A stretch of DNA of 64,000 nt from Ruminococcus sp. FC2018 (GTDB lineage: Bacteria > Bacillota > Clostridia > Oscillospirales > Ruminococcaceae). The stretch is from the NCBI RefSeq assembly GCF_000621805.1, contig NZ_JHXH01000002.1, positions 124,001-188,000 of the forward strand. Reading direction: 5' to 3'. Made by a program: the position numbers and the translations under genes. Of this stretch, positions 1 through 64,000 are shown in pieces (position 1 is the stretch's first letter; the number at the start of each line of letters is the position of its first letter). The notes beneath the pieces are model-generated. The model searched no databases and had not been told where the DNA came from. It saw only the letters and a program-made list of their open reading frames with translations.

Positions 1-858
1 ATCGGTCTGATGCTTGCCGTACTGACAGCCTTCTGTCTTATGGGCGGCGGAAAGAGAATAATCAGGCTAAGCGAGAAGATAGTCCCCGTAATGGGCGTAG
101 CGTACGTGCTGGTTTCGGTAATTATTATTATCAGCAACTATTCAAATATACCCCATATGTTTGCGGTCATCTTTGAGGATGCCTTTGATTTTCGTTCCAT
201 ACTTGGCGGCTTCTCGGGGAGCTGTATGGTCCTTGGTATCAAAAGAGGACTGTATTCCAACGAGGCAGGTGTGGGATCTGCGCCTAATGCTTCTGCGTCT
301 GCAAACGTCTCCCACCCCGTAAAGCAGGGACTGGTGCAGACAGTATCGGTGTATATCGACACCATTCTTCTTTGTACCGCAACAGCCTTTATGTGCCTCA
401 GCACAGGGGTGGAGTATAACGATAAGGTCTCCGGGGCATTATATGTGCAAAATGCCATCTCCACCTTTTCCGAAAAAGGGGGACCTGTCTTTATAACCGT
501 GTCAATGGTGCTGTTTGCCTTTACCACCCTTCTTGGCAACCTGTATTATGTGGATAATGCGCTTATTTATCTTAACGGCAAAAAAGAGCCCTCTAAAAAG
601 TTCATGGGAGTGTTCTATGCTTTTTGCGTGGCAGTCATCTTCGGCGGCGCACTTATGAAAATGGAATTTGCATGGACCGTGGCGGATATAACCATGGGCT
701 TTATGACGCTGATAAATATACCCTGCTGTCTGATGCTGTCGGGGCAGGTGATAAAGGCGCTGAAGGATTATGAAAAGCAGAAGAAAGCAGGTAAGGACCC
801 GCATTTTGCCGCAAAGGATATAGGACTTGACGAGTCAAAGCTGAGTTATTGGAAATGA
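1..858 (+). CDS. Sodium:alanine symporter (AGCS family), C-terminal part
   Basis: The gene enters from the left edge: the frame is open from base 1, so the true start is outside the window. The visible 285 residues carry the AGCS signature around GLYSNEAGVGSAPNA and several hydrophobic helices, ending in a short charged tail. Members are inner-membrane secondary transporters that bring in alanine or glycine with sodium. No terminator is obvious before the tRNA promoter downstream. Family assignment is strong; substrate is inferred from the family only. Confidence 0.9.
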   Translation: MGLMLAVLTAFCLMGGGKRIIRLSEKIVPVMGVAYVLVSVIIIISNYSNIPHMFAVIFEDAFDFRSILGGFSGSCMVLGIKRGLYSNEAGVGSAPNASASANVSHPVKQGLVQTVSVYIDTILLCTATAFMCLSTGVEYNDKVSGALYVQNAISTFSEKGGPVFITVSMVLFAFTTLLGNLYYVDNALIYLNGKKEPSKKFMGVFYAFCVAVIFGGALMKMEFAWTVADITMGFMTLINIPCCLMLSGQVIKALKDYEKQKKAGKDPHFAAKDIGLDESKLSYWK

Positions 859-929
859 CCGCTGTGGGGCATGAGCCTTTTGGAGGGAGCGTGTGCCGTA
901 AGGCTGCCCGGTAAAAGAAGAAAAAAGGC

Positions 930-958
930 TTGACAATGTGGGATAACCGTGGTATAAT
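930..958 (+). promoter_or_regulatory. Promoter of tRNA-Arg
   Basis: TTGACA (930-935), 17-bp spacer, TATAAT (953-958): a perfect consensus vegetative promoter 15 bp before the tRNA. Confidence 0.85.
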
Positions 959-973
959 ATATGAGTTGAAAAT

Positions 974-1047
974 GCGCCGGTAGCTCAGCTGGATAGAGTA
1001 ACTGGCTACGAACCAGTAGGTCGGGGGTTCGAGTCCCTTCCGGCGCA
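974..1047 (+). tRNA. tRNA-Arg (anticodon ACG)
   Basis: The 7-bp acceptor stem GCGCCGG (974-980) pairs with CCGGCGC (1040-1046), followed by discriminator A. The D arm (TAGCTCAGCTGGATAGAGTA), an anticodon stem ACTGG/CCAGT around loop CTACGAA, and a T arm with GGTTCGAGTCC are all present. The anticodon is ACG, which is normally edited to ICG to read CGN arginine codons. CCA is not encoded. Confidence 0.97.
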
Positions 1048-1074
1048 CTGAATACCATGCCGTAGTTGCGGCGA

Positions 1075-1110
1075 AAACCGTTTCTGACAGAAGTCGGGAA
1101 CGGTTTTTTT
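1075..1110 (+). terminator. Rho-independent terminator after tRNA-Arg
   Basis: AAACCGTT pairs with AACGGTTT around a 16-nt loop, followed by a T run. Confidence 0.8.
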
Positions 1111-1142
1111 GTTGTGCCGTAAAAAAATGTCCCCCCAAGCCC

Positions 1143-1186
1143 TTGACAAAACTACCGATTGGTAGTATAATAAATACCGAACGGTA
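1143..1186 (+). promoter_or_regulatory. tetR promoter overlapped by two operators
   Basis: TTGACA (1143-1148), 17-bp spacer, TATAAT (1166-1171). A palindrome ACTACCGATTGGTAGT (1151-1166) fills the spacer, and TACCGAACGGTA (1175-1186) covers the expected start point, with centres 22 bp apart. Both contain the TACCGA...GGTA core. Autorepression by the TetR protein encoded next is the natural reading. Confidence 0.8.
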
Positions 1187-1219
1187 GTAAGCGGCATTTA
1201 TAAAAGAGGAGGCGCAAAG

Positions 1220-1816
1220 TTGGATAAGAAGGAAGAAATAATAATTGCAGCCCTTGACCTTGCCTCGGAAAAAGGACTGGGCAATGTTTCAATGGCGCAG
1301 ATCGCCGAAAAAGCAGGTATACGCAAAGCATCGCTGTATAATCATTTTGACTCAAAAGAGGAAATGATATCCCAGATGTATGTGTATCTCAGGGAAAATG
1401 CAAAAAATCAGCTTTCACCCGGGGATATTGATATAAGTGCCCTGGTCAGGGATAAAAGCGCATACGAGGTGCTGATGCTGGCGGTGAACAATTACGTCAA
1501 GCTCAACAGCGACGAAAGAATGCAGAAATTTTATAGGTTTATCTACTCTCAAAGACCTATCGACCCTGTGGCAGCAAGGATAATCACCGAGGAAACAAAT
1601 AAAATGATCGCAGCAACCAAGTCGCTGTTCTATGCCCTTGCCACACATAGGAAGATCTCCGACGACAATATAGATACAGCAGCAGTGTCTTTTGCAATGA
1701 CGATCCATTCTATGCTGGATCATAAGCTTGACTGCCGCAGCTGCGGTGAAAAGTTTGACAGCACAATGATACAGGATTATATACACTGGTTGTGTAAACA
1801 GTTGGGGGGGCAATGA
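1220..1816 (+). CDS. TetR/AcrR family transcriptional regulator
   Basis: 198 residues. The N-terminal helix-turn-helix (residues about 8-50, including VSMAQIAEKAGIRKASLYNHF) is typical of TetR repressors; the C-terminal helical domain would bind an unknown ligand. The start is TTG at 1220, set by AGGAGG at 1207-1212 with seven bases between. Twin palindromes in its promoter suggest autorepression. The stop is one base before the next gene, so the two are translationally linked and the regulator probably controls the DUF998 protein. Ligand unknown. Confidence 0.9.
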   Translation: MDKKEEIIIAALDLASEKGLGNVSMAQIAEKAGIRKASLYNHFDSKEEMISQMYVYLRENAKNQLSPGDIDISALVRDKSAYEVLMLAVNNYVKLNSDERMQKFYRFIYSQRPIDPVAARIITEETNKMIAATKSLFYALATHRKISDDNIDTAAVSFAMTIHSMLDHKLDCRSCGEKFDSTMIQDYIHWLCKQLGGQ

Positions 1817-1817
1817 A

Positions 1818-2462
1818 ATGAACAGGAAAACACTTGTTAATTATATGGGACTGCTGGGGGTGATAGCGTTTTTGTCTTACACCGCTGCGGTGGTCTTTAC
1901 ACCCCTTGCCTATCCCGGCTATAACCGCCTGGAGCAGGCGGTGAGCGACCTGAGCGCACAGAACGCACCCTCGAAAATGCTGTGGGATACGCTTAGTGCG
2001 CCGTATAATAAATGTACCCTCGTCTGCCTTATGGCAGTTTGCATCTTCATAAAAGATAAGCTGAACAAACCGCTGCGCATAGGTATCTACCTGTTTACGG
2101 CAATGAGCTGGATCTCCGGGATAGGGTATGCTATGTTCCCTCTGTCTGACAGCGGATATGCAGGCACCTTCCGTGATTTCATGCACGTTTATGTTGTGAC
2201 CTCTGCCGTGGTGATGCTTTCCATCGCATCGCTGATCGTCATAATGGTTGGCGGATATAAGGACAAAAGATACCGCAGCCTTGCCCTTGGCGCAACAGCC
2301 GCACTTGCAATGATGTTTGCGGGTGCAGTAGGTACAAAGGCTGTCCCCAAAGCGTATTTCGGCGTTGCGGAGAGATTCAGTGTGTTTGCCGCAGTGGGAT
2401 TTACAGCCTTTCTGGGTGTATGCCTTTTCAAAGGCTTTAATGGGAAAAATACCGAGCAGTAA
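1818..2462 (+). CDS. DUF998-like membrane protein
   Basis: 214 residues with about six hydrophobic helices. The pattern (YPGYNRLEQAVSDLSA early, HVYVVTSAVVML in the middle) matches the DUF998 family of uncharacterised integral membrane proteins. It lies one base after the TetR gene and is followed by a terminator, giving a two-gene operon. Regulator-plus-membrane-protein pairs often respond to membrane-active compounds, but that is inference here. Confidence 0.7.
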   Translation: MNRKTLVNYMGLLGVIAFLSYTAAVVFTPLAYPGYNRLEQAVSDLSAQNAPSKMLWDTLSAPYNKCTLVCLMAVCIFIKDKLNKPLRIGIYLFTAMSWISGIGYAMFPLSDSGYAGTFRDFMHVYVVTSAVVMLSIASLIVIMVGGYKDKRYRSLALGATAALAMMFAGAVGTKAVPKAYFGVAERFSVFAAVGFTAFLGVCLFKGFNGKNTEQ

Positions 2463-2466
2463 AATA

Positions 2467-2496
2467 AAAGAGCTTGCCCCGGGCAGGCTCTTTTTG
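2467..2496 (+). terminator. Terminator of the tetR operon
   Basis: AAAGAGCTTGCCCC pairs with GGGCAGGCTCTTT, followed by TTTTT. Confidence 0.85.
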
Positions 2497-2525
2497 TTGA
2501 CAACACAGCGCAGGCATGATAAAAT
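2497..2525 (+). promoter_or_regulatory. Promoter of the 2561-3782 genes
   Basis: TTGACA (2497-2502), 17 bp, TAAAAT (2520-2525), directly after the preceding terminator. Confidence 0.75.
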
Positions 2526-2560
2526 ATACCCAAACGATCGGACAGGGAAGGAGAAACGCT

Positions 2561-3529
2561 TTGAAAATACTGTTTTCAAAGGTGATCGCCGTCGTAATGC
2601 TGTGGCTGTGTGCAGCTTCGGGGATCTCCGCAAGCGCACAGAGCACAGGCAAATGCACCGTAAAAGGGGTATCGCTCACACTTACGGGGAATATCGGCGT
2701 CGACTTTTTCATTGAAATGGACAGTCAAAGCAGTGTAACAAGCTTTGACCTTGACGGTCCGCAGGGTAAGATAACTGTGTCGGCAAAAGATCTGAGACCT
2801 GTGGAAAACGGCGGGAATAAGGGGTGCTATAAGCTTTCCTACTCTGTCTCTGCGCAGCAGGGATCCCAAAGGATAACCCTTCGGGCAAATGATGATAATG
2901 GCATATGTGCACTTTACAGATCAGACGGAGAGAAACGCTTTGAGAGCGATAAAGCCTCCTTCAGCGTAATTGATTATATCGTCAAAGTCAAAGGCGACAG
3001 CCGGGCACGCAAGGCGTTGAAGGAGCTTGCAGACGCCCTGGATACCTACGTTAAAAGCAGCCCGCAGGAAAATGACCACGCCCGTGAGAAATACGAAAAT
3101 GCAAAGGAAAATTACCGCCGTATGCTCCTTGACGGCTCAAAAGCAGACAGCATTGATATCAAAGATACCGACGGACAGGGCAGAAACTATACCTTTGAGT
3201 ATAACGCACAGCAGTTTAAAGCCGAGTTTTCCTACCGCATCGACGGCAAGGAGAACTGGAGGATATATGACTCTTATCTTATACGCAGCAGATCGGATAT
3301 GATAATGATCTGTGACCGGCTTTTAACGCTGCATAAGATCCACGGACGTGATATGGTATCCTACCGGACTGCGGAGGATATGGCAGATGAGTGGGAGATA
3401 CACAATTCAGCCTACGACTATCTGCCTCAGGGGGATATGAAAAACCATGCAAAGGACGTTGACTTTGATCCGGACGACCAGGGCAAGAGCCTTGGAGATT
3501 TTATGCTTGAAAAGATAAAAGGGAAATGA
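2561..3529 (+). CDS. Exported protein of unknown function
   Basis: 322 residues from a TTG start chosen because GGAAGGAG (2546-2553) sits seven bases upstream; a longer reading from 2516 would overlap the promoter. The N-terminus is a clear signal peptide (basic MKILFSK, hydrophobic core, cleavage near SASAQS). The next 130 residues look beta-rich (SLTLTGNIGVDFFIEM), followed by a long charged helical stretch around residues 150-205 and a charged C-terminus. No catalytic motif is recognised. The stop is one base before the next lipoprotein gene, so they are probably co-expressed at the cell surface. Confidence 0.65.
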   Translation: MKILFSKVIAVVMLWLCAASGISASAQSTGKCTVKGVSLTLTGNIGVDFFIEMDSQSSVTSFDLDGPQGKITVSAKDLRPVENGGNKGCYKLSYSVSAQQGSQRITLRANDDNGICALYRSDGEKRFESDKASFSVIDYIVKVKGDSRARKALKELADALDTYVKSSPQENDHAREKYENAKENYRRMLLDGSKADSIDIKDTDGQGRNYTFEYNAQQFKAEFSYRIDGKENWRIYDSYLIRSRSDMIMICDRLLTLHKIHGRDMVSYRTAEDMADEWEIHNSAYDYLPQGDMKNHAKDVDFDPDDQGKSLGDFMLEKIKGK

Positions 3530-3530
3530 T

Positions 3531-3782
3531 ATGAAAAGAAGAATAAAAAAAGGTCTTGTGCTTATGGCAGTGTGTGCGCTGATGCTCTGCGGATGCGGTA
3601 AAAGCAGCTCGTCAAGCTCCCGTGACACGGAGCAAGCTGAAAGCACCGCCGTGGAAAGCAAAGGTCATAACAGCACCCGTGAGGAAGCTGATGTGCAAGG
3701 CGCAGATATATCACAGGCGCAAACACACCGTACCGAGGATACCCAAAGTGCCCTCGAGCTGCCTGTGTACCCCATAGATTAA
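3531..3782 (+). CDS. Small lipoprotein
   Basis: 83 residues. Basic N-terminus, hydrophobic core and lipobox LCGC give an expected lipidated cysteine near residue 22, followed by a Ser run and a polar, probably disordered tail. No domain is recognised. The ATG is one base after the upstream stop with only a weak AAGGGAAA ribosome site, suggesting translational coupling. Confidence 0.6.
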   Translation: MKRRIKKGLVLMAVCALMLCGCGKSSSSSSRDTEQAESTAVESKGHNSTREEADVQGADISQAQTHRTEDTQSALELPVYPID

Positions 3783-3854
3783 ATAGCCCGAAAGCAAAAA
3801 ACAAGGCGCACCGCTTGCTGCAAATTGCCCTATAAGAACTTTTTTAAAGACCGG

Positions 3855-3883
3855 ATGACAAAAGCGAAAATATGTGTTATAAT
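3855..3883 (+). promoter_or_regulatory. Promoter of cardiolipin synthase
   Basis: ATGACA (3855-3860), 17 bp, TATAAT (3878-3883), 40 bp before the start codon. Confidence 0.7.
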
Positions 3884-3922
3884 CAAAGCGTTGGAAACAA
3901 ACTGAAATAAAGAGGAACGTAT

Positions 3923-5494
3923 ATGGATCAAATCAAAGAATCGCCAAGCCTTATAAGGCTCATACCCAAAAGAAAGCATGGGCTGAAAAAGCTGCTGTTC
4001 AGCCGTGTGGGCTTTTTTATCCTGCTTATTTTTATACAGTTGGCACTGGTGCTTGTGATCTCCGAGTATGCTATAAGATTTCGGATCCTTGCGCTTTTTA
4101 TGACCGTATTTCTCATCGTGATGTTCGTGTATCTGTTCAATACGGATATGGATTCAAGTGCAAAGCTGACCTGGAGCGGACTGTTTCTGTTCTTTCCCGT
4201 TCCCGCCGCACTGTTTTTGCTGTTTACACAGCTGGACGTGGGGCACAGAAAGGAAAAGCGCAGGCTGAACGAACTGGTAAAAGGCTCACGAAAGCTCATA
4301 AGTCAGAACTCTTATACTATAATCAAACAGGAGCTTATCGACTCGGGAACAGCCGACCTGTGCTTTTACCTTAACCGCTCGGGAAGATTTCCCATTTATG
4401 AGAATACAGAGGTCACCTTCTTCCCCCTGGGTGAGGATAAGTACAATGCCATGCTGCCACAGCTTAAAGCTGCGGAAAAGTTTATCTTCCTTGAATACTT
4501 TATAATAGACGAAGGACTTATGTGGGGCAATATCCTTAATATCCTTATAGATAAGGCTGCCCACGGGGTAGACGTGCGTGTAATGTACGACGGGATGTGC
4601 GAAATATCCACCCTGACACATAACTATCCCAAGCTGATGCAGCAGCACGGTATAAAGTGCAAGGCGTTTTCACGGATAAGACCCTTTGTGTCCACGTCCT
4701 ACAACTACCGTGACCACCGCAAGATACTTGTTATCGACGGCAAGGTAGCCTTCAACGGGGGCGTGAACCTGGCGGACGAATATATCAACCGTGTGGAGCG
4801 ATTCGGACACTGGAAGGATACCGCAATAATGCTCAAGGGCGAAGCGGTGCAGAGCTTTACCCTTATGTTTTTGCAGATGTGGAACATGACCGAAGCACAG
4901 CCCGGGTGGGACGAGTGCAGTATATCTTTCCCGTCAAAAAGAACAGACGGCTTTGTTATGCCCTATTGCGATAACCCCCTTGACGATGAAAAGGTGGGGG
5001 AGAGCGTTTATATGGACATCATCAACCGCTCCATCAGCTATATCCATATAATGACCCCTTATCTTATCCTTGATAACGAGCTTGAAAACGCCCTGACCTA
5101 TGCCGCAAAGCGAGGCGTTGAGGTAAAGATAATCCTTCCGGGCATACCTGATAAAAAATCCGCCTATGCCCTTGCAAAGACCCACTATAGATCCCTGACC
5201 AAGGCAGGTGTAAAGATATATGAGTATACACCGGGCTTTGTCCACGCAAAGGTCTTTGTCAGCGATAACCGGAAGGCTGTGGTGGGAACGATAAATCTGG
5301 ATTACCGCAGCCTTTATCACCATTTTGAATGTGCCACCTATCTGTACCGCACAGCGTGTATAAAAGAGATAGAGGAGGATTTCCAGCGCACTTTGCTCAA
5401 ATGCCGTAAGGTGACCTTAAAGACCATAGCGGATGAAAAGCTGGGCACAAAGATACGGGGCAGGATACTGAAGCTGTTTGCTCCGCTGATGTAA
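3923..5494 (+). CDS. cls: Cardiolipin synthase (phospholipase D superfamily)
   Basis: 523 residues, a usual length for the family. Two or three N-terminal membrane segments (residues about 25-105) are followed by two PLD domains with HKD motifs HRKILVIDG (His about 265) and HAKVFVSDN (His about 441). The family joins two phosphatidylglycerols into cardiolipin at the membrane and releases glycerol. The start follows AAGAGGAA, and the gene has its own promoter and terminator. Assignment is firm. Confidence 0.93.
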   Translation: MDQIKESPSLIRLIPKRKHGLKKLLFSRVGFFILLIFIQLALVLVISEYAIRFRILALFMTVFLIVMFVYLFNTDMDSSAKLTWSGLFLFFPVPAALFLLFTQLDVGHRKEKRRLNELVKGSRKLISQNSYTIIKQELIDSGTADLCFYLNRSGRFPIYENTEVTFFPLGEDKYNAMLPQLKAAEKFIFLEYFIIDEGLMWGNILNILIDKAAHGVDVRVMYDGMCEISTLTHNYPKLMQQHGIKCKAFSRIRPFVSTSYNYRDHRKILVIDGKVAFNGGVNLADEYINRVERFGHWKDTAIMLKGEAVQSFTLMFLQMWNMTEAQPGWDECSISFPSKRTDGFVMPYCDNPLDDEKVGESVYMDIINRSISYIHIMTPYLILDNELENALTYAAKRGVEVKIILPGIPDKKSAYALAKTHYRSLTKAGVKIYEYTPGFVHAKVFVSDNRKAVVGTINLDYRSLYHHFECATYLYRTACIKEIEEDFQRTLLKCRKVTLKTIADEKLGTKIRGRILKLFAPLM

Positions 5495-5510
5495 AAATGA
5501 AATAAAACTA

Positions 5511-5548
5511 AAATCGCCTGTGTTGAAAAGCACAGACGATTTTTTTTG
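5511..5548 (+). terminator. Terminator between cls and the dipeptidase
   Basis: AATCGCCTGTG pairs with CACAGACGATT, followed by a run of T. It can also serve the convergent minus-strand gene. Confidence 0.85.
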
Positions 5549-5551
5549 TTG

Positions 5552-6205
5552 TTATTTTTTCAGATATGAAGCCGACACAGGGAACTCATAATAAGTGTCG
5601 GGATAAGGCTCATCCTTGAGCATAAAATGCCACCATTCGCAGTTTATGGGTTCAAATCCCCCCCGCACCATTGCCGATCGAAGGACCATTCGGTTTTCGT
5701 ATTGCTCCTGGGTAACCTCCTTGCAGTCCGGGTGTGACACAGGGCTGAAAAGATCAAATGGACTGCCCATGTCCACCTCTTTGCCTGTTTTCATGTCAAA
5801 CAGCGTAACGTCCACCGCACTTCCTCTGCTGTGGCTGGACTTTCCTGCGATATACCCCTTTATAAACAGCTCCTGCTTTTCCAGCTCAGGGTAAAAATAA
5901 GGCTTCATACGTATATCCTGATCCTCAAGCCCCCACAGGACAAATTGCTTTACTGCGCAGGCAGGGCGGTATGCATCAAATACCTTCAGACGGTATCCCC
6001 GCACAAACAGCTCGCTGCTCACAGCTTTGAGAGCCCTTGCCGCCTCAATGGTGAGAAGTGCGCATGGTTCCTCGTAGCCGTCGATACGCTCGCCTATAAA
6101 GTTATATGTGCAATAGTAGCGGATCTCCTGCACTATCCCGGGGATATATTCCCCCAGCACCACAAATCCCGAAGGGTCCATAAGGGTGTCCTTTATATTT
6201 TTCAT
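5552..6205 (-). CDS. D-Ala-D-Ala dipeptidase (VanX/DdpX family, M15)
   Basis: 217 residues. The zinc and catalytic motifs SSHSRGSAVDVTLFD (His and Asp ligands) and CEWWHFML (Glu base, His ligand) are intact. The family cleaves D-Ala-D-Ala. There is no signal peptide, so it is cytoplasmic. No vanH, vanA or vanS/R genes are nearby, so this is not a vancomycin resistance cluster; a role in D-Ala recycling is more likely. A GGGAGGTG ribosome site precedes the ATG. It lies downstream of the ABC operon, separated by a hairpin. Confidence 0.87.
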   Translation of the reverse strand: MKNIKDTLMDPSGFVVLGEYIPGIVQEIRYYCTYNFIGERIDGYEEPCALLTIEAARALKAVSSELFVRGYRLKVFDAYRPACAVKQFVLWGLEDQDIRMKPYFYPELEKQELFIKGYIAGKSSHSRGSAVDVTLFDMKTGKEVDMGSPFDLFSPVSHPDCKEVTQEQYENRMVLRSAMVRGGFEPINCEWWHFMLKDEPYPDTYYEFPVSASYLKK

Positions 6206-6239
6206 ACCACACCTCCCGGTTACTTACAGAAAGCATAAG

Positions 6240-6271
6240 CCACCGTCCGCTTATTAAACAGCAGACGGTGG
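6240..6271 (-). terminator. Hairpin between ABC operon and dipeptidase
   Basis: CCACCGTC pairs with GACGGTGG around a 16-nt loop. The tail on the minus strand is not T-rich, so termination may be partial. Confidence 0.45.
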
Positions 6272-6287
6272 TCATGACAAACACATT

Positions 6288-7160
6288 TTACTTGATATCT
6301 TTTTTGTTATACAGCTTTGTTGTGAAATACAGCAGAACAACTACTGTGATTATGCCGACTATCAGCGCTCGCAGCATACAGCCCTCGTCGTTGAGGTTCG
6401 TACGGTAGAGGCTGTCTGGCATATAATCTGAAAGCTCGAAATCCTTTTTGAACTTAAACAGCTTGTTAATACCTGCGGAGATGCCCGTATAAGCAAGTCC
6501 TGTAAAGCCGGCTCCGCACAGGATCGCAACTATCGTACCTGCGACATTTGAGCCGATCGCTGTGGTAAGCAGCAGCACCAATGCGCAAAGTCCCGTGAGC
6601 AGTATCCATTTTATCGCAAATTCAGCGAGCACAGACCCCATGCCGAATATCTTTTCCTCGGCTCTGGTCAGAGTCTCCTCATCAAAATCTCCTGCGACAC
6701 TCATATCGAACACTATATGTCTGCCGACCAGCAGCTGACCTATGGTGTTGCCGATAACAGTAACTGCATAGAACAGCAGCGTTGTGAACTGGATCACTAC
6801 GAATTTGGAGATTATGGTGTGACCTCTGCTGGGAAGCTGACCTGCGATATTCTTGATGTAGCCGTGCTGGATATCAGCATAGCAGAACCACACGATGCAA
6901 AGCAGGAAAACTGCGGTACATACCATACCGAGCTGGTCTGCGAGGACATTGCCGAAGTGGAAGGTGTTGTCCCATTCACCCAGCTGTGCAAGAGCCTTTT
7001 CGGGATCTTCATTCTGCTCTGCAAGCTTTTTGCCGAGGTTGAACATTATCTTTCCGAGCGGTCCTTCGATCAGATTCATAAAGAACACGATAATGAGACA
7101 GACCTTGAACGACATTGATTTAACGAGTCTGTAAAGGTCCATTCTGATAACGTTACCCAT
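6288..7160 (-). CDS. ABC-2 type transporter permease
   Basis: 290 residues with about six membrane helices: one near the N-terminus after a short basic segment, a cluster in the middle and a final helix before a Lys-rich end. This matches the BcrB/ABC-2 permease type often found in export or sensing of cationic peptides. The start at 7160 (MGNVIRM) is chosen because AGGAGGTG lies seven bases upstream; a reading from 7238 would run far into the ATPase gene. The first eight bases overlap the ATPase stop, indicating coupled translation. Substrate unknown. Confidence 0.82.
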   Translation of the reverse strand: MGNVIRMDLYRLVKSMSFKVCLIIVFFMNLIEGPLGKIMFNLGKKLAEQNEDPEKALAQLGEWDNTFHFGNVLADQLGMVCTAVFLLCIVWFCYADIQHGYIKNIAGQLPSRGHTIISKFVVIQFTTLLFYAVTVIGNTIGQLLVGRHIVFDMSVAGDFDEETLTRAEEKIFGMGSVLAEFAIKWILLTGLCALVLLLTTAIGSNVAGTIVAILCGAGFTGLAYTGISAGINKLFKFKKDFELSDYMPDSLYRTNLNDEGCMLRALIVGIITVVVLLYFTTKLYNKKDIK

Positions 7161-8076
7161 TATGCTCACCTCCTGTAAGACTGAGATAGTAGTCCTCAAG
7201 AGATACGCTGTTGACATAGAGCTCCTTGAGGGGAACATCAGCTTTTACGATAGCCGCTGCCATTTTGTCACTGTCTTCGAGTCTTTCACCGACACGCAGC
7301 ACTCCGTCATCGTCAATATTGGTCTGCGTTATGCCTATGCCCGAAAGTGCCTTTATTGCGCCGTCGTTATCGGGCGTTTTTATTGCCACGAACTGGCCGC
7401 AGCGTGACATAAGCTCGTCATTTGTAAACTGCTCTATCAGCTTTCCCTCGTGGATTATGCCGTAGGAATCTGCGAGCTTTGCAAGCTCCTCAAGGATATG
7501 GCTGGATATCATTATGGTGATGCCCTTTTCGTCACGCAGCTGTGCGAGGGTATGTCTTACCTCAACGATTCCCTGCGGGTCGAGTCCGTTGATAGGCTCG
7601 TCAAGGATTATCATTGACGGTTCTCCGACGAGGGCGAGGGCGATGCCCAGCCTTTGCCGCATACCGAGTGAATACTCCCCTGCGCCTTTTTTATCGGATA
7701 CGTTTTCAAGTCCTACGATTTTCAGCAGGTTGTCAAGGTAGTTATCCTTTTTATAGTCAACGCCCATTGCCATGCACTTGATCTTCAGATTCTCCCTTGC
7801 ACTGCGCTTGGGGTAAAGACCCGGGTGCTCGATAAGTACGCCCACCTTGTTCATCATTTTCCTCATCTCAGAACCCGTCTTGCCAAACAGCGAGTATGTG
7901 CCGCTGGTGGGGTTTGAAAGACCGCTTATCATTCGCATGATAGTGGTTTTTCCTGCGCCGTTTCGCCCGATAAGACCGTAGATCTCGCCCTCACGGATAT
8001 TGATGTTGATATCCTTTGCGGCGTCCTTTTTGCCGTAGGTCTTTGTCAGGTTCTGGGTCTGCATTATGTATGACAT
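7153..8076 (-). CDS. ABC transporter ATP-binding protein (BcrA-like)
   Basis: About 307 residues. Walker A GRNGAGKT, signature SLGMRQRLG and Walker B MIILDEP are all intact, followed by a C-terminal extension of about 90 residues typical of BcrA-type subunits. It powers the permease encoded next. The ATG at 8076 is preferred over that at 8082 because GGAGG would be only about two bases from the latter. Middle gene of a three-gene operon. Confidence 0.9.
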   Translation of the reverse strand: MSYIMQTQNLTKTYGKKDAAKDININIREGEIYGLIGRNGAGKTTIMRMISGLSNPTSGTYSLFGKTGSEMRKMMNKVGVLIEHPGLYPKRSARENLKIKCMAMGVDYKKDNYLDNLLKIVGLENVSDKKGAGEYSLGMRQRLGIALALVGEPSMIILDEPINGLDPQGIVEVRHTLAQLRDEKGITIMISSHILEELAKLADSYGIIHEGKLIEQFTNDELMSRCGQFVAIKTPDNDGAIKALSGIGITQTNIDDDGVLRVGERLEDSDKMAAAIVKADVPLKELYVNSVSLEDYYLSLTGGEHNG

Positions 8077-8102
8077 TTGCATTACCTCCGAATTGTTGTG
8101 GA

Positions 8103-8717
8103 TTATTCCTCGCTGCCGCCCTTTTGGTTAGGGTCCTTTTTCTTAACGAGGCAGTGGATAGATGTTATCATGATAACGAACAGTACAAGCAGGGGAATAA
8201 GGTAACCGCCCAGAGCGTTGCCTACCTGCTCCTTGGAAGTAAGGATGTTCGCAGTGTCTGCTGCGTTGCCGCTGAAGCCTGCGGAGCTGAGGGCTGTTGC
8301 AACAGCCTCTTTGCTTGTGCCTGTTGCGGAAAGAGCAGACAGACCCTTGCAGGAGCGCAGAGCCGACAGAAACTCAAATCCGCCTGCCATGGTGGAGATG
8401 GAGAAGAGAAGGAAGATGATCTTGAAAACGTAAGATACCGTCTTTGTCTTGTATTTTGAAACCACTGCGAGGATCAGACAAGCGATCAGCATAACGAATG
8501 TAACATAGTAAAGTGTGGTCTTGTCACCGAAATCACCGAGGATCTTGATAACTCTCACACCCATGTTGTCCTCATTTAAACCGTCTGTTTCAATGTTTTT
8601 CAGTCCTGTAGCCATAACAAATATGCTGATGTTACTCATCACCCATGTTACGATAAGACAGATACGCAGTGCCAGTCCCAGTGTTTTGTTTTCTTTGTTT
8701 GCAATAAATTTACCCAT
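8103..8717 (-). CDS. Membrane protein, first gene of ABC operon
   Basis: 204 residues with four predicted membrane helices (about residues 12-36, 68-88, 95-115 and 170-190) and an extracytoplasmic loop rich in Ser, Ala and Gly between the last two. A GGAGGT site precedes the ATG. No family is recognised. It is first in the operon and 26 bases from the ATPase gene, so it may be a partner or immunity-like protein for the transporter. That role is inference from position. Confidence 0.65.
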   Translation of the reverse strand: MGKFIANKENKTLGLALRICLIVTWVMSNISIFVMATGLKNIETDGLNEDNMGVRVIKILGDFGDKTTLYYVTFVMLIACLILAVVSKYKTKTVSYVFKIIFLLFSISTMAGGFEFLSALRSCKGLSALSATGTSKEAVATALSSAGFSGNAADTANILTSKEQVGNALGGYLIPLLVLFVIMITSIHCLVKKKDPNQKGGSEE

Positions 8718-8758
8718 TTAAATTACCTCCACGTTAAACTAGTCATTAAGACACTTAT

Positions 8759-8787
8759 ATTTTACACTTTTTATTGCATGTTGTCAA
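8759..8787 (-). promoter_or_regulatory. Proximal promoter of the ABC operon
   Basis: On the minus strand TTGACA (8787-8782), 17 bp, TAAAAT (8764-8759). Confidence 0.7.
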
Positions 8788-8853
8788 TCATATTTTAAAG
8801 ACAAATAAAAATGTGTTTGTTTTATGTTTTTTGTTTTTACTTATTGCATACAT

Positions 8854-8966
8854 ATAATAGCATATATCCAATGCATTTGCAACCGACAATTATGCCTAAA
8901 AGTGTTGTTTAAGCTGCATACTCCGTGGAAATTGTAGCTTAAGCTACAGAAAACGTTTAAGCTGTA
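8854..8966 (-). promoter_or_regulatory. Distal ABC operon promoter with palindromic operators
   Basis: Minus-strand TTGCAA (8882-8877), 17 bp, TATTAT (8859-8854). Upstream lie an imperfect copy (8903-8918, 13/16 match) and a perfect 16-bp palindrome TGTAGCTTAAGCTACA (8933-8948), centres 30 bp apart. A third half-site TTTAAGCTG is at 8956. The near site ends 20 bp before the -35 box. The same arrangement recurs at 63387-63482. Confidence 0.65.
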
Positions 8967-8981
8967 ACCTTTGTTCCGATC

Positions 8982-9842
8982 TCAGCAGTTGCCTGTATAC
9001 ACATACTTCAGCTTTTTTGCAGCCCGATCCGCCAGAGCTTTCAGCACCCCTATGTCCGTTGCCCGGCAGTCCGTCATTTTGAACCGTGGGAAAAATCTGT
9101 TGAGATGCAAGGGTATGTCTGCCCCCACATTCCTTGACTGTGCATCTTCAAGAGAAGCGATCCAATCGGTCATTGCGTCAAGCTCTCGTGGGTCATCGCT
9201 TATCCCCGGCACAACAAGAGTAGTCAGCTCAACGTGGCAGAATTTAACTGCCCCTGCGATAAAACGCTTCACCGTTTCCAGATCGCCCCCCAGCTGCTCT
9301 TTGTAGGTTTGACGGTTAAAGCATTTAAGATCGATGTTCATAGCGTCGATGTGCCCCGAAAGCTGCTCGAGTATCTTTTCCTCTGCGCAGCCGTTGGTGA
9401 CCAGCACCGTTTTCATTCCTGCCTGCTTTACAAGCCGTGCAGTGTCCCTTACAAATTCATACCCCACCAAAGGCTCGTTGTAGGTGAAAGCGACACCTAT
9501 GTTGCCCCGGTCTTTATATCCCTCTGCCAGCTGTACAAGCTCCCCCGGAGTCAGGCTGCCCCATCTCCCGGCATGATCCATAGCCTGCTGTGACCATGAT
9601 ATTTCGTAGTTCTGACAGAATCTGCACCGCATATTGCACCCGCAGCTGCCCACGGAAAGGATCATTGAACCGGGGAAGAACCTGTTAAGCGGCTTTTTCT
9701 CTATGGGATCAAGGGCAACAGCCGACACCACGCCGTAGTTTTTAGCTGTGACCTTACTGCCGCTGCCTATCCGTGCGCCGCAAAAGCCCACCTGCCCCGG
9801 CTCAAGGCTGCAATGTCTGAAACAGACCTCACATATTGCCAA
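8982..9842 (-). CDS. amrS: AmmeMemoRadiSam system radical SAM enzyme
   Basis: 286 residues. The radical SAM cluster motif is C69-x3-C73-x2-C76 (CNMRCRFC), preceded by a Cys-rich N-terminus (four Cys within the first 21 residues) that may hold another metal. The family always occurs with Memo and AMMECR1 proteins, but its reaction is not established. TTG start at 9842 is supported by AGGAGG a few bases upstream. It follows the AmrB-AmrA fusion by 14 bp, forming a two-gene operon. Confidence 0.88.
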   Translation of the reverse strand: MAICEVCFRHCSLEPGQVGFCGARIGSGSKVTAKNYGVVSAVALDPIEKKPLNRFFPGSMILSVGSCGCNMRCRFCQNYEISWSQQAMDHAGRWGSLTPGELVQLAEGYKDRGNIGVAFTYNEPLVGYEFVRDTARLVKQAGMKTVLVTNGCAEEKILEQLSGHIDAMNIDLKCFNRQTYKEQLGGDLETVKRFIAGAVKFCHVELTTLVVPGISDDPRELDAMTDWIASLEDAQSRNVGADIPLHLNRFFPRFKMTDCRATDIGVLKALADRAAKKLKYVYTGNC

Positions 9843-9856
9843 ATCTGCCCCCTCCT

Positions 9857-11167
9857 TTACCTGTGCCTTACCACCTCAAAGCGGTGCAGAGTTATGTTCT
9901 CCCCCTGCGTTATCCCGCCCTTTGCCATGGTAATGGCTATCTGCTGCTGTACGCTGTCAACGCCTTCAAGATCCGGCAGAAGCAGACCACGGCGCATACC
10001 GCAGGAAACGATCACCCCGTAGCGTTTCACATCAAGCTTTGACGGGGAATCTATAAGCTCCGGCTCTCCCAGAACGTCAACGTTGATTTCCAGAGCTTCA
10101 AGCTCATCGGGCGTTATGGGGTCAAACCTGGGGTCACAGACGGCTGCGCTCACAGCGTTTGAGATTATCTCCTCAGCAAGGCTTGGCTGGGTGGCGGCAA
10201 TAGTTCCTATGCAGCCCCGCAGCTGCCCCTGCTTGTGTATGGAAACGAATGCGCCCCCTCGGGCAGCTTTCATCTCCTGGGGTATATCATCTGTCACACC
10301 GGGCTTTGTGCCGCTTTTAACGTACTGCTCCACCGTTTTCCTTGCAAGGGCAACATAAGGGTCCTGCCCTGTGGGATAGAAGGAGCATACTCCGTAGCCC
10401 ACGCCGGTCACGTCCTCGTGGGAATATACGGTGGCTTTGACTTTATCGCCGTCCAGAACACCCGACATGATAACGAACGACCTGTGACCGCACTCTGCCG
10501 CCTGCTCGCACATATCCTCGTCAAACTCAAGCAGCTCATCCAAAGCCCCCCTGGAGCACACATCTATCAGCTGCCTGTCATACTCCGGACCCTGCGGAGC
10601 AAAGCCGTAAGGACCGTAGGTCTGAAGCTTGTGGGAAAGGTCGCCGCTTGCCACGTATACCACCCGCCGTCCAAGCGTGTCCACAGCCCTGCGGATAATC
10701 TGCCCGAAGCGGAAATGCTCCCTTAGCGGCAGCCATGACAGCCCCACACGCAAAAGCCTGAAACCGCTGTATTGCTGGCGGATAAAATATAAAGGTACCA
10801 TTGTTCCGTGGTCAAGCTCTCCGCTGCCTCTTTCGGTCAGTCCCGCAGGGAAGCCCTCATCTGCGGCAAGCTGCGCCGTCAGCATAGCCAGCCGGGTGTC
10901 GTACTGTTCGTCAAAGCACACCTGTGCAGCGCCAAAGTCCGCAAAAGAGCCCTTTGCACCGTCGCCCCGGGAAATGTGGAAATAATCGCTGTACATCGTT
11001 GCGTGAGGGCTTGATATAATAATGGTGTCCGGCTTCAGAGCTGCGATCTGCTTTGCTGCGCTGATGTAGGAATCTATGGTCTTTTGTACCTGTTTTTCTC
11101 TGCCGTTTCCTACCTGCGACACAATGAGAGGCGGGTGAGGAACGATAAAAGCTGCAAGTATAGCCAT
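9857..11167 (-). CDS. AmmeMemoRadiSam AmrB-AmrA fusion protein
   Basis: 436 residues. Residues about 1-265 are a Memo/AmrB domain (VPHPPLI near the start, SSPHATMYSDYF, ASGDLSH), related to extradiol dioxygenase folds. Residues about 280-436 are an AMMECR1/AmrA domain with the hallmark LRGCIGT. These are usually separate genes; here they are one polypeptide next to the radical SAM partner. The ATG at 11167 has GGGAG eight bases upstream and gives the normal Memo start MAILAAFIVPH. Cytoplasmic; function unknown in bacteria. Confidence 0.88.
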   Translation of the reverse strand: MAILAAFIVPHPPLIVSQVGNGREKQVQKTIDSYISAAKQIAALKPDTIIISSPHATMYSDYFHISRGDGAKGSFADFGAAQVCFDEQYDTRLAMLTAQLAADEGFPAGLTERGSGELDHGTMVPLYFIRQQYSGFRLLRVGLSWLPLREHFRFGQIIRRAVDTLGRRVVYVASGDLSHKLQTYGPYGFAPQGPEYDRQLIDVCSRGALDELLEFDEDMCEQAAECGHRSFVIMSGVLDGDKVKATVYSHEDVTGVGYGVCSFYPTGQDPYVALARKTVEQYVKSGTKPGVTDDIPQEMKAARGGAFVSIHKQGQLRGCIGTIAATQPSLAEEIISNAVSAAVCDPRFDPITPDELEALEINVDVLGEPELIDSPSKLDVKRYGVIVSCGMRRGLLLPDLEGVDSVQQQIAITMAKGGITQGENITLHRFEVVRHR

Positions 11168-11199
11168 GAGCAGCACTCCCTTCGTTTTTTTCTGCAACG

Positions 11200-11229
11200 A
11201 TTATAACACATCCCTCCATCCTGCGTCAA
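11200..11229 (-). promoter_or_regulatory. Promoter of the amr operon
   Basis: Minus-strand TTGACG (11229-11224), 18 bp, TATAAT (11205-11200). Confidence 0.6.
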
Positions 11230-11256
11230 CGGGTTTTCCTGCCAAAAACTTTGTGC

Positions 11257-11285
11257 TTGCAAAAATTGTTTGTTTGTGGTACAAT
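11257..11285 (+). promoter_or_regulatory. Promoter of the P-type ATPase
   Basis: TTGCAA (11257-11262), 17 bp, TACAAT (11280-11285). Confidence 0.65.
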
Positions 11286-11331
11286 CTATTTTGTAATATG
11301 ATGATATTTGGGAATGAAAGGGGAAAATGCC

Positions 11332-13743
11332 TTGAAAAAAGATACCGGTGCTTCAGCTGTAAAAAGGCTGGAGCCTGATGAAAACATCGGTCTGACCGCC
11401 GAACAGGTCCGTGAAAGGATACAAGGGGGGCTTGCCAATACCCCGGTCAAGCCGCCGTCAAAATCCATAGGAGCAATAATCGCAAGCAACGTATTTACGT
11501 ATTTTAACTTTATCTTTACCGTGATAGCGGTCCTGCTTGTGATCGCAGGCTCGGTAAGGGACCTTACCTTCCTGCCGGTCATCATAGTCAACACCCTTAT
11601 CGGTATTGTCCAGGAGATACGCTCAAAACGGCTGCTTGATAAAATGACCGTTCTTAATTCTCCCACCGCAAAAGTTATCCGTGACGGACAGCAGCAAAGC
11701 ATCCCCTCGGAAAAGCTTGTGGCGGACGACATCGTGATCTTCAAAGCCGGCGACCAGATACCTGCCGACGCAGTAGTGGTCAGCGGCAAAGCCTCCGCCA
11801 ACGAAGCTCTGCTTACAGGCGAAGCGGACGAGATCGTCAAGGAAAAGGGTGCCGAGCTTATGAGCGGAAGCTTTATCGTGTCAGGCTCCTGCAAAGCAAG
11901 GCTCACCAAGGTTGGCGCAGAATCGTATATCTCACAGCTCACCCTCCAGGCTAAGAAGGTGAAAAAGGGCGAGCAGTCTGAAATGATACGCTCGCTGAAT
12001 AAGATAGTAAAAATTGCCGGCTTTATAATCCTTCCATTGGGAAGCCTGCAATTCTACCATATGTATGTGACAAAGTCCATGGACTATACCCAGAGCGTGC
12101 GCTCCACCATGGCATCTGTCATCGGAATGATCCCGGAAGGACTTTTCCTGCTCGCCAGCGTTACCCTTGCCATAAGCGCAATGCGCCTTGCAAGGCAGAA
12201 GGTGCTTGTACATAACATGAAATGTATCGAGACTCTTGCCCGCACGGACGTGCTTTGCGTGGATAAAACAGGGACCATAACCGAGAACACCATGCAGGTC
12301 ACAGGCGTTGAGTGCGTGGGTGATATAAGTGAGGAAAAGGTCTTTTCGCTGCTGAGCGATTTCGCTTCCGAACAGTCTGCCGACAATATCACAATGGCAG
12401 CCATGAAGCAGTATTTTACCAGTCCCACAGGGGCAAAAATAGTCTCCCATACCGATTTCTCCTCCGAGTTCAAATATTCCTCTGTGACCTTTGAGAAGAA
12501 AGCATATGTCCTTGGTGCTCCCGAATGGGTGCTGCGTGATGAATATGAAAAATACCGTGAAAAAATAGAGATTGACAGCCGTAAGGGCTACCGTGTCCTT
12601 GCCTTTGCCGAGTATGACGGAAAGCCGGACGGAAAAGCGCTTAAGGAAAGCTCTGCGCCCCTTGCCCTGGTGCTTATCACAAACCCTGTGCGTAAGACCG
12701 CACCGCAAACCTTTAAGTTCTTTGCCGACGAGGGCGTAAACGTCAAGGTCATATCGGGAGACAACCCCATAACCGTTTCCGAGGTGGCAAAGCAGGCAGG
12801 CATAGAAAATGCGGAAAAGTATGTTGATGCCTCCACCCTTACCACCGACGAGGCTATTTACGAGGCTATGAAGAATTACACCGTCTTTGGCAGAGTTACC
12901 CCCGACCAGAAGCGTAAGTTTGTCAAAGCGCTCCAGGCGCAGGGCAGAGTAGTGGCAATGACAGGAGACGGAGTCAACGATATCCTGGCTCTTAAAGATG
13001 CCGACTGCTCTATCGCCATGGCATCGGGAAGCGACGCCGCCGTGCAGGCAGCCCAGCTGGTATTGCTTGATTCCGACTTTGCCCATATGACCGACGTGGT
13101 CATGGAGGGCAGACAGGTAGTGAATAATATGGAGCGTTCGGGAAGCCTGTTTCTTGTCAAAAATATCTTCTCCATACTGCTTTCGGTAATAACCCTTATC
13201 TTCGGAGTGGTTTACCCCCTCACCCCGTCCCAGGTAACGCTTATAAGTATGTTCACCATAGGTATCCCGGCGTTCCTGCTTTCCCAGGTGCCCGACCATT
13301 ACCTTATAAAGGGACACTTTATGAGGAACGTTATCGTCAAAGCCCTGCCGGGAGCCGTCACCGATGTGGTCATGGTGTTGGCGATGGTGTACTTCGGAAA
13401 GATATTCAATGTGTCAACAGGAGAGATAACCACCGCATCAACTATCCTTATGTCTGTGGTTGGAATAATGGTCCTTCGCCAGGTCAGCAAGCCGCTTTCG
13501 GTATATAAGTGGGCTGTAATAGTCCTGTGCATATCGGGACTTACCCTGTCCTTCCGAGCCCTTGGCTGGGTGTTCGGCACGACCACCCTTTCCACAAAGA
13601 CTTTGCTGCTGTGTATAAACTTCGGCATTATGGCAGACACCTTTATCCGCTTTATATCCTTCCTGTTAAAGGGCGGAGAAACAATGATATTCCATCTTTC
13701 ACATAAGAACGCAAAGCAAAGTGAAAAGGCTGTAAAAACATAA
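11332..13743 (+). CDS. P-type cation-transporting ATPase (CtpE-like)
   Basis: About 803 residues. Phosphorylation motif DKTGT (Asp about 311), TGE actuator motif (LLTGEADE), IPEG in membrane helix 4 and GDGVNDILALKDAD hinge motif are intact. There is no heavy-metal CPx motif or N-terminal metal domain. The PEG-type helix 4 and overall pattern resemble CtpE-like calcium pumps, so export of Ca2+ or a similar ion is inferred. TTG at 11332 is preferred because AAAGGGG lies eight bases upstream; an in-frame ATG at 11314 is the alternative. Own promoter and terminator. Confidence 0.87.
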   Translation: MKKDTGASAVKRLEPDENIGLTAEQVRERIQGGLANTPVKPPSKSIGAIIASNVFTYFNFIFTVIAVLLVIAGSVRDLTFLPVIIVNTLIGIVQEIRSKRLLDKMTVLNSPTAKVIRDGQQQSIPSEKLVADDIVIFKAGDQIPADAVVVSGKASANEALLTGEADEIVKEKGAELMSGSFIVSGSCKARLTKVGAESYISQLTLQAKKVKKGEQSEMIRSLNKIVKIAGFIILPLGSLQFYHMYVTKSMDYTQSVRSTMASVIGMIPEGLFLLASVTLAISAMRLARQKVLVHNMKCIETLARTDVLCVDKTGTITENTMQVTGVECVGDISEEKVFSLLSDFASEQSADNITMAAMKQYFTSPTGAKIVSHTDFSSEFKYSSVTFEKKAYVLGAPEWVLRDEYEKYREKIEIDSRKGYRVLAFAEYDGKPDGKALKESSAPLALVLITNPVRKTAPQTFKFFADEGVNVKVISGDNPITVSEVAKQAGIENAEKYVDASTLTTDEAIYEAMKNYTVFGRVTPDQKRKFVKALQAQGRVVAMTGDGVNDILALKDADCSIAMASGSDAAVQAAQLVLLDSDFAHMTDVVMEGRQVVNNMERSGSLFLVKNIFSILLSVITLIFGVVYPLTPSQVTLISMFTIGIPAFLLSQVPDHYLIKGHFMRNVIVKALPGAVTDVVMVLAMVYFGKIFNVSTGEITTASTILMSVVGIMVLRQVSKPLSVYKWAVIVLCISGLTLSFRALGWVFGTTTLSTKTLLLCINFGIMADTFIRFISFLLKGGETMIFHLSHKNAKQSEKAVKT

Positions 13744-13752
13744 TAAAGCACA

Positions 13753-13784
13753 AAAGGTACTGCATTTTCGCAGTACCTTTTTTA
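13753..13784 (+). terminator. Bidirectional terminator after P-type ATPase
   Basis: AAAGGTACTGC pairs with GCAGTACCTTT, flanked by A and T runs, between convergent genes. Confidence 0.85.
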
Positions 13785-13809
13785 TGTCTTTTTAAAAATT
13801 TGCCCAAGC

Positions 13810-14370
13810 CTAAATAATGCCCAGCCCCTCAAGAAGTATCTTTCCCCCAAGGAGAATAAGTATCACACCGCCTGCTGCCTGCGCCTTCTTGTTGTACTTT
13901 GCGCCCGCACGGTTGCCTACCGCCACGCCGGTAACGGACAGAGCAAAGGTGACTGTACCGATGATAAGCACCGAGGGGAGCACCGGCGTGTTCTCAAAGG
14001 CGAACACCACCCCCACCGCAAGTGCGTCAATGCTGGTTGCCACTGCCAGAATGAAAAGCTCCTTGTAGTCAAGACCCTGGTCTATTTCCTCCTCAGAGCC
14101 TTTAAAAGCGTCTATAAGCATTTTTGCACCGATAAATACCAAAAGACCAAATGCCACCCAATGGCTTACCGAGGTCATGAAACGGGCAAACTGCCGTCCC
14201 ACAGCCCAGCCGATAAGGGGCATTATTGCCTGGAATGCGCCGAAAAAAGCGCCGATAATAAAAGCGTTGCGCCAGTTTATCTTTTTCATGCCCAGCCCCT
14301 TGCACACCGACACCGCAAAGGCGTCCATAGAAAGGCTCAGAGCGAGAAAAAGGGTGTTTATCAAAAACAT
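13810..14370 (-). CDS. mntP: Manganese efflux pump MntP
   Basis: 186 residues, the normal length of the MntP (DUF204) family, with six membrane helices and two repeats containing the conserved acidic membrane motifs (SLSMDAFAVS in the first, TSIDALAVG in the second). These export Mn2+. The leader (14371-14487) does not show the yybP-ykoY manganese riboswitch that often precedes mntP. It may be co-transcribed with azlCD. Confidence 0.92.
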   Translation of the reverse strand: MFLINTLFLALSLSMDAFAVSVCKGLGMKKINWRNAFIIGAFFGAFQAIMPLIGWAVGRQFARFMTSVSHWVAFGLLVFIGAKMLIDAFKGSEEEIDQGLDYKELFILAVATSIDALAVGVVFAFENTPVLPSVLIIGTVTFALSVTGVAVGNRAGAKYNKKAQAAGGVILILLGGKILLEGLGII

Positions 14371-14412
14371 ACTCTCATTCCTTTTGTGTTAACAGACTTT
14401 GTACCGGGCTTG

Positions 14413-14475
14413 TCAGAATTCCCATGGGAGATATGCCGCACCTACCGCAAGTATCAGCGTTCCAAGTCCCGTCAT
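14413..14475 (-). CDS. Possible 20-residue hydrophobic peptide
   Basis: A tiny reading frame starting with ATG, with AGGGAG eight bases upstream inside the end of azlD, encoding a mostly hydrophobic peptide that begins MTGLGTLILAVGAA and ends in TGA. It sits between azlD and mntP in a 117-bp gap. No homologue is known to me; it could be chance. Confidence 0.25.
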   Translation of the reverse strand: MTGLGTLILAVGAAYLPWEF

Positions 14476-14487
14476 CAAGACATCTCC

Positions 14488-14808
14488 CTATTTGAATATC
14501 ATCATCAACAGATTTACCGCCAGCGCAGCGCCGCTTGCAGAGATAGCCACCGTCAGCAGCCCTTTTTCAAAGAATGCCAGCGCACCGCCCACTGCAAGTC
14601 CCGCAATGGCAGAGGGGAAATTGCCCGTGGAATAGATTATCTCCGGGAAGGTCATAGCCCCCAGCACCGCCATTGGTACATAGTACAGAAAATCTCTTAT
14701 GTATTTGCTTTTTATCCTGCCCTTGCAAAGCACAAAGGGCACAGCTCTTATAAGATAAGTCACCCCTGCCATTACCGCAAGATAGGTGAAGAAAACAGCG
14801 TTGCTCAT
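14488..14808 (-). CDS. azlD: AzlD-type branched-chain amino acid transport protein
   Basis: 106 residues with three to four membrane helices and the family pattern TYLIRAVPFVL near the N-terminus and a hydrophobic end. AzlD is the small partner of AzlC; the pair exports branched-chain amino acids or analogues. The start overlaps the azlC stop by four bases (ATGA), showing translational coupling. Confidence 0.9.
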   Translation of the reverse strand: MSNAVFFTYLAVMAGVTYLIRAVPFVLCKGRIKSKYIRDFLYYVPMAVLGAMTFPEIIYSTGNFPSAIAGLAVGGALAFFEKGLLTVAISASGAALAVNLLMMIFK

Positions 14809-15530
14809 CCCTGCACCTCCCCTTGCTCATTCTCCGCAACAGGGAATAAAAATGCCCCCAGCCCCGCAGCCGCAACAGTGGAGATGATTATGGCAAATCC
14901 GCCGGATATTTTGTTCATTCCCGGAACGTAGCGGAAACAGCAGCTTAATGCCACCGCCATGAGTATGACCTTCAGCACCGCACCGCTCTTTTTTGCGGGA
15001 GGTATTATTATCGCCAGGAACATTCCGTAAATAGCGATGCAAAGAGCACTGCGCACCACCTCCGGCAGCACGGAACCCGCCGCCGCACCAAGGAACGTGC
15101 CTCCCGACCAGCCTATCACAGGCAGTATTATAAGCCCGTACAGGTATTTGCTTGAGACCTTGTGAATGTTTCCCATGGCAACAGCGAATATCTCGTCGGT
15201 TATGCCAAAGCCTGTGCCCCAGCGGTGAATGCCCCTTACAGACTCGTCCACCTTCTGGGAGAGCGAAAGCCCCATAAGGGCATATCTTAGGTTTATTACA
15301 AACTGTGTGCTCGCCATTTCTATGTAAGCCCCTGCCCCCGAGACCATTATCCCCAGCCCTGCGAATTGACCCGCAGAGGTCAGGTTTGTCAAAGATATCA
15401 AAAATGCCTGCCACCAGGTCAAGCCGTTGGCAATGCACTGTATGCCGAAGGTAAAGGATACCGACAGATAGCCCAGAGCGATAGGTATACCGTCATGAAG
15501 TCCCTTTCTGAAATTGCTCATTTCCCCCAA
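14805..15530 (-). CDS. azlC: AzlC-type branched-chain amino acid exporter
   Basis: About 241 residues with the AzlC signature (GIPIALGYLSVSFTFG at the N-terminus, LTNLTSAGQFAGL) and six or more membrane helices. It forms an efflux pump with AzlD. Start is uncertain: TTG at 15530 or ATG at 15521, three codons later. A promoter lies 34 bp upstream. Confidence 0.9.
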   Translation of the reverse strand: MGEMSNFRKGLHDGIPIALGYLSVSFTFGIQCIANGLTWWQAFLISLTNLTSAGQFAGLGIMVSGAGAYIEMASTQFVINLRYALMGLSLSQKVDESVRGIHRWGTGFGITDEIFAVAMGNIHKVSSKYLYGLIILPVIGWSGGTFLGAAAGSVLPEVVRSALCIAIYGMFLAIIIPPAKKSGAVLKVILMAVALSCCFRYVPGMNKISGGFAIIISTVAAAGLGAFLFPVAENEQGEVQG

Positions 15531-15563
15531 AACCAGCCTTTCGATTTAACATCCCGAAAACTT

Positions 15564-15592
15564 ATTATACTATCCCTGCGCAGAAAAGTCAA
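15564..15592 (-). promoter_or_regulatory. Promoter of azlCD
   Basis: Minus-strand TTGACT (15592-15587), 17 bp, TATAAT (15569-15564). Confidence 0.7.
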
Positions 15593-15615
15593 CCGCATAC
15601 ACAGGTGCAAAAATC

Positions 15616-15644
15616 TTGCAAAATCATTCCGATTGTGCTATACT
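15616..15644 (+). promoter_or_regulatory. Promoter of the large helicase
   Basis: TTGCAA (15616-15621), 17 bp, TATACT (15639-15644), divergent from azlCD. Confidence 0.65.
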
Positions 15645-15692
15645 TGAACTGAACGTTTTTGTAGTAACTTTCTAACGGGAGGGAAATGTCAC

Positions 15693-18600
15693 ATGGATAA
15701 CATCATCACCATAACCGCCAATATGTCAGCCAAGCTGAACTATGCCTTTGTGCAGAACTATATCCCTGTGCTTCGCAGCATACGTCTTACAAACAATACC
15801 GCCGAGACCATAAGCGATATAACGCTGAAAATAAGCTTTGAGCCTGAGTTTGCAAAGCCGTATGAGCAGCATATCTCCGCCCTGGAGCCTGAAAGGACGG
15901 CAGAGATAAGCCCTGTGGATATCACCGTCAGCGGCGAGTTTCTCTATGCCGTCACCGAGACCCTTACGGCAAACGTGACCCTTAGTATAGAAAAGGACGG
16001 ACAGACCATATCGGAGGCAAACGGCACCATCGAGCTTATGCCCCTGAACCAGTGGACAGGTGTGAACTATGTCCCCGAGATGATCTCTGCCTTTGTCTGC
16101 CCCAACCACCCTATGGTCACACAGATCGTGGGCAAGGCAGCGTCGTTTTTACAGAAATGGACGGGCAGCCCTTCCTTTGACGGATACCAGAGCAAAAACC
16201 CCAACGTTGTGAAAAAACAGGCGGCTGCCATCTATGCCGCCCTGCAAGCGGAAAACATCGCATACAGTATGCCTCCCGCAGGCTTTGAAAAGCAGGGACA
16301 GCGTGTGCGCCTGCCCTGGGACGTGCTCACCGCAAAAACAGGCACCTGCCTTGACCTTTCGGTGCTTTATGCCTCCTGTCTTGAGGCCGCAGGACTCAAT
16401 TCGCTTATCCTCTTCACACAAGGTCATGCCTTTGCAGGCGTGTGGCTTGAGGACCAGAGCTTTTCCGGCTGTACCGAGGAGGATCCCAGCCTTATCTCAA
16501 AGCGCATGGCAGCAGGCATCGACCAGATATGCCTTGTTGAGTGTACCGCCTTCACCGCCGGAAAGTCTGTGGATTTTGACGGAGCAAAGGCGGCAGCGGA
16601 AGCGCTTGTACATAAGCCCGAGGAGTTTGAAATGGCAGTGGATATCGCACGCTGCCGTGGCAACTGTCTGCGCCCTGTTCCGGTAATGGCAGATGGCGTG
16701 GCAGCCAACGACTTTGGCAAGCGTAAGGATAAAGACATCACCGCAGCACCAAAGGATATCGACCTTTCGATCTCCGGCAGAGTGTCCGACCAAAGCGAAC
16801 AGGTCACACGCCAGACCATGTGGGAAAGGAAGCTGCTTGACCTTAGCCTTCGCAACTCCCTTCTGAATTTCCGTCCCACCGCATCTGTGGTGCGGTTTAT
16901 CACCGCCGATCTGCCCACCCTTGAAGATACCGTCTGCGCAGGGGGCGATATGAAGATACTGCCGCTGCCGGAGGATATGTCTCTGGAAGCCGCCGACGCA
17001 AAGACCTTTGAGATGCAAAACCCGGATACCGACCGCCTTGGAGAGATCGCAAAAAGCGAGCTTGAAAAGAGCCGTCTGCGCTCTTTCCTCAAGGAAGCGG
17101 AGCTTGAAAAAGCCATGAAAAAGCTCCACCGCCAGGCGAAAGTCAGCCTTGAAGAGAACGGCGCAAATACACTTTATCTTGCCCTCGGATTTTTGAAATG
17201 GTTTGAAACGGATAAAAGCGAACAGCCTCGCTATGCCCCCATCGTCCTTGTGCCGGTGGACCTTGTTAAGAAGATACAGGAAAAATGCTACGTTCTTCGT
17301 GTAAGGGACGAGGAGCCGCAGATGAATATAACCCTGCTTGAGTTCCTGCGCCAGGATCTTGGCATAACCATCAGCGGACTTGATCCGCTGCCCCGGGACG
17401 AAAGCGGCGTTGACCTGCCGCTTGTGTTCAATACCCTCAGACAGGGCGTTATGTCGCTCAAACGCTGGGATATCATAGAGCAGGCGTTCCTTGGACAGTT
17501 CTCCTTTAACCGCTTTATCATGTGGAACGATATCCGCAACCGCAGTGAGGAGCTCAGACAGAATAAAGTCGTCTCCAGCCTTATAAGCGGTACGCTTGGC
17601 TGGCAGCCCATGTCCACCGATGTGTCTCCCCGACAGCTTGACGAGCAGGTCAGACCCTCAGATATGGCTGTGCCCATGAGTGCCGACTCCTCCCAGCTTG
17701 CAGCCATATATCTTGCCTCAAAAGGGGAGAGCTTCGTGCTGCACGGACCTCCGGGAACGGGTAAATCCCAGACCATAACCAACCTTATCGCAAACGCCCT
17801 CTATAACGGCAAGTCTGTGCTTTTTGTCGCCGAAAAAATGGCGGCTCTCTCCGTGGTGCAAAAGCGTCTTGCAAAAATAGGGCTTGACCCCTTCTGCCTT
17901 GAGATACATTCCAACAAAGCCACCAAGCGAGAGGTGCTTTCTCAGCTTGAAAAGACCTTTGAGGTGGGGCACGTAAAATCTCCCGCCGAGTATCAGGCGC
18001 AGGCAAAAAGAGTGGGCGAGCTCCGTGATTCCCTTAACGAGATAATCACCCAGCTGCATATGCCCCGTGCCTGCGGAATGAGCGTTTACCAGAGCGTGGT
18101 GAATTACGAAAATAATAAACAGTTCAAAGGCGCAGTCACCGTTGACGGGGACTTTGCCGCAGCCTGCTCCCCACAGACACTTGAAAAGATACGTGACAGC
18201 ATAAACAGCCTTGCTGTCTGCGGAAGGGAAATAGGCGGACTGGAAAACTCGGGACTTAAATATTATAAAAACCCTGATTATTCCGTGGAGATACGCACCG
18301 CCTTTGAAACTGCCCTTAAATATGCCGCTGCAAGAGCGGACGAAGCTCAGACTGCCTTTGATGAGCTTTGCGCCCTGGTAGGTGTGAAGCTTGAGGGCAG
18401 CAAAAGGAACATCACCGACCTTGGTGAGTTCGCAAAGACCCTGTCCTGCTCAGGGGAGTTTCTTCCCGCCGTGCTCAACGACCCCTCCGCCGCAGCCGAT
18501 GCACAGTGTAAAATGCTTATCGACGAGCTTAACGGCTATAAGACCGCCAGAGCGCAGATGAGAAGCCTGTTTGAGGACTCTGTCCTTTCCTTTGACAGCG

Positions 18601-21494
18601 ACAACGCCCTGCTGGAATGGAACCGTGCCGCACAGAAATGGGCGCTTGGCAAGTCAATGGGACAAAATAAGCTGGTGAAGGAGCTTAGAGTGTACGCCAA
18701 GGACGGCAATTATGTCACCAAGGATAACTACGTTGATATCGTCCGCAGCCTCAGCGACCTTAAAAAACTCTATGCTCACATCGACAGCCTTGCAGGCGCA
18801 AAGGCAGCTTTTGCAGGACTTTATAACGGCGAGAATTCGGATACCGCCCGTATGGCACAGCTGTTTGAAAACTCCGTTAAGCTCCGTGGACAGATAGCCG
18901 ACCTTAGCCGCAGCGATATGAGCATCAACAATGCCTTCATGTCCTTTGCCGCAGGATATGCAGCAGGCGATCCCCGCCGGGAGAAGCTTGACAACGGGGC
19001 ACAGGCTATCGCTAAAATGAAACAGAGCATCTCCTCTCTCAGCGGTGATTTCACCCTTGACCTTTCCTATCTTGACCAAAGCACCGACTATATCCCCGAC
19101 CTTAAAGATACTCTTAACGATATGCAAAATGACCTGGGAAGTCTGCGTGACCGAACCATGCTCACCCGGGCACGCAATGCCCTGCTGGAGCTGGGACTTG
19201 ACGACCTTGACAACGCCTATGAAAACGGCGAGGTAAACGAGGATACGATACTTCCTGCCTTTGAATGTGCCTTTGCACAGGGCGTTATCGTCAGCGTAAT
19301 GAATACCTCTCCTGCCCTTGCGTCCTTCCAGGGAGTAAAGCTTGAGGAGACCATAAAGAAATATACCGAGGCGGACGAAAAGTTCAAGGAGCTTACCGTT
19401 GCCGAGCTGGTGGCAAAGCTGTCGGCAAATATCCCCGATCCTTCCAATGCCTCAAAGGGCAGCTCCGAGCTTTCCATACTGCTCAAAGCCATCAAGAGCG
19501 GCGGCAGGAATATGCCTATCCGCAAGCTGTTTGACAGCATACCCACCCTGCTGCGGCGCATCTGTCCCTGTATGCTCATGTCGCCTATCTCCGTTGCCCA
19601 GTATATAGACCCCAAGTTCCCCAGGTTCGACCTTGTGGTGTTTGACGAAGCCTCACAGATGCCTACAAGCGAAGCCGTGGGAGCTATTGCCAGAGGCGAC
19701 AATGTGATCGTCGTAGGCGACCCCAAGCAGCTGCCGCCTACCACCTTCTTTGATGTCAACCGTTTTGACGAAGAAAACGAGGAAGCCGAGGACCTTGAAA
19801 GCGTGCTTGACGACTGTCTTGCCCTTTCCATGCCCTCAAAGCATCTGCTGTGGCATTACCGCTCACGCCATGAAAGCCTTATTGCGTACAGCAATGCGAA
19901 ATATTACGACAATAAGCTGCTCACATTCCCATCTCCCGACGACAGAGTTTCAAAGGTCAGCTGGGTGCACCTTGAGGGCTATTACGATAAAGGCTCCTCA
20001 AAGCAGAACAAAGCCGAAGCGCAGGCTATCGTTGACGAGATCGTGCGCCGCCTGAAGGACGAAAAGCTGCGCTGTGAAAGCATCGGCGTTGTGACCTTCT
20101 CCGTGGTCCAGCAGGTGCTTATCGACGATATGCTCTCCGACAGGCTGCGTGAAGAGCCCAAGCTTGAAGAATACGCCGACTCCATGTACGAGCCGATCCT
20201 GATAAAGAACCTTGAAAATGTCCAGGGCGATGAGCGTGATGTTATTTTGTTCTCTGTGGGCTACGGTCCCGATAAGGACGGAAAGGTCTCCATGAACTTT
20301 GGTCCGGTAAACCGTGACGGCGGTTGGCGCAGACTTAACGTTGCCATTTCAAGAGCAAGAAAGCAGATGATAGTATATTCTGTTATCCGCCCCGAACAGA
20401 TCGACCTTTCAAGGACCCGCTCCGAGGGTGTGGAGGGACTTAAAGGCTTTATAGAATTTGCCGCACGTGGACAGTCCGCCCTGCCTGTTCGCCTTGGACA
20501 GCAGTCTGCCTGCGAAAACGGATTTGTAAAGCTTGTTGCCGACGAGATAGAGAAAATGGGCTATAAAACAAAGACCAATATCGGCTGCTCGGAGTATAAG
20601 ATAGACATTGGCGTTATAAGTCCCGACAATGAAGAGGAATACTTTATGGGCATAAGCTGTATGGGGGATTCAAACCTTGAAAAGACCACCGCCCGTGACC
20701 GCAGCGTGCTGCAGCCTTCCGTGCTGAAAGGACTTGGCTGGAGAATGTACAATGTGAATATTCTTGACTGGTACGACAATAAGGATAAGGTGCTTGAAAA
20801 GCTGAAAGCACAGATAGAGACCGACCTTGCCTTGTACCGTGAACCGACCCCGGAGCAGCCTGAGCCGCAAAAGGCGAAAGCCCTTGAATTTGAAAAGGAA
20901 GAAAGCGTAAGCGTCAGCGATAAATGCCCGGCGTTTGAGGAGATCGCCCTTAAAAAAGAAGGCAAGCCATCCGAGTTCGTAAAGCCCGGTTCCGAGGAAA
21001 AAGCGGTGCAGCAGATCTCACAGGTCATAAACGCCATGGCACCTGTCAGCAGCAGGCATACCATGAAAATAGTCCTTGCCGCATGGGGTATAGCCACACC
21101 CAAGCCCGAGGTGCAGAAGGCGTTTTTCGGCTATGTGAATAAATGCGGTGTCAAGGTCACCAGCAGAAAGAACGACGACGGAACATTTGATACCTACTAC
21201 TGGCGTGCCGACCAGGATCCTGACAGCTATGATCTGTGCCGTATCCCTAAAGGAGGAAAGGGCAAGCGCAGCTTCCCTGACGTAAGTCCCCAGGAGCTTA
21301 CCAACGCCATGCTGCTTATCCTTAACGACCAGGTGAGCATGACACACGAGGACCTTGTAAAGGAGTGTACCACACTTTTCGGCTTTGCCCGTACCGCCGA
21401 CAATATTGATGCGCAAATGACCAAAGCCATAGAATATGCCGTTGAAAGCGGAAAAATGCGAATTGAAAACGGCAGGCTCTTTGCAAATGCTTAA
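15693..21494 (+). CDS. Large transglutaminase-like/DUF4011/SF1 helicase/DUF3320 protein
   Basis: 1933 residues. In order: a beta-rich N-terminus; a transglutaminase-like segment with Cys219 (GTCLDL) and His245 (GHAFAGVW); a DUF4011-type region near residue 375 (WERKLLDLSLRNSLLNF); an SF1 helicase with Walker A GPPGTGKS (about 685), Walker B VVFDEAS (Asp about 1318) and arginine motif RRLNVAISRAR (about 1546); a Vsr/PD-(D/E)xK-like segment about 1600-1710; and a DUF3320-like C-terminus. In that nuclease segment Asp1638 (YKIDIGV) remains, but the Glu expected in the GIEC motif is Ser1655 (GISC). The family is uncharacterised; related helicase-nucleases are suspected in phage defence. Single-gene operon. 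Confidence 0.85.
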   Translation: MDNIITITANMSAKLNYAFVQNYIPVLRSIRLTNNTAETISDITLKISFEPEFAKPYEQHISALEPERTAEISPVDITVSGEFLYAVTETLTANVTLSIEKDGQTISEANGTIELMPLNQWTGVNYVPEMISAFVCPNHPMVTQIVGKAASFLQKWTGSPSFDGYQSKNPNVVKKQAAAIYAALQAENIAYSMPPAGFEKQGQRVRLPWDVLTAKTGTCLDLSVLYASCLEAAGLNSLILFTQGHAFAGVWLEDQSFSGCTEEDPSLISKRMAAGIDQICLVECTAFTAGKSVDFDGAKAAAEALVHKPEEFEMAVDIARCRGNCLRPVPVMADGVAANDFGKRKDKDITAAPKDIDLSISGRVSDQSEQVTRQTMWERKLLDLSLRNSLLNFRPTASVVRFITADLPTLEDTVCAGGDMKILPLPEDMSLEAADAKTFEMQNPDTDRLGEIAKSELEKSRLRSFLKEAELEKAMKKLHRQAKVSLEENGANTLYLALGFLKWFETDKSEQPRYAPIVLVPVDLVKKIQEKCYVLRVRDEEPQMNITLLEFLRQDLGITISGLDPLPRDESGVDLPLVFNTLRQGVMSLKRWDIIEQAFLGQFSFNRFIMWNDIRNRSEELRQNKVVSSLISGTLGWQPMSTDVSPRQLDEQVRPSDMAVPMSADSSQLAAIYLASKGESFVLHGPPGTGKSQTITNLIANALYNGKSVLFVAEKMAALSVVQKRLAKIGLDPFCLEIHSNKATKREVLSQLEKTFEVGHVKSPAEYQAQAKRVGELRDSLNEIITQLHMPRACGMSVYQSVVNYENNKQFKGAVTVDGDFAAACSPQTLEKIRDSINSLAVCGREIGGLENSGLKYYKNPDYSVEIRTAFETALKYAAARADEAQTAFDELCALVGVKLEGSKRNITDLGEFAKTLSCSGEFLPAVLNDPSAAADAQCKMLIDELNGYKTARAQMRSLFEDSVLSFDSDNALLEWNRAAQKWALGKSMGQNKLVKELRVYAKDGNYVTKDNYVDIVRSLSDLKKLYAHIDSLAGAKAAFAGLYNGENSDTARMAQLFENSVKLRGQIADLSRSDMSINNAFMSFAAGYAAGDPRREKLDNGAQAIAKMKQSISSLSGDFTLDLSYLDQSTDYIPDLKDTLNDMQNDLGSLRDRTMLTRARNALLELGLDDLDNAYENGEVNEDTILPAFECAFAQGVIVSVMNTSPALASFQGVKLEETIKKYTEADEKFKELTVAELVAKLSANIPDPSNASKGSSELSILLKAIKSGGRNMPIRKLFDSIPTLLRRICPCMLMSPISVAQYIDPKFPRFDLVVFDEASQMPTSEAVGAIARGDNVIVVGDPKQLPPTTFFDVNRFDEENEEAEDLESVLDDCLALSMPSKHLLWHYRSRHESLIAYSNAKYYDNKLLTFPSPDDRVSKVSWVHLEGYYDKGSSKQNKAEAQAIVDEIVRRLKDEKLRCESIGVVTFSVVQQVLIDDMLSDRLREEPKLEEYADSMYEPILIKNLENVQGDERDVILFSVGYGPDKDGKVSMNFGPVNRDGGWRRLNVAISRARKQMIVYSVIRPEQIDLSRTRSEGVEGLKGFIEFAARGQSALPVRLGQQSACENGFVKLVADEIEKMGYKTKTNIGCSEYKIDIGVISPDNEEEYFMGISCMGDSNLEKTTARDRSVLQPSVLKGLGWRMYNVNILDWYDNKDKVLEKLKAQIETDLALYREPTPEQPEPQKAKALEFEKEESVSVSDKCPAFEEIALKKEGKPSEFVKPGSEEKAVQQISQVINAMAPVSSRHTMKIVLAAWGIATPKPEVQKAFFGYVNKCGVKVTSRKNDDGTFDTYYWRADQDPDSYDLCRIPKGGKGKRSFPDVSPQELTNAMLLILNDQVSMTHEDLVKECTTLFGFARTADNIDAQMTKAIEYAVESGKMRIENGRLFANA

Positions 21495-21536
21495 CGGCAG
21501 GGCAATGCCCGTTATCTGACAAAAAACACCGAAAAA

Positions 21537-21576
21537 AGTACCCGTGGAAATTTGTTTTCTTCGGGTACTTGTTTAT
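21537..21576 (+). terminator. Terminator of the large helicase
   Basis: AAGTACCCG pairs with CGGGTACTT, followed by TGTTTATTTTTT. Confidence 0.75.
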
Positions 21577-21802
21577 TTTTTACCGAATCTTTCCCGTCAA
21601 ACCTTACAGTTTCACCCTGCCGTATCTGTGCAAACAAATGATAAAACAAATAATTAACGTATTTTTCTGTAATTGTTGCACGTTTCAATGCAACATATCC
21701 CACCTTTTCGCCTATTAGTGAAAGGATCCTTTCCTGCCTGCCGCAAGGCTTGACCGGTGCGGCAAGTAAGGTTTTAATTCTAAGGGCATCTCCTTAGACA
21801 TA
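21577..21802. other. Intergenic region without a supported gene
   Basis: AT-rich stretch between the helicase and the mfd terminator. It holds a perfect 14-bp palindrome GAAAGGATCCTTTC (21720-21733). A minus-strand frame of 63 codons crosses it, but I see no support for it beyond a weak ribosome site. Confidence 0.4.
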
Positions 21803-21832
21803 AAAAATAACACCTTCCTGAAATGGAAGGTG
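21803..21832 (-). terminator. Terminator of the glmU-pth-mfd operon
   Basis: On the minus strand CACCTTCC pairs with GGAAGGTG across a 6-nt loop, followed by TTATTTTTTA. Confidence 0.85.
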
Positions 21833-21916
21833 TCACCGCATACTGCGGTCTTTTCTGCGGGCAGATCGTGAAGGGTCTGTCCGCCCGGAGAGGATGATCT
21901 GTGCCTTGAGGGAAAG

Positions 21917-24900
21917 CTACTGCGCCGCTGCCATAAGGTCTATGACCTCCAGCATAAGCTGGGCAGGCAGCTGCTTTTTGTCAAGAGTAACAGCAAAGTG
22001 CTTTTTGCCCGTGTCCACAAACCTGATGCGGTTTTTGTATTTTTTTGAAAGTGCCTGAATGTGGCATACCTCCGGCTGGTCAATGAAAAACAGCATCTTT
22101 GCCCCACACTGTGTTATTTCTTTTATGTGCATCCTTGCTGCCCTGTTTCGTGTAAGAGCAACGTTCACAAGTCCCATCACCGCCTTAGGCGGCTCACCGT
22201 AACGGTCGATAAGCTCGTCCAGAACATCCTGTGAGTCCTCCTTGCTGGTAATGGAAGCGATCTTGCGGTAAGCGTCTATCCTCTGGGAGGGGTTTTCGAT
22301 GTAGCTGTCGGGAATAAATGCGTCTATGGAAATATCCACCGGGCAGTCCTCCGGTGATGCAGGAGGAGCTTCTCCTTTTTGCTCTGCAATAGCCTCGTTG
22401 AGCAGGCGGATATACATATCATATCCCACCGCCTCCATGTGACCGTGTTGTTTTCCGCTGAGAATAGAGCCTGCGCCTCTTATCTCCAGGTCACGCATTG
22501 CAATGTGAAAGCCCGAGCCGAACTGAGTAAATTCCCTTATGGCATCAAGCCGCTTTGAAGCCACCTCCGAAAGCACCTTGCCCCGCCTGAAGGTGAAATA
22601 GGCAAACGCCCTGCGGTTTGAACGACCTACACGACCTCTGAGCTGGTAAAGCTGTGAAAGCCCCATCCTGTCTGCGTCCTCGATGATAAGTGTGTTAACG
22701 TTGGGAACGTCCACACCTGTCTCTATCAATGTTGTGCACACAAGCACATCTATCTCTCTGTCCACCAGCTGCCGCCAGATCTCCGAAAGCTCGTCCTCGT
22801 CTATCCGTCCGTGAGCAATGGCTATCCTTGCATCGGGCAAAAGCTCCTGAAGCTTTGCCACAGTCATTTCAATGGAGTTTATCCTGTTGTGGATATAATA
22901 TACCTGTCCGCCTCTGCGAAGCTCCTTGCTTATTGCCTGGGCGACAACTCCGAGATCGTACTCCATAACATAGGTCTGTACAGGGTATCTGTCCATAGGT
23001 GCCTCGTTTATCACCGACATATCCCTTATCCCGCTAAGAGCCATGTTAAGGGTTCTTGGTATAGGTGTGGCTGAAAGGGTGAGCATATCCACGCCGTGGA
23101 AAAGCTCTTTGAATTTTTCCTTTGCGGCAACGCCGAAACGCTGCTCCTCGTCGATTATCGCAAGTCCCAGATCCTTGAACACAACGTCCTTCTGCACAAG
23201 TCTGTGAGTGCCGATAATAAGATCCACCGTGCCCCTTCCAAGCTCTCTTATCACCGCCTTTTGCTCCTTTGGCTTGCGAAAGCGTGAAAGCAGCTCGACT
23301 TTGATAGGGAAGTGTTCAAAACGCTTTACCGCAGTCTGATAATGCTGCCATGCAAGTACCGTCGTGGGCACCAGCACAGCTACCTGCTTGCCGTCAAGCA
23401 TTGCTTTGAAAGCGGCACGCAAAGCCACCTCCGTTTTGCCAAAGCCCACATCGCCGCAAAGAAGTCTGTCCATGGGGTGGGGCTTTTGCATATCCGATTT
23501 TATCTCCTCTGCCGAGCGAAGCTGGTCCTCGGTCTCGTCGTAATCGAAACGTTCTTCAAATTCCGCCTGCCACTCGTTATCCGCAGAAAAGGCAAAGCCT
23601 TTTGCAGCCTGCCGCTGAGCGTAAAGCTGTGTAAGCTGCTGCGCCATATCCTTGACCGCAGCCTTTGCCTTGCTTCTTGTCTTTGCCCATTCGGTGGAAT
23701 TGAGCTTGTTGAGCTTTATGTTTTCGTCGTCTCTTGGACCGATATATCTTGACACAAGGTCAAGCTGGGTAACGGGCACATAAAGTACATCTGTGCCTGC
23801 GTATTTTATGGTTATATAGTCCTTTGTAACACCGTTTGTTTCAATGTTTTTTATTCCCTCAAATCTGCCGATCCCGTACATTGAGTGTACCACAATGTCG
23901 CCGTTTTTAACGTCCGAAAGGCTCTTTATCTCCTCGCCGGCTTTCTTTGCCTTGCGCCTGCGCTTTGCCACCATGGTCTTCATCTGGGTTATTGCGGCGC
24001 AGCCTGCCTGGGGGTACTCAAATCCGCCGGAAAGACTGCCTGTGCGAACATAGACCTTTCCGGGTATTATCTTACTGTCATCGGTAAGCTTTTCTGCACT
24101 GATACCTGCGTCCACCAGGTCCTTTACGATTATGGGGACGGTCTTTTCCGAGCCTGCAAGCACAACGGTACAGTATCCGCCTTGGCAAAGGGAAGAAAGC
24201 TCCTGCTCCAGGTGTACGATATTGCCGCCCCAGGGGGAGTTCTGGCGGCAGTCGGTATTTATCAGCTTCTTGTATTTTATATCATTGTTTGAGCGCATAA
24301 AGGTGTCAAGGAAAATACATTTCGATGACAGGATACTGCTCTGGGCAGAGGGTATGTCCGTTACAAAGCCCTCCAGCTTTTTGAAGAGGATACCGTCCTC
24401 ATAAAGCAGCTTTATATCCTCGTTAAGACGGGCAAGAGATGCCTTGCCTTTTTCCACGCAGTTTGCATATTCGCACACAATGACCGCACCGCTTTCAAAG
24501 TAGTCAAAAACGGTGGCGGTCTTTTCATATGCCAGAGTGTAGTATTTGTCAAGGTTTGTAAGAGTTATGCCTGCCTCAACGGTCTGGATATCACGGCTTA
24601 TATGCTTTCTTATGGCTTCCAGCTTTTTGCCCCTTGCGCTTTTTGAAAGCTCTTCAAGCTTTTGCAAAAGCACTTGGCTGTTTTCAAATATAATTTCAAG
24701 GGCAGGGAAGACGGTGATGCTGTCAATGGCGTCGGTGCGCCGCTGGGTGGCGGTATCGAAATAGGAAAGGGTGTCTATCTCGTCGCCCCAAAGCTCCAGA
24801 CGCACAGGGCGTGATTCCTGGACGGGGAAGATGTCAACGATTGAACCACGGACAGAAAACTGGGCATGACCTTCTATCTGGTCGGTTCGGGTATAGCCTC

Positions 24901-25372
24901 CTGTCAGAAGCTTTTTTACCAGCTCCTCAAGCTGTATCTCTCCCCCTGTTTTCAGTTCAAAGGAATCGTCCGCCAGCACTTTTGGCGGGATAGTCCCCTG
25001 AAGGCAGGCTTCCATGCTTGCGCAAAGCACCTTGCATTTGCCCTGCAAAAGCAGCGACAGAGCTTCAAGTCGCTTGTGCTCGTATTCTCTTGAAATGCCC
25101 TCCATGTAGGCAAAGTTCATATCCTTTGCAGGGTAGACACAGGCGACAGACTGCTGTGCCATGGAGTTTATGTCCTCTGCCATACGTGTGCAGGCAGCTT
25201 CGTCCTCGCATATGACAAGGCATGGAGAAAGTGTGCTCACCGCCATTGAAAGCTGGGCTTTGTGGATATGTGAAACGCCTGTTACGCAGCAAGGGGTATA
25301 ACCTCCCAGGAGGCATTTTTTTATGTCCTGATATGCGCTCAGGCGGGAGCATATGTCGTAAAAAATGTTCAT
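21917..25372 (-). CDS. mfd: Transcription-repair coupling factor Mfd
   Basis: 1151 residues, full length for the family. An N-terminal UvrB-like module is followed by the CarD-like RNA polymerase interaction domain (about 480-560, GDIVVHSMYGIGRFEG), then the SF2 translocase with Walker A GDVGFGKT, DEEQ box (IIDEEQRFGV), SATPIPRT and a TRCF C-terminus. It removes RNA polymerase stalled at lesions and recruits UvrA. The ribosome site is poor, but translation may follow from pth 79 bp upstream. The glmU-pth-mfd order matches Bacillus. Confidence 0.97.
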   Translation of the reverse strand: MNIFYDICSRLSAYQDIKKCLLGGYTPCCVTGVSHIHKAQLSMAVSTLSPCLVICEDEAACTRMAEDINSMAQQSVACVYPAKDMNFAYMEGISREYEHKRLEALSLLLQGKCKVLCASMEACLQGTIPPKVLADDSFELKTGGEIQLEELVKKLLTGGYTRTDQIEGHAQFSVRGSIVDIFPVQESRPVRLELWGDEIDTLSYFDTATQRRTDAIDSITVFPALEIIFENSQVLLQKLEELSKSARGKKLEAIRKHISRDIQTVEAGITLTNLDKYYTLAYEKTATVFDYFESGAVIVCEYANCVEKGKASLARLNEDIKLLYEDGILFKKLEGFVTDIPSAQSSILSSKCIFLDTFMRSNNDIKYKKLINTDCRQNSPWGGNIVHLEQELSSLCQGGYCTVVLAGSEKTVPIIVKDLVDAGISAEKLTDDSKIIPGKVYVRTGSLSGGFEYPQAGCAAITQMKTMVAKRRRKAKKAGEEIKSLSDVKNGDIVVHSMYGIGRFEGIKNIETNGVTKDYITIKYAGTDVLYVPVTQLDLVSRYIGPRDDENIKLNKLNSTEWAKTRSKAKAAVKDMAQQLTQLYAQRQAAKGFAFSADNEWQAEFEERFDYDETEDQLRSAEEIKSDMQKPHPMDRLLCGDVGFGKTEVALRAAFKAMLDGKQVAVLVPTTVLAWQHYQTAVKRFEHFPIKVELLSRFRKPKEQKAVIRELGRGTVDLIIGTHRLVQKDVVFKDLGLAIIDEEQRFGVAAKEKFKELFHGVDMLTLSATPIPRTLNMALSGIRDMSVINEAPMDRYPVQTYVMEYDLGVVAQAISKELRRGGQVYYIHNRINSIEMTVAKLQELLPDARIAIAHGRIDEDELSEIWRQLVDREIDVLVCTTLIETGVDVPNVNTLIIEDADRMGLSQLYQLRGRVGRSNRRAFAYFTFRRGKVLSEVASKRLDAIREFTQFGSGFHIAMRDLEIRGAGSILSGKQHGHMEAVGYDMYIRLLNEAIAEQKGEAPPASPEDCPVDISIDAFIPDSYIENPSQRIDAYRKIASITSKEDSQDVLDELIDRYGEPPKAVMGLVNVALTRNRAARMHIKEITQCGAKMLFFIDQPEVCHIQALSKKYKNRIRFVDTGKKHFAVTLDKKQLPAQLMLEVIDLMAAAQ

Positions 25373-25451
25373 AGGGTAATGTGTCCTTTTTGTTTATGCT
25401 TTAAGATGCAGACCTGCAGTGTCTGTCCGCAGCGGCTTGCCCGGGCGGGGC

Positions 25452-26069
25452 TTAGTTAAAATCGTTCATCGCTTCATTCATATTGCCACGGAGTATAAGC
25501 TCCACAGCTCTTGCGGTGTGGTCAAACACCTCCTGCAGCTGCTTGATCTCCTCGTCGGTATACCTGGAAAGCACCCAGTCTGCCAGGTCATAGTCCGGGT
25601 GGGGCTTGCTTCCCACGCCTATCTTTATTCTGGGGAAGTCCTGTGAGCCGCAGTTGTGGATAATGCTTTTTATGCCGTTGTGTCCGCCGGAGGAGCCTTT
25701 TCTCCGCAGGCGCATTTTGCCCACGTCCAGGGAAATATCGTCAAAGATAACGATGATATTCTCGGGGGGGATATTGTAAAAATCCATAGCGTCGGCGATA
25801 GCCTCACCGCTTTTATTCATGTATGTCAGGGGCTTCATCACAAGGCAGCGTTTGTCCGATATCACCGTGTCGCCGACAAGAGCGTTGAACTTGTGGGTGT
25901 TGACGCTGACACCGAAGCGCTGTGACAGGGCATCTACCGCCATAAAGCCGGTATTGTGCCTTGTTTTTTCGTATTCTACTCCCGGGTTGCCCAGACCTGC
26001 GATAATGTACTCGGGTTTGCCCTGGGGTCTTTTTGCAGAAAGGGCTTTGAGCTTTTCAAAAATATCCAT
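25452..26069 (-). CDS. pth: Peptidyl-tRNA hydrolase
   Basis: 205 residues. Family motifs are present: GLGNPGVEYEKTRHNTGF with the catalytic His, KPLTYMNKSG, DDISLDVGKMRLRRKGSSGGHNG and FPRIKIGVG. It frees tRNA from prematurely released peptidyl-tRNA. Compared with the usual start MYLIVGLGNPG there is an extra segment of about 20 residues, but AGGAG lies at the right distance from this ATG. Middle gene between glmU and mfd. Confidence 0.96.
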   Translation of the reverse strand: MDIFEKLKALSAKRPQGKPEYIIAGLGNPGVEYEKTRHNTGFMAVDALSQRFGVSVNTHKFNALVGDTVISDKRCLVMKPLTYMNKSGEAIADAMDFYNIPPENIIVIFDDISLDVGKMRLRRKGSSGGHNGIKSIIHNCGSQDFPRIKIGVGSKPHPDYDLADWVLSRYTDEEIKQLQEVFDHTARAVELILRGNMNEAMNDFN

Positions 26070-26101
26070 AATTTTTCTCCTTTACGGAAATAACGCCAAT
26101 A

Positions 26102-26132
26102 ACCCCGTTTTTATGCCAAAACGGGGTGTTTT
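26102..26132 (+). terminator. Hairpin between pth and glmU
   Basis: ACCCCGTTTT pairs with AAAACGGGGT and is followed by T7 on the plus strand. The orientation is opposite to both flanking genes; the minus-strand tail is poor in T. Confidence 0.5.
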
Positions 26133-26264
26133 TTTATTGATAACAATATATCACAAAAGCGTGGCTTTGTCAACAAAAAGCAGCCGACGCAGGGGTGCGC
26201 AATGCCCTCGCCGTCTGTGCGCAGGGCATCGACGTTCTCGCCGCCGGCTATAAGATCGTGTGGA

Positions 26265-27278
26265 TTACTTTCTGAACTCAAAAGGTCCCACCGAGGTGTG
26301 GGGAGGTATGCTCGCTGCGTAGACGTGTGAGGACAGGATAATGCTGCCCTCGCCGATGTTTGCACCGTCGATAACGCTGCCCTGTCCGATATAGCAGTCC
26401 TTGCCTATGGAGGTGTTTCCGCTGAGGGTAACGTTCTGGCAAATGGTGGTGCCTATGTCGATGGTAACGTTTCTGCCGATGCTAACCCCGTCGGTGCAGG
26501 TAAACTCGATGCCCATGTCCAGCCACTTTGCGATAATGGCTTTTCTTGCGATATCGTTAAGCTCCAGCAGCCCCTTACGGTCGTTTGCACCCAGGGAAAC
26601 GCTGGGGTTAAGGGAGGTATAGGCATCTGCACGCTTGCCTTTGGCGATTATAAGCCCTACGCAGTCGGTGAGGTAATACTCCCCTTGTGCGTTGTTTGGC
26701 TTGATGTCCCCCAGAACGTCAAGAAGTGCCTGTGTTTCAAACCAGTAGCAGCCGGAATTTATCTCGTTTATCTCAAGCTGCTGCGGGGTACAGTCCTTAT
26801 GCTCCACAATGCCGGAAATGCCGCTGTCTGTACGGATGACCCTGCCGTAGCCGAAGGGGTCGTCTATTTCCGAGGTGACAACGGTAACGCCGCAGCAATT
26901 TGCCTTATGAAGCTCAAGCGCAGCGGTTATGGTCTGTTTGTCGATAAAGGGCGCATCTCCGCAGAGGATAAGGGTGTTGCCCCCGTTCCTTGCTTTAAGA
27001 TACTCCGCCGCCTGCATTACGGCGTGACCTGTGCCAAGACGCTCTTTCTGCTCCACGGTGGTGATATCCGCTTTTCCCTGCCGGGTGGAGAGATATTCGT
27101 CTATGTACTGTCCCTGATAACCCTTTACCACGCATATGTCGGTTATGCCCGAATCCTCACAGGCACTTATCACCCACTCCAGCATAGGCTCTCCCAGAAC
27201 GCTGCAGAGCACCTTGGGCTTTTCGCTTTTCATTCGCTTGCCCTGTCCGCCTGCAAGAATTATAACATTATCTGCCAT
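26265..27278 (-). CDS. GlmU-like nucleotidyltransferase, short form
   Basis: 337 residues. The N-terminal uridylyltransferase domain is complete (LAGGQGKRMKSEKPKVL, GTGHAV, CGDAPF, GYGRVIR), followed by the start of a left-handed beta-helix (hexapeptides from about residue 250). It stops at VGPFEFRK, exactly where full GlmU continues for about 120 more residues with the acetyl-CoA site. It should make UDP-GlcNAc from GlcNAc-1-P but not acetylate GlcN-1-P. Position upstream of pth and mfd supports glmU ancestry. Confidence 0.85.
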   Translation of the reverse strand: MADNVIILAGGQGKRMKSEKPKVLCSVLGEPMLEWVISACEDSGITDICVVKGYQGQYIDEYLSTRQGKADITTVEQKERLGTGHAVMQAAEYLKARNGGNTLILCGDAPFIDKQTITAALELHKANCCGVTVVTSEIDDPFGYGRVIRTDSGISGIVEHKDCTPQQLEINEINSGCYWFETQALLDVLGDIKPNNAQGEYYLTDCVGLIIAKGKRADAYTSLNPSVSLGANDRKGLLELNDIARKAIIAKWLDMGIEFTCTDGVSIGRNVTIDIGTTICQNVTLSGNTSIGKDCYIGQGSVIDGANIGEGSIILSSHVYAASIPPHTSVGPFEFRK

Positions 27279-27321
27279 TTTATGACCTCCCTGTTATTAT
27301 TTCACTTATTGTACAGCTAAC

Positions 27322-27350
27322 ATTATATAGCTAATCGCTCGCTAAGTCAA
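27322..27350 (-). promoter_or_regulatory. Promoter of glmU-pth-mfd
   Basis: Minus-strand TTGACT (27350-27345), 17 bp, TATAAT (27327-27322). Confidence 0.75.
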
Positions 27351-27460
27351 TAACCGGCGGAGGGCGCAAGTCCAATTAACAAAGGATATATGTGGAAAGT
27401 ATACATAAATAACATGGAAACATTGTGCAAAAATTATAGTTTAAAATTCTGTGAAAACTA

Positions 27461-27576
27461 TGGTAATTTCATTTAATATCTGTTATAATATAAGGGCAAC
27501 CGTAGTATTAGCGTCCGTAAGGTTCGCTTTTGGCGGAGCTATTGCCGCCTTTACGGGAATTCAAAATAAACGGAGG
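27461..27576 (+). promoter_or_regulatory. ppdK promoter and structured leader
   Basis: TATAAT (27484-27489) with a weak -35 (TGGTAA, 27461-27466). The roughly 90-nt leader folds into a strong hairpin: CCGTAA (27514) with TTACGG (27551), inside it GGCGG with CCGCC, ending 15 bp before the CGGAGG ribosome site. The remaining upstream sequence is AT-rich and holds no gene. Confidence 0.6.
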
Positions 27577-27584
27577 TATAATCA

Positions 27585-30212
27585 ATGGCTAAAAAGTATT
27601 GTTACCTTTTCTCAGAGGGTAATGCCAGCATGAGAGAACTTCTCGGCGGTAAGGGTGCAAACCTTGCTGAAATGACAAACATCGGTCTTCCTGTTCCTCA
27701 GGGATTCACCATCACAACCGAGGCTTGTACTCAGTATTATGAGGACGGCGGTATCAGTGAGGAGATCCAGGCTGAGATCAGAGAGTACATCGTTAAAATG
27801 GAGGAGATCACCGGCAAGAAATTCGGTGACAAGGAAAATCCTCTTCTCGTTTCCGTTCGTTCCGGAGCAAGAGCTTCTATGCCGGGTATGATGGATACTA
27901 TCCTCAACCTTGGTCTGAACGAGGACGTTGTGGAGACTATCGCTGCTAAGTCCGGCAATCCAAGATGGGCTTGGGACTGCTACAGAAGATTTATCCAGAT
28001 GTATTCCGACGTTGTTATGGAAGTTGGTAAGAAGTATTTTGAGCAGCTTATCGACAAGATGAAGGATGCAAGAGGAGTTAAGCAGGACGTTGAGCTTACT
28101 GCTGACGACCTCAAGGAGCTCGCTGGTCAGTTCAAGGCTGAATACAAGGCTAAGATCGGAACAGATTTCCCAAGCGATCCTAAGGAACAGCTCATGGGCG
28201 CTATCAAGGCTGTATTCCGCAGCTGGGACAACCCAAGAGCAAACGTATACAGAAGAGACAACGATATCCCATTCAGCTGGGGTACTGCTGTTAACGTTCA
28301 GTCAATGGCATTCGGTAACATGGGTGACAACTGCGGCACAGGTGTTGCATTTACCCGTGACCCTGCTACAGGTGAGAACAAGCTCATGGGTGAGTTCCTC
28401 ACAAACGCACAGGGCGAGGATGTTGTTGCAGGTGTTCGTACTCCTATGCCTATCGAGGAGATGGCTCAGAAGTTCCCACAGGCTTATGAGGACTTCGTAA
28501 AGGTTTGCGAGACCCTTGAAAACAGATATCATGATATGCAGGATATGGAGTTCACCGTTGAGGACGGCAAGCTGTATATGCTGCAGTGCAGAAACGGTAA
28601 GAGAACTGCACAGGCTGCTCTGAAGATCGCTTGTGACCTGGTTGCTGAGGGACACAAGACCGAGGCTGAGGCTGTTGCAATGATCGATCCGAGAAACCTT
28701 GACACTCTTCTCCACCCACAGTTCGACGCTAAGGCTCTCAAGGCTGCTACTCCTATGGGCAAGGGTCTGGGCGCTTCTCCGGGAGCTGCTTGCGGTAAGA
28801 TCGTATTTACTGCTGACGACGCTGTTGCATGGGCTGAAAAGGGCGAGAAGGTCATCCTTGTAAGACTTGAGACTTCACCTGAGGATATCACAGGTATGAA
28901 GGCTGCTCAGGGTATTCTGACAGTTCGTGGCGGTATGACATCCCACGCTGCCGTTGTTGCAAGAGGAATGGGCGAGTGCTGCGTTTCCGGCTGCGGCGAC
29001 ATCAAGATGGACGAGGAGAACAAGAAGTTCGAGCTGGGCGGAAAGACTTTCGTTGAGGGCGACTACATCTCCATCGACGGTACAACAGGTAACATCTACG
29101 ACGGCGTTATCCCGACAGTTGACGCTACTATCGCAGGTGAGTTCGGCAAGATCATGGCTTGGGCTGACAAGTACAGAAAGCTCAAGGTAAGAACCAACGC
29201 TGATACTCCTGCTGACGCTAAGAAGGCAAGAGAGCTGGGCGCTGAGGGTATCGGTCTTTGCCGTACAGAGCATATGTTCTTTGAGGCTGACAGAATCGCA
29301 GCATTCAGAGAGATGATCTGTGCTGACACAGTTGAGGAGAGAGAGGCTGCTCTTGCTAAGATCGAGCCAATGCAGCAGGCTGACTTTGAGGCACTTTACG
29401 AGGCTCTTGAAGGAAATCCTGTTACTATCAGATTCCTGGATCCTCCGCTTCATGAGTTCGTACCTACCGAAGAGGCTGACATCAAGGCTCTTGCAGATGC
29501 ACAGGGCAAGTCCGTTGAGGACATCAAGGCTCTTATCGCTTCTCTGCACGAGTTCAACCCGATGATGGGTCACCGTGGATGCCGTCTTGCAGTAACTTAT
29601 CCTGAGATCGCTGCTATGCAGACAAAGGCTGTTATCAAGGCTGCTATCAACGTTCAGAAGGCTCATGCAGACTGGAAAGTTGTTCCTGAGATCATGATCC
29701 CGCTGGTTGGCGACGTTAAGGAGCTCAAGTTCGTTAAGAAGGTTGTTGTTGAGACTGCTGACGCTGTTATCGCACAGGCCGGTTCCGATCTGAAGTACGA
29801 GGTTGGTACAATGATCGAGATCCCAAGAGCTGCTCTTACAGCTGATGAGATCGCTGCAAACGCTGACTTCTTCTGCTTCGGTACAAACGACCTGACACAG
29901 ATGACATTCGGCTTCTCAAGAGACGACGCAGGCAAGTTCCTGGGAGCATACTACGACAAGAAGATCTTTGAGAGCGATCCATTCGCTAAGCTGGATCAGG
30001 ACGGCGTAGGCAAGCTCATGAAGATGGCTCTTGACCTTGGTAAGCCTGTTAATCCAAAGCTTCACTGCGGAATCTGCGGCGAGCACGGCGGAGATCCTTC
30101 CTCTGTTGAGTTCTGCCACAAGATCGGTCTGGACTATGTTTCCTGCTCACCATTCCGTGTGCCTATCGCAAGACTGGCTGCGGCTCAGGCTGCTATCGCA
30201 GAGGGCAAGTAA
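27585..30212 (+). CDS. ppdK: Pyruvate, phosphate dikinase
   Basis: 875 residues, full length. N-terminal ATP-grasp domain (GGKGANLAEM, RSGARASMPGMMDTILNLG), central phospho-His domain (GGMTSHAAVVARGMG, His about 454) and C-terminal PEP/pyruvate barrel with FGTNDLTQMT and the active Cys in HCGICGEHGG are intact. It interconverts pyruvate, ATP and Pi with PEP, AMP and PPi, a central glycolytic step in many anaerobes. Codon choice (GCT, GTT, AAG, GGT) differs from its neighbours and indicates very high expression. Monocistronic. Confidence 0.98.
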   Translation: MAKKYCYLFSEGNASMRELLGGKGANLAEMTNIGLPVPQGFTITTEACTQYYEDGGISEEIQAEIREYIVKMEEITGKKFGDKENPLLVSVRSGARASMPGMMDTILNLGLNEDVVETIAAKSGNPRWAWDCYRRFIQMYSDVVMEVGKKYFEQLIDKMKDARGVKQDVELTADDLKELAGQFKAEYKAKIGTDFPSDPKEQLMGAIKAVFRSWDNPRANVYRRDNDIPFSWGTAVNVQSMAFGNMGDNCGTGVAFTRDPATGENKLMGEFLTNAQGEDVVAGVRTPMPIEEMAQKFPQAYEDFVKVCETLENRYHDMQDMEFTVEDGKLYMLQCRNGKRTAQAALKIACDLVAEGHKTEAEAVAMIDPRNLDTLLHPQFDAKALKAATPMGKGLGASPGAACGKIVFTADDAVAWAEKGEKVILVRLETSPEDITGMKAAQGILTVRGGMTSHAAVVARGMGECCVSGCGDIKMDEENKKFELGGKTFVEGDYISIDGTTGNIYDGVIPTVDATIAGEFGKIMAWADKYRKLKVRTNADTPADAKKARELGAEGIGLCRTEHMFFEADRIAAFREMICADTVEEREAALAKIEPMQQADFEALYEALEGNPVTIRFLDPPLHEFVPTEEADIKALADAQGKSVEDIKALIASLHEFNPMMGHRGCRLAVTYPEIAAMQTKAVIKAAINVQKAHADWKVVPEIMIPLVGDVKELKFVKKVVVETADAVIAQAGSDLKYEVGTMIEIPRAALTADEIAANADFFCFGTNDLTQMTFGFSRDDAGKFLGAYYDKKIFESDPFAKLDQDGVGKLMKMALDLGKPVNPKLHCGICGEHGGDPSSVEFCHKIGLDYVSCSPFRVPIARLAAAQAAIAEGK

Positions 30213-30243
30213 TTGAGCATAGTTTTGCTGCTTGAATAATAAT

Positions 30244-30282
30244 AAGCCTCCGCTGGGTCAGAACGACCGGCGGAGGTTTTTT
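30244..30282 (+). terminator. Terminator of ppdK
   Basis: AAGCCTCCGC pairs with GCGGAGGTTT, with an inner GGTC/GACC pair, followed by T6. Confidence 0.9.
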
Positions 30283-30283
30283 G

Positions 30284-30312
30284 TTGACAAACTACGGTGG
30301 ATATGCTATCTT
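30284..30312 (+). promoter_or_regulatory. Promoter of the 30342 gene
   Basis: TTGACA (30284-30289), 17 bp, TATCTT (30307-30312). Confidence 0.65.
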
Positions 30313-30341
30313 ATTTATAAGGTCGATAGGGGGGATCTTTT

Positions 30342-31010
30342 GTGCAGATGATAAGCGAAAAAACATTTTACAGTCAGATGTCGGGAAACTCTGTGGGACC
30401 TATTGTTGCCACCGTTCTGAGCGGTGTGATACTTGGGGGCTGCGGGGTATTCTGCGGGACTCAGCTGGGCTGGAAGCATATACTGTCTTTGGTTTTTCTC
30501 GGCACAGCAGGGCTTTGCGTGCTCTTGCTCATATTTTTCATCATAAAGGCAGCTCGAAAGAAAAGTCACCCGGTATTCAAGCGTTACGGGAATGCTGCGT
30601 TTCTTTCAATGAAGATAAACGAGGGGCTGGCAAACCCATGGTATTATGCGGAGCCCTTCGGGGGAAATGCGCCCTTTGCCACACTTATGACCGACCGGTT
30701 CATTGTGTCGGGAACGGAGCTTACAAACTATATGGAGTTCAAGGATCTGCGGACTGTTCATGTGGATGTATTTGTGAGAGTTCACAGGATAGCGGTGGGG
30801 GATCCCTTTGCCACGGCGGCTTCGCTGGCGGCAAACCGTATGGGGGACAGGTATCTGGAATCAAGGGGTATAAACGGAGACAATCAGTTCGACCTTATGA
30901 TCTTCGAGGACGAGCAAAGAAAGAAATACAGATACAGCGTACATCACTGTGATGTGCAACAGGTGCTGGGCATGGTTGCACAGGTGGCGCCGCACATCAG
31001 ATATATCTGA
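30342..31010 (+). CDS. Membrane protein of unknown function
   Basis: 222 residues. Two adjacent membrane helices near the N-terminus (about 22-42 and 46-68) are followed by a cytoplasmic domain of about 150 residues with a mixed alpha/beta look (MEFKDLRTVHVDVFVRVHRI, FDLMIFEDEQRKKYRYSVH). GTG at 30342 is chosen because a GGGGGG ribosome site lies seven bases upstream; the in-frame ATG at 30348 is farther away. No family recognised. Single gene with its own promoter. Confidence 0.65.
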   Translation: MQMISEKTFYSQMSGNSVGPIVATVLSGVILGGCGVFCGTQLGWKHILSLVFLGTAGLCVLLLIFFIIKAARKKSHPVFKRYGNAAFLSMKINEGLANPWYYAEPFGGNAPFATLMTDRFIVSGTELTNYMEFKDLRTVHVDVFVRVHRIAVGDPFATAASLAANRMGDRYLESRGINGDNQFDLMIFEDEQRKKYRYSVHHCDVQQVLGMVAQVAPHIRYI

Positions 31011-31140
31011 TGTATGATACGAGGCTTGCTCCCGCATTTATCTGCAAGCAGGGCAGGTTGCTTCCGGATCATTTTGTCAACGGGTGAGCGTATGAAAAAA
31101 ATAAGAGCATCCAAAGGCGGCAATATCATTAAGCTAACGA

Positions 31141-31175
31141 AGAGTTCACATCAAAAAGATGTGGACTCTTTTTTT
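31141..31175 (+). terminator. Terminator after the 30342 gene
   Basis: AGAGTTCACATC, loop AAAAA, GATGTGGACTCT, then T7. Confidence 0.8.
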
Positions 31176-31217
31176 GCACCGTGAGTATTAAATAACTGTA
31201 AACTTTAGCTGCAATGG

Positions 31218-31342
31218 CTTGACAAAATTGCGATTTTGTCAAGTCATTTTGGGCAGTCGATTACTACTTCGACGGCTTTCTTTGATATGCCTACTTTAAA
31301 ATAATGCAGTCATTGGCTGTTTTTGTTTGCCAATGACTGCAT
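31218..31342. repeat. Cluster of perfect inverted repeats
   Basis: CTTGACAAAAT/ATTTTGTCAAG (31218-31243, 4-nt loop) and ATGCAGTCATTGGC/GCCAATGACTGCAT (31304-31342, 11-nt loop), with a weaker GTCGA/TCGAC between. None is followed by a T run. The 450-bp gap around them holds no supported gene. Confidence 0.7.
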
Positions 31343-31422
31343 TTGGTTGATTCCTTAGCTTAATGATATTGCCAAAGGCGGGTGCTCTTTTTTATGCCCG
31401 GGATCGCTGTGGGGAAGCTTGC

Positions 31423-31452
31423 AAAAAGAGCGTCTGCATTGTGCAAACGCTC
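31423..31452 (-). terminator. Terminator of the carboxypeptidase gene
   Basis: On the minus strand GAGCGT...ACGCTC with an inner GCA/TGC pair, followed by TTTTTGC. Confidence 0.75.
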
Positions 31453-31461
31453 GGGGGGTTA

Positions 31462-32433
31462 CTATGTATAGCTTTCAAGCAGCTTTTGTGTCAGATCAAA
31501 TCTGTCATAATCCGTATTACAGCCCATTGCAAGGCAGATGTAGGTTTTTGAGTTGCGCTTGAATGCGGTTATAAGGCAATATCCGGCATTTTCGGTGGTG
31601 CCGGTTTTCATTCCCAGCGCATCAGGGGAGTAATAGTTGCTGCCGGGAATAACGAAATAGTTATTGTTTGTCCATGTGGCGTAACCGCCTGCCGAAAAGC
31701 TCACGGTCTTATACGCTGTCTTCATTGTTTCGCATATTTCCGGAACGGTGAGGGCATACTCCGCAAGCTTTACCATATCCGCTGCTGTGGAGTAGTGCTG
31801 AGGGTCGTCCCAGCCGTCGGGGTTGACAAAGTGGCTGTCGGTCATGCCAAGCTCCTGTGCAAAGTCGTTCATCAGTTTACAGAAGTGATCCACCGCTTCC
31901 TTATCGGAAAGCTGCTTGCCGGGCTGCTGTGCTCTTGCTACGTTGACGGCGATAACGTATGCCGCATCGTTTCCCGAGGGGATAAGCAGTCCGCCGAGGA
32001 GATCCGAAAGGGACATCTCGCAGCCGTAGTAAACGTAACAGGTGGTGGACTGGGGGTTTATAAGTCCCAGCTCGCTGCCTGCTGTGAGAATGGCGTCGGG
32101 CTTCATATATTTAAGGGCAACGGACGCTGTCAGCAGCTTTGTGGTGCTGGCGATAGAGATCCGTGATTCCAGGTTTTTACCGAAGTTATAGGTCTTACTC
32201 TCCACGCAGTAAACTGCGCTTACGGTGCTGTATGGTTCGGTGTCACCTTGTATGGTATTGAAAACAACAGGGGGTGTCTTTTGCGGCTGTGAGCTTTCTT
32301 CCGCTGTGCTTGATGCCGGATCTGTCCGGGAGCTGTTTTGCTGAGAGTCGGAAGAATCGCCCTTTGCGCAGGACGTTAAAAGAACCACCGCACAGCAGCA
32401 CAGTGCAGCCAGCTTCAGGAGCATATATCTCAT
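31462..32433 (-). CDS. D-alanyl-D-alanine carboxypeptidase lipoprotein (S11)
   Basis: 323 residues. The signal peptide ends in lipobox LTSC, then a Ser-rich linker. Penicillin-binding motifs are SxxK in SIASTTKLLTA, SGN in IPSGNDAAY and KTG in MKTGTTENAG. It trims the terminal D-Ala of peptidoglycan stem peptides outside the membrane. There is no C-terminal amphipathic anchor as in DacA, so the lipid is the membrane anchor. Hairpin clusters lie on both sides. Confidence 0.92.
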   Translation of the reverse strand: MRYMLLKLAALCCCAVVLLTSCAKGDSSDSQQNSSRTDPASSTAEESSQPQKTPPVVFNTIQGDTEPYSTVSAVYCVESKTYNFGKNLESRISIASTTKLLTASVALKYMKPDAILTAGSELGLINPQSTTCYVYYGCEMSLSDLLGGLLIPSGNDAAYVIAVNVARAQQPGKQLSDKEAVDHFCKLMNDFAQELGMTDSHFVNPDGWDDPQHYSTAADMVKLAEYALTVPEICETMKTAYKTVSFSAGGYATWTNNNYFVIPGSNYYSPDALGMKTGTTENAGYCLITAFKRNSKTYICLAMGCNTDYDRFDLTQKLLESYT

Positions 32434-32483
32434 TGGTATTCCTCATTTCAAGATAGTTACCTGATAATTAATGTCTGCTCTGG

Positions 32484-32755
32484 CAACATAAAATTGGCTG
32501 TATACAACTTATTATAGCCAATTTATGTTGTAAGAGTGCAAGAAAAAATATAGGATTAATGATTTTTCTTGCACTCTGATTTGCCCTTTAGGGCAAAAAC
32601 GAGCTTGACATCAAGAAATGTGGAGCGCAAATTCCCTATTATGTAAAGAATTTGCGCTCCCCGAACGCAGTTCGGGGCAATAACCGCTTGACAGCGGTTA
32701 TTGAGGACACATTAATTATATCCCCAAGTCGGCATTTTGTCAACCTTTTGCCGAC
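32484..32755. repeat. Chain of seven or eight hairpins
   Basis: Consecutive inverted repeats: 32484-32530 (15-16-nt arms, one bulge), 32533-32577 (15-bp perfect), 32580-32597 (7 bp), 32604-32615 (5 bp), 32622-32660 (13 bp perfect), 32659-32677 (8 bp perfect, GCA loop), 32678-32703 (10 bp perfect), 32728-32755 (7 bp). Arms differ in sequence. They fill the gap between the lysozyme and carboxypeptidase genes. Confidence 0.85.
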
Positions 32756-32771
32756 GGCGGTGATTTTGTGT

Positions 32772-34037
32772 TTACTTATATCTTTTATTGGTATACATGA
32801 TATTGAAATCGGTGTCGCCGCTTATGCCCGGTATCCTGCCGTAGCACTGCTGCCAGATACCGTAGCTGCCTGAGTAGCCGGTGCTTTCCACGTAGTGGGC
32901 AAGCCATACGGGACTGGTGCTTTTATTTGATGCGCTCCACATATTGTTGAGCGTCATGGGATTGCCGTATATCATTGCGGAGTATCCCGACTTTGCAAGC
33001 TCAGATTTGAATGCGGAGTATGCGTTATTTATGTCGTTAAGGCTTGCACCGAAACGCTGGAAGTTGGAAAGCTCTTCCCAGTCAAATGCCACAGGGAGCT
33101 CAAGCTTTGTGCCGCCCAGCTGGTTTATTATCCACCTTGCGCTGTCACGGGCGGCAGCCTGGGTATGGTCTGTGGTGTAAAGGTAAACGCCCACCTCAAG
33201 TCCTGCGGCTTTGGCGTTTTTCAGATTGGTCTTGAAATAGGGGTCAAGGGTATAGCTGCCGTACTTGGTGCCGACACGGATGAATACAAAGCTGCAGCCT
33301 GCATTTTTCACGGCTTTGAAGTCGATATTGCCCTGCCACTGTGAAACATCAATGCCGTAGCGTCGGCTGCTGCCGGCATATTTCTTCATAAAGTCGGCAA
33401 AGGATATCCGTGGGGAAGCCGGATATGAGGGGTAGGAGGGATAGCTGCTGACCACATTGACGGTTATGCCCCAGGAGGTATAGTTGCCCGAGGCGTCGGA
33501 GACTCTGGCGGTGATGTTGTAGGTGCCCACTGCATTGGGGTTGACATATCCCGAATATGTAAGCTTTGGGTTTCTGTCGGTATCGTCACCGTAGCTCACA
33601 TAGCTGTTAAGGTCAAAGGGATTGCCGACAAGGTGGGTGATGCTGTATGCTCCGTAAAAAATCACAGGCTTTGTCTTGTCATTTCCTGACGGTGCAGGCG
33701 CAGAAGCTGCTGTGGCGGCTGTGGAAGCGGGCTTTGGCTTGGGGGCTGTTGTTGTGGCAGCGGTAGTTGCTGTGGTGGTTTTTGCCGCAGTTTCGCTTGC
33801 CTTGGTGGTGGTAGTTGTGGTGGTTTTTGCGGCAGTTGTACGGCTTGCAGCCGTATACGGCAGGGAAGGCTCCCAGGTAGTGGGGGCAGCTGCAGACGTG
33901 GCGGTGGTCTGAGAAGTGGTGACAGTTTCGCTGTCCGATTCGCTGACAGTCTGAGAGCTGTCATGGGTAATTTCATTTCCGCAGCCTGAAAGTGCCATAG
34001 CCGCAGCAATGGCTGTGAAAAAAACTCTGCATTTCAT
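32772..34037 (-). CDS. GH25 lysozyme lipoprotein
   Basis: 421 residues. Signal peptide with lipobox LSGC, then a Thr/Ala-rich linker of about 110 residues, an Ig-like domain (about 125-200, KPVIFYG to VNVV) and a GH25 domain from about 225 with catalytic Asp in GIDVSQWQG and DWE in PVAFDWEE. GH25 enzymes cut the MurNAc-GlcNAc bond of peptidoglycan. The ATG at 34037 (MKCRVFF) is chosen because it starts the signal peptide and has AGGTG eight bases upstream. Confidence 0.9.
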   Translation of the reverse strand: MKCRVFFTAIAAAMALSGCGNEITHDSSQTVSESDSETVTTSQTTATSAAAPTTWEPSLPYTAASRTTAAKTTTTTTTKASETAAKTTTATTAATTTAPKPKPASTAATAASAPAPSGNDKTKPVIFYGAYSITHLVGNPFDLNSYVSYGDDTDRNPKLTYSGYVNPNAVGTYNITARVSDASGNYTSWGITVNVVSSYPSYPSYPASPRISFADFMKKYAGSSRRYGIDVSQWQGNIDFKAVKNAGCSFVFIRVGTKYGSYTLDPYFKTNLKNAKAAGLEVGVYLYTTDHTQAAARDSARWIINQLGGTKLELPVAFDWEELSNFQRFGASLNDINNAYSAFKSELAKSGYSAMIYGNPMTLNNMWSASNKSTSPVWLAHYVESTGYSGSYGIWQQCYGRIPGISGDTDFNIMYTNKRYK

Positions 34038-34070
34038 TGTGCATACACCTGCCTTTATTATCTGAAAAAA

Positions 34071-34099
34071 AGTATAACACGTTCTCAACAAGTTGTAAA
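34071..34099 (-). promoter_or_regulatory. Promoter of the GH25 lysozyme
   Basis: Minus-strand TTTACA (34099-34094), 17 bp, TATACT (34076-34071). Confidence 0.65.
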
Positions 34100-34114
34100 G
34101 TGTATTTAATGGAA

Positions 34115-34142
34115 AACAAAAAGCATGACCGCAGCCATGCTT
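34115..34142 (-). terminator. Terminator of the queuosine operon
   Basis: On the minus strand AAGCATG...CATGCTT, followed by TTTTGTTTT. Confidence 0.8.
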
Positions 34143-34161
34143 CTGAATGGGACACAGGAAA

Positions 34162-34653
34162 CTATCTGTTATCCACCTTTTCGGGATACAGGTCATGGTG
34201 AGAGAGCCGCTCCCATGCTACCTGTTCCCACTTTGTTCCCGGTCTGCCGTAATTGCAGTAGGGGTCAATGGAGATGCCGCCTCTGGGCAGGAATTTGCCC
34301 CACACTTCAATATATGACGGCTCCATAAGCTTTATCAGGTCGTTCATTATTATGTTCACGCAGTCCTCATGGAAATCACCGTGATTGCGGAAGCTGAAAA
34401 GATAGAGCTTCAGCGATTTGCTCTCCACCATTTTCACACGGGGGACATAGGAAATATAAATGGTGGCAAAGTCGGGCTGTCCGGTAATGGGGCAAAGGCT
34501 GGTAAACTCGGGACAGTTGAATTTTACAAAGTAGTCACGGTCGGGGTGCTTGTTTTCAAAGGTCTCCAGCACCGAGGGGTCGTAGCTGCCCGGATATTTT
34601 GTATTGCGCTCACCTAAAAGGGTGAGACTCTCATTTTCTTTATCTCTGCTCAT
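34162..34653 (-). CDS. queF: NADPH-dependent preQ0 reductase QueF
   Basis: 163 residues, short (unimodular) QueF type. The active Cys sits in [12 protein letters not shown], and the family motif [15 protein letters not shown] is present. It reduces 7-cyano-7-deazaguanine (preQ0) to preQ1 in the cytoplasm, the last free-base step of the queuosine pathway. Last gene of the riboswitch-controlled operon. Confidence 0.97.
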
Positions 34654-34671
34654 TTTAAACCTCCGATAAGA

Positions 34672-35352
34672 TCAGGAAAGTGCAGGGTCGCTCACCCCGT
34701 TTGCGGCAAAGGCTTTTGCTCTGTCGATACAGGTGCCGCAGCAGCCGCAGGGCTTTTCGCCCCCTTCGTAGCAGCTCCAGGTGAGCTCATATGGCACACC
34801 AAGCCGCAGACCCTGTGCCACAACATCTGCTTTGGTAAGCTCCACAAAGGGAGCCTCCACTCTCAGCTGTTCGCCGCTGCCGATGGATATGGCTTTGCTT
34901 ATATGCGAATTGAAATCGCTGCTGCAATCGGGATATGCGCTGCCTGCTGCGTCGTCGGAGTGGGCACCGTAATAGATAACATCACAGCCTCTTGAAAGTG
35001 CTACGCTTGCGGCGCAGGACAAAAACAGTCCGTTACGGAAGGGAACATATGTGGAAACGGGCTTGCCGTCGGTGCTTTCAAGCTGTCCGGCATACTCTCC
35101 CTTTGGGATATCCTGCTGTGAGCCTTCAAGGAGTGCACAGTCGGAGCCTTCAAATATGCGTGCAAGGTCCAGAGTAATAAGCTGCACACCGTAATGCTCC
35201 GCCACGGCTTTGGCAGAGTTTATTTCCTTTTGGTGCTTCTGACCGTAGGATATGCTCAGGGCAAGGACATTTTCCCTGCCGTACTTTTCTATTGCCATAG
35301 CAAGGCAGGTGCTGCTGTCCAGTCCGCCTGAAAATAAAACAAGTGCTTTCAT
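34672..35352 (-). CDS. queC: 7-cyano-7-deazaguanine synthase QueC
   Basis: 226 residues. PP-loop SGGLDSSTC at the N-terminus and a C-terminal zinc site with Cys in SCYEGGEKPCGCCGTC. It converts 7-carboxy-7-deazaguanine to preQ0 using ATP and ammonia. AGGAG precedes the ATG; queF follows 18 bp later. Confidence 0.97.
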   Translation of the reverse strand: MKALVLFSGGLDSSTCLAMAIEKYGRENVLALSISYGQKHQKEINSAKAVAEHYGVQLITLDLARIFEGSDCALLEGSQQDIPKGEYAGQLESTDGKPVSTYVPFRNGLFLSCAASVALSRGCDVIYYGAHSDDAAGSAYPDCSSDFNSHISKAISIGSGEQLRVEAPFVELTKADVVAQGLRLGVPYELTWSCYEGGEKPCGCCGTCIDRAKAFAANGVSDPALS

Positions 35353-35356
35353 AGCT

Positions 35357-35803
35357 TTACTCCTTTACGATCTTGATCTTTTTTCTGACCAGAGTATAAA
35401 TAAGCCCGCCCCAGCCGAGCACCATAAATATGCTCCATACGATAAAAATTGTGGTCAGCTTCGGCACTTCATAGTTCTGGCGGCAGGCTTCATTTTTGTA
35501 AACGAGAAGGGTGGTTTTTCTGCCAACATAGTCCTCGTAAGATGAACGGACCTCAACTTTTTTGCCGTCCTCTGTAACGAATGTTGTGTAGTTTATGAAT
35601 GATTTGCCGCTGGATTTAGTGCCCATAGCGACAGCTGTGCATTCCTGCGGCGTGCCGTTATGGCGTGCGCTCAGGTTTTCCATCCTCGGCATTATAAATG
35701 TTACCAGCGGCAGTGCGACTGTCAGGATAGAAAACACGATGATGAACTTCAAAAAATCCTTGCGCTTGAGCTGTCCGGGTTCTCTTTTTGTTGGCTGTTT
35801 CAT
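35357..35803 (-). CDS. Membrane protein inside the queuosine operon (DUF3592-like)
   Basis: 148 residues with two membrane helices (about 20-40 and 115-138) and an extracytoplasmic domain between that begins QECTAVAMGT, reminiscent of DUF3592 proteins. It sits between folE and queC with 4 and 21 bp gaps, so it is clearly co-transcribed with preQ1 synthesis genes. No known queuosine step needs it. It has no transporter-like size. Function unknown. Confidence 0.65.
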   Translation of the reverse strand: MKQPTKREPGQLKRKDFLKFIIVFSILTVALPLVTFIMPRMENLSARHNGTPQECTAVAMGTKSSGKSFINYTTFVTEDGKKVEVRSSYEDYVGRKTTLLVYKNEACRQNYEVPKLTTIFIVWSIFMVLGWGGLIYTLVRKKIKIVKE

Positions 35804-35824
35804 ATTGTCTCACCCATAAAAGTG

Positions 35825-36382
35825 TTATTTCAGCAGGTCTTTAAGGCTCTGTTCTGTTTTGAATCTGCCCAGATATGTTTTTGTTTCTGTTTTGGCAGAT
35901 GTGTTTTTGATGCCTCTTGCGGTAAGGCAGCTATGGGTGCCGGCAATAACAACTCCCACGTCGGGGGAGCCTGTTGCTTCAGACATTATCTCGGCGATAT
36001 CCGAGCCAAGTCTTTCCTGGAGCTGCAGACGCTTGGCAGCCATATCACAGATACGGGCGATTTTGCTCAGACCGATAACTCTGTCCTTGGGGATATACGC
36101 CACGCTTACGGACATATCGTACATAAGTGCCATGTGGTGCTCGCAGTAGGAGAACACCTCGATATCTCTCACGATAACAGGACCTGCGTTGGCAGGCGCT
36201 TCAAAGGTCTTGCCGAACATTTTTGCTATATCGCTGTTTGAGTATGCGATACCCTGAAAGACCTCCTCGTACATTCTTGCCACACGCTGGGGTGTTTCTT
36301 TAAGTCCTTCACGCTCGGGGTCCTCGCCAAGGGCAACAAGTATGCCTTTTACGTGCTCCTCAATGGCTTTTTTATCTATCAT
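35825..36382 (-). CDS. folE: GTP cyclohydrolase I
   Basis: 185 residues with zinc and catalytic motifs CEHHMAL and [11 protein letters not shown], and the core IGLSKIARI. It forms dihydroneopterin triphosphate from GTP, the entry step shared by folate and queuosine synthesis; position in this operon indicates the queuosine role. GAGGAG overlaps the queE end upstream. Confidence 0.95.
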
Positions 36383-36386
36383 TTCT

Positions 36387-37046
36387 TTAAACTCCTCTCT
36401 CGTCGGGGTCCCAGATGAATTTGTGCAGCTGAAGCTGCAGGCGGACTCCGTTAAGACCGTTATTTACCATATACTCAACTATATCCTTGGGGTCTATCAT
36501 GCCGAAAACAGGGCTTAGATAGACCTTGCATATGTCTGTAAGAGCGTACTGTTTTATGACCTGCGCCGCACGCTCGATGTCATCTTGTCCTGCACAGACG
36601 AATTTCACCGTATCGTTTTCGGTGAGCCTTGCAAAATTATCAAGGCACATTCTGCTTTGCATACCGCTGGAGGGAAGCTTATAGTCCATGGTGAAGGAAA
36701 CGTCACAGTCAAGCCCCCGGGGCAGGGGAACGCTGCCGTTGGTCTCTATCTCCACGCTGTGCCCCAGGTGGGCAAGAGCCTGTATAAGGTCGGTGACATT
36801 CTCCTGTAAAAGGGGTTCGCCCCCTGTAAGGGTAATGTTTTTAACGTCGCTTTGCTGTGCGATACGGCAGAGCTGTGAGATATCCATGGGGGTAAAGGGG
36901 ACATCGGGCCGGTTTGCCCACTTTGTATCGCACCAGCTGCAATTAAGGTTGCACCCTGCAAAGCGGATAAACAAGGCAAGCTCGCCTGCTTTGCGTCCCT
37001 CGCCGTTGATACTTACGAAATGCTCCGCAACTTTAAACCGCTCCAT
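36387..37046 (-). CDS. queE: 7-carboxy-7-deazaguanine synthase QueE
   Basis: 219 residues. Radical SAM motif [13 protein letters not shown] and the N-terminal VSINGEG are typical. It converts 6-carboxytetrahydropterin to 7-carboxy-7-deazaguanine. ATG at 37046 is preferred over GTG at 37052 because GAGGT abuts the latter. The queD stop lies just upstream, so translation is coupled. Confidence 0.95.
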
Positions 37047-37048
37047 TG

Positions 37049-37468
37049 TCACACCTCATAGCTTGCGCAGTTGTCCGGTGTTTCGTATACAACTACCTTT
37101 GATACCGCAAGACCCTCACCGGAAAGACGGTCATAGATAGCTTTTGCAAAGTTTTCCGCCGTTGGTCGGAAATCCAGCGGCAAAAGGCGGAACCCCTCAT
37201 CCAGCAAAGCCTCCTCGGTGTTTTTTTTCAAAGAGCCATTTTCGTACAAAAGGCAGTGGTCAAGCTCATCTGCAAGGGCATTCACAATTCTTTTCAGGTC
37301 AGAAAAGTCCATGACCATACCACGCTGCTGACCCTCACTTTGAAGCGAATCGGAGCAGGCGTGCACCTCCATGACCCAGCGGTGCCCGTGGATATTTGCG
37401 CATTTGCCGTTGTAGCCCGCAAGAAAATGTGCGCTGTCAAATGATGCGGAAGTTTTTAAAGTATACAT
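37049..37468 (-). CDS. queD: 6-carboxytetrahydropterin synthase QueD
   Basis: 139 residues. Zinc-binding His in FDSAHFL and NIHGHRW, catalytic Cys in GKCANIHGH, and the C-terminal YETP motif fit QueD/PTPS-I. It turns dihydroneopterin triphosphate into 6-carboxytetrahydropterin. First gene after the preQ1 riboswitch. Confidence 0.95.
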   Translation of the reverse strand: MYTLKTSASFDSAHFLAGYNGKCANIHGHRWVMEVHACSDSLQSEGQQRGMVMDFSDLKRIVNALADELDHCLLYENGSLKKNTEEALLDEGFRLLPLDFRPTAENFAKAIYDRLSGEGLAVSKVVVYETPDNCASYEV

Positions 37469-37486
37469 TTTTCACTCCAGAAATAA

Positions 37487-37518
37487 AAAGTCCCGTCTGT
37501 AAAAAAGCAGACGGGAGC
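37487..37518 (-). terminator. Riboswitch-linked terminator before queD
   Basis: On the minus strand TCCCGTCTG...CAGACGGGA, followed by CTTTTTATTT, 22 nt after the aptamer. Confidence 0.85.
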
Positions 37519-37539
37519 ACATAGTTATCCCATAGTCTG

Positions 37540-37581
37540 CCCTAGTTTTGTTTAACGACAGGATGGTGCAAACGAACTGTC
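37540..37581 (-). ncRNA. preQ1-I riboswitch
   Basis: On the minus strand stem GACAG/CTGTC (37581-37577 with 37561-37557) encloses a C-containing loop, followed by the A-rich tail GTTAAACAAAACTAGGG, whose GG can pair with loop C residues to form the H-type pseudoknot of preQ1-I aptamers. With the terminator downstream it should stop transcription when preQ1 is abundant. Confidence 0.85.
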
Positions 37582-37611
37582 GGGCTGCCTTAAACGGTGT
37601 ACCGGGTAATA

Positions 37612-37639
37612 TTATAACACAAATATCCCCAAAAGTCAA
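37612..37639 (-). promoter_or_regulatory. Promoter of the queuosine operon
   Basis: Minus-strand TTGACT (37639-37634), 16 bp, TATAAT (37617-37612). Confidence 0.75.
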
Positions 37640-37645
37640 GCCGCC

Positions 37646-37774
37646 GCAGCGGCGGTCCGCAAAATCCCTCGCCCACAGCCCGGTGCATGAGGCACATTTG
37701 TTACGGCTCGGGGCACAAATTCCGGGGGTATCTTACATCGGTATGCAGCGGCGGTCCGCAAAATCCCTCGCCCA
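37646..37774. repeat. Pair of 30-bp direct repeats
   Basis: Identical 30-bp copies at 37646-37675 and 37745-37774 (core GGCGGTCCGCAAAATCCCTC), 99 bp apart. A diverged relative is near 26193-26216 (GGGTGCGCAATGCCCTCGCC). Both lie in gaps without genes. Confidence 0.8.
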
Positions 37775-37794
37775 TGGCTTGGCGCAGCAAACGA

Positions 37795-37823
37795 AAGCCC
37801 CCCGATAACTCGGGAGGCTTTTT
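37795..37823 (-). terminator. Terminator after mscL
   Basis: AAGCCCCCCGA, loop TAAC, TCGGGAGGCTTTTT; possibly bidirectional. Confidence 0.75.
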
Positions 37824-37849
37824 AACTTATGTATTATGCCGGGACCGGA

Positions 37850-38290
37850 TCATTCCTCTTTGTTCTCAAGCTTCTCAGCAGCCTCTGCTGTCTTGCCGTT
37901 TGCAAGCAGATCTCTGATCTCGGTGAGCAGCTCAATCTGTGGATCGGGAGCTTCAGGCTCTTCTTCCTTCTTCTTGCGGAACTTGTTGATAGCCTTTATC
38001 ATAATGAATACGCAAAGTGCTGTGAGCAGGAATGTTACGATCGCCTCAATGAACAGGCCGTACATGATAGTAGGCTTATTGCCCCAAGGAATAGTAACGC
38101 TCAGGCTCTTGAAGTTAACACCTGCAAGGATCATTCCCAGGAAAGGAGTGAAGATATCTTCAACCAGTGACTTTACGATAGCTGTGAAAGCGCCGCCGAT
38201 GATGATACCAACAGCCATATCCAGAACGCTGCCGCGGGAAATAAATTCCTTAAATTCTTTTATAAAGCCCTTTTTCTCTTTGTCTGCCAT
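37850..38290 (-). CDS. mscL: Large-conductance mechanosensitive channel MscL
   Basis: 146 residues. The N-terminal amphipathic segment, pore helix TM1 (VLDMAVGIIIGGAFTAIV) and second helix near residues 75-100 match MscL, with a charged C-terminal coiled-coil tail. It opens under membrane tension to release solutes during osmotic downshock. Confidence 0.96.
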   Translation of the reverse strand: MADKEKKGFIKEFKEFISRGSVLDMAVGIIIGGAFTAIVKSLVEDIFTPFLGMILAGVNFKSLSVTIPWGNKPTIMYGLFIEAIVTFLLTALCVFIMIKAINKFRKKKEEEPEAPDPQIELLTEIRDLLANGKTAEAAEKLENKEE

Positions 38291-38324
38291 ATTTTTCGAC
38301 CCCCAAATATAATAATGTACCTAT

Positions 38325-38353
38325 ATTATACAATTTCCGACGGTTTTTGTAAA
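38325..38353 (-). promoter_or_regulatory. Promoter of mscL
   Basis: Minus-strand TTTACA (38353-38348), 17 bp, TATAAT (38330-38325). Confidence 0.7.
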
Positions 38354-38476
38354 TAGGCTGTTAATAGTGTTCACATAAATTTTACATTAACCCGCCGTTT
38401 TTTTATCATGTTTTTGTGCAATGTGCTGAGTTTTAACAGGAAATTATTGGCTATGTTGACTTGGTAAGAGACGGCG

Positions 38477-38506
38477 AAAAAGGACCCGGGGTATGCTCCC
38501 GGATCC
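38477..38506 (-). terminator. Terminator of htrA
   Basis: On the minus strand GGATCCGGG...CCCGGGTCC (one mismatch), followed by TTTTTCG. Confidence 0.75.
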
Positions 38507-38555
38507 GGTGTTTGTTATATCCTTTTTTTATCTGTCACATTGGCATTATGCTTTG

Positions 38556-39893
38556 TCAGTACAGGGGGAAGTTCCCGAAAATATCGAAATCTTCCATATC
38601 CCCCGAGCTGCTTTTGCTTTGTTTCTGAGAGCTTTGGCTGCTTTGTGTCTGCTCGGATGTTTTTTCATCAACGGTTATTGTCACCTCGACGCTGCTGCCG
38701 TTTCTGTTCACCTTACAAACCAGCTTATCGCCTTTTGATGTGGTCTTTATAAAAGAGGTAAGCTCGCTGCCGCTATTTATCTTTTTGCCGTTTATCTCGG
38801 TGATAACGTCGCCCTCTTTAAGACCTGCCTTCTGTGCGGGAGAATCGTCGTAGACTTTTTTGATGACTGCACCCGAAACGTCGTCTTCGGACTGTGCGGA
38901 GGAGGCGGAAATACCTACACCGATATAGGGCGAAGCGGCATACCCGTTTTTGATAAGGCTTTCAATGATAGACTTAACGTTGTCGATAGGTATAGCAAAG
39001 CCTATGTTATCTATGGATGCGGTGCCCATTCCGGAGCTTGAATACTTGGCATTGGTAACGCCTATCACCTCGCCCTGCATATTGAAAAGTGCGCCGCCGG
39101 AATTGCCTGCGTTGATAGCCGCATCGGTCTGGATAAGGCTCATTGTGGTGTTCTCTGCGGTAATAGTTCTGTCAAGTGCACTGACAACGCCTGTTGTAAG
39201 GGAGAAGGTAAGCTCGCCCAGGGGGTTGCCTATGGCTGCCACCTCGTCGCCTACGCTAAGGGCGGAGGAGGAACCAAGCTTAACGGGGGTAAGATCCTGT
39301 GCGTCTATCTTGACAACGGCAATGTCGTTGCTCTCGTCGCTGCCCACAAGCTCGCCCTCGTATTTCTTTCCGTCGTAAAGGGTAACGGTTATCTTGGTGG
39401 CGTCTTCTATAACATGGTGGTTGGTAACTATGTAGCCGTCGCTTGAGATAATGAATCCCGAGCCGGATGCCGCAGCGGTCGTCTTGTAGCCGAAGTAATT
39501 TGTGTTTATGGAAGTGGTTATGCCTACGGTGGAGTTAACGTTTGCTTTATATACCTCTGCCGCAGTCATTTTGCCGTTTTCCGAGGCTGTATCGGCAACG
39601 TTCACGGTGCTGCTGTCTGCTGTTTTGGGAGTGCTCAGAAGCACAGGCTCGTTTTTAGTTTCGTCCTGTGACTGCTGCTGTGAGACCGCAGAGGAGCTGC
39701 TTGACGAGGAGTCTTTAAGTGCAAAATAAGTTCCGCCTGTGCCTATTGCGCCTCCCACAAGGGAAAAGCAAAGGGCAAGGGCGACTATTTTTGAGCCCGG
39801 GGTTTTCTTTGTTTTTTGTATTGGGGTTTGCTGAGAATAATTCTCCTGATAATAATTGTTATTATTGTTGTTATTGTTATAAGACTGATACAT
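38556..39893 (-). CDS. HtrA-like serine protease with PDZ domain
   Basis: 445 residues. An Asn run near the N-terminus (MYQSYN then N8) precedes one membrane anchor (about residues 35-58), a trypsin-like domain with His (NHHVIEDA), Asp (SNDIAVVKI) and Ser (GNSGGAL), and one PDZ domain (about 310-400). It degrades misfolded proteins outside the membrane. The ATG at 39893 is chosen for its upstream GAAAGGA; the Asn run comes from AAT/AAC repeats. Confidence 0.93.
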   Translation of the reverse strand: MYQSYNNNNNNNNYYQENYSQQTPIQKTKKTPGSKIVALALCFSLVGGAIGTGGTYFALKDSSSSSSSAVSQQQSQDETKNEPVLLSTPKTADSSTVNVADTASENGKMTAAEVYKANVNSTVGITTSINTNYFGYKTTAAASGSGFIISSDGYIVTNHHVIEDATKITVTLYDGKKYEGELVGSDESNDIAVVKIDAQDLTPVKLGSSSALSVGDEVAAIGNPLGELTFSLTTGVVSALDRTITAENTTMSLIQTDAAINAGNSGGALFNMQGEVIGVTNAKYSSSGMGTASIDNIGFAIPIDNVKSIIESLIKNGYAASPYIGVGISASSAQSEDDVSGAVIKKVYDDSPAQKAGLKEGDVITEINGKKINSGSELTSFIKTTSKGDKLVCKVNRNGSSVEVTITVDEKTSEQTQSSQSSQKQSKSSSGDMEDFDIFGNFPLY

Positions 39894-40050
39894 GACTGCA
39901 AAATCCTTTCCTGTTTTGGATATGTATAATGATAAGGTCATAACTTAAAAGGAAGTTTAAAGGTTTGTGAAAAAAAAAGGAAAGATTTTTCACACAGTTT
40001 TGACAATGTGACAGGACTTTTCAAACTTCCGGGTGGGAGATAAAAGAACA

Positions 40051-40116
40051 TTGACAAGAAGGGATTTTCGTGCTATACTGAAAGGAAAATCCTACTAAAA
40101 TGGTAGGATTTTTAAA
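40051..40116 (+). promoter_or_regulatory. Promoter running straight into a terminator
   Basis: TTGACA (40051-40056), 17 bp, TATACT (40074-40079), then hairpin AAAATCCTAC/GTAGGATTTT (40087-40113) with T tail. The hairpin also ends the convergent gene at 40155. No plus-strand gene follows. Confidence 0.55.
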
Positions 40117-40154
40117 ATCCCATTGGTACCGGTGGTAAAAGAAAAGCACCGGGT

Positions 40155-41009
40155 CTAACCGATGCTTTCACGGGTGATATATGAATTGACCGTTTCATAT
40201 AGCTGCGCCGCCTCGTTGGGGCAGTGGGAAAGATATGCGGCGACTATGCCTTTTTGGGGGTAAACCATGCAGCGCTGCCCCCATTTTCCCACAATGGAGA
40301 AGTGGTCACGGGCTGCACGGAAGAAGTAGCCGTAGTGGTCGGTGCCGGTGAAAACGTGGGGAGAAACTGCCCGGCTGACGGCTTTTTGCGAGATGAGCTG
40401 CTGACCGTTCCATTTGCCCTTTTGCAGGTAAAGCTGTCCAAGCATGGCAAGCTGATGGACCGTCATTTCCATGCCTGTTGCGCCGTAAAAATGCCCCTGT
40501 GGACAGCGGGTATATTTCGGTGCAGCCATATCCATAGGCTGAAAAATACGCTTTTCAAGATAGCTCATAAGGTCTTGCCCCACGGCGTTTTCACAGGCTG
40601 CACCCACAAGATAGGCGGGGATATTTGAATAGTGGAAGGCTGTGTCGGAAAAGTCCACGTCAAGGGAAAGAATGTACTTCATCCAGTCATCTCCCTCGGG
40701 TCTGAAGGGATAGCTCCCTGCGGTCATGGTGAGAAACCGCTCAAAGGGCAGCTTGTCAAAGCCCTGTGGGAAAGAGCTTTTGTATTTGCTTTCGATAAAA
40801 TCCCCAAGACGGCTCTCAGGGGAAAGTATACCATCGTCACAGCACAGGGAAAACGCCATTGAGGTAACTGACTTTGCAGCTGAGTAAACAGGGTACGCCC
40901 GGTCGGCGTCAAAGCATTTATGCAATGCGACCTCGCCCTGTGTGAGTATTTCTATTGCGTGCACAGAGGAACCGGAGCTTTCAAGCGCACGGCAAAGGTC
41001 TTCAAACAT
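40155..41009 (-). CDS. Serine hydrolase of the beta-lactamase family
   Basis: 284 residues. SxxK motif in YSAAKSVTSMAF and a Tyr motif in HYSNIPAYLVG fit the class C beta-lactamase/penicillin-binding-like family. There is no signal peptide, so a cytoplasmic esterase or peptidase role is more likely than antibiotic resistance. ATG at 41009 is preferred over GTG at 41018 because GGCGGTGAT is better spaced. Confidence 0.85.
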   Translation of the reverse strand: MFEDLCRALESSGSSVHAIEILTQGEVALHKCFDADRAYPVYSAAKSVTSMAFSLCCDDGILSPESRLGDFIESKYKSSFPQGFDKLPFERFLTMTAGSYPFRPEGDDWMKYILSLDVDFSDTAFHYSNIPAYLVGAACENAVGQDLMSYLEKRIFQPMDMAAPKYTRCPQGHFYGATGMEMTVHQLAMLGQLYLQKGKWNGQQLISQKAVSRAVSPHVFTGTDHYGYFFRAARDHFSIVGKWGQRCMVYPQKGIVAAYLSHCPNEAAQLYETVNSYITRESIG

Positions 41010-41038
41010 TTTTATCACCGCCTTAGAATACTAATAAA

Positions 41039-41067
41039 AATATAATTCCAAAGCTGCTTAAAGTCAA
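41039..41067 (-). promoter_or_regulatory. Promoter of the serine hydrolase
   Basis: Minus-strand TTGACT (41067-41062), 17 bp, TATATT (41044-41039). Confidence 0.6.
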
Positions 41068-41183
41068 GAGGCAAGCAAAATGAAAAACGGTGCTTTGGTG
41101 GTATTTTATCCCATAAATGAATAAAATGCAGCGTGTATACTGTTGTTTCAGACGATTTTTCTGTGTGCGAACAAATGATATTA

Positions 41184-41212
41184 TTGACATATCGGCGCAG
41201 TTATGGTATCAT
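41184..41212 (+). promoter_or_regulatory. Promoter of the acyltransferase-GT8 operon
   Basis: TTGACA (41184-41189), 17 bp, TATCAT (41207-41212). Confidence 0.7.
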
Positions 41213-41254
41213 TTTAGAGGACAATGATGATAAAATGCAACAGTGGGTGGTATA

Positions 41255-42037
41255 ATGGACAAGCGTAAGGTTATATATTATTCCGACGAGCTTAACGACG
41301 AATTCTCCACGGCGCAGATAACACCGAGGAAGATCGACGAAAACTATGTCTATATCCACACCTCGCCATTTAAGAGATTTACCCACTTTTTCTGGTACAG
41401 GATAATCGCTACGCCTATTGCTTTTGGCTATATGAAGCTGGTTTTCGGGCACAAGGCAAAGGGAAAGCATAAGCTGAAAAAGCACCTGCATGACGGGTAC
41501 TTTATGTACGGCAACCACACACAGGATATTGCCGACCCGTTTATCCCCAATATTATAAGCTTTCCCAAGACCGACTATGTTATCGTTCACCCCAATAATG
41601 TTTCCATGCCGTTTCTTGGCAGGATAACCCCTTCGCTGGGAGCTTTGCCCATACCCGAGGGTATGCAGGCGTACAGGAATTTTATCGATGCTGTGGAAAC
41701 AAGGATATCTCAGGGGCACTGCGTGGTCATTTATCCCGAAGCCCATATCTGGCCCTACTACACAAAGATAAGAGATTTCCCCGACACCTCCTTTGCTTAT
41801 CCCGCAAAGCTGGGTGTGCCGGTGTACTGCTTTACCAACACCTACCACAAGCCGAGGCTGTTTTCTCAGCCAAGGATAGTCACATACATTGACGGCCCCT
41901 TCTATCCGGATATGGATAAACCTTTGAAGGCACGCAGGAGAGAGCTTCGTGATAAGGTGTACCGCACAATGTGCAAACGGGCGGAAAAGTCCGACCATGT
42001 ACAGATAAGATATATTAAACGGGAGAATAGCAAATGA
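41255..42037 (+). CDS. Lysophospholipid acyltransferase family protein (PlsC-like)
   Basis: 260 residues. The HX4D motif (NHTQDIADPF) and a later YPEAHIWPYY block fit the PlsC superfamily, which moves acyl groups onto hydroxyls of lipids or sugars. Only a weak hydrophobic stretch is present (about 45-65). The stop overlaps the start of the next gene (ATGA). The ATG at 41255 follows GTGGGTGG. Substrate is unknown; clustering with GT8 glycosyltransferases suggests an acylated glycolipid or glycan. Confidence 0.82.
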   Translation: MDKRKVIYYSDELNDEFSTAQITPRKIDENYVYIHTSPFKRFTHFFWYRIIATPIAFGYMKLVFGHKAKGKHKLKKHLHDGYFMYGNHTQDIADPFIPNIISFPKTDYVIVHPNNVSMPFLGRITPSLGALPIPEGMQAYRNFIDAVETRISQGHCVVIYPEAHIWPYYTKIRDFPDTSFAYPAKLGVPVYCFTNTYHKPRLFSQPRIVTYIDGPFYPDMDKPLKARRRELRDKVYRTMCKRAEKSDHVQIRYIKRENSK

Positions 42038-42861
42038 TAGATGTTTTGTTCTGCGGCAACGACGGAGTGTTTGACGGGGTGCTCACCTGCACTCTTTCCA
42101 TACTTATGCGAACACAGACAAAGGAGCCGTTTTGCTTTCATATATTCACAATGGACGTTTCCCACCTTGACGGGAAATACACCTGTATCTCACGGGAGCA
42201 TATCAACTGTCTGGAAAAAACGGTGAAGAGCTATAACAGCGATAATTCCGTTATGCTCCACGATGTGACAAGGTATTACATGAAAGCCTTTTCCGGCTGT
42301 CCCAATGAGGGAGCGTACTGCTCGCCGTATACGCTTATAAGGCTGTTCGCCGACGTGGTAAGGGGTATCCCCGACAAGCTTTTGTACCTTGATGCGGATA
42401 TAATGTTCAACAGGGACGTAAGGCTTCTGTGGGACACCGATCTGACAGACTACGAGTATGCAGCTGCAAGAGACCACTACGGCAAGTATCTTATAAAGCC
42501 CAATTATATCAATGCAGGCGTGGTGCTTTTCAATATGAAGCTTGCACGTGAGACGGGACTTTTCAAGAAAGCACGATGGTGGATAAAGCACAAAAAACTC
42601 GTTTTTGCCGACCAGAGTGCCCTGATACGTTCCACTACACGCAAAAAGATGCTGCCACAGAGGTTCAACGACCAGAAGTTCCTGCACAAGCATACGGTGG
42701 TGCGGCACTTCTCAAAGCGGCTTTTCTGGCTGCCCTATCCCCACACGGACAACATAAAGCAGTGGAACATCCAAAAGGTCCATTCGGTCTTTGGTTACAG
42801 ACAGTTCGATGATATTTACACACAATATCAGAAAATTATAAATCAATCCCCAAAGGAGTAA
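42034..42861 (+). CDS. Glycosyltransferase family 8 protein
   Basis: 275 residues. The metal-binding DxD motif sits in LYLDADIMFNRDV, and NAGVVLFNMKLARETG and ADQSAL match GT8 (LgtC/glycogenin-like retaining transferases using UDP-sugars). Coupled by a 4-bp overlap to the acyltransferase upstream and 2 bp from the fusion gene downstream. Acceptor unknown. Confidence 0.88.
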   Translation: MIDVLFCGNDGVFDGVLTCTLSILMRTQTKEPFCFHIFTMDVSHLDGKYTCISREHINCLEKTVKSYNSDNSVMLHDVTRYYMKAFSGCPNEGAYCSPYTLIRLFADVVRGIPDKLLYLDADIMFNRDVRLLWDTDLTDYEYAAARDHYGKYLIKPNYINAGVVLFNMKLARETGLFKKARWWIKHKKLVFADQSALIRSTTRKKMLPQRFNDQKFLHKHTVVRHFSKRLFWLPYPHTDNIKQWNIQKVHSVFGYRQFDDIYTQYQKIINQSPKE

Positions 42862-42863
42862 AA

Positions 42864-44666
42864 ATGAAGGAAACAATAATACCTATCTTCTATGCCTGCG
42901 ATGATGCCTTTGTAAAGTACACGGTGGTTTCCATGTACTCTATGATACACAACGCATCAAAAGAATACAAGTATGTGCTGCATATCCTGCATACAGAGAT
43001 TTCCGACAAAATGAAGGATATAGTGAGCAGGCTTGCTGACGACAACTTTGAGATAAGCTTTGTTGACGTCAATCCATATTTGCAGTCCATATCGGATAAG
43101 CTGCCTTTGCGTGACTATTACTCAAAGACTACATATTACAGGCTCTTCATCGCAGAGATGTTCCCTCAGTACAGCAAGGCACTGTATATCGACAGCGATA
43201 CGGTGGTGCTGGGTGATGTGAGCAGGCTGTATCTTACCGATATAAAAGACGCTTACCTGGGTGCCTGCCATGAGCAGGCTATGGTACAGACTGATGTGTT
43301 CGGTACCTATGTGGAAAAGGTGGTGGGCGTTTCACGCTATAACTTTTTCAACGCAGGTCTTATGCTTATTAACTGTGAACAGTTCCGTCTGCATTTTGTG
43401 CTGGATAAGTTTATCGATTATCTGCATTACTATAACTTTGTGGTGACTCAGGATGAGGACTACCTCAACCTTATCTGCAAGGACCATGTGTACTGGCTTG
43501 ACCAGCGATGGAACACAGAGACCTTCGGCAAGATTGAATACCCCATAGAGCAGGCGGAGATGATACATTATATCATGAACAACAAGCCATGGCACTATGA
43601 GGACTGTCTGTACGGGGAGTTTTTCTGGAAATACGCACGGCAGACCCAGGTTTACGACGAGGTGCTGGCGGTGCAGCGTTCATACAGCGATGAGAAAAAA
43701 GCACGTGATGCAAAGGCAGGGGAAAAGCTGCTGGAGCTTGCGGTAAGCGAAACAAACCGTGAGGACAATTTCCTTAACCGGATAAACCGTGATAAGCGTG
43801 ACAAGGACCGTGTGGAGATACTTCATAAGATAGAGCAGTATGAGCGTGAGGGACGCTTTGACGAGGACGTGGAAAACGACCCCCCGGGAAGGGTGCTCAT
43901 GCCGGACGAGATAGAGTATGTACGAAAGACCAAATCCGAAAAGCTCAAGACGAAATTCGCTTTTAAAATGGCGCATAAGTTCGTTGACGGGCTTATCGAG
44001 GACAAAAAGCTTATTATAAAAGAGATAAAGGGGATCGAGAATTTCAACGGACTTGAAAGGGGAGCGGTGATAACCTGCAACCACTTCAATGCCTTTGACA
44101 GCTTTGCCATTCAGCTTGCATACGAGGCTGCCAACCAGCCAAACCGCAGCTTCTGGCGTGTTATAAGAGAGGGCAACTACACCTCTTTCCCGGGCTTTTA
44201 CGGCTTTCTGATGCGCCACTGCAACACGCTGCCCCTGTCGTCCAATGTGGACACTATGAAAAAGTTTTTCAAAGCCATAGACGAGCTTCTTGAAAACGGG
44301 GACTACGTGCTGTTTTATCCGGAGCAGAGTATGTGGTGGAATTACCGTAAGCCAAAGCCTTTGAAGAGGGGCGCATTCCTTTGCGCCGCAAGAAGCGCAG
44401 CCCCTGTGCTGCCCTGCTTTATAACCATGAAGGATTCCGACGTTATGGGTGAGGACGGATTCTATGTTCAGGAATACACCATACATATTTCCCCGCCTAT
44501 CTATCCTCAGCAGGGTCTTACCCACCGCCGCCAGGCAGAGATGATGATGAAAAAGAACTACGAGCTTTGGAAGGAGATATACGAGGCAGAGTATCATATA
44601 CCTCTTTCCTACACCACCAGCGGCAATATGGATCAGCTCAAAGGGTTTGTCCCGGAAACAGAATAA
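42864..44666 (+). CDS. GT8 glycosyltransferase fused to PlsC-like acyltransferase
   Basis: 600 residues. Residues 1 to about 265 are a GT8 domain (ALYIDSDTVVLGD with DxD, NAGLMLINCEQF, QDEDYLN). A charged linker (about 270-370) leads to a PlsC-like domain with HX4D (NHFNAFDSFAIQ, about 410) and FYPEQSMWWNYR. The fusion joins on one chain the two activities encoded separately by the two genes before it. This strongly suggests that glycosylation and acylation act on the same molecule. Not a family I can name. Last gene of the operon, followed by a terminator. Confidence 0.85.
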   Translation: MKETIIPIFYACDDAFVKYTVVSMYSMIHNASKEYKYVLHILHTEISDKMKDIVSRLADDNFEISFVDVNPYLQSISDKLPLRDYYSKTTYYRLFIAEMFPQYSKALYIDSDTVVLGDVSRLYLTDIKDAYLGACHEQAMVQTDVFGTYVEKVVGVSRYNFFNAGLMLINCEQFRLHFVLDKFIDYLHYYNFVVTQDEDYLNLICKDHVYWLDQRWNTETFGKIEYPIEQAEMIHYIMNNKPWHYEDCLYGEFFWKYARQTQVYDEVLAVQRSYSDEKKARDAKAGEKLLELAVSETNREDNFLNRINRDKRDKDRVEILHKIEQYEREGRFDEDVENDPPGRVLMPDEIEYVRKTKSEKLKTKFAFKMAHKFVDGLIEDKKLIIKEIKGIENFNGLERGAVITCNHFNAFDSFAIQLAYEAANQPNRSFWRVIREGNYTSFPGFYGFLMRHCNTLPLSSNVDTMKKFFKAIDELLENGDYVLFYPEQSMWWNYRKPKPLKRGAFLCAARSAAPVLPCFITMKDSDVMGEDGFYVQEYTIHISPPIYPQQGLTHRRQAEMMMKKNYELWKEIYEAEYHIPLSYTTSGNMDQLKGFVPETE

Positions 44667-44675
44667 AAAAGCATG

Positions 44676-44706
44676 ACCCGGACGAGGAAGATCGCCCGGG
44701 TTTTTT
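44676..44706 (+). terminator. Terminator of the GT8-acyltransferase operon
   Basis: ACCCGG pairs with CCGGGT, followed by T6. Confidence 0.75.
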
Positions 44707-44746
44707 GTATGAATATGCAATGCAGCGGCAGTTGTCCCTGCGGCAT

Positions 44747-44781
44747 GAAAAAAGCCCGCAGGCAGTGAGCTTACGGGCTTT
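44747..44781 (-). terminator. Terminator of the 44795 gene
   Basis: AAAGCCCG pairs with CGGGCTTT; the minus-strand tail is T-rich. Confidence 0.8.
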
Positions 44782-44794
44782 GTGCGTATTATAT

Positions 44795-45754
44795 TCATTC
44801 GCCGAAAACAGTGTCGTAGTATGCAAACAGCTCCTCCAGCAAGGGCTTCATGCCCTCTATCTCGCTTGCTTTGAGGGTGTCGATGTTCAATCTGTTTCCG
44901 CTTTCATATTCTGCGTGCAGACTTACACTCAGCTCCTTTGAGTCCTCCTCGCTCGTGGGCATACTGCCGAAGCCGAAATATCCACGGTCGTGATTTCCGT
45001 AATTGCCTGCCTCGTAGTCATAACGGCTTTGGTCGTATTTAAGGTCGGTGCTGTGGTCAAAAAGTATCTTTGTGACGGCGGCGAAATAATCCTGTGGAAA
45101 GGGCACAAGCTTATTGACGAGGGTCTTTTTGGCATTGTCGTCGTAGATAGTTTTTTCAAGCAGATAGCTCTGCCCGTTTATCGCAAGCTTCCGGTCCACG
45201 TTTACTCCGCCGTACTCGGTGTAGATACCCTGCCGGATGTATCTCAATCTTATCCTTTTCACCGCCGTGGTTTCTCTGGGCGGCATAAGAGAATCTTCTC
45301 CCTTGCGGCAAAACCACTGTGCAAACAAGGTGTATATCTCCTCTGCCCATATTGCAAAGGGGTCGTTGTTTTGGGTAAATCCAAGCGTTTCTCCGGAGGA
45401 ATAGCCTGCACAAAACCTGCTTGGCTGATACTCGGGAGGCAGTCCTGCGGTGACCTTGTACAGACCGTTAAGCTTAGCAAGCTCATGGCGGTCGATTATC
45501 TGCTGCAATCCGCAAAGCAGCTGCTCGTCTGCCTCAAAGCTGATATTTTTTATTTCGTCGCAGGCTATGGTGCTGCCGTTTACCTGCTTTACGCTGAAGC
45601 AGAAATTATGCCTATCATCTGAGGTACACCTGTTGGAAAGGAAAAAGTTTGCATAAAAGTCGGTTATATCCTTTGAAGCTATCTGCTTGGGTGCGCTTGT
45701 ATCCGTACGATCGGTAACTCCTCCGCACAAGATCTCCTCTTTGTTCCTTATCAT
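44795..45754 (-). CDS. Uncharacterised protein
   Basis: 319 residues, soluble, no signal peptide or membrane segment. The middle (about 65-150: an acidic beta stretch, then IIDRHELAKLNGLYKV and FAIWAEEIYTLFAQWF) resembles the central part of the protein at 58629-59777 in order of features (a helix with Lys-Leu/Trp-Asn/Asp-Gly, then a strand with a Ser/Asp-Gly turn). GGGAGGTG precedes the ATG. I do not recognise the family. Confidence 0.6.
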   Translation of the reverse strand: MIRNKEEILCGGVTDRTDTSAPKQIASKDITDFYANFFLSNRCTSDDRHNFCFSVKQVNGSTIACDEIKNISFEADEQLLCGLQQIIDRHELAKLNGLYKVTAGLPPEYQPSRFCAGYSSGETLGFTQNNDPFAIWAEEIYTLFAQWFCRKGEDSLMPPRETTAVKRIRLRYIRQGIYTEYGGVNVDRKLAINGQSYLLEKTIYDDNAKKTLVNKLVPFPQDYFAAVTKILFDHSTDLKYDQSRYDYEAGNYGNHDRGYFGFGSMPTSEEDSKELSVSLHAEYESGNRLNIDTLKASEIEGMKPLLEELFAYYDTVFGE

Positions 45755-45825
45755 TATGACCTGTCACCTCCCTGTTATCTTGATAAAAAGGTAGCATAAA
45801 TCCCCGGGGAAGTCAAGAGCTTTAC

Positions 45826-45856
45826 ACAAAAAAAGGGCAGTCCCGGGGCTGCCCTT
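45826..45856 (-). terminator. Terminator of the ABC/FtsX operon
   Basis: On the minus strand AGGGCAG...CTGCCCT, followed by TTTTTTTGTG. Confidence 0.88.
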
Positions 45857-45864
45857 TTTGCGAT

Positions 45865-46578
45865 CTATGACACTGTATTTATCTTCATGTCCGGAGTTAT
45901 CTCCTCCACAGAGGTTATCTGTCCGTCCACCAGCTTGATAAGCTTTGAACCGTACAAAGCCGCAGATTCGGAGTGTGTCACCTGAACGATAGTCTTATTG
46001 TATTTCTGATTTATGTCCCTGAACAGCTCCATAAGCTTTATTCCGGTCTTTGTGTCAAGATTTCCGATAGGCTCGTCAAGAAAGATTATCTTTGGATCGA
46101 AAACCAGAGCTCTTGCAATAGCTACTCTCTGCTGCTGACCGCCGGAAAGCTCTCTTGGTGTCAGCTTTCTTTTGTCCTTCATACCGATTATCTCCAGACA
46201 CTCCTCAAGCTTGTCTTTGTATTCGCTTCTTTTCCTGCCTGCGATCATAAGGGGCAGAGCGATATTGTCCTCCACAGTAAGATTTGGCACCAGATTGTAA
46301 AACTGGAACACAAAGCCTATATCCCGGTTTCTCATGGAGCAAAGCTCCTTGTCTTTAAGGGTGCTCAGGTCTGTTCCGTTTATGCTCACCGTTCCGTCGC
46401 TTGGCATATCCAGTCCGCCCAGCAGGTACAAAAGGGTAGACTTTCCGCTTCCCGAAGGTCCCATTATGGATATAAATTCCCCCTGCTCCACCGTAAGGTC
46501 AATGTCTTTAAGAACGTGAGATGTTTCCTTGCCGTTTACAAAGGATCTGTTTACTTTTACTGCCTGTATTACATTCAT
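45865..46578 (-). CDS. ABC transporter ATP-binding protein (MacB/LolD type)
   Basis: 237 residues. Walker A GPSGSGKST, signature LSGGQQQRVAIARAL and Walker B IIFLDEP are intact, and the protein ends soon after the His loop as in FtsE/LolD/MacB ATPases. It pairs with the FtsX-type protein encoded 16 bp upstream; in the family ATP drives mechanical movement of the extracellular part rather than classic transport. Confidence 0.93.
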   Translation of the reverse strand: MNVIQAVKVNRSFVNGKETSHVLKDIDLTVEQGEFISIMGPSGSGKSTLLYLLGGLDMPSDGTVSINGTDLSTLKDKELCSMRNRDIGFVFQFYNLVPNLTVEDNIALPLMIAGRKRSEYKDKLEECLEIIGMKDKRKLTPRELSGGQQQRVAIARALVFDPKIIFLDEPIGNLDTKTGIKLMELFRDINQKYNKTIVQVTHSESAALYGSKLIKLVDGQITSVEEITPDMKINTVS

Positions 46579-46594
46579 TTTTCTTACCCCTCTT

Positions 46595-49078
46595 TTATTC
46601 GTATTTAAGCTCAGCTACAACGTTGAGCTTCTTGCTTTTTCTTATGGTGGAAAGCGTTGCGATAAGCACTGCGGCGGCTGCAACTGCTGCGTATATAGGG
46701 ACCGAGCTCCAGTCCATTGACACGTTCATGGGCAGGTCAATGGATCTGAACAGCTTTTCCATTATCCCGTTGACCATTACCGAGACCGGAACAGCTATCA
46801 CAAGGCTCCAGATAACGCTGGAGATGCTTTCGGTAAGCACAAGATTTCTGCGCTTTGACCTGTTCATTCCCACCGATGTCATCACGGCAAACTCTTTTCT
46901 TCTCTGCTGGAACGAAATGGAGATGTTGTTGAGGATACCTATTGAGGTTATGACAAGGGCAAGGTATGAGAAAATGGAAAGGATATCGATGACCATCTGG
47001 TTATCGTCAACGTTCTGTTTCATCATATCATCTCTTGAGATGTATGTCGCACCAAGACTGCTTACTGCTTTTTTGAACTCTTTTTCCACCTTCTGTGCAT
47101 CGGCGCCCTTTTCAAGTCTGAAATCTATGCTCCATGCTTCCTTGATATTGAAATACTTTTGTATATCCTCCGGCTTCATAAGTGCAACTCTGCCGTTGTT
47201 GTAAACCTTGGAATCAAAGGTACCTATAATGTTGAAGGTCTCCTTTTTGCCGTTCATCTCTATTTCTACGGTGTCGCCGGCTTTTTTGTTTATGTGCTTT
47301 GCCACAACGTCTCCGATAAGGATACCTTTGTTTGTGTCTTTTTTGTATTTTTCATAGGTATCTTTGTTCTTTTGTGAATCAAGCTCAAAATACTGCATAT
47401 ACTCTGCATACTTATCAGGCTGTGATGCAAACACAAAGTAGATGTAGTCGTTGTTCTGAGTATCACAAGCGTACTGGGGCGTTATGGAATCCTTGTCTAT
47501 ACCCTCTATCTGTGACAGCTTTTCCCCCAGTATTTCGGTGGTAGTCGTGGCTGCGTTGCTGGGTATGATATTTGAGATGGTGTAATCTGTGTTAAGCTCC
47601 TCGTAAGCCGAAACCACAAGGTCTTTCATTGAGCTTCCCACAGACACGATGGCAAATACTGCCGAAAGAGAAACTATAAGCAGAGTGATATTGCCCCGCA
47701 GCAGCTTTGAGGACTTGATATTGTTCATTGCAAGAAATGCGGTGGTGTTCCCACGGAAAAGCTTGCTGACCCAGCCGGAAAGGAATTTGAGAAGCTTTCT
47801 TGAGATCATTACTATACCCAGCAGTTCGCACATGAACAGCACCGGGCTCAGGTCCACAGTCCATTGTGCGTCAACTGCATAGCCCACTATGGCAAATACC
47901 AGCAGCACACAGCCTGCGATAAATCTTGCCGCACCCTTCTTGTGCTTTGTTTCCACTCTGCCCAGGATAACATCCTTGACTTGCAGCTTTTTTATGCTTC
48001 TTGCAGGCAGCCATGCAGAGCCTATTGAAAGAACTATTGCAAAGGCAACGCCTATGAGGATATGTACGGGGTTTATCTTCATGGGGGGATAGATCCCGTA
48101 TTCCTTCAGCGGAGCGAACTGTCTGGAAAAGACCATAAGTCCCACTTCACCCAGCACTACTCCGAACAGCGAGCCGACTATGGCGTAGAGCCCTGCTTCC
48201 ATAAGCAGTATCCGCTCCATCTTTGACCTTGTGGCACCCTGGCTCATAAATGTGCCGATAATAGGCAGCCTTTCGGTGATGATAAGCTTGAATGCACCAC
48301 AGATAATGATAACGCAGACTATACATACCAGCAGCAGCATACCGTAAAGTCCCATTGTAATGGACTCTGTGCCGATGGTTGAATCGTCAACGAGTATGGT
48401 CGCCTTGAAGTCGGGGTTGTCGCTGTTAAAGTTCTTTACAGCCTCCTTGACGGTAACTCCGCTGTCGGTTTTCTTTGCGCTCATGTAGTTATATTTTCCG
48501 CCGGCGTTCATCATTTCGTTCATATGATCATAAGCAGCCACCGCAGAAAAGCTGTTTTTCTTGTCCGTGTAGAACAGACCGTCGTTGGCAGCTATACCCT
48601 TGATGATAAATTCTTTCTTCTCGCCGTTTATGGCAATGGAGAGCTTGCTGCCGATCTTAAGGCTGTAGTCCTTTGCGGTCCTGTCGGAAATAATTATCCC
48701 GTTTTCGTTTTTGTTCTCAAAAGAGCCTTCGACCATTTTTTTGTCATAGCTCTTTCTTGCGGACAGTGAAACGTATCTTACCTCGTCGTTCTCGTTGATA
48801 ACTCCCGTGAGCTCCAGAGAACCCACAAGATCATCTATGCCCGTTTTTTTAATGTCCTGCTCGCTGAACATCGGATCGTCCGTGTTTGAACTGATGCCTA
48901 TGTCCTGCCCCTCGGATCTTATGGTCAGCGGCTGGATAAAGCTGTCCATTACCGAATCGATCAGCCCCAGGCTTGTGATGAGCAGTGCTGTACTTATCAT
49001 TATTGAAAAGATAAGCAAAAACAGCCTGCCCTTTCTTTCCAGCATATTTTTAGAAATATACTTTAAAAATACACCCAT
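46595..49078 (-). CDS. FtsX-family ABC permease
   Basis: 827 residues. An N-terminal membrane helix, a large extracytoplasmic MacB-type domain (about 40-245), a first FtsX core, a second extracytoplasmic domain (about 500-690) and a second FtsX core at the C-terminus give about ten membrane helices. Such two-core permeases work in export of, or resistance to, antimicrobial peptides and lipids. GGAGG precedes the ATG. No two-component genes adjoin, so the stimulus is not evident. Confidence 0.9.
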   Translation of the reverse strand: MGVFLKYISKNMLERKGRLFLLIFSIMISTALLITSLGLIDSVMDSFIQPLTIRSEGQDIGISSNTDDPMFSEQDIKKTGIDDLVGSLELTGVINENDEVRYVSLSARKSYDKKMVEGSFENKNENGIIISDRTAKDYSLKIGSKLSIAINGEKKEFIIKGIAANDGLFYTDKKNSFSAVAAYDHMNEMMNAGGKYNYMSAKKTDSGVTVKEAVKNFNSDNPDFKATILVDDSTIGTESITMGLYGMLLLVCIVCVIIICGAFKLIITERLPIIGTFMSQGATRSKMERILLMEAGLYAIVGSLFGVVLGEVGLMVFSRQFAPLKEYGIYPPMKINPVHILIGVAFAIVLSIGSAWLPARSIKKLQVKDVILGRVETKHKKGAARFIAGCVLLVFAIVGYAVDAQWTVDLSPVLFMCELLGIVMISRKLLKFLSGWVSKLFRGNTTAFLAMNNIKSSKLLRGNITLLIVSLSAVFAIVSVGSSMKDLVVSAYEELNTDYTISNIIPSNAATTTTEILGEKLSQIEGIDKDSITPQYACDTQNNDYIYFVFASQPDKYAEYMQYFELDSQKNKDTYEKYKKDTNKGILIGDVVAKHINKKAGDTVEIEMNGKKETFNIIGTFDSKVYNNGRVALMKPEDIQKYFNIKEAWSIDFRLEKGADAQKVEKEFKKAVSSLGATYISRDDMMKQNVDDNQMVIDILSIFSYLALVITSIGILNNISISFQQRRKEFAVMTSVGMNRSKRRNLVLTESISSVIWSLVIAVPVSVMVNGIMEKLFRSIDLPMNVSMDWSSVPIYAAVAAAAVLIATLSTIRKSKKLNVVAELKYE

Positions 49079-49125
49079 TTTTTCTCCTCCCTATTTTTGT
49101 TTCTATATAAAAGGTATTCCCTTTT

Positions 49126-49869
49126 TTACAGCATATCGCACATTTTTTGATAAATATCTTGACTTGACGATGTAATTAGAATGGTCATTGCCGTTGCAAG
49201 GTCAAGCAAAGTGTGAGCTGCCATTATTGGCACAGGGTCCTTCTTTTTGCGGTAGTGCACGCAGAACAGCACCGTCAGGGGAAGGAACGAAAGGAAGCGG
49301 TACACCATGTATCTTACATCAAATATTGTGGGAATGAAGCAGTGCTGCAAAGCGTAGAAAAAGGCAGGCACCACGATACAGGCATATTTGTTTTTTATGC
49401 TGTTTACTCCCAGTCCCAGATACAGTCCGTCCTCGGCAAAGGCTACCGTAAGCGGTAGCACTACAAGGTTTATTACGGCAAGGGCAAGGGGCACAGGTGC
49501 CACGATGTCCAACGTCACACGGGGCATCACCGAGCCGTAGCACACAAGCCCCGAAAGGTACATACCGCCCATACCGACAAAGGCGAACAGGATCACCGCA
49601 AGTATGGTTTTTTTCACCGAGCGTCCGCCTTTGGTAAAACCGATAAGCTCGCCGCAGCTCATGCCCGATCTTTTCGCTGCTGCCACAAGCAAGGCTATGG
49701 TCACAATGTTTACTGCGCTTGCAGCAGGTGACCAGATGCTGCTGAGCTCTTTTACTTGTCTGCCCGCTGCAAAGGCACCTACTATAAAAATAAGCAGGAA
49801 CACAATGCACCGGAAAGGGAGCAGCAGAGCATAGCTGCTTTTATATCTTTTTTCTCCCCGGCTTTCCAT
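49126..49869 (-). CDS. CPBP-like intramembrane protease family protein
   Basis: 247 residues with seven or eight membrane helices. The three CPBP motifs appear as AFAEDGLYLG (normally EExxxR), FFYALQHC and AAHTLLDLA. The first motif keeps one Glu but has Asp for the second and lacks the Arg, so activity is uncertain. First gene of the operon with the FtsX/ABC pair, following a perfect promoter. The family includes bacteriocin-immunity and prenyl-protein processing members. Confidence 0.72.
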   Translation of the reverse strand: MESRGEKRYKSSYALLLPFRCIVFLLIFIVGAFAAGRQVKELSSIWSPAASAVNIVTIALLVAAAKRSGMSCGELIGFTKGGRSVKKTILAVILFAFVGMGGMYLSGLVCYGSVMPRVTLDIVAPVPLALAVINLVVLPLTVAFAEDGLYLGLGVNSIKNKYACIVVPAFFYALQHCFIPTIFDVRYMVYRFLSFLPLTVLFCVHYRKKKDPVPIMAAHTLLDLATAMTILITSSSQDIYQKMCDML

Positions 49870-49997
49870 TTTAACACCCCGATTTTCTGATATTGTCGCC
49901 CTGTTGTCTGTCTATGATATCATATCACGCAAATCATTAAGAAATCCTTAAATATTAAAGCGATATTTCTCATGCGGTATATTATATCACTGTGTAT

Positions 49998-50026
49998 ATT
50001 ATACGGCATATAATACTATTTGTCAA
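49998..50026 (-). promoter_or_regulatory. Consensus promoter of the CPBP/FtsX/ABC operon
   Basis: Minus-strand TTGACA (50026-50021), 17 bp, TATAAT (50003-49998). The leader of about 120 nt contains the palindrome TATGATATCATA (49913-49924). Confidence 0.85.
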
Positions 50027-50036
50027 CACAATATTA

Positions 50037-50303
50037 CTTGATGCATAAAAATATGTAGCCGTGCACAAATCACGGGAACAAAAAATATGTCCGATTGGTG
50101 AATATGTATATTTTGCCAAAAGATATAACCACGACCTATGTCCCACGCCTCTAAGGGTATGGGTGTCCTGTGGACATCTATGCGCAGCATAAGCACCGAC
50201 CGAGGCGACAGACGAGGACTAACGCTCGGTCGTGCCTGAATGAGGGGGCGACGCTCCTTATGGAATTATATCCTAACAGGGGCTCAAGCGCTGCAAAAAG
50301 GCG
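50037..50303. other. Intergenic region with hairpins and a dispersed repeat
   Basis: No gene is supported. It holds short inverted repeats (GTCC/GGAC at 50164; CGACCGAG 50197-50204 with CTCGGTCG 50225-50232) and GCTCGGTCGTGCCTGAATGA (about 50224), a motif that recurs near 51306 and 55879. Confidence 0.55.
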
Positions 50304-50331
50304 CAAAAAGCACCTGTCCTCATGGCAGGTG
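50304..50331 (-). terminator. Terminator of the MBL hydrolase
   Basis: On the minus strand CACCTG...CAGGTG, followed by CTTTTTG. Confidence 0.75.
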
Positions 50332-50373
50332 CACATTTACGGCAATATGAAACGTTTGTGTATACCGGAGTTT

Positions 50374-51171
50374 TCACAGTCCTCTTATCTCCAGCCGGTC
50401 AAGTATGCCACGGATACTTACCCCGGGGTGGGTCACATATATCCGCAAAATGTCGTTTACAAGATCCCTTGGAGCTTTGGTGCGGCGGCTTATCTCATCG
50501 GGAGTATGCCCCTTGTCCGAAAGCTTTGTTATCTTTTTTACCAATGAGTAAAGGTCGTCCTCCGCCCGTGGGGAATGCTGCTTGCTGTCAAGCTCCGCCG
50601 TTTTTGCGTGACCGTAGTAAATTCTGCGGGGGCTGAGCTTCAGGAGCCTTTCCCAGCTTTCTCCTGTTCGAGTGCCTTTGTGCAGCTCAAGCTCATACAG
50701 GGGTGCAAGGTCACCCACAAACAGGGCCTTTTCATCATCAAGCCACAGAGAAATGCTGTCGGGGCTATGCCCGGGGGTATGAATAAGCTCGCCGTCAATG
50801 CCCAGACTTTTTAAAAACTCACGGCTTTGTTCTATGGTTATAACTTCCGCCCTGCTTTCGTCAACGGGTACAAATGAGCGGTTGTTCTCCTTTTGGAAAA
50901 TATGGTCCGAGGAGTGTATATACTCCCTTTGGACGTCTGCAATAACTATCCGTATCCCATGTTCGGCAAGCTCTCCCGCAAGCCCCATATGGTCGGGGTG
51001 AAAGTGGGAGATGATAAGGCAGTCTATCTGCTGAAGGGCAATGTTTTTCTCCCCAAGTGCTTTGCAGAGCGATCCGAAGGTGCCTGCCCAGCCTGTATCA
51101 AAAAGCAAACAGCCCTTTTCGCCGCTTATGAGATATGTATTGGTGTTTGAATACCTGATCTGTGTGACCAT
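50374..51171 (-). CDS. MBL-fold metallo-hydrolase
   Basis: 265 residues. Metal motif HFHPDHMG (HxHxDH), later His in HTPGHSPDS and GDLAPL fit the glyoxalase II-like metallo-beta-lactamase fold, followed by a helical C-terminal region of about 60 residues resembling a small winged-helix. ATG at 51171 is preferred over GTG at 51180 because AGGTG lies six bases upstream. Substrate unknown. Confidence 0.88.
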   Translation of the reverse strand: MVTQIRYSNTNTYLISGEKGCLLFDTGWAGTFGSLCKALGEKNIALQQIDCLIISHFHPDHMGLAGELAEHGIRIVIADVQREYIHSSDHIFQKENNRSFVPVDESRAEVITIEQSREFLKSLGIDGELIHTPGHSPDSISLWLDDEKALFVGDLAPLYELELHKGTRTGESWERLLKLSPRRIYYGHAKTAELDSKQHSPRAEDDLYSLVKKITKLSDKGHTPDEISRRTKAPRDLVNDILRIYVTHPGVSIRGILDRLEIRGL

Positions 51172-51207
51172 ATTTTTCACCTGCCTGCCTTTGGTTTTAT
51201 CCCTTAC

Positions 51208-51236
51208 ATTTTATCATAAAGCTGCTTTGTTTGCAA
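51208..51236 (-). promoter_or_regulatory. Promoter of the MBL hydrolase
   Basis: Minus-strand TTGCAA (51236-51231), 17 bp, TAAAAT (51213-51208). Confidence 0.6.
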
Positions 51237-51269
51237 GTGTAAAAAAGATTTTCAGGGCTGTGCTGCCTC

Positions 51270-51299
51270 TTGACACGGAGGGTACGGTTCTGTTACAAT
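51270..51299 (+). promoter_or_regulatory. Promoter of pncA-pncB
   Basis: TTGACA (51270-51275), 18 bp, TACAAT (51294-51299). A copy of the TTTGAATGAGGGGACGA repeat lies just after. Confidence 0.65.
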
Positions 51300-51356
51300 G
51301 TAGGTGTGTTTGAATGAGGGGACGATGTCCTTTATTAAAAAAGGGAGTGAGCGGCA

Positions 51357-51881
51357 ATGAAAAAGATACTTGTGGCGGTGGACCTGCAAAAGGACTTTGT
51401 TGACGGTGCGCTGGGAACAAAGGAAGCTGTGGCTATAACAGAAAATGCAGCGGAAAAGATAAGGAATTTCAAGGGCGAGATATTTGTGACATTTGATACC
51501 CACGGTGAGGATTATCTCAGCACTGCAGAGGGCAGGAAGCTTCCTGTGCCCCACTGCATAAAGGGCACTGACGGGTGGGAGCTTGACGGCAGGATAAAAA
51601 ACGCCCTTAAAGGGAAAAAATACACACCTGTTGAAAAGGGCACATTCGGCTCGGTGAGGCTTGCAGGGCTTATCAAAGAAGCTGCCGGCGATGAACAGTT
51701 CAGCGTTGAGTTCATAGGTCTTTGTACGGATATATGCGTGGTGTCCAACGCTTTGCTTGTAAAGGCAGCCTTCCCCGAGGCTGACATATCCGTGGACAGC
51801 TCCTGCTGCGCAGGGGTGACTCCGCAAAAACATGAGGCAGCCCTTGAAACAATGCGAAGCTGTCAGATAGATGTGATTTAG
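51357..51881 (+). CDS. pncA: Nicotinamidase (isochorismatase family)
   Basis: 174 residues. Catalytic triad positions are visible: Asp in VAVDLQKDF, a Lys in PVEKGTFGS and nucleophilic Cys in GLCTDICVVSNAL. It hydrolyses nicotinamide to nicotinate. The adjacent nicotinate phosphoribosyltransferase makes the NAD salvage role firm. GGGAGTG precedes the ATG. Confidence 0.9.
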   Translation: MKKILVAVDLQKDFVDGALGTKEAVAITENAAEKIRNFKGEIFVTFDTHGEDYLSTAEGRKLPVPHCIKGTDGWELDGRIKNALKGKKYTPVEKGTFGSVRLAGLIKEAAGDEQFSVEFIGLCTDICVVSNALLVKAAFPEADISVDSSCCAGVTPQKHEAALETMRSCQIDVI

Positions 51882-51898
51882 CGAAAAGGAGCATGGCT

Positions 51899-53110
51899 AT
51901 GAGATTTGAACCTATTGTGGTATCACTGCTTGATACAGACCTGTATAAATTCAATATGGACCAGGTCATTTTCCACAGGCACACCGACCTTTGCGGTCAG
52001 TATTATTTCAAGTGCCGCAACGAGGGAGTAGTTTTCACAGCGGAAATGGTACAGGAGATAAACGAGCAGATAGACCACCTGTGCAGTCTGAGTTTTAACA
52101 AGCAGGAGCTTGATTATCTGCGCTCTATCCGTTTTATAAAGGACGACTATGTGGAATTTCTCCGCCTGTGGCACCCTATCCGTGACTATGTGACGGTAAG
52201 CCTTTCTGAGCAGGGAGAGCTTTCGGTGGTAGTTGACGGACCGCTGTTTTCGGCAATGCAGTTTGAGATATACCTGCTTGAAATAATAAACGAGGTATAT
52301 TTCAGGACGAGCTATGACTATGACCGGCTGCGAAAGTCCGCCGAGGAAAGGCTGGATTCCAAGATAAAGGCGATGAACGAGGGGACGTATACCTTTAAGT
52401 TTGCCGAGTTTGGCTGCCGCAGGAGGCTGTCAAGAGAGTGGGAGGAGGAAGCTGTCCGCAGGCTGGTCACGGAAACCAAAAACTGCATCGGAACATCAAA
52501 CGTGTTCCTTGCTATGAAGTATAACGTGACCCCCATAGGCACATATGCCCATGAGTTTGTGCAGATGTATCAGGGCATTGACTCAATACCCCTTGCCTTC
52601 ACCAATTATTACGCCATGAAGGACTGGTACAATGAGTATGACGGCGACAACGGAACTGCGCTGACAGATACCGTGACCACCGATCTGTTTTTGCTTGATT
52701 TCAACCGCTCTATGGTGAACAACTATACAGGTGTGCGCCACGACAGCGGCGACCCGTACGCATGGGGCGAAAAGATCATACAGCACTATAAAAAATACGG
52801 CGTTGACCCAAAGACCAAGCTTTTGCTGTTCAGCGACAGTCTTGACTTTGACAGGGCACAGGAGCTTTACGACTACTTCAAGGACCGCACAAAGGTGTCC
52901 TTCGGGATAGGCACCTTCGTTTCAAACGACACCTGCGAAAATGCACTGAATATTGTCATCAAGCTCCAGTATGTCAACGGCAGACCTGTGGCAAAGCTTT
53001 CGGATGTACCGGGGAAGGCAATGTGCCGTGATATGGATTATCTTGAATATCTAAAGCGGTCGGTAGAATTCAGGCTTAACAGAGGGAGAAAAGAGGTTGA
53101 GAAAAAATGA
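51899..53110 (+). CDS. pncB: Nicotinate phosphoribosyltransferase
   Basis: 403 residues. Family motifs include the N-terminal LLDTDLYKFNMDQ, EFGCRRRLS, a GTSNVFLA block and VRHDSGDPYAWGE. It joins nicotinate and PRPP, with ATP, to nicotinate mononucleotide. ATG at 51899 is chosen because AAAAGGA is too close to the ATG at 51893. It follows pncA directly and overlaps the lipoprotein gene by four bases. Confidence 0.94.
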   Translation: MRFEPIVVSLLDTDLYKFNMDQVIFHRHTDLCGQYYFKCRNEGVVFTAEMVQEINEQIDHLCSLSFNKQELDYLRSIRFIKDDYVEFLRLWHPIRDYVTVSLSEQGELSVVVDGPLFSAMQFEIYLLEIINEVYFRTSYDYDRLRKSAEERLDSKIKAMNEGTYTFKFAEFGCRRRLSREWEEEAVRRLVTETKNCIGTSNVFLAMKYNVTPIGTYAHEFVQMYQGIDSIPLAFTNYYAMKDWYNEYDGDNGTALTDTVTTDLFLLDFNRSMVNNYTGVRHDSGDPYAWGEKIIQHYKKYGVDPKTKLLLFSDSLDFDRAQELYDYFKDRTKVSFGIGTFVSNDTCENALNIVIKLQYVNGRPVAKLSDVPGKAMCRDMDYLEYLKRSVEFRLNRGRKEVEKK

Positions 53111-54012
53111 AAAAACTGCTATATATGATCCTTGCGGCAGCACTTGTAATGTCAATGGCAGGGTGTGATAACAGCTCCTCAGGATCGGATACATCCTCGT
53201 CGGGGGACAATTCCTCATCTCTGAGCGAGTCTTCCATGCCTGACACAGACACAAGCAGCCGGGCGCAGACCACCACCACGACCTCCGCAGCGACTACAAC
53301 TTCCACCACCACATCACAGACCACCAAGAGCACTGCCGCAACAGCAGCTCCCGCACCGCTGCCTGCAACGGCAAAGGATCTGATAAAGATAACCAAGGAG
53401 CTTTACGGCACCCAGGAGATAGTGGCTGAGTCAAAGAATATGGACGATGCTTTTGAAAGCTATTTTACCTCCGCCGAGGGGAAACATTCCGCATCGGGCA
53501 GGTTAAAGACCATAGACATTTTCTCGCCCTTTGATGACCTGCTGACACATATAGACTATATTTCTCTTGCAAAGGACAGTGCAAGCATTTTCATGATAGG
53601 CAACTCAGTCAGGTTCAAAAATACCGGTTCCGATGCCGCAAAGGAGGAAACGGTCATTGATATGGACGGAGCCGTTATGGCGATAGTGTTCAACTGTGCC
53701 GACGCTGCCGAGGCGAAAAAGGTTTACGGCTGTGTGATGAACGAGGATTTTGTGAAGGATCTTGATGATACGGCAAAGGAAGGCTTTATTGTTGAAAGAG
53801 CAGCCGACCACGTCATTGCGACAATACCGAACAGAGAAATGTATATGTGCTATTACCGCAGCGGCAGCGACGTTATCGTCCTTGCCATGTCCGATATAGG
53901 CGTTGAGGGACAGACTCCCGTGGGGACCTACACAAAGCAGTACGATTATAAAACAGAGCTGGATAAGCTTGCCAAAGCACTGGGTGTAAAGCAGCCCTCT
54001 GAAGTGAAATAA
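53107..54012 (+). CDS. Lipoprotein of unknown function linked to pncB
   Basis: 301 residues. Signal peptide with lipobox MAGC, a Ser-rich then Thr-rich linker to about residue 75, and a globular domain of about 210 residues (starts AKDLIKITKELYG) without recognised motifs. It overlaps pncB by four bases and should be translated with it. A surface role in precursor capture is possible but unsupported beyond position. Confidence 0.7.
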   Translation: MKKLLYMILAAALVMSMAGCDNSSSGSDTSSSGDNSSSLSESSMPDTDTSSRAQTTTTTSAATTTSTTTSQTTKSTAATAAPAPLPATAKDLIKITKELYGTQEIVAESKNMDDAFESYFTSAEGKHSASGRLKTIDIFSPFDDLLTHIDYISLAKDSASIFMIGNSVRFKNTGSDAAKEETVIDMDGAVMAIVFNCADAAEAKKVYGCVMNEDFVKDLDDTAKEGFIVERAADHVIATIPNREMYMCYYRSGSDVIVLAMSDIGVEGQTPVGTYTKQYDYKTELDKLAKALGVKQPSEVK

Positions 54013-54020
54013 TACACAAA

Positions 54021-54054
54021 AAACCGCCCCTGCAGCAAAATGCAGAGGCGGTTT
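54021..54054 (+). terminator. Bidirectional terminator after pncAB operon
   Basis: AAACCGCC...CTGCA pairs with TGCAG...GGCGGTTT between convergent genes. Confidence 0.85.
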
Positions 54055-54060
54055 GTGGTT

Positions 54061-55821
54061 TTATCTGTCTTTGTACATTTTCTTGTTTTCGTACATTGCG
54101 TTGTCCGCACGCTCAAAAACCATTTCCACAGAGGTATCCTTGCTCCTGTCGTATGCAGCCACACCCAGCGCAAGAGTGGCAAGTCCACGCTCGGCATTGC
54201 TTTGCATAATGCTCTCGAAGGCTTCGGAAAGCTCTTGTCTGTTTTCGTAATCCTCACCTGTGAGTATCACGGCAAATTCGTCGCCGCCTATACGGAACAC
54301 GGGACTGTGCTTGAAGGTGGTGCAGATTATCCTGCAGCAGCTTCTGATATACTCATCTCCAACCCTGTGTCCACGAGTATCGTTTATGTCCTTCAGTCCG
54401 TTTATATCAAGCACCGCAATGGCAAATTCCTTGCTGCGGCGGTTGTTTATATCCTCGTCCATTTCCGATACGGCATGGGAGTAGGCGTGCTTGTTTTTTA
54501 CCTTTGTCAGGGAGTCCTTGTTTGCCATATCCATAGCGTTTCCAAGGGCAGCTCGGAAATCCATTTCCCTTTGTTTTGCGGCGTCGATATTTGACACGGC
54601 AATAATAACGTGCTGTGGATTTTCCTCGGGACGGATAGCGATAAGGTTCACATACTGGGGTCTGTTGTCCAGCATGAGCCGGTAGGTGATAGACGTGGTC
54701 CCTGTTTCGTTCAGGTCGTTTATAAACTGCTGTCTGTCCATCGCCTTTTCCATCATGGGGTAATCCTCGGGGTAGATCTGCACTTTCATGTTGCGCTTGG
54801 TGTCACCGAAGAAATCCAAACCGGACGCGCCCATTCTCAGCTGGGCATATTTTTCGCTGGAGCTGTACTCTTTATAATGGTCGGTCTCCAGGTCTACATA
54901 GTAGATGACCTCATATTGCTTGGCAAGGGCGTTTACGATCTGGCTGTAGGTTTCGTTCTGCGCTATGGCAGCCTGTTCACGCCGCACCTGTTTATCAATG
55001 TTCAACACCCCTATAACGATACAGTTGTTGTCGTTTCTGGGGCGAACAACGTGCATGGTCACATACTGTGAGCGTCCGTCAAGAAGCTGTCTGTATGTGC
55101 AGGTGAAGGAACCTGTCTGGTCAAGGGTGTCAAGGAGATTGTTCTTGTCCATTATCTTGAGCATCCTGTCAGAATCCGCAGGGTCGATGTATTTCCCTAT
55201 GTCCTCTCTTGCGACAGCAAAAAAGTCACGGCCCATTTTGCTCACGCCCAGGAGAGAATACTCGTGGCTGGAGCTGTATTCGGTATACTTGTTGGTGGTG
55301 GCGTCGATGTAGTAGATGACCTCGTATCTGCTGGAAAGAGCCATTGAGATCTCCCCGTAGATCCTGCTTTCCGCAGCGGCTATCTGCTCACGCCTTACCT
55401 GTTTGTCAACGTTGCGCACGCCTACGATCATAAAGTCCTTGTCCGCACCTATGCCTCTTATGACCTTGAGCTGATAGTACATAAAGCCGTCGTCCCTGAT
55501 AAGACGGTAGTTGTGGGTGTATGCCTTGCCGTCCTCAAGGTGGGCAAGTATATCCTGCTTTATAAAGAAGTTCAGGAAAGCCTCTCTGTCCGGCTCATAG
55601 ACCTGTTTGGGTACATTATAGGTCACGTCAAGAAAAAAGTCGTCACCGTAGGAAACTACCGAAAGGTCCTTGTTCTCTCCGGAAGCTCTGTATTCAACAT
55701 AATGGTCGTTTCTTGTGTCAACGTAGTATATGCTCTCGTAGTCATTTGCAAGCGCAAGCGCAAGCCTTGAAAATGTGACCAGCTGGTTGTCTTTGATATT
55801 CTGATCGTTATTTATCTGCAT
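54061..55821 (-). CDS. Diguanylate cyclase with three tandem sensor repeats
   Basis: 586 residues. Three repeats of about 140 residues each carry YESIYYVD/YEVIYYID/YEVIYYVD at their start and NVDKQVRREQ or a close variant at their end, as in PAS-like modules. The C-terminal GGDEF domain has an intact RIGGDEF and the metal site VLDINGLKDIND. There is no membrane segment, so it is cytoplasmic. It should make c-di-GMP. ATG at 55821 follows GGCGGTGAT and avoids 23 unlikely residues upstream. Confidence 0.9.
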   Translation of the reverse strand: MQINNDQNIKDNQLVTFSRLALALANDYESIYYVDTRNDHYVEYRASGENKDLSVVSYGDDFFLDVTYNVPKQVYEPDREAFLNFFIKQDILAHLEDGKAYTHNYRLIRDDGFMYYQLKVIRGIGADKDFMIVGVRNVDKQVRREQIAAAESRIYGEISMALSSRYEVIYYIDATTNKYTEYSSSHEYSLLGVSKMGRDFFAVAREDIGKYIDPADSDRMLKIMDKNNLLDTLDQTGSFTCTYRQLLDGRSQYVTMHVVRPRNDNNCIVIGVLNIDKQVRREQAAIAQNETYSQIVNALAKQYEVIYYVDLETDHYKEYSSSEKYAQLRMGASGLDFFGDTKRNMKVQIYPEDYPMMEKAMDRQQFINDLNETGTTSITYRLMLDNRPQYVNLIAIRPEENPQHVIIAVSNIDAAKQREMDFRAALGNAMDMANKDSLTKVKNKHAYSHAVSEMDEDINNRRSKEFAIAVLDINGLKDINDTRGHRVGDEYIRSCCRIICTTFKHSPVFRIGGDEFAVILTGEDYENRQELSEAFESIMQSNAERGLATLALGVAAYDRSKDTSVEMVFERADNAMYENKKMYKDR

Positions 55822-55928
55822 ATTATCACCGCCTGTATAATTCTCATCAAGTGGTACAATAATAATAACCACGACCATGCTCGGTCGCACTTGAATGACC
55901 GGGCATTGCCGCTTGTTTAATCACAAAC

Positions 55929-55957
55929 ATTATACACCATTTAGAAACAAATTTCAA
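55929..55957 (-). promoter_or_regulatory. Promoter of the diguanylate cyclase
   Basis: Minus-strand TTGAAA (55957-55952), 17 bp, TATAAT (55934-55929). Confidence 0.7.
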
Positions 55958-56063
55958 TAGCATTAAACGATTAAAATATTTTTTATTGAAACTGCTGTTA
56001 TAAACATATGCTGTTTAATGCTCTTTGCACATAAGTGCCTGTACGGAGCAGGTAACAAAAATG

Positions 56064-56092
56064 TTGACAGGGGAGTAAAATAGTGATATAAT
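56064..56092 (+). promoter_or_regulatory. Consensus promoter of the mgtE leader
   Basis: TTGACA (56064-56069), 17 bp, TATAAT (56087-56092). Transcription should start near 56099, about 245 nt before mgtE. Confidence 0.85.
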
Positions 56093-56132
56093 GTATATGT
56101 TGCAAATCAAGATTTTTAGTGAGGTGATCGAA

Positions 56133-56225
56133 GTGACCAACAGTGATAGTTGCGGGCGATGGCGGCAGAAGGTGCATTTTATACGGGTTCGCACTTGTGA
56201 CGGAGCTGTTGTTCGTTTCGTGTGA
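56133..56225 (+). CDS. Possible 30-residue leader peptide of mgtE
   Basis: GTG start preceded by GAGGTGATC (56121-56129), a nine-base match to the 16S anti-Shine-Dalgarno end. It encodes a basic peptide beginning MTNSDSCGRWRQKVHF and ends 23 nt before an intrinsic terminator. Rho-independent terminator plus short ORF in a long leader suggests attenuation of mgtE. Not a known leader peptide to me; the same RNA could instead be a structured sensor. Confidence 0.4.
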   Translation: MTNSDSCGRWRQKVHFIRVRTCDGAVVRFV

Positions 56226-56248
56226 CACCCCTGTTTGATATGCATTTT

Positions 56249-56281
56249 TCCCGTTATGCCCAAAGCAGACGGGATATTTTT
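56249..56281 (+). terminator. Intrinsic terminator inside the mgtE leader
   Basis: TCCCGT pairs with ACGGGA, inner TGC with GCA, then TATTTTTG, 65 nt before the mgtE start. Confidence 0.75.
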
Positions 56282-56345
56282 GTGCTTTTGCCAATGACCG
56301 CTACTCCGAAAAAATGCAGCAAAAATCTAAAGACGGAGGGATAAG

Positions 56346-57803
56346 ATGGCTTTGGAAGAAGAAAGACTCGAGCAGGTGAACGAGTCCGAAGATATCATCG
56401 AAAAGGATGAGCCTGCGGAAATGCCGGACTACGAGGGGGATATAATCTCCATAATCAGGAGCGGTATTTCCCCAAAGGCAATGAAAAACAGACTTGAGGA
56501 CTACCACGAGAACGACATTGCGGAAGTCCTGCCTGTGCTTACCCAGGAGGAAAGGATAAAGCTGTGGAGGATACTTGATGCGGAAATGATCGCAGAGATA
56601 TTCGAGCATACCTCCGAAGAGGATGCAAGCACGTTTATGAACGAGATAAACGTGAAGAAATCCGCAGATATCATCTCACAGCTTGAAACGGATACGGCGG
56701 CGAACATATTAAGGCTCATGTCCAAGGAAAAGCGTGAGCTTCTGGTGGATATGACTGCGCCGGACGTACAAAAGGAGATAAGGCTTATTTCGTCCTTTGA
56801 TGAGGACGAGATAGGAAGCCGTATGACGGCGAATTATATCTGTATAAGAGAGAATATTACCGTGCCTCAGGCTATGCAGGAGCTTGTAAGGCAGGCGGCG
56901 GACAACGATAACATCTCCACCATTTTCGTGGTGGACGAAAACGACCTGTTTTACGGAGCTATCGATCTTAAAGAGCTTATTATAGCCCGAAAGGAAACAA
57001 AGCTTGAGGACCTTATCGTTACGTCCTTCCCGTATGTTTACGGAAGCGAGAACGTTGAGGACTGTATCGAAAGACTTAAAGACTATTCGGAAAACTCCAT
57101 ACCCGTGCTTGATAATTCCAACAGGCTGCTGGGCGTTATCACATCTCAGAACATCATCGAAGCGGTGGATGACGAGATGGGTGACGACTACGCAAAGCTT
57201 GCAGGTCTTACCGCAGAGGAAGATCTGAAGGAACCCCTTATCCAGAGTATGAAAAAGCGTGTGCCCTGGCTGCTCATTCTTCTGTGTCTGGGTATGCTGG
57301 TATCGGGCGTGGTGGGAACCTACGAAAAGGTCATCTCACAGCTCACAATTATCATGGCGTTCCAGTCGCTGATACTGGATATGGCAGGTAACGTGGGCAC
57401 CCAGTCCCTGGCTGTGACTATTCGTGTGCTTATGGACGAGAACCTTACAGGTAAGCAGAAGGCCCACCTTGTGGGCAAGGAAATGCGTGTGGGCTTTTGC
57501 AACGGGCTTTTGCTGGGCGTGCTGTCGTTTATTTTCGTGGGACTGTATATTTTCCTGTTCAAGCATAAGACATTGGCGTTCTCCTACCTGGTGTCGGGCT
57601 GTATAGGTGTTTCGCTGCTGGTGGCGATGCTTATATCCAGTGCTGTGGGAACACTTATCCCGCTGTTTTTCAATAAAATAAAGATAGACCCTGCGGTGGC
57701 ATCGGGACCGCTTATCACCACGATCAACGACCTTGTTGCTGTGGTGACATACTATTCCCTGAGCTGGCTGCTGCTGATACAGGTATTCAACTTAGCATCA
57801 TAA
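56346..57803 (+). CDS. mgtE: Magnesium transporter MgtE
   Basis: 485 residues. N-terminal acidic superhelical domain (about 35-160), two CBS domains (about 165-290) and a five-helix membrane domain with GNVGTQSLAVTIR match MgtE channels. The cytoplasmic domains sense Mg2+ and gate entry. GGAGGG precedes the ATG. A strong promoter and terminator-bearing leader point to attenuation; hallmarks of the M-box Mg2+ riboswitch are not visible. Confidence 0.96.
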   Translation: MALEEERLEQVNESEDIIEKDEPAEMPDYEGDIISIIRSGISPKAMKNRLEDYHENDIAEVLPVLTQEERIKLWRILDAEMIAEIFEHTSEEDASTFMNEINVKKSADIISQLETDTAANILRLMSKEKRELLVDMTAPDVQKEIRLISSFDEDEIGSRMTANYICIRENITVPQAMQELVRQAADNDNISTIFVVDENDLFYGAIDLKELIIARKETKLEDLIVTSFPYVYGSENVEDCIERLKDYSENSIPVLDNSNRLLGVITSQNIIEAVDDEMGDDYAKLAGLTAEEDLKEPLIQSMKKRVPWLLILLCLGMLVSGVVGTYEKVISQLTIIMAFQSLILDMAGNVGTQSLAVTIRVLMDENLTGKQKAHLVGKEMRVGFCNGLLLGVLSFIFVGLYIFLFKHKTLAFSYLVSGCIGVSLLVAMLISSAVGTLIPLFFNKIKIDPAVASGPLITTINDLVAVVTYYSLSWLLLIQVFNLAS

Positions 57804-57810
57804 CAACAAA

Positions 57811-57848
57811 AAGAGCAGGCTTTCATCTTATTGAAAGACCTGCTTTTG
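57811..57848 (+). terminator. Bidirectional terminator after mgtE
   Basis: AAAGAGCAGGCTTTC pairs with GAAAGACCTGCTTTT between convergent genes. Confidence 0.85.
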
Positions 57849-57869
57849 TTATGTCTTGCGGTGGTTGCC

Positions 57870-58610
57870 TCAAAGCAGCTTTAAAAATTTCTTGTCGTTC
57901 ATCTGCTCGTTGGTGAGATATTCTCCGTCACGGAACAATGCGTATGTGGTCACGGGGCTGGGTGCGCTTTGCGCCTGCTGTTTGGTCTGAATGTGGATAG
58001 CCTTGAATTTAACTCCGTTTTGTTTTGCTGTCTGCTCAACGATGGGGACATACTTTGCGTTGAAGGGGCATTGGCTGGTGTAATAAAGCACAAATCCATC
58101 TTCATCGGTGTGAGGATGCCTTGCACACTCTTTGAAGGCAGGTTTTACGGCGTTTTCCTCAAAGGGCAGGTACCACAGAAGTATCCCGTTATCAGCCTTG
58201 TCGCACACCTCAAACCCTTTGTATTTCAGATACTTCGGGTCGGCAAGGAAAGGCTTTTTCTTTTCCCCGGACAAGATGCAAAGTCCCTTTTTGCCCTTGG
58301 CTTTGCTGTCGTCGATGCATTGCTGCAAAAGGTCGCTGGAGTAACCGTGACCCTTGAAAGAGCCGGATACCCAAAGGCAGTCGATATACATATATCCCGG
58401 GGCATCTATGGGGTTCCATGCGTTTTCTGCGGGTATGTATTCAATAAAACATTTTCCCCTCTCGGTGCTCTTGAGAAAAACCAGCCCCTCATCAAACTGT
58501 TGTGCCAGCCATGCCTTTTTTGATGCCACCTGCACGTCTTTGTTGTTGGAGATAGCGCAGCAGATATGCTCGCTTTCCAGGTTGTCCTTGGTAACTTTTA
58601 TGTATTCCAT
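57870..58610 (-). CDS. GNAT acetyltransferase with YoaP domain
   Basis: 246 residues. The N-terminal GNAT fold (about 1-150) has the acetyl-CoA segment VSGSFKGHGYSSDLL; the C-terminal part (about 170-246, LYYTSQCPFNAKYVP) is thioredoxin-like with a single active Cys, matching YoaP-like proteins. Substrate unknown. It follows the upstream gene by 18 bp and is probably co-transcribed. Confidence 0.82.
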   Translation of the reverse strand: MEYIKVTKDNLESEHICCAISNNKDVQVASKKAWLAQQFDEGLVFLKSTERGKCFIEYIPAENAWNPIDAPGYMYIDCLWVSGSFKGHGYSSDLLQQCIDDSKAKGKKGLCILSGEKKKPFLADPKYLKYKGFEVCDKADNGILLWYLPFEENAVKPAFKECARHPHTDEDGFVLYYTSQCPFNAKYVPIVEQTAKQNGVKFKAIHIQTKQQAQSAPSPVTTYALFRDGEYLTNEQMNDKKFLKLL

Positions 58611-58628
58611 ACTCTCCGTCCTTTCCGG

Positions 58629-59777
58629 TCATAATATGTAAAGGTTGCCTTTTACAAGATATTCCCCAACCGGTTCTCCCTCGGGGGTGCTGATAAGGGT
58701 GTTGTAAAAGTTGCTGTCATGGTTGTTAGTTATTGAAAAATCAAAGCGGTGGTTGCAGCTGTCTTTCATGCCGCCGGCAAAGACAGGGTCGTTGGGCATT
58801 TCTTCCCAGTGCTGTTTTGACTGGGTAAAACCGTACTTGTCGGCGACCCTGACAAAGTTTGCTATCTTGTCGGGAGTCCACCACTGCTTGTCGTATTCAG
58901 GTCCCTCGACCTTTTCGTTGGCAATGGGCTCGAGCTTGTTGTCAATGTCGTACAGGTCAATGTAGTATATAGTATCTCTGCCGCTTGCGGAAAACCCCTT
59001 CTGGGTGAAGCATCCAAGCATGAGCTTGTCCTTGTACAGGCGGGTGAAGATGTGTCCGTAAAGCCTGTCGCTGCTGAAAAAGCTCGGGTCTATCTCTGCC
59101 TCGCCCCAGGGGAGCACCTCACCTTTGTCGGTTATCTTGAAGTTCTTGCAGGAAAGCACCCAGTTATCCTCGTTATCGTTAAGGCATATAACCAGCATAT
59201 ATTCCGCTTCGCCGCTTTGTGCGTAGACAGGGCGGTATGCAGCACCGCCTGTGCAGCGGCACTTGCCCAGGCAGAACTTATTGCCCCCCTTTGCGATGTA
59301 TGGATAGCTCACCTGCTGCTTTTCAAGTGAACAGGTGTCCTTGAGTATGACCTGACGGTAGTGTTTTTCCATCACCTTCAGTCTGTTTGGTCGCACCTGC
59401 TCATAAAGGGGTATAAAAAGCCCGTCGAAAGCCGCCAGCACCTCACGGTAATTTTTGGGATACTGCATATATCCACCTGCGCTTATGCTTTTGCCGTCGT
59501 CAAAACGGGCGCTGAAGCTGAAGGAATCTCCGTCAAGAACGTTGCGTGCGCAGCCGTCAAAGCCGTCCCATTTTTTCAGCTTGAACTGCTCAAACACCGC
59601 TTCGATACGCTGTGTGAGATCCCTGTCCACTTCAATAGTCAGAGCGTCCTCGTCGCTTACCCCGTCAAGGCGAACGGTTATGGTGGGTTTTTCGCCGTCG
59701 TTGACGTAGTCATAATCAAAGCCCGAGTACATATAAGTCCCGTGGCTGCCAAGATGCATTTTTTTAAGTACTGCCAT
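58629..59777 (-). CDS. Uncharacterised protein upstream of GNAT gene
   Basis: 382 residues, no signal peptide or membrane segment. The N-terminal 120 residues form a beta-rich module with a helix ending KLKKWDGFDG and a turn DDGKSISAGGY; the rest is beta-rich with several Cys (FCLGKCRCTGG). Part of the first module resembles the middle of the protein at 44795-45754. ATG at 59777 is supported by GGGGGATC; a longer start would run into the promoter. Family not recognised. Confidence 0.6.
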   Translation of the reverse strand: MAVLKKMHLGSHGTYMYSGFDYDYVNDGEKPTITVRLDGVSDEDALTIEVDRDLTQRIEAVFEQFKLKKWDGFDGCARNVLDGDSFSFSARFDDGKSISAGGYMQYPKNYREVLAAFDGLFIPLYEQVRPNRLKVMEKHYRQVILKDTCSLEKQQVSYPYIAKGGNKFCLGKCRCTGGAAYRPVYAQSGEAEYMLVICLNDNEDNWVLSCKNFKITDKGEVLPWGEAEIDPSFFSSDRLYGHIFTRLYKDKLMLGCFTQKGFSASGRDTIYYIDLYDIDNKLEPIANEKVEGPEYDKQWWTPDKIANFVRVADKYGFTQSKQHWEEMPNDPVFAGGMKDSCNHRFDFSITNNHDSNFYNTLISTPEGEPVGEYLVKGNLYIL

Positions 59778-59796
59778 AGCGATCCCCCCTTTTTTT

Positions 59797-59825
59797 ATTA
59801 TAGCATTGTCCATAGAGCGTGTCAA
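59797..59825 (-). promoter_or_regulatory. Promoter of the 59777 operon
   Basis: Minus-strand TTGACA (59825-59820), 17 bp, TATAAT (59802-59797). Confidence 0.85.
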
Positions 59826-59918
59826 CAGACGTCCGGTAAGTCGTGGCAGGGAAGTTGTGCATGATATACAAATGGCAGGCGGGTTTATGGTCAGATTTTA
59901 GAAAGTTGAAAAAAACTA

Positions 59919-59947
59919 TTGAAAATATATCTCTAAAATGGTATAAT
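59919..59947 (+). promoter_or_regulatory. Promoter of the EAL gene
   Basis: TTGAAA (59919-59924), 17 bp, TATAAT (59942-59947). Confidence 0.75.
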
Positions 59948-60032
59948 AATATGAAAAACAGGATCTTTGGTTTTTGTCGGCAGAGGCGGGATCGGGCTCT
60001 TTGCCGTTACAAGACAGGAAAGCAGGGGAAAA

Positions 60033-61955
60033 ATGAGATTGATCCACTATGATGTATGTTCTTTTGTGATACTTTCGCTGATGATAATTTCTATTTTTAT
60101 CAGGAAACTCAACAACGGACACGCACAACGACTTTTTGTTACGTTCACCGTGCTTATTTATGTAAATACACTTGCGGATATACTGTGTGCCGCTCCCTAT
60201 TCCCTGGATGAGAATGTGGATCTGATGATACGGCAGGTGAGCACCCACATCTACTTCCTGCTCCACGCCAGCCTTATGCCGCTTTATATTATTTTCATGG
60301 GCTCGGTGGCGGGTACCTGGGTGGCTTATCTGGGAAAGAGCAGGTGGAAAAAGGCGGTTTTCACCACCCCTTACCTTGTCAATCTGGCATTGGTGATCAC
60401 AAACCCGTGGACACATTGGGTATTCTATTTTGAGGACGGTGTCTATATAAGAGGAAAGCTTGTCCTTCTTACCTATTTCATTGCGGCTTTCTATGTTGTG
60501 TTCACCGTTTATTACCTTATCAATTACAAAGGCACGCTGGACAGGGGGCAGAGGATCGCATTTTTCAGCCTTTATCCATACACTATGCTTGCCATAATTA
60601 TACAGTATCTGTATCCTCAACAGCTGGTGGAAATGTTTGCTTATACCGTAGCGACGCTTACAGTGCTTATGTTTGTCATCAGACCTGAGGAGGTCATAAA
60701 CCCTGCGGTGGGGGCAAAGACGAGCAGTGCATTCAAAACGGAAATGAGCCGTGATTACCTTTCCTCAAGGGAATATGCAGTCATCATCATAAAGATAAAC
60801 AGCGACAGCTCCCTTATAAAGCTTTACGGCATAAACAAGCATGAGCTGTTCATAAAGAATCTTGTGGGCAGGATCCATGGCTGCATGAAAAAAACCATGA
60901 AGAGGCTCAGCGATTATAATGTGTTTTATCTTAATTACGGACTTATCGCTGTTAAAATGGAAAGCAAATACAGCGATGAGCAAATGGCGCAGAGGCTTTA
61001 CGAGACCCTGTCGGAAAGGTTGTGCAGCGACAACTTTGACATAGTCCCGGAATGTGTTGTGTGCGCTCTGGACGTGCCAAAGGATTTTGCAACGGCTGAT
61101 GAACTGCTGAGGTTTACGGATACCTTTGAAAAGAGTGATATCCAGCCCGGGGCGTTTATCTACTCCAAGCTGACGAGGCAGGAAAGGCTGAAGATGAATT
61201 TTGACATCGACAGATACATCCACAAAGCCATAGCCAACAAGAGTTTCCAGATGTACTATCAGCCCATATACTCCGTAAAGGAAAACAAGTTTGTCACCGC
61301 CGAAGCGCTTATAAGGCTGAATGACGACGAGGTGGGCTTTATTTCTCCCGGGCTGTTCATACCTGCTGCGGAAAAGAGCGGAGCGATATATGAGATAGGC
61401 GACTTTGTTATCGAAAGCGTTTTTGGGTTTATCGGCAAGGTAAGACCCTACGGTGTGAAGTACATCGAGATAAATATTTCCGCTATGCAGTGCATGAGCA
61501 GCAGCTTTGTTAAAGAGGTAATGGAAAAGCTGACACGGTACAATGTGTCAAACAAGTGGGTTAACTTTGAGATAACCGAATCCGCCTCGGACATTTTCGA
61601 CGAGATGCTCAGCGAGACGGTGTCCGACCTTCACAAACAGGGGATAGAGTTCTCCATTGACGATTACGGCACCGGTTACTCAAATCTCAGAAGGATAATG
61701 AGCGAGCCGATAAAGATAATCAAGATCGACCGCAGCCTTATTTGCGAGATCAACGACGACAAGTCAAGGTCTCTGCTGGCAGACACCATAAGAATGATAA
61801 AGTCTATCGGAATGGAGATAGTGGCAGAGGGCGTGGAGAATGCCGAAACTGCCGACTGGCTCATCGAAAAAGGGTGCGACTATATACAGGGCTTCTATTA
61901 CGCAAAGCCAATGCCCGAGGATCGGTACATAGAGTTCCTTAAAAGCAGCGTATAA
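60033..61955 (+). CDS. Membrane-bound EAL-domain c-di-GMP phosphodiesterase
   Basis: 640 residues. Seven or so membrane helices (residues 1 to about 225) form a sensor region, followed by a degenerate GGDEF-like region (about 250-385, no GGDEF motif) and an EAL domain with AEALIRL, NISAMQ, FEITESA, DDYGTGYSN, IKIDRS, EGVEN and QGFYYAKPM. The catalytic set looks complete, so it should hydrolyse c-di-GMP. ATG at 60033 follows AGGGGAA. Confidence 0.92.
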   Translation: MRLIHYDVCSFVILSLMIISIFIRKLNNGHAQRLFVTFTVLIYVNTLADILCAAPYSLDENVDLMIRQVSTHIYFLLHASLMPLYIIFMGSVAGTWVAYLGKSRWKKAVFTTPYLVNLALVITNPWTHWVFYFEDGVYIRGKLVLLTYFIAAFYVVFTVYYLINYKGTLDRGQRIAFFSLYPYTMLAIIIQYLYPQQLVEMFAYTVATLTVLMFVIRPEEVINPAVGAKTSSAFKTEMSRDYLSSREYAVIIIKINSDSSLIKLYGINKHELFIKNLVGRIHGCMKKTMKRLSDYNVFYLNYGLIAVKMESKYSDEQMAQRLYETLSERLCSDNFDIVPECVVCALDVPKDFATADELLRFTDTFEKSDIQPGAFIYSKLTRQERLKMNFDIDRYIHKAIANKSFQMYYQPIYSVKENKFVTAEALIRLNDDEVGFISPGLFIPAAEKSGAIYEIGDFVIESVFGFIGKVRPYGVKYIEINISAMQCMSSSFVKEVMEKLTRYNVSNKWVNFEITESASDIFDEMLSETVSDLHKQGIEFSIDDYGTGYSNLRRIMSEPIKIIKIDRSLICEINDDKSRSLLADTIRMIKSIGMEIVAEGVENAETADWLIEKGCDYIQGFYYAKPMPEDRYIEFLKSSV

Positions 61956-61962
61956 ATAAAGT

Positions 61963-61995
61963 AAAGGACACGGAGCTTTTTCCGTGCCTTTTTTG
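61963..61995 (+). terminator. Terminator of the EAL gene
   Basis: AAGGACACGGA pairs with TCCGTGCCTT, followed by T5. Confidence 0.85.
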
Positions 61996-62125
61996 TATAT
62001 CATTGGTCTATTCCCCTCCCGGGCAGTATATTTTTCACAAAGGGATCTACCACTCCCCTTGAAAGCCGATCAAACCGCCGCAAAAACTAATGCCTGCAAA
62101 TTTGTCCGGCAGGGGAGAGCTGCTC

Positions 62126-62154
62126 TTGATTTTTGAGGAGTATTGTGTTAAAAT
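62126..62154 (+). promoter_or_regulatory. Promoter of the HAD phosphatase
   Basis: TTGATT (62126-62131), 17 bp, TAAAAT (62149-62154). Confidence 0.6.
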
Positions 62155-62190
62155 CAATACATAGACTAATGTAAAAAGGAGAATGAGCCA

Positions 62191-63315
62191 ATGGAAGAAA
62201 AGAAAAAGAACCCGTCTTTTGTCTGGAAATGTATATGCATAGCCCTGGCTGCGGCACTGCTTACAGTATCCTGCCTGTACATTTTCAAGCTGAGCAGCGG
62301 CAGCTCAGACAGCACAAGCAGCTCGGAATCCCGGTCAAAGGACAATGAAAAAGACCCTTTGTCCATGTGGACAGAGAATGCTCCGCTTAAAAAACAGCTT
62401 ACGGAGTATATCAGCAAGATAACCGATAAGGACTCAAAGGACTTTATCCCGGTCGAAAAACGTATCGCTGTGTTTGATTTTGACGGAACGCTGTTTTGCG
62501 AAACGGACCCTGTGTACTTTGATTACAGGCTTTTTTATTACCGTGTAACGGAAGATCCCGACTACAAGGATAAAGCAAGTGCAGTGGAAAAAGAAACTGC
62601 CGCAAAGATAAAGACCATGATGGATACAGGTGAGTCTGCAAAGGGACTGGAGGTTGCCCACGGAAAGGGCGTGGCTTCGGCATTTGCAGGAATGACTGTG
62701 GGACAGTTCAATTCATATGTCAAGATGTTCAGAGAAAAGCAGGCACCAAGCTACAACAACATGAAAAACGGCGAGGCTTATTATAAGCCCATGATCCAGG
62801 TGGTAAACTATCTTAAAGCAAACGATTTCACTGTATATGTTGTAAGCGGCACGGACAGATTTATCGTAAGGGGCGTTATAGAGGACTCGGCTCTTGATGT
62901 TCCCCCAAGACAGATAATCGGATCTGATGAAACTATCGTTGCCGACCACCAGCAGGGTGAGGACGGAATGGTATACCAGTATAAGCTTGAGGATAAGGTC
63001 ATAACCGGCGGAGATTTCATTATCAAGAATCTGAAGATGAACAAGGTAAGCGTTATCCAGCAGGAGATAGGTGTGCAGCCGGTGCTTTCCTTCGGTAACT
63101 CCTCCGGCGACAACAGTATGGCAAACTTCGTTATCGACGACAATCCGTATCCGTCTGCTGCGTATATGCTTTGCTGTGACGACCTGGAGCGTGAGAACGG
63201 AAATCTGAAAAAGGCTGATGCAATGCGTAAAAGCTGCGAGGAAAACGGCTGGACAGCAATTTCCATGAAGGACGACTGGACGACCATCTATGGTGATGAG
63301 GTAACAAAGAAATAG
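62191..63315 (+). CDS. Membrane-anchored HAD-family phosphatase
   Basis: 374 residues. One N-terminal hydrophobic segment (about 12-32, with a Cys that could be lipidated) and a Ser-rich linker place the catalytic domain outside the membrane. HAD motifs are FDFDGTLF (nucleophile Asp), VSGTDRF and GNSSGDNSM, with a large helical cap, as in phosphoserine phosphatase-like enzymes. Substrate unknown; extracellular HAD phosphatases are uncommon. AAAGGAGAA precedes the ATG. Confidence 0.85.
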   Translation: MEEKKKNPSFVWKCICIALAAALLTVSCLYIFKLSSGSSDSTSSSESRSKDNEKDPLSMWTENAPLKKQLTEYISKITDKDSKDFIPVEKRIAVFDFDGTLFCETDPVYFDYRLFYYRVTEDPDYKDKASAVEKETAAKIKTMMDTGESAKGLEVAHGKGVASAFAGMTVGQFNSYVKMFREKQAPSYNNMKNGEAYYKPMIQVVNYLKANDFTVYVVSGTDRFIVRGVIEDSALDVPPRQIIGSDETIVADHQQGEDGMVYQYKLEDKVITGGDFIIKNLKMNKVSVIQQEIGVQPVLSFGNSSGDNSMANFVIDDNPYPSAAYMLCCDDLERENGNLKKADAMRKSCEENGWTAISMKDDWTTIYGDEVTKK

Positions 63316-63333
63316 TATAGTGAGAAATATCCA

Positions 63334-63366
63334 ACGCCCGGAAGTGAAAGCTCCCGGGCATTTTTG
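63334..63366 (+). terminator. Terminator of the HAD phosphatase
   Basis: GCCCGG pairs with CCGGGC, followed by ATTTTTG. Confidence 0.8.
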
Positions 63367-63386
63367 TTTACAGTTTCAGATCCATG

Positions 63387-63482
63387 TGTAGCAAAAACTA
63401 CATGGACCTGTGATGGTTGTAGCATAAGCTACAGATGCAGCCGATATTATCTGTTGAAAATCCCGTGAACAGGTGGTATTAT
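63387..63482 (+). promoter_or_regulatory. Small-peptide promoter with twin palindromes
   Basis: TGTAGCAAAAACTACA (63387-63402) and TGTAGCATAAGCTACA (63418-63433), centres 31 bp apart, then TTGAAA (63454-63459), 17 bp, TATTAT (63477-63482). The near site ends 20 bp before the -35 box, exactly as upstream of the ABC operon at 8.9 kb. Confidence 0.7.
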
Positions 63483-63529
63483 ACATACAGAACAAGAAAA
63501 ACGAAATACAGATCAAGGAGGACATCACA

Positions 63530-63625
63530 ATGATCTCAGCACTTATTTCAATCGGAGCCGGCGTAGTTTTCGTTGCCTGCTGTGTATATGTAGCACGCAC
63601 CATCGTTGCCAATGACGTAAAATAA
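63530..63625 (+). CDS. 31-residue membrane peptide
   Basis: Encodes a single hydrophobic helix starting MISALISIGAGVVFVACC, then a short polar end (TIVANDVK). AAGGAGGA lies eight bases upstream, and a dedicated promoter with two palindromic sites precedes it, so expression is well supported despite the size. No Gly-Gly or lantibiotic leader is visible. It could be a small membrane protein, a signal or a toxin-like peptide. Confidence 0.6.
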   Translation: MISALISIGAGVVFVACCVYVARTIVANDVK

Positions 63626-63665
63626 ACAGACCTCAAATACTTAACAGAGAAAGGAGCAGAATAAT

Positions 63666-63807
63666 ATGTGGATCAAAGTAGAGGGCATTTTTACAGGAGT
63701 CAGATTTTTTCAAGACGCTGAACATCTGCTTTCACATAACGGAAGAACCCGACAGCGAGTCGGCAGAAACCATAGCAGACATTGTGCTGCGCAGACAAAC
63801 GGAATAA
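63666..63807 (+). pseudogene. Small second gene with apparent frameshift
   Basis: An ATG with AAGGAG upstream opens a frame beginning MWIKVEGIFTGVRFF. At a run of six T (63704-63709 region) the more protein-like continuation (ICFHITEEPDSESAETIAD, ending TAA at 63807) is in another frame. With five T the product would be 46 residues. In the ATG frame the protein runs to 63812 (48 residues) with an Arg-rich end. It may be a real frameshift, a slippage site or an assembly error. Confidence 0.4.
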
Positions 63808-63812
63808 CGTAA

Positions 63813-63855
63813 AGCAGCCGCATAGCTTGAACAAAGCTGTGTGGCTGCTGTTTTG
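63813..63855 (+). terminator. Terminator of the small-peptide locus
   Basis: AGCAGCC...TAGCTT pairs with AAGCTG...GGCTGCT, followed by GTTTTGTG. Confidence 0.75.
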
Positions 63856-63922
63856 TGTGAAGATATGAAGCAACAAAGTGTCACAAAAACTGCGTCTTTG
63901 CGGCGAGTTTACATAATTGCGA

Positions 63923-63951
63923 TTGACTGATGATCTGCGGTGTGGTATAAT
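63923..63951 (+). promoter_or_regulatory. Promoter of the last, partial gene
   Basis: TTGACT (63923-63928), 17 bp, TATAAT (63946-63951). Confidence 0.8.
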
Positions 63952-63984
63952 AGCTTAGATAAATAATGTCAGGAGGTCATCATT

Positions 63985-64000
63985 ATGAATATCAGGAAAG
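63985..64000 (+). CDS. Start of a gene cut by the window edge
   Basis: ATG preceded by AGGAGG (63971-63976) and a good promoter; only MNIRK is visible, so no function can be given. Confidence 0.6.

Follow-up and report, generated by a model that had tools for sequence, protein, structure and literature searches.

The two twin-palindrome promoters in the window (the whole stretch of 64,000 nucleotides that was analyzed), one upstream of an ABC transporter operon and the other upstream of a short hydrophobic peptide, appear to be members of a regulon that counts about 14 promoters in this genome. The sequences make it fairly probable that this regulon is run by a DhaS-like activator of the TetR_C_8 type that is encoded outside the window. 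The promoter architecture, the classes of the target genes and the co-occurrence with a TetR gene can be read directly from the genomes, and the target classes suggest that the regulon is most likely a program for export and competition. The elements of the two promoters are as follows:

8963–8967, minus strand: third half-site TTACA of the ABC operon, identified by eye; its place, another 30 bp upstream, is conserved in a profile of 59 promoters (see below)
8933–8948, minus strand: distal palindrome of the ABC operon, TGTAGCTTAAGCTACA, centered near −93.5 (direct reading and pattern search)
8903–8918, minus strand: near palindrome of the ABC operon, TGCAGCTTAAACAACA, centered near −63.5 (direct reading and pattern search)
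8854–8882, minus strand: core promoter of the ABC operon, TTGCAA-N17-TATTAT with an extended −10 TG (direct reading and genome pattern search)
63368–63372, plus strand: third half-site TTACA of the peptide locus, identified by eye, at the place conserved in the same profile
63387–63402, plus strand: distal palindrome of the peptide locus, TGTAGCAAAAACTACA, one mismatch (direct reading and pattern search)
63418–63433, plus strand: near palindrome of the peptide locus, TGTAGCATAAGCTACA, no mismatch (direct reading and pattern search)
63454–63482, plus strand: core promoter of the peptide locus, TTGAAA-N17-TATTAT with an extended −10 TG (direct reading and genome pattern search)
63530–63625, plus strand: hydrophobic peptide of 31 amino acids, MISALISIGAGVVFVACCVYVARTIVANDVK, downstream of the twin-site promoter

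At the ABC operon the distal palindrome is perfect and the near palindrome is degenerate (three mismatches to TGTAGCNNNNGCTACA), with centers 30 bp apart and 20 bp between the near palindrome and the −35 box (8877–8882; −10 box at 8854–8859). At the peptide locus the centers are 31 bp apart and the near palindrome again lies 20 bp from the −35 box (63454–63459; −10 box at 63477–63482). The order of twin palindromes, 20 bp, −35 box, 17 bp and TATTAT that the first-pass annotation had described for both loci is thus exact to the base. Site centers of −63.5 and −93.5 or −94.5 presuppose a predicted start 7 nt past TATTAT.

Loose palindromes alone (up to three mismatches) occur in the window at chance level (21, compared with a shuffle mean of 24.16); it is the combination with the core promoter that counts. 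The pattern palindrome-N20-TTGNAA-N17-TATNAT (up to three mismatches) is found eight times in the 2.4-Mb genome and its reversed control is never found, and each of the five palindromes with at most one mismatch in this genome forms the near or distal site of such a promoter. Among 100 genomes the design is present in 10, all of which belong to the 29 genomes of the same genus (0 of the 71 others, all controls 0). These controls speak against a random occurrence of the motif and its recurrence shows conservation in relatives; together with the shared design they support the earlier proposal that one regulon is common to both loci. A scan of named species genomes with a tight pattern returned 37 loci whose titles read Ruminococcus, Clostridia, Clostridiales or Oscillospiraceae bacterium; one of these loci is in R. 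flavefaciens YRD2003 (L056). Another (L067) carries no distal site and may be a chance match.

A search for the palindrome only has no promoter in its pattern and so avoids a bias toward the promoter geometry. Eighteen loci were scanned (16 from the palindrome-only search) and 15 gave new contexts, in all of which a TTG-type −35 box follows the palindromes at a distance of 20 or 50 bp; three of the 15 have a weak TTGATT (by eye) and one has a 16-bp spacer. Within the subset of further palindrome-only matches that was fetched and read, most show the same design. The exact palindrome-only search matched seven out of 11 genomes with the TetR gene described below and gave no match in G001, G002, G017, and G024, where sites were found by looser patterns only; its reversed control produced one match, in G002, on both strands. 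A spacing control, in which the spacer of the pattern was 16 bp, identified two sites in one of the 29 genus genomes, one being the 16-bp site of L157. Several of the genomes are incomplete (70–90%).

Clustering of the open reading frames around the named loci revealed a TetR-like gene that is divergent from site pairs. The genome under study (G000) carries two paralogues:

C2:57473–58024, minus strand: TetR-a gene, outside the window
C2:204407–204967, plus strand: TetR-b gene, with its own variant sites

Both proteins score above the Pfam cut-offs for TetR_N (30.4 bits for a and 26.6 bits for b, cut-off 24) and TetR_C_8 (PF14278; 60.8 and 58.7 bits, cut-off 26.1). Co-occurrence with the sites was tested for two regulators, this TetR_C_8 protein and a NarL type. 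TetR orthologues (at least 55% identity) are present in 12 of the 29 genus genomes, every other match being at most 32% identical, and sites of the refined pattern occur in all 12 genomes with TetR and in none of the 17 genomes without it (controls 0; Fisher p = 1.9e-8, a value that ignores relatedness). The TetR_C_8 gene thus tracks the sites and supplies the co-occurring regulator gene that the first-pass annotation had proposed to look for. A response-regulator tree that covers 23 of the 29 genomes requires four changes of the combined TetR/site state, and well-supported branches force at least three of them: G016 is without TetR and sites next to G006, and G002 and G024 carry the two in the midst of genomes that have neither. 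Furthermore, G001 and G024 encode TetR and appeared siteless with the first pattern, so that the sites found there by the refined pattern amount to a partial test of the prediction. In the other genera of the family, TetR was identified in seven of 296 genomes searched beside G000 (few of the 296 belong to the same genus) and sites in five of the seven; the two with a TetR match and no site are G345, with a b-type helix, and G351, with a short match. TetR divergently adjoins a site pair in six of the 12 genus genomes and likewise in G310, which belongs to another genus, and it is not beside sites in G001, G002, G004, G010 (copy a), G017, and G024.

The AlphaFold model of TetR (mean pLDDT 82.9) places the protein near DhaS, the TetR-family activator of the dihydroxyacetone kinase operon (TIGR02366), which shares the TetR_C_8 group. 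The DhaS proteins 4mk6 and 2iu5 have the best Foldseek E-values at modest TM-scores (0.56–0.57), and a Clostridium fatty-acid regulator ranks higher by TM-score (0.66). The NCBIfam equivalog cut-off for DhaS is 129 bits and the two paralogues reach 54.5 (a) and 51.8 (b). Unlike DhaS, the regulon has many scattered targets, and no dihydroxyacetone kinase gene was found among the targets read.

The regularity of the promoters was analyzed in two non-redundant sets. The first contains 59 promoters picked by near site and core promoter, and the second contains 97 promoters from G000 and related genomes, restricted to sites with fetched loci so that some refined-pattern sites lie outside it; in both sets the distal site was outside the pattern. 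With a threshold of at least 7 of 10 half-site bases, 54 of the 59 promoters have their best distal site at 30 bp (in one of them a site at 60 bp scores equally), two have it at 31 bp, one at 29 bp and one at 52 bp, and one has none. The 97 promoters have it at 30 bp in 88, at 31 bp in two, at 29 bp in one, elsewhere in three and below threshold in three. The operators thus stand at a fixed helical distance from the −35 box, as expected of an upstream activator (20 bp for the near site). The profile of the 59 promoters also shows a third half-site, CTACA, kept another 30 bp upstream (C in 83% at the strongest place), a conserved ATTGTCTA ahead of the −35 box that is outside the search pattern, an extended −10 TG (97% for each base) and a conserved start region ATAGACACAGCAAGAGAA with A at the predicted +1 in 97%. 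These first transcribed bases, as counted from the predicted start, are kept beyond what a promoter needs.

The site geometry, the weak −35 box, the extended −10 and the DhaS-like fold favor activation. We infer that TetR dimers occupy the two palindromes (centers near −63.5 and −93.5; a third half-site lies near −123) and that, once bound, they would assist sigma-A RNA polymerase at promoters whose −35 is weak and whose −10 is extended. The fixed 20-bp spacing of the near site and the 30-bp spacing of the distal site agree with the activator-like placement next to RNA polymerase that had been suggested for both loci from their sequence. Short peptides of hydrophobic or amphipathic character are the predicted output, together with exported proteins, some GG-leader-like peptides and, as a less constant component, ABC transporters.

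Most TetR proteins are repressors, and by this general knowledge the twin sites might instead be operators at which TetR closes the promoters or only that of its own gene, the divergent placement permitting repression of tetR itself. We regard this as unlikely, since the sites lie upstream of the −35 box at a fixed 20 bp and leave the core promoter uncovered, the −35 box is weak, most targets are distant from any tetR, and the nearest named relative, DhaS, is labeled an activator in NCBIfam and the PDB. The ComA box has a 6-4-6 arrangement, and by analogy the regulator could be a NarL/LuxR-type response regulator (C3:182934–183551) that is accompanied by a histidine kinase. This protein is the sole full response regulator among three GerE matches in G000 and is present in 11 out of 12 genomes with sites. 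However, it is also present in 13 out of 17 genomes without sites (Fisher p = 0.37), G001 (85% complete) has three sites and no match to it, and its loci carry no convincing site of their own. It does not track the sites as a ComA-like regulator would; co-occurrence leads us to reject it as the activator, a role that is very improbable for it. Least credible of all is a mobile cassette or repeat that spread as copies and has no shared regulator: conservation does span about −120 to +14, but it sits on operator, promoter and start positions. The majority of the 12 bases that follow the near operator, and a large part of the −35/−10 spacer, stay below 0.5 bits. There are no repeat-like flanks outside functional positions, the downstream genes vary, and sites are missing wherever genus genomes lack TetR.

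A TetR activator is further suggested to use more than one operator type. The recognition helix reads LNRGTLYRHY in paralogue b (G000, G010, and G020) and VNRVTFYKHY (VNRVTFY-type) in clade a, and paralogue b divergently adjoins variant sites, for example TGTTCGTTAAGCAACA, in all three genus genomes that have it. The b-type promoters keep the 20/17 spacing and lie ahead of peptides of 29, 30, and 32 amino acids. Four of the 97 promoters combine GTCGCA between the operators with GCYCA ahead of the −35 box, and all four are in genomes with paralogue b. At the level of sequence, operator and regulator thus covary across the two paralogues. The near sites of the a type, 24% of which have T for A at position 4, speak against a clean a/b split. 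A search with the b-type consensus gave matches in eight of the 29 genomes, and most of the 22 matches listed are a-type sites within three mismatches, so the consensus alone does not separate the two types.

The first genes behind the 97 promoters, given as raw counts without a background rate from other genes, comprise 25 peptides of at most 40 amino acids, four GG-leader-like peptides, 51 proteins whose N-terminus is hydrophobic (secreted, lipoprotein or membrane, with ABC operons counted and signal peptides assigned by hydrophobicity only) and four others, two of which look exported by eye. The remaining 13 promoters have no open reading frame with a ribosome-binding site within 250 bases. 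Peptides and transporters are thus both seen among the targets, as the first-pass annotation had anticipated. Fourteen of the 25 short-peptide loci carry at least two such reading frames by script count, for example 19 and 17 amino acids in G000 (L007), three of 16 amino acids in G012 (L019), and 29, 28, and 22 amino acids behind a b-type promoter in G000 (L182).

The 14 promoters of G000 comprise 12 identified by the refined pattern, the ABC promoter and one that adjoins TetR-a. Five lead into short peptides (C2:187418, C2:204212, C5:19340, C8:30748, and C15:4845), five into exported proteins (C1:75848, C1:141004, C2:58223, C2:207217, and C8:30987), and the remaining first genes are the ABC operon and a membrane protein of 77 amino acids (C19:30288). 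At C15:23745 (L213) and C15:27963 (L012) a regulon promoter is followed by a ribosome-binding site without a clear reading frame; these are perhaps lost peptide genes. Family searches of exported targets were of little yield: they identified a Lipase_3 protein (L041), an alpha/beta hydrolase (L012) and an ABC ATPase (L157). The ATPase stands behind such a promoter in G010 and is nearest to models for bacteriocin and darobactin export, below their cut-offs. Weak Pfam matches of L054, L152, L021, L007 and others were set aside as unconvincing. Two large exported targets of G000, L006:3395–8794 (1800 aa, with InlB-like repeats) and L007:9115–10785 (557 aa), match hardly any known family. The exported target of 148 amino acids behind the C1:75848 promoter (L011:7356–7799) ends in C-terminal near-repeats of KHPGECGYNYY, reminiscent of a multi-copy peptide precursor. 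The GG-leader-like peptides under regulon promoters are found in G002 (L165, L018, and L028) and G024 (L219), with three in tandem at L165. Two of these four, L018 and L028, match no Pfam model at cut-off and none in NCBIfam, and thus have no assignment to a double-glycine bacteriocin family.

The ABC operon downstream of the twin-site promoter consists of the following features:

8759–8787, minus strand: second, ordinary promoter TTGACA-N17-TAAAAT, identified by eye and also present in L114 and L115
8103–8717, minus strand: membrane protein of 204 amino acids, the first gene, used in a search for relatives over the genus
7153–8082, minus strand: ABC ATPase, nearest to lantibiotic-protection and PmtC/DrrA models, under their cut-offs
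6288–7238, minus strand: open reading frame of a membrane protein, a permease by position, with a likely start near 7160 behind a ribosome-binding site (by eye)

Neither the 204-amino-acid protein nor the permease-position protein has a Pfam or NCBIfam match. Relatives of the former are present in seven of the 29 genus genomes, all seven with TetR and sites. Six operon copies have a readable upstream region, and the 20/17 twin-site promoter precedes three of them (G000, G006, and G012); it was not seen upstream of the operon in G004 (one copy), G009, and G020. No site was seen for the second G004 copy (L118), which the upstream script did not locate, or in two G008 pieces that were scanned. 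In G004 (L115) the sequence diverges inside the distal palindrome and resumes ahead of the second promoter, which stays. The earlier placement of the operon under the shared promoter is weakened by the second promoter and by the sites in only three of six readable copies, which make the operon a plausible and less constant member of the regulon. A membrane protein of 85–88 amino acids (L048, L059, and L163) precedes the ABC operon in G006 and follows regulon promoters in G004 and G020; it is possibly an immunity protein.

Among described systems, CAETHG_0459 of an acetogenic Clostridium is a TetR-family activator that binds RNA polymerase and works with sigma-A from a conserved promoter motif (PMC6873888). 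The likeness, drawn from the description given there, is TetR-type activation from a conserved promoter motif; the targets differ in belonging to C1 metabolism, and that paper does not contain the string "palindrom" (PMC6873888). The literature search found no publication that describes the present regulon by its title or the start of its abstract. Phenol-soluble modulins of Staphylococcus are short leaderless amphipathic peptides encoded in tandem, with the Pmt exporter. The regulon resembles this system in its short leaderless amphipathic tandem peptides and in the match of the window ATPase to PmtC (NF047568). However, that match reaches 162.2 bits against a cut-off of 375, the regulator differs, and export of the peptides by the ABC system is putative. 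The best NCBIfam match of the ATPase is the BcrAB-like lantibiotic-protection family TIGR03740 (235.4 bits, below the cut-off of 309.75). Double-glycine bacteriocins and peptide quorum sensing (Rgg-SHP and PlcR-PapR) offer a further comparison for short peptides under a regulon promoter: four of the 97 first genes are GG-leader-like, whereas the candidate regulator is of the TetR type.

We infer that the peptides act on neighboring cells or membranes and that the ABC systems would export them or protect the producer. Peptide signaling, a bacteriocin system or a peptide-stress response, as proposed in the first-pass annotation, are candidate roles. A more speculative idea, which we hold to be doubtful, is communication or competition by short leaderless peptides in which the TetR paralogues would serve as intracellular receptors. 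Each would sense its own set of short hydrophobic peptides, or a peptide-caused state, and drive their expression through its own operator code, so that a and b would form separate channels in one cell. TetR proteins are known mainly as local repressors. Here the sequences argue for an activator regulon of the TetR type that extends across the genome, has a very rigid promoter geometry and two paralogues with operators of their own, and yields tiny peptides that annotation readily skips. Searching for the promoter alone could uncover short peptides that are missing from the annotation of gut and rumen Ruminococcus, and the a and b paralogues offer a natural pair for studying how operator codes diverge.

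The surroundings of the peptide in the window add a few details. A reading frame of 48 amino acids with a ribosome-binding site (63666–63812) lies behind it and has no obvious counterpart among the other printed peptide loci. Peptides of 30–31 amino acids that resemble the window peptide sit behind such promoters in relatives (L022, L029, L030, L031, L042, and L043). The gene upstream is the following:

62191–63315, plus strand: HAD-type phosphatase, upstream of the 31-amino-acid peptide

In G004 (L017) and, by eye, in G001 (L214), a relative of this phosphatase is itself the first gene after a regulon promoter.
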